Assembly: GCA_011048855.1 (NCBI GenBank)
Contig: DSCZ01000098.1
Location: 1-8,508 of the forward strand
Reading direction: 5' to 3'
DNA length: 8,508 nt
From: Desulfobacteraceae bacterium
Lineage (GTDB): Bacteria; Desulfobacterota; DSM-4660; Desulfatiglandales; Desulfatiglandaceae
Of this stretch, positions 1-8,508 are shown one piece after another. The position numbers were made by a program, and so were the translations under genes. The notes beneath the pieces are model-generated. The model was not told the origin of the DNA, ran no database searches, and saw only the letters and a list, made by a program, of their open reading frames with translations. Every line of letters begins with the position of its first letter. Within the stretch, counting starts at the first letter, position 1.

Positions 1-55
1 GTCCCCAATCGCTTCGCTTTGGGTCCCCGGTTTCTTGATCTTGGACAAAATGCCT

Positions 56-108
56 CATTTCCGATCTGGAAACTTCGCTGTGTCCATCCGGCATTTCCGG
101 ATGGAAAC
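56..108. repeat. Pair of TTTCC-N4/5-GGAAA dyads, candidate operator
   Basis: Two near-copies of one short dyad: CATTTCCGATCTGGAAAC at 56-73 and CATTTCCGGATGGAAAC at 92-108. Each has arms TTTCC and GGAAA, separated by 5 bases in the first copy and 4 in the second, and the copies are offset by about 36 bases. They sit just upstream of the predicted promoter at 124-152, with centres near -94 and -58 relative to a start near 159, a position typical of activator sites. The second copy is also part of a longer inverted repeat (79-109). Which protein might bind is unknown. The dyads are read directly; the operator role is inference. Confidence 0.4.
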
Positions 109-109
109 A
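79..109. repeat. Inverted repeat in the upstream region
   Basis: CCATCCGG at 84-91 is perfectly complementary to CCGGATGG at 97-104 around a 5-base loop. The pairing extends outward through T83-A105 and, past one mismatch (82/106), through 79-81 with 107-109. No run of T follows, so it is not a convincing intrinsic terminator for a gene to the left. It could be a DNA palindrome for a regulator, since it contains the second TTTCC/GGAAA dyad, or a small intergenic palindromic element. Confidence 0.45.
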
Positions 110-123
110 CAGATGATGTCTTG

Positions 124-152
124 TTGATTTTCAAATTGATTGGAAGTATATT
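124..152 (+). promoter_or_regulatory. Candidate sigma70 promoter of the operon
   Basis: TTGATT at 124-129 (matches TTGA of TTGACA) and TATATT at 147-152 (five of six to TATAAT) are separated by exactly 17 bases. Transcription would begin near 159 and give a leader of about 210 bases before the preferred start at 369. It is the best -35/-10 pair I found in 1-368 and the only obvious one ahead of the tightly packed genes. Not experimentally supported. Confidence 0.45.
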
Positions 153-203
153 TACATGTTAATAGCATGCCGTACCAAGGAAATCTCGAATAGCGATTCA
201 GGG

Positions 204-240
204 ATCACCTATCACCTCCTAGTCAGAGGTGTTGAAGGAG
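204..240 (+). promoter_or_regulatory. Leader stem-loop with anti-Shine-Dalgarno-like sequence
   Basis: ATCACCT occurs twice in tandem (204-210, 211-217) and the second copy continues as CACCTCCT (213-220), the core of the 16S rRNA 3' end. CACCTC (213-218) pairs perfectly with GAGGTG (226-231) around a 7-base loop. The overlapping CTCCT (216-220) can instead pair with AGGAG (236-240), so the two stems exclude one another. CTCC could also pair with GGAG of the ribosome binding site at 355-367. The layout would suit leader-mediated control of translation, but that is inference from pairing alone. The rest of the leader to 368 shows nothing else clear. Confidence 0.3.
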
Positions 241-354
241 TAGTGGGTCTTTCTTTGCAATAATAACAGGGAATATGCACAATGTCTCTTTCTGCTACAA
301 ACCTGAAAGTTTATGTCCATCCGAAAATTGGGGCAAGGAACCCAAAAATTTATA

Positions 355-367
355 GAGGGGAAGGGAG
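355..367 (+). promoter_or_regulatory. Ribosome binding site that decides the TolC-like start
   Basis: A purine-rich run, GAGGGGAAGGGAG, ends 1 base before the ATG at 369; its GGGGA core lies about 8 bases upstream, which is suitable spacing. The alternative in-frame ATG at 282 has only AGGGA at 268-272. The stronger site together with the signal peptide starting at 369 supports 369 as the true start. Confidence 0.6.
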
Positions 368-368
368 C

Positions 369-1937
369 ATGGTGTTCAGATACTTTCGTATTTTCAGCGT
401 CGTGTTGTCAATTTCGTTCATCGCGGTTTTTTCTGGTAGTTCTTCGGCGTTTGGAGAGGGTTCGGTTTCATCGCCGGAAACAGAGAGGGCGGGGTTACGG
501 TTGAGCCTGGATGATCTGATAAAGAGGGTTCATGAGAGAAATGAACGGATACATTATCAGCAGCTGGAATGGGGTATCAGCCAGGATGCAGTTAAAGACG
601 CGAAAGGGATTTTTGAGCCCCAACTGGTGACATCGTATCTTCATGATAAAAGCCATATCCCTAAAACAATCGAAGATTATTCGAGCCTCGGTTTCATAGA
701 TTCGGAAAACGACACATACTGGAAACGAAACAACGAATACAATGCTGCAGTTGAGAATATTCTGCCGACCGGCGCTCAGGTCCGCGTGGGTTATTCATTG
801 AAGGAGCTTCAGAGCAGTATGCTCAACTCCAGCGCAACCGACGCCCAGTATCAAACCTTCGTTGGCGGCAGCGTTGTACAACCGCTGCTCAAGAATGCCG
901 GAATCGGTGTTACGATGGCCAGTGTTCGTGTGGCGGAGGCAGATTCGGACATGGCGATGCAGGGCTACCGGAGGGAAATGCTTCAGGTGGTGGCGGAGGC
1001 CGCCTCCGCTTACTGGAATCTGTGCCTGGCCCAGGAAAAATTGAAAGTCAGGCGTGAATCGGTGAGAATTGCAGGAGAGATTTTGCGGGACAACCGTGAA
1101 CGGGTCCGGACCGGCAAGATGGCTCAAACCGAGGTAATGGAAGCTGAAGCCGGCCTCGCCCTTCGAAAATCCCTGGAGATCGCCGCAAAACAGGAATTGA
1201 TTTCAGCCGTGAACAATATCAAGACGTTGTTTTCGTTATCGACCGATGAGTCGGAAGAATTAATTGTGGCCGTGGACGCCCTCGCTCCCCGGGACATCAT
1301 TAATGTCGATTTCGAAAGCAGTTACCGCATGTCTCTCAAAATGCGCCCCGAATATATTTCAACCATGAGGAAGATCGAACGGGAAGGCATCAGAATTGCC
1401 TATGCCGAGAATCAGAGATGGCCCCAACTGGATCTCAAGGCCAGTTACGGGATCAACGGCCTGGATGATGCGAGTCCCAGGGGCTCCTGGAGTATGGCCA
1501 AAGACAGGGACTATGAAAGCTGGACTGTCGGCCTCGAACTCCGAATACCGCTGATGGGCGGGCGAAAGGCTAAAAGCGAGCTTGCAGCGGCAAAAAAGAG
1601 GAAAGAGCAGACATTGCTGGAACTGAAAGCCACCGAGGTGGCCCTTGCAAACGCGGTGGACACGTCGATCAAAAACGTCCGGAATGCTCTTTCACAGGCG
1701 GATAGCTACGCGGAGGCTGTAAGGCTCAACGAACATCTGCTGAAGGTGGAACTGGCACGGTTGAATGCGGGTATAAGCAACAGCCGCCTGGTTCTCGATC
1801 GGGACGAAGAATTGAACAGGGCCAAAGAATATTATCTGGAAAGCCTTGTGAACTTTGAAAAGGCCTTCATCGCGCTCAGGGCGGTTCAAGGCAACCTGCT
1901 CAGGAATTACGGAATCGATATCATGGAGGAGTCATGA
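369..1937 (+). CDS. TolC-family outer membrane efflux/secretion channel
   Basis: Predicted trimeric outer membrane channel with a periplasmic helical tunnel, the exit duct of a tripartite export system. From ATG 369 the product is 522 residues, close to the usual 450-500 of the family. Residues 1-29 form a signal peptide: basic start MVFRYFR, hydrophobic stretch to about 21, likely cleavage near AFG-E. Two related outer-membrane-efflux repeats follow. The first includes VVQPLLKNAG (169-178), WNLCLAQEKL (216-225) and VRTGKMAQTEVMEAEAGLA (246-264). The second includes the strand LELRIPLMGG (389-398) and LNAGISNSRLVLDRDEELNRAK (465-486), which mirrors the first-repeat motif. The strand signals and long amphipathic helices are typical TolC features. 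The in-frame ATG at 282 would add 29 residues and bury the signal. The stop overlaps the next start (ATGA), implying translational coupling with the adaptor. The TolC-family call is firm; the substrate is unknown. Confidence 0.93.
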   Translation: MVFRYFRIFSVVLSISFIAVFSGSSSAFGEGSVSSPETERAGLRLSLDDLIKRVHERNERIHYQQLEWGISQDAVKDAKGIFEPQLVTSYLHDKSHIPKTIEDYSSLGFIDSENDTYWKRNNEYNAAVENILPTGAQVRVGYSLKELQSSMLNSSATDAQYQTFVGGSVVQPLLKNAGIGVTMASVRVAEADSDMAMQGYRREMLQVVAEAASAYWNLCLAQEKLKVRRESVRIAGEILRDNRERVRTGKMAQTEVMEAEAGLALRKSLEIAAKQELISAVNNIKTLFSLSTDESEELIVAVDALAPRDIINVDFESSYRMSLKMRPEYISTMRKIEREGIRIAYAENQRWPQLDLKASYGINGLDDASPRGSWSMAKDRDYESWTVGLELRIPLMGGRKAKSELAAAKKRKEQTLLELKATEVALANAVDTSIKNVRNALSQADSYAEAVRLNEHLLKVELARLNAGISNSRLVLDRDEELNRAKEYYLESLVNFEKAFIALRAVQGNLLRNYGIDIMEES

Positions 1938-2803
1938 AAACAGCAGTTTTTGGCAGATATAGCCGCGCAAATTCATTCCTTTTTTTTCTGATCTTTTTTT
2001 GCGCTTTTGCATTGATGGATTCGTTTACCTGTAGGACAGCGTTTGCGCAGAAGTCTGAGTTGATTGCCGGGATAACAGAGCCGATCAACGATGTGACCCT
2101 GAGCCTTTCGGTTCCCGGAATCGTTTCCAAAATTTTTGTCAGGGAAGGTGACCAGGTAAGCAAAGGTCAGATTCTTCTTCACCTGGACAAACGCGCGGAA
2201 GAGCTGGAAGTGTTCCGCAGAAAAGTAATCTGGCAAAGCAAGGCTGAAGAGGAGGGGGCAATTGCCCGGGCTCAGACGTTGAAGGAGATTTATGAGTCCA
2301 CGTTGAATCTGTATGAAGCGACAAAATCCGTCAGTGCCGAAGAGTTGAAGAAGAGCCACCTGGAATTTATACTTGCGGTGGCTGAAAGGGACCGGATCGC
2401 TTCCGCTGAAAAGAGAGAAAAGATAGAGTATGATATAGCCCTGGAGATTCTCGAAAAGCGGAATCTTCGTTCACCCGTTGACGGTATCGTGATAAAGCTT
2501 TTTTATGAAGTGGGCGAGAGCTGCGAGGAGCATCAGCCGCTGGTTCGTGCCGTTGACACCAGCCGTGGGCGTTTTGTATGCAACCTCGATGAAAGCGTCG
2601 GAAGAATGCTTAAGAAGGGACAAGAGGTGGATCTCATGATTGGCTCGGGTCTCAACCCGGCGCCAAAGAAGGGGGTGGTCTCCTTTATATCTCCTGTAGT
2701 CGATTCTGCCAGCGGTCTTATGGAGGTGAAGGTGGAGTTCGACAACGAGGACGGCACAGTCCGGCCTGGTTTGGCGGGGGCGATGGTGTTCGATTTACCG
2801 TGA
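1934..2803 (+). CDS. HlyD/AcrA-type periplasmic adaptor, small form
   Basis: Periplasmic adaptor (membrane fusion protein) of 289 residues, expected to bridge an inner membrane component to the TolC-like channel. Residues about 14-29 are hydrophobic and end in a cleavage-like AFA-Q at 38/39. No lipobox is evident at C33, so the protein is either secreted or anchored by this segment. The first lipoyl half is about 55-85 (PGIVSKIFVREGD, KGQILLHLD) and the second about 178-208 (RSPVDGIVIKLFYEVG). Between them, 86-176 is a charged alpha-helical hairpin of about 43 residues per arm, the longest of the three adaptors here. Its turn lies near VSAEEL (133-138), where RND-type adaptors carry the TolC-contacting tip; the Ser is kept but the usual Arg and Leu of that motif are not obvious. 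A beta-barrel follows (212-289). The start overlaps the previous stop and has GGAGGAG at 1925-1931. The partner is unlikely to be RND, as none is encoded in the window. Confidence 0.88.
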   Translation: MKTAVFGRYSRANSFLFFLIFFCAFALMDSFTCRTAFAQKSELIAGITEPINDVTLSLSVPGIVSKIFVREGDQVSKGQILLHLDKRAEELEVFRRKVIWQSKAEEEGAIARAQTLKEIYESTLNLYEATKSVSAEELKKSHLEFILAVAERDRIASAEKREKIEYDIALEILEKRNLRSPVDGIVIKLFYEVGESCEEHQPLVRAVDTSRGRFVCNLDESVGRMLKKGQEVDLMIGSGLNPAPKKGVVSFISPVVDSASGLMEVKVEFDNEDGTVRPGLAGAMVFDLP

Positions 2804-2804
2804 A

Positions 2805-2826
2805 AAACGGCTTCGCTGTTTCTTTT
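2805..2826 (+). terminator. Short hairpin with T-rich tail after the first adaptor gene
   Basis: AAACGGC (2805-2811) pairs with GCTGTTT (2815-2821) through 7 pairs including one G-T, around a TTC loop, followed by CTTTT. It begins 1 base after the stop of the first adaptor gene, in the only real gap of the operon (2804-2897). The stem is weak and the T run interrupted, so a leaky terminator or a message-stability element is as likely as a true end. The rest of the gap, including a T7 run at 2882-2888, shows no convincing promoter. Confidence 0.3.
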
Positions 2827-2897
2827 GGCACCGGCCGTCCTGAAAATTTGTTGAGGCGGCTTCATCAATCCTAAGCATTCATTTTTTTCTATTATCC

Positions 2898-4799
2898 ATG
2901 AGGTTAACCGACGCAGGTACTGACCCTATGCTGCACACCCAAAGAGAATACGAAAATCCGGAAGCCAGGATGGAACAATTGCTGCGCGCCCTCGATCAGG
3001 TGAGGCATTTCGAGGGGCAGCCGCAGGAGTTCTGGCCTGCTTTCCTGGAAACGGCGTCGAACGTGGCGGGGGCACGCTTCGGCTTTCTGTTGATACAGGC
3101 CCAGGGAGAAGAGACCTGGCGGACCATTTCCCTGTGGCCTGGAGGGGGAGCTGCTGAAGTCCGCAGGCTGGGGCTGGGACCGGCTGTCGAGCAGATCGCG
3201 GATAAGTCCGGAGTCGATGGACAGGCCTGGGCGTCTTCTGATTTACCGGGAGCAAAGATCCCTGCGGGGGTCGTTTTGGGAATTCGACTGGAACTGCAGG
3301 ATGAAACCCGGCGGAGCGTCATTGTATTTTATGTGGAAGGCGCCGGAGTGGATTCCGTGAACGAACTGCTGCTGCGGCTTCATCTCGTGGCTGATATTCC
3401 TTTCACGTATCAGATGAACCGAATGGCTCTTCAGGCCAGGGAAGACGTGGTTCAGTTTGCGGAAGCGCTGGATCTGATGGTCGTGCTCAATGCTGAAAAG
3501 AAGTTCATGGGGGCTGCAATGGCCCTATGCAATGAAGTAGCTGCCCGGTACCGCTGTCAGAGAGTGTCTTTGGGTTGGCTGAAAGGGGCATACGTTCGCA
3601 TCCAGGCAATAAGCCATCTGGAGCGGTTTGAGAAGAAAATGGATTTGGTTCAGGCACTTGAAGCAGCTATGGAGGAGGCTTTTGACCAGGATGAAGAGAT
3701 ACTCCGTCCCCGGCCTGAAGGTGCGTTCACCGTCGTAAGGGATCACGAGGCCTACTGCCGTGCCCAAGACACCGAACACATGGTTTCGTTGCCGATCCGG
3801 GAGGATGAAGAACCGGTTGCTGTTCTCAGCTGCGAACGCACAGAGCAGTTTTCTGAAGCCGATTTGAGAGGCCTGCGGGTTATCTGTGATCAGGCTGCCC
3901 GCCGTATGGCGGATCTCAAAAGACACGACAGGTGGTTCGGGGCCAAAGCGGTTTCCTCTATCAGGTCAGGCCTTGCATGGGTGCTGGGGGTGGAGCATAC
4001 TTTCCCGAAGCTCCTGGGGTTGATTCTGGCGGGAGCGCTTGCTTTCGCGATTTTCGGGCAATTGAATTACCGTGTCGAAGGCAATTTTATCGTGCGAACC
4101 GATGACCTGGCTTATCTGCCGGCACCATTCGAAGGCTATATCAGCGAGGTTCATGTCAAGGTGGGAGACCTGGTTTCCCGCGGGAATCCCTTGCTTTCGC
4201 TGGACACGCGCGAACTTCTTCTCGAGGAATCCAACGCCCTTGCCAACCAGCATCGATATTCCCGTGAAGCCGAAAAGGCGCGCGCCCAGAACGCCCTTGC
4301 GGACATGAGGATCGCACAGGCTCTGGTCGCCCAGGCCGAGGCGCAACTGGATCTCGTGCGTTATCACCTTGAAAACGCCCATATTCGGGCACCGTTCAAC
4401 GGCATTATCGTGGAAGGAGACCTGAAGGAACTGCTGGGTGCGCCGGTCAGGAAAGGCGATGTGCTGTTTAAAGTGGCCCGTCTGGCCGAGTTGTATGCGG
4501 AAGTCGAGGTCAGGGAGCGTGATATTCACGAGATCTCTGTGGGGTCCGACGGCCAGATTGCATTTGTCAGCCAGCCGAAATTGAAATTTCCCATTCATAT
4601 TGAGCGCATCGACCCCGTAGCGCTGCCAAGGGAGGAAGGCAACGTGTTTCTTGTAAGGGCAAGCCTTCCTGAAGAGATCCCTACGTGGTGGCGCCCTGGG
4701 ATGAGCGGCATGACCAAAATCAATGTGGGGAAAAGAAATGTTCTGTGGATCGTGACGCATCGGACCGTGGATTTCTTCCGGATGCTGCTGTGGTGGTGA
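2898..4799 (+). CDS. GAF-GAF-transmembrane-HlyD fusion adaptor
   Basis: An inner membrane protein of 633 residues that joins cytosolic sensor domains to a periplasmic adaptor. Residues about 42-170 resemble a GAF domain (FWPAFLETASNVAGARFGFLL); residues about 200-340 form a second, clearer one (GAAMALCNEVAARYRCQRVSLGWL, then SLPIREDEEPVAVLSCE and ADLRGLRVICDQAARR). A single hydrophobic segment spans about 371-389. The periplasmic part has a lipoyl half 407-436 (APFEGYISEVHVKVGD), a short helical hairpin 437-493 (about 27 residues per arm), the second lipoyl half 495-527 (IRAPFNGIIVEGD) and a beta-barrel to about 610. No cyclic-nucleotide GAF signature is obvious, so the ligand is unknown. The start is uncertain: ATG 2898 lacks a ribosome binding site. 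ATG 2928 (residue 11) and ATG 2970 (residue 25, preceded by GGAAG at 2960-2964) are in frame and plausible. The stop lies 1 base before the M50 gene. Confidence 0.85.
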   Translation: MRLTDAGTDPMLHTQREYENPEARMEQLLRALDQVRHFEGQPQEFWPAFLETASNVAGARFGFLLIQAQGEETWRTISLWPGGGAAEVRRLGLGPAVEQIADKSGVDGQAWASSDLPGAKIPAGVVLGIRLELQDETRRSVIVFYVEGAGVDSVNELLLRLHLVADIPFTYQMNRMALQAREDVVQFAEALDLMVVLNAEKKFMGAAMALCNEVAARYRCQRVSLGWLKGAYVRIQAISHLERFEKKMDLVQALEAAMEEAFDQDEEILRPRPEGAFTVVRDHEAYCRAQDTEHMVSLPIREDEEPVAVLSCERTEQFSEADLRGLRVICDQAARRMADLKRHDRWFGAKAVSSIRSGLAWVLGVEHTFPKLLGLILAGALAFAIFGQLNYRVEGNFIVRTDDLAYLPAPFEGYISEVHVKVGDLVSRGNPLLSLDTRELLLEESNALANQHRYSREAEKARAQNALADMRIAQALVAQAEAQLDLVRYHLENAHIRAPFNGIIVEGDLKELLGAPVRKGDVLFKVARLAELYAEVEVRERDIHEISVGSDGQIAFVSQPKLKFPIHIERIDPVALPREEGNVFLVRASLPEEIPTWWRPGMSGMTKINVGKRNVLWIVTHRTVDFFRMLLWW

Positions 4800-4800
4800 T

Positions 4801-6960
4801 ATGACAAAACCCGGAAGAACGTTCAGCGAATCCTGGCATCGAATATCCAGGCTTAAAATAAGCCTCGGTCCGACCGTTAAGGCACGAAAACAGCTTTTCC
4901 GCGGCGAAATCTGGTACGTCCTCTACGACCCTTTCAACAACCAGTATTTTCGTCTTCGCCCTGAAGCATACGAGTTCGTGGTTCGGCTGCGCCGGGACCG
5001 CACGGTTGAGGAGGTATGGGAGGAATGCCTGCGTCGAAATCCGGAAGGAGCCCCCGGCCAGGAGGATGTACTTCAGCTTCTGACACAGCTCTATTTCGCG
5101 AATTTGCTGTATTTTGACGTTCCCGCCGACAGCGCCAAGTTGTTCGACCGTTACAAGAAGCGCCGGCAGCGCGAGGTTCGTTCCAAGCTGCTGAGCATTA
5201 TGTTTTTCAGGCTTCCGCTGCTGGACCCCGAGTTTATGCTTCGTAAGATCAAGCCGTTGCTCAAACTCATCGTGGGCCCCCTAGGTGCGGTCATCTGGCT
5301 TGCGGTGGTGGCGGCAGCGGTAAAAGTGGTTGTCGACAATTTCGATACGGCTACTTCCCAGATTCAGGGAATTCTTTCGCCGGCGAACCTGCCCTTGCTG
5401 TACCTCGGGCTTGTCATTGTAAAGACGATCCATGAATTCGGCCACGCATTCGTCTGTAAACGCTTTGGTGGAGAAGTTCACGTTATGGGCGTGATGCTTC
5501 TTGTGTTTACGCCCCTTCCATACATCGACGCCACGTCGAGCTGGTCCTTCCGGAGCCGATGGCATCGGGCACTTGTGGGTGCTTCGGGAATGATCGCCGA
5601 GATATTTGTCGCAGCACTGGCTGCGTTTTACTGGGCTCATTCGGCACCAGGCACGTGGAACAGCATCGCCTACAACATGATGGTGATTGCTTCGGTGTCC
5701 ACGGTGCTGTTCAACGCAAACCCGCTTCTTCGGTTCGATGGCTATTATATTCTTTCGGATCTTCTGGATATCCCCAATCTGCATACCAGGTCCACCCGCC
5801 ATCTGCGACACCTCTGCGAATATTACCTGTTCGGTTACCGTGATTCGAGCAGCCCGGCGGAAACCGGAAAGGAAGCTTTCTGGCTGACTGTATTCGGCAT
5901 CCTGAGCGGAATATACAAGGTGGTGGTGTTCGCTGGAATCATTCTGTTCGTTGCGGACAAGTTTCTCCTTCTGGGCTTGATGATGGCTTTTTTCTGCATT
6001 TTTGCCTGGGGAGTGGTACCTCTGTACAAATTTGTGGTCTACCTGGCATCCAGCCCGAGGCTTGCCAGGAACCGGGTGCGTGCCGTGGGGGTGAGCCTGT
6101 TGCTTTTCTGTACGATTTTCGGCCTGTTGGGTTTTTTTCCGGCGCCTAATCGTTTCAGGGCCCCAGGAGTTCTTGAGTCGGTCAACTATGTCCGTGTGGT
6201 CAACGACGCGCCGGGCTATGTGCTGGAAGTGGCGGTTCCTTCCGGATCGGAAGTAGCTCCCCGAACCCCGTTGATGGTGTTCGGAGACAGGGAGCTTGAG
6301 TTGGAAATCCAGCGATTTCAGGCACAACGGGACGAAACTTTTGCGATGGAATTGAGAGCCCGCACCGAGAGGGTGGCCGACGTGGAACCCATTTTAAAAC
6401 GTTTGGAGACCATCGAAGCAAACCTTAAAAATCTCGAGCGACAGAAGGCGGAATTGACGGTCCGTGCACGGCAGCAGGGCATATGGGTTTCACCGCAAAG
6501 CACGGAAATGGTGGGGACTTGGCTTCCCAGAGGCACGGTGCTCGGTGAGATTGTGGATCCATCCAGTTTCCGTTTTTCTGCAGTGGTATCCCAGGAAGAG
6601 GCCGCCAATCTGTTTGTGGATCAAAAAATGACACAAGCCGAGGTCCGACTGTACGGACAGGTGGCAGGAAATGTTGATGTCACCGGGGTGAGTATCATTC
6701 CATTCCAGCATGAAAGACTTCCCTCTGCTGCCCTTGGCTGGCGGGGAGGTGGGCAGGTCGCCGTCTCGCCTTCCGATGAGCAAGGCGTGCAGGCGGCGGA
6801 GCCTTTTTTTCAGATATATGCTTTTACCCGGGCACACGAAGATGTAATGTTTTTTCATGGAAGGACCGGCAAACTTCGGTTCACTTTGAATTCCGAGCCG
6901 CTTCTGCTGCAATGGGGGAGAAAATTGCGGCAACTTCTCCAGAAGAGGTACCAGATCTGA
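4801..6960 (+). CDS. PqqD-like/M50 metalloprotease/HlyD fusion (YydH-like)
   Basis: A 719-residue inner membrane zinc protease of the site-2 (M50) superfamily with an adaptor tail. Residues about 32-108 look like a PqqD-type winged-helix domain (RGEIWYVLYDPFNNQYFRL, then RTVEEVWEE); PqqD relatives bind leader peptides of modified-peptide precursors. Transmembrane segments appear near 155-178, 196-218, 228-240, 256-278, 288-305, 360-385, 388-412 and 428-446. The zinc site is intact: HEFGH at 211-215 and the distal ligand region NPLLRFDGYY at 307-316 with D313. After the last segment, 455-600 is a barrel-sandwich module with a short helical hairpin (about 497-557), followed by a beta-rich C terminus. 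Proteins of this arrangement are often labelled peptide zinc metalloprotease YydH, a family name rather than a proven role. It may process the exported substrate, a regulator, or serve as the inner membrane platform. It starts 1 base after the previous stop and its own stop overlaps the SecA-like start, so coupling is likely. Confidence 0.9.
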   Translation: MTKPGRTFSESWHRISRLKISLGPTVKARKQLFRGEIWYVLYDPFNNQYFRLRPEAYEFVVRLRRDRTVEEVWEECLRRNPEGAPGQEDVLQLLTQLYFANLLYFDVPADSAKLFDRYKKRRQREVRSKLLSIMFFRLPLLDPEFMLRKIKPLLKLIVGPLGAVIWLAVVAAAVKVVVDNFDTATSQIQGILSPANLPLLYLGLVIVKTIHEFGHAFVCKRFGGEVHVMGVMLLVFTPLPYIDATSSWSFRSRWHRALVGASGMIAEIFVAALAAFYWAHSAPGTWNSIAYNMMVIASVSTVLFNANPLLRFDGYYILSDLLDIPNLHTRSTRHLRHLCEYYLFGYRDSSSPAETGKEAFWLTVFGILSGIYKVVVFAGIILFVADKFLLLGLMMAFFCIFAWGVVPLYKFVVYLASSPRLARNRVRAVGVSLLLFCTIFGLLGFFPAPNRFRAPGVLESVNYVRVVNDAPGYVLEVAVPSGSEVAPRTPLMVFGDRELELEIQRFQAQRDETFAMELRARTERVADVEPILKRLETIEANLKNLERQKAELTVRARQQGIWVSPQSTEMVGTWLPRGTVLGEIVDPSSFRFSAVVSQEEAANLFVDQKMTQAEVRLYGQVAGNVDVTGVSIIPFQHERLPSAALGWRGGGQVAVSPSDEQGVQAAEPFFQIYAFTRAHEDVMFFHGRTGKLRFTLNSEPLLLQWGRKLRQLLQKRYQI

Positions 6961-8508
6961 TGCTTCCGACCCATGATTACCGCCGCACTCAAATTATCAC
7001 TCCGGAGAAGCTTCATCAGGGACTCGACGGTATGGTGTACGGACTTGTGGGTCAGTACAAAAGATTCCCCCTTCGCCGGAGAAGATATCGCAGAAGGGCC
7101 GAGGAGATTTCAGGAAAATCACTCGAGCTGAGGAACATTTCAGATCGGAGATTGCGCAACCGTATGGAAGATCTGGCGGGGGAGTTCCGCCGGGTTGGAA
7201 GGCCTCATTACAAAGCGGTTGAAGAGGCTCTTGCCATGCTGGTGGAGACGGCTCAACGAACTCTTGGGTTGCGGCCTTTCATGGTGCAGGTATGGGGAGC
7301 GTTGGCTCTCCACGATTGCTACCTGATTGAGATGGCGACGGGTGAGGGCAAGAGTCTCACGGCATGTCTTGCAGGAGTTCTTGCAGGATGGAGCGGAAGG
7401 CCCTGTCATATCGTAACTATAAACGATTACCTGGCAAACCGGGATGAAAATGAAATGAGGCCTTTTTATTCCTACTGCGGGGTCAGTGTCGGCAGCGTAA
7501 CCGGGCAGATGGATCCCCGTGAACGCCGTGATCAGTACAGTAGGGGGGTCGTGTATACCACCAGCAAAGAGTTGGTGGCCGATTTTCTGAGGGACCGCAT
7601 CATTCTGGGGCAGTACCAAAACGCCGGGCGCAGGATGCTGCGAAGTTTATTGCTGACTGGAAAGCGGGCGTTTCAGAATTTGGTCCAGCGGGGGATCGAT
7701 ACCGTTATCGTTGATGAGGCCGACAGCCTGCTGATCGATGAGGCAGTGACGCCTTTGATTATTTCGAGGGCACAGGAAAATCGACCACTTGTGGATGCCT
7801 GCGCATCAGCGTATACGGCGTGTCGAAACCTGGTTTGTGGTACCGATTACAAAGTGGATTTTAAGTATCGTGAGATAAGGCTGACGAAAGAAGGGAAGAA
7901 GAGCATAGAAGCATCGGCCGACCTGCTGCCGGCCATCTGGCAGGGGGCCTCCCGCCGCGAGGAACTGGTTTTGCAGGCTCTGACAGCCAGAGAGTTCTAT
8001 GACCGTGACAAACAATATGTGGTACAGAACGGCAAAGTGGCGATCGTCGACGAGTTCACCGGGAGGTTGATGGCCAACAGGACATGGCGGCACGGGCTTC
8101 ATCAGTCCGTTGAGGCGAAAGAAGGCCTGGAGGTCAGCAACCCCAGCGAAACACTTGCACGGCTCAGTTTTCAGAGGTTTTTTCGTTTTTTCAGAAAACT
8201 TTCAGGTATGACGGGCACCGCCAGTGAAGCCGGCGGAGAATTCTGGCATATCTACGGGTTGCTGGTTATGGCTGTTCCAACGAACCGTCCATGTGTCCGA
8301 AAAGAGTTGTCTGACCGTATCTTTGCGGTGGAAGAAGAAAAATGGTCCGCTATCACCAACGATATCCGCAGGCTTCATGAAACCGGGCGCCCGGTCCTCG
8401 TGGGTACCCGCAGCGTCAAAGCCAGTGAGAAACTAGCGGTGATGCTGCAGGCGGAGGGCCTGGAATTCAATCTCCTGAACGCCGTTCGACACAAGGAGGA
8501 AGCACGTA
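6960..8508 (+). CDS. SecA-like preprotein translocase ATPase, 3' end missing
   Basis: N-terminal 516 residues of a SecA-family motor; the frame stays open to the window end. ATG 6960 overlaps the M50 stop (TGATG), with AAGAGG at 6943-6948. Clear SecA landmarks in order: Q-motif region LRPFMVQVWGA (104-114), Walker A TGEGKS (127-132, K131), NDYLANRD (155-162), VDEADSLLIDEA (251-262) with DEAD-box D252/E253, preprotein cross-linking domain ending at VDEFTGR (363-369), GLHQSVEAKEG (379-389), GMTGTA (416-421), PTNRP (440-444) and PVLVGT (478-483) opening the second motor domain. Compared with E. coli SecA it has about 18 extra residues between RDRI (212-215) and VDEAD, a shorter cross-linking domain (by roughly 25), V263 where IDEARTPL has Arg, Ser for Thr in Walker A, and a very basic stretch at 34-46. 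The divergence and operon position suggest a dedicated paralogue rather than the housekeeping SecA. Whether the wing, scaffold and C-terminal zinc site exist cannot be seen. Confidence 0.92.
   Translation, partial: MLPTHDYRRTQIITPEKLHQGLDGMVYGLVGQYKRFPLRRRRYRRRAEEISGKSLELRNISDRRLRNRMEDLAGEFRRVGRPHYKAVEEALAMLVETAQRTLGLRPFMVQVWGALALHDCYLIEMATGEGKSLTACLAGVLAGWSGRPCHIVTINDYLANRDENEMRPFYSYCGVSVGSVTGQMDPRERRDQYSRGVVYTTSKELVADFLRDRIILGQYQNAGRRMLRSLLLTGKRAFQNLVQRGIDTVIVDEADSLLIDEAVTPLIISRAQENRPLVDACASAYTACRNLVCGTDYKVDFKYREIRLTKEGKKSIEASADLLPAIWQGASRREELVLQALTAREFYDRDKQYVVQNGKVAIVDEFTGRLMANRTWRHGLHQSVEAKEGLEVSNPSETLARLSFQRFFRFFRKLSGMTGTASEAGGEFWHIYGLLVMAVPTNRPCVRKELSDRIFAVEEEKWSAITNDIRRLHETGRPVLVGTRSVKASEKLAVMLQAEGLEFNLLNAVRHKEEAR

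Follow-up and report, generated by a model that had tools for sequence, protein, structure and literature searches.

Gene Content of the Window

The window, by which we mean the whole 8,508-nucleotide stretch of Desulfobacteraceae DNA that was analysed, carries five co-directional genes at positions 369-8508, in the order TolC, HlyD, GAF-HlyD, M50-HlyD and SecA-like ATPase:

369..1937, + strand: TolC/OEP-family outer membrane channel (Pfam OEP, 1.3e-36; N-terminal hydrophobic segment, signal-peptide-like)
1934..2803, + strand: free HlyD-family periplasmic adaptor (HlyD_D23, 2.1e-15; NCBIfam RND_mfp above cut-off; N-terminal hydrophobic segment)
2898..4799, + strand: GAF-HlyD adaptor (Pfam GAF, 1.6e-7, and HlyD_D23, 1.5e-19; hydropathy)
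4801..6960, + strand: M50-HlyD protein (RRE-like N-terminus, then a membrane part of M50 metalloprotease type that carries HExxH, then an adaptor fold at the C-terminus)
4801..5145, + strand: RRE/PqqD-like domain of M50-HlyD, residues 1-115, proposed tag reader (AF2, Pfam PqqD, matches to RRE structures)
6960..8508, + strand, 3' end beyond the window: SecA-like ATPase (Pfam SecA_DEAD, 3.3e-87, PPXD and P-loop)

The start of tolC was taken at 369, where the product opens in a signal-peptide-like manner; the longest frame opens at 282. The SecA-like gene is read from the ATG at 6960, with another in-frame ATG at 6912. Its 3' end, the sequence downstream of the window and the genome of the window itself lie outside the data, and the comparisons below are with relatives. 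In the GAF-HlyD protein the GAF region is N-terminal and the HlyD part C-terminal, with a single hydrophobic segment by hydropathy (residues 367-391).

The TolC and HlyD genes overlap in an ATGA at 1934, a 94-base space precedes the GAF-HlyD gene, a 1-base gap separates the latter from the M50-HlyD gene, and the SecA-like gene follows through a TGATG at 6958-6962. This is the arrangement given in the first-pass annotation, which had described five co-directional genes joined by overlaps or a 1-base gap apart from one 94-base space, and a SecA-like gene coupled to the M50-adaptor gene. Its domain reading stands for OEP, HlyD, GAF plus HlyD and SecA DEAD, all above the Pfam cut-off together with PPXD and the P-loop, whereas Peptidase_M50 falls slightly under it (24.4 against 27.2 bits); the HExxH motif is present in 73/73 M50 frames longer than 650 aa, the window included. 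The RRE-like domain had been overlooked. Upstream of tolC, at 79-109, lies a 13-nt inverted repeat with a 5-nt loop and no Rfam match, and bases 1-3000 gave no Rfam riboswitch match at E up to 1.

The Block Recurs in Many Phyla

A search with the M50-HlyD protein returned 5809 proteins at E up to 0.001 among 7998 candidates scored; the best 120 of these cover 98-100% of the query, the relatives among them at 63-88% identity. At least 80 loci with the set were found in the genome collection, some partly cut by contig ends. They span many phyla, with groups such as Desulfuromonas, Thermodesulfovibrionia, Verrucomicrobia, Elusimicrobia, Omnitrophota, Spirochaetales, Gemmatimonadetes, Magnetococcales and gamma- and betaproteobacteria. 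Because the set recurs so widely, the block is more than a chance association. Bearers in culture include a Pelagicoccus isolate (L041) and Malikia spinosa (L079).

With the window counted as an 81st locus, the SecA-like gene follows the M50 gene in 65 of the 68 loci where more than 300 bases are available for judging this, and GAF-HlyD is found in 74/77. TolC and HlyD were both found in 38 of 49 loci, and the other 11 did not yield the complete pair; in five loci they lie upstream on the opposite strand. The commonest gene order is TolC-HlyD-GAF-M50-SecA (30/81). In the three loci without SecA after M50 (L026, L030 and L049) a short SecA is encoded elsewhere in the genome, in two pieces in that of L030. 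Furthermore, M50 and SecA distances correlate over 57 loci (Mantel r 0.89; 0/2000 permutations as high), a pattern compatible with the two genes being inherited together and also with shared ancestry of their hosts. The first-pass annotation had proposed to look for conserved adjacency of these genes, and had counted a lack of co-occurrence of the five families against its own reading; the adjacency is found, and the families do occur together.

No Recurring ABC or RND Engine beside the Block

The engines named in a review on tripartite and type I machinery are ABC, RND and MFS proteins (PMC8277102). Among the five window genes there is no ABC transporter by Pfam or NCBIfam, and neither an RND nor an MFS domain by Pfam. 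A motif search alone picked out two ABC-like ORFs among the 6984 frames of the 81 sources, both starting more than 5 kb from the M50 gene. A single RND-like ORF, identified as such by our own reading and itself used as the query, is present in the same sources (L046, 5.7 kb from M50). Clustering of non-block neighbours (frames of at least 70 aa, blastp E 1e-8) gave no family present in more than seven loci. A hidden ABC or RND engine was thus sought by clustering, motif and RND query in the flanks of the relatives' loci and was not found there.

An ABC or RND pump in the same operon would have spoken against the original proposal of a distinct TolC/HlyD system, and in the relatives neither engine recurs beside the block. 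Sequence comparison of the relatives gives good support to a distinct TolC/HlyD system that lacks a recurring ABC or RND engine and has a SecA relative of its own. The export function and the inner-membrane route that the proposal had attached to it keep a conditional place in the model given below.

A Short SecA Relative without the Channel-Working Part

Most full-length relatives of the SecA-like protein measure roughly 660-680 aa (about 663 aa). Four of them (P0122, P0124, P0127 and P0226) keep the DEAD, PPXD and P-loop domains and lack PF07516 (scaffold/wing) at E up to 1; the C-terminus of the window protein is beyond the data. The alignment of P0122 covers residues 22-607 of SecA chain 3jv2 and 19-604 of the 841-residue chain 3iqy. 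P0122 scores 605.7 against a cut-off of 800 for TIGR00963 SecA, and lies under the cut-off of every NCBIfam SecA and SecA2 model listed. Among SecA-like frames longer than 600 aa, the Walker A sequence TGEGK is exact in 51/55 and GR[CSA][AG]RQGD occurs in 45/55. The NBD1, PPXD and NBD2 core is common to the block's relatives, SecA and accessory SecA2; the relatives scanned differ in lacking the PF07516 region, and the fourteen genomes described next have no second SecY. In SecA, the missing part holds the two-helix finger that enters SecY.

Fourteen genomes were picked for the M50 protein, the short SecA itself being seen in nine. Each of the fourteen has a single PF07516, carried by a frame of 896-1344 aa, and a single SecY (E up to 1e-10). 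A full-length SecA is thus encoded separately, a second SecY is absent and no part has been split off. Three candidates were rejected for the relatives on these counts: a SecA that is the only, housekeeping copy, as each genome has a full-length SecA besides; a split SecA with its missing part encoded elsewhere, as PF07516 lies only in the 896-1344 aa frame; and an accessory Sec system with SecY2, as there is a single SecY. Genomes in which a full-length SecA was seen besides the short one include G228, G240, G246, G325 and G340. The possibility that this was the sole housekeeping SecA had been raised in the first-pass annotation as an objection to itself, and does not apply to the relatives. 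Its description of the system as SecA-powered has to be qualified: the ATPase core is kept in the relatives, whereas the portion with which SecA operates the SecY channel is missing there. Additionally, a SecA match falls in a frame listed as open over 24,580 aa (G219:C1:2262380), possibly masked sequence.

An RRE-like Domain on the M50-HlyD Protein

Residues 1-115 of the M50-HlyD protein are predicted to adopt a PqqD/RRE-like winged-helix fold (AF2 model, pLDDT 89.4). Pfam PqqD matches 31/51 family members at E up to 1, the best at 1.5e-5, and the window's own sequence falls under the cut-off (20.8 against 23.4). In structure comparison the domain matches RRE structures, with no Foldseek E below 0.001 and non-RREs as the top VIA rows. 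The model of the whole protein (pLDDT 70) is too weak to judge the membrane part. Against the daptide protease model of NCBIfam, the window M50 protein scores 176 with a cut-off of 300. The RRE-like fold joined to an M50 protease part is shared with RRE-containing RiPP maturation proteins (PqqD, lasso B1, daptide M50 protease); in contrast to these, the present protein is fused with an HlyD part and giant proteins are encoded alongside.

LEPR-XLL Giant Proteins Adjoin the Block

Large frames adjoining the block open with the LEPR-XLL motif (NCBIfam NF012209), above cut-off in 5/5 tested. The N-terminal tag has a consensus of about F-x-[LVI]-E-x-[LM]-E-[PAQS]-R-[ILV]-L-L-S-[AG]; among 22 motif hits, position -5 is F in 21 and position +7 is S in 18, whereas the search pattern itself fixed E at +1 and very nearly R at +3. 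A relaxed pattern is met within the first 120 residues of frames of at least 300 aa in 21/80 loci, a lower bound because loci end at 10 kb or at contig ends; further in, it gave 2 matches in 352,245 residues. At the closest locus (L001, 67% M50 identity) a tagged frame starts 322 bases after secA. Where both genes lie on one contig (21/35 genomes), 19 of the 22 pairs formed with the nearest LEPR frame are no more than 6.5 kb apart. The longest LEPR-XLL frame reaches 19,216 aa. Several giant frames per genome, some in close succession, were seen in G113, G228, G038 and G116, the last with nine LEPR-XLL matches; giant frames in these multi-copy genomes reach 17,972 aa.

The best 19-residue hydropathy near the N-terminus of the 22 motif-bearing frames is 0.22-1.62, which by hydropathy alone argues for the absence of a clear Sec signal peptide. 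Ten C-terminal 950-residue pieces of tagged frames gave RTX repeats in three, cadherin/Big domains in two, other hits in one and nothing in four; judged by eye, these ten ends are unalike and show no common C-terminal signal. RTX repeats were also found in three of four adjoining giant ORFs with cut 5' ends.

Two c-di-GMP-I riboswitches were observed, one between secA and a LEPR-XLL gene (L005:12876-12953) and one directly before the tolC of a block (L002:5443-5533). Present in only 2/42 loci scanned, they are suggestive of surface or biofilm control. In six loci (L044, L055, L056, L057, L058 and L062) one blastp cluster adjoins the block, and the three of six members scanned are SapC (PF07277), a protein of S-layer secretion loci. 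The LEPR-XLL domain is mentioned once in each of two papers, in passages that make no link to an export system (PMC10868602; PMC9611531). SapC and SapDEF are mentioned in a passage of the Chromatium okenii genome paper (PMC6374484).

Co-occurrence of the Block and LEPR-XLL

The genomes of 40 of the 80 loci were searched for LEPR-XLL; 35 have a match above cut-off and five, mostly metagenome drafts, have none. Additionally, genomes were drawn evenly from three groups, with a 90% completeness filter requested and completeness values not reported; four of those drawn (G027, G038, G034 and G004) were already known from M50-selected loci. With Fisher p-values that treat genomes as independent, LEPR-XLL is present in 15/16 genomes with the M50 protein against 8/125 without it in the Verrucomicrobia class of L041 (141 genomes; p 1.2e-13), in 15/16 against 5/168 in the class of L053 (184 genomes; p 6.0e-17) and in 5/6 against 7/142 in the phylum of L004 (148 genomes; p 8.2e-6). 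If a LEPR frame of at least 1000 aa is required, the Verrucomicrobia-class count without M50 falls to 3/125. The M50 bit cut in that class was set after seeing the gap (474 and above versus 284 and below), and a looser threshold gives 20/32 against 3/109. In the phylum of L004 there are two weak M50 hits (G452, 221 bits; G455, 338 bits).

The discordant genomes are mixed. The M50-only genomes G353 and G464 have no short SecA, and G124, with an M50 fragment, has one. Eight of the 20 LEPR-only genomes were scored for the short SecA: G436, G179 and G481 have it (in G179 it and the LEPR frame are about 300 bases apart), and G056, G146, G281, G245 and G448 (5/8) do not. Among 14 named control genomes, only Deinobacterium chartae matches LEPR-XLL at E up to 0.1, and this match is absent at 0.02. 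The inspection of flanking genes for a shared substrate family, also suggested in the first-pass annotation, leads to these giants, which adjoin the block and co-occur with it.

A Candidate Exporter of LEPR-XLL Proteins

We put forward that the block is a TolC-dependent, envelope-spanning exporter dedicated to LEPR-XLL giant surface proteins. This is our best reading, with a probability of roughly 0.77, and on the genomic link the giants (NF012209) are likely its cargo. The RRE-like domain of M50-HlyD would bind the LEPR-XLL tag in the cytosol, by analogy with the binding of RiPP leader peptides by RRE domains. The short SecA-like ATPase of the same operon would then feed the unfolded chain across the inner membrane, in an ATP-driven threading at the M50/GAF adaptor platform. 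From there to the exterior, the path would be a conduit made of the three adaptors together with TolC; the tag may be removed by the M50 protease. On this model a LEPR-XLL frame would be expected in the window's own genome, most probably after secA.

With type I secretion of the HlyB-HlyD-TolC kind the block shares a TolC-type channel plus HlyD adaptor, giant cargo that sometimes has RTX or cadherin domains and, presumably, a one-step conduit. The block differs in having a SecA-like ATPase in place of the ABC transporter, adaptors fused to GAF and M50, and cargo whose common feature is an N-terminal tag. It is conceivable, at somewhat under even odds, that these features define a separate secretion type: SecY-independent passage at M50-HlyD/GAF-HlyD, a SecA core lacking the channel-working part, an RRE-read LEPR-XLL tag and cargo of up to about 19,000 residues. 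We found no description of the set in the open-access literature searched; most subscription papers and all preprints were outside that scope, and an earlier description is possible.

The route through the inner membrane admits another scenario. Since the genomes tested have one ordinary SecY, the channel could still be SecYEG; in that case the short SecA, with its core and PPXD kept, would bring the tagged giants to SecYEG and the adaptors and TolC would collect them from the periplasmic side. We regard this two-step route as rather unlikely, given the missing channel-working part in the relatives examined, the lack of a split partner in 14/14 genomes and the low N-terminal hydropathy of the 22 tagged frames. 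The SecY-independent passage is tentatively preferred.

Less probable still, the block might process or anchor LEPR-XLL proteins exported otherwise, by an ABC type I system or by Sec. RTX repeats are known from ABC type I cargo, and both their occurrence in some giant ORFs and the invariant HExxH would suit such a role; nevertheless, the block mostly has its own TolC and HlyD (38/49), and no ABC exporter recurs beside it. An exporter of RiPP peptides or small molecules with LEPR-XLL as a mere neighbour, as the RRE-like domain and daptide-protease-like M50 part might suggest, is very improbable in view of the co-occurrence in three draws, the adjoining giant tagged genes and the lack of any non-block family in more than seven loci among frames of at least 70 aa.

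With the dedicated exporter as the best reading, the LEPR-XLL giant proteins gain a concrete candidate for their export. The findings suggest that a TolC system may have taken on a SecA ATPase core as its engine. They also suggest that the kind of leader-peptide recognition known from RiPP biology may help to secrete proteins that are among the largest in bacteria. Both ideas can be put to a direct test in cultured organisms that carry the block.
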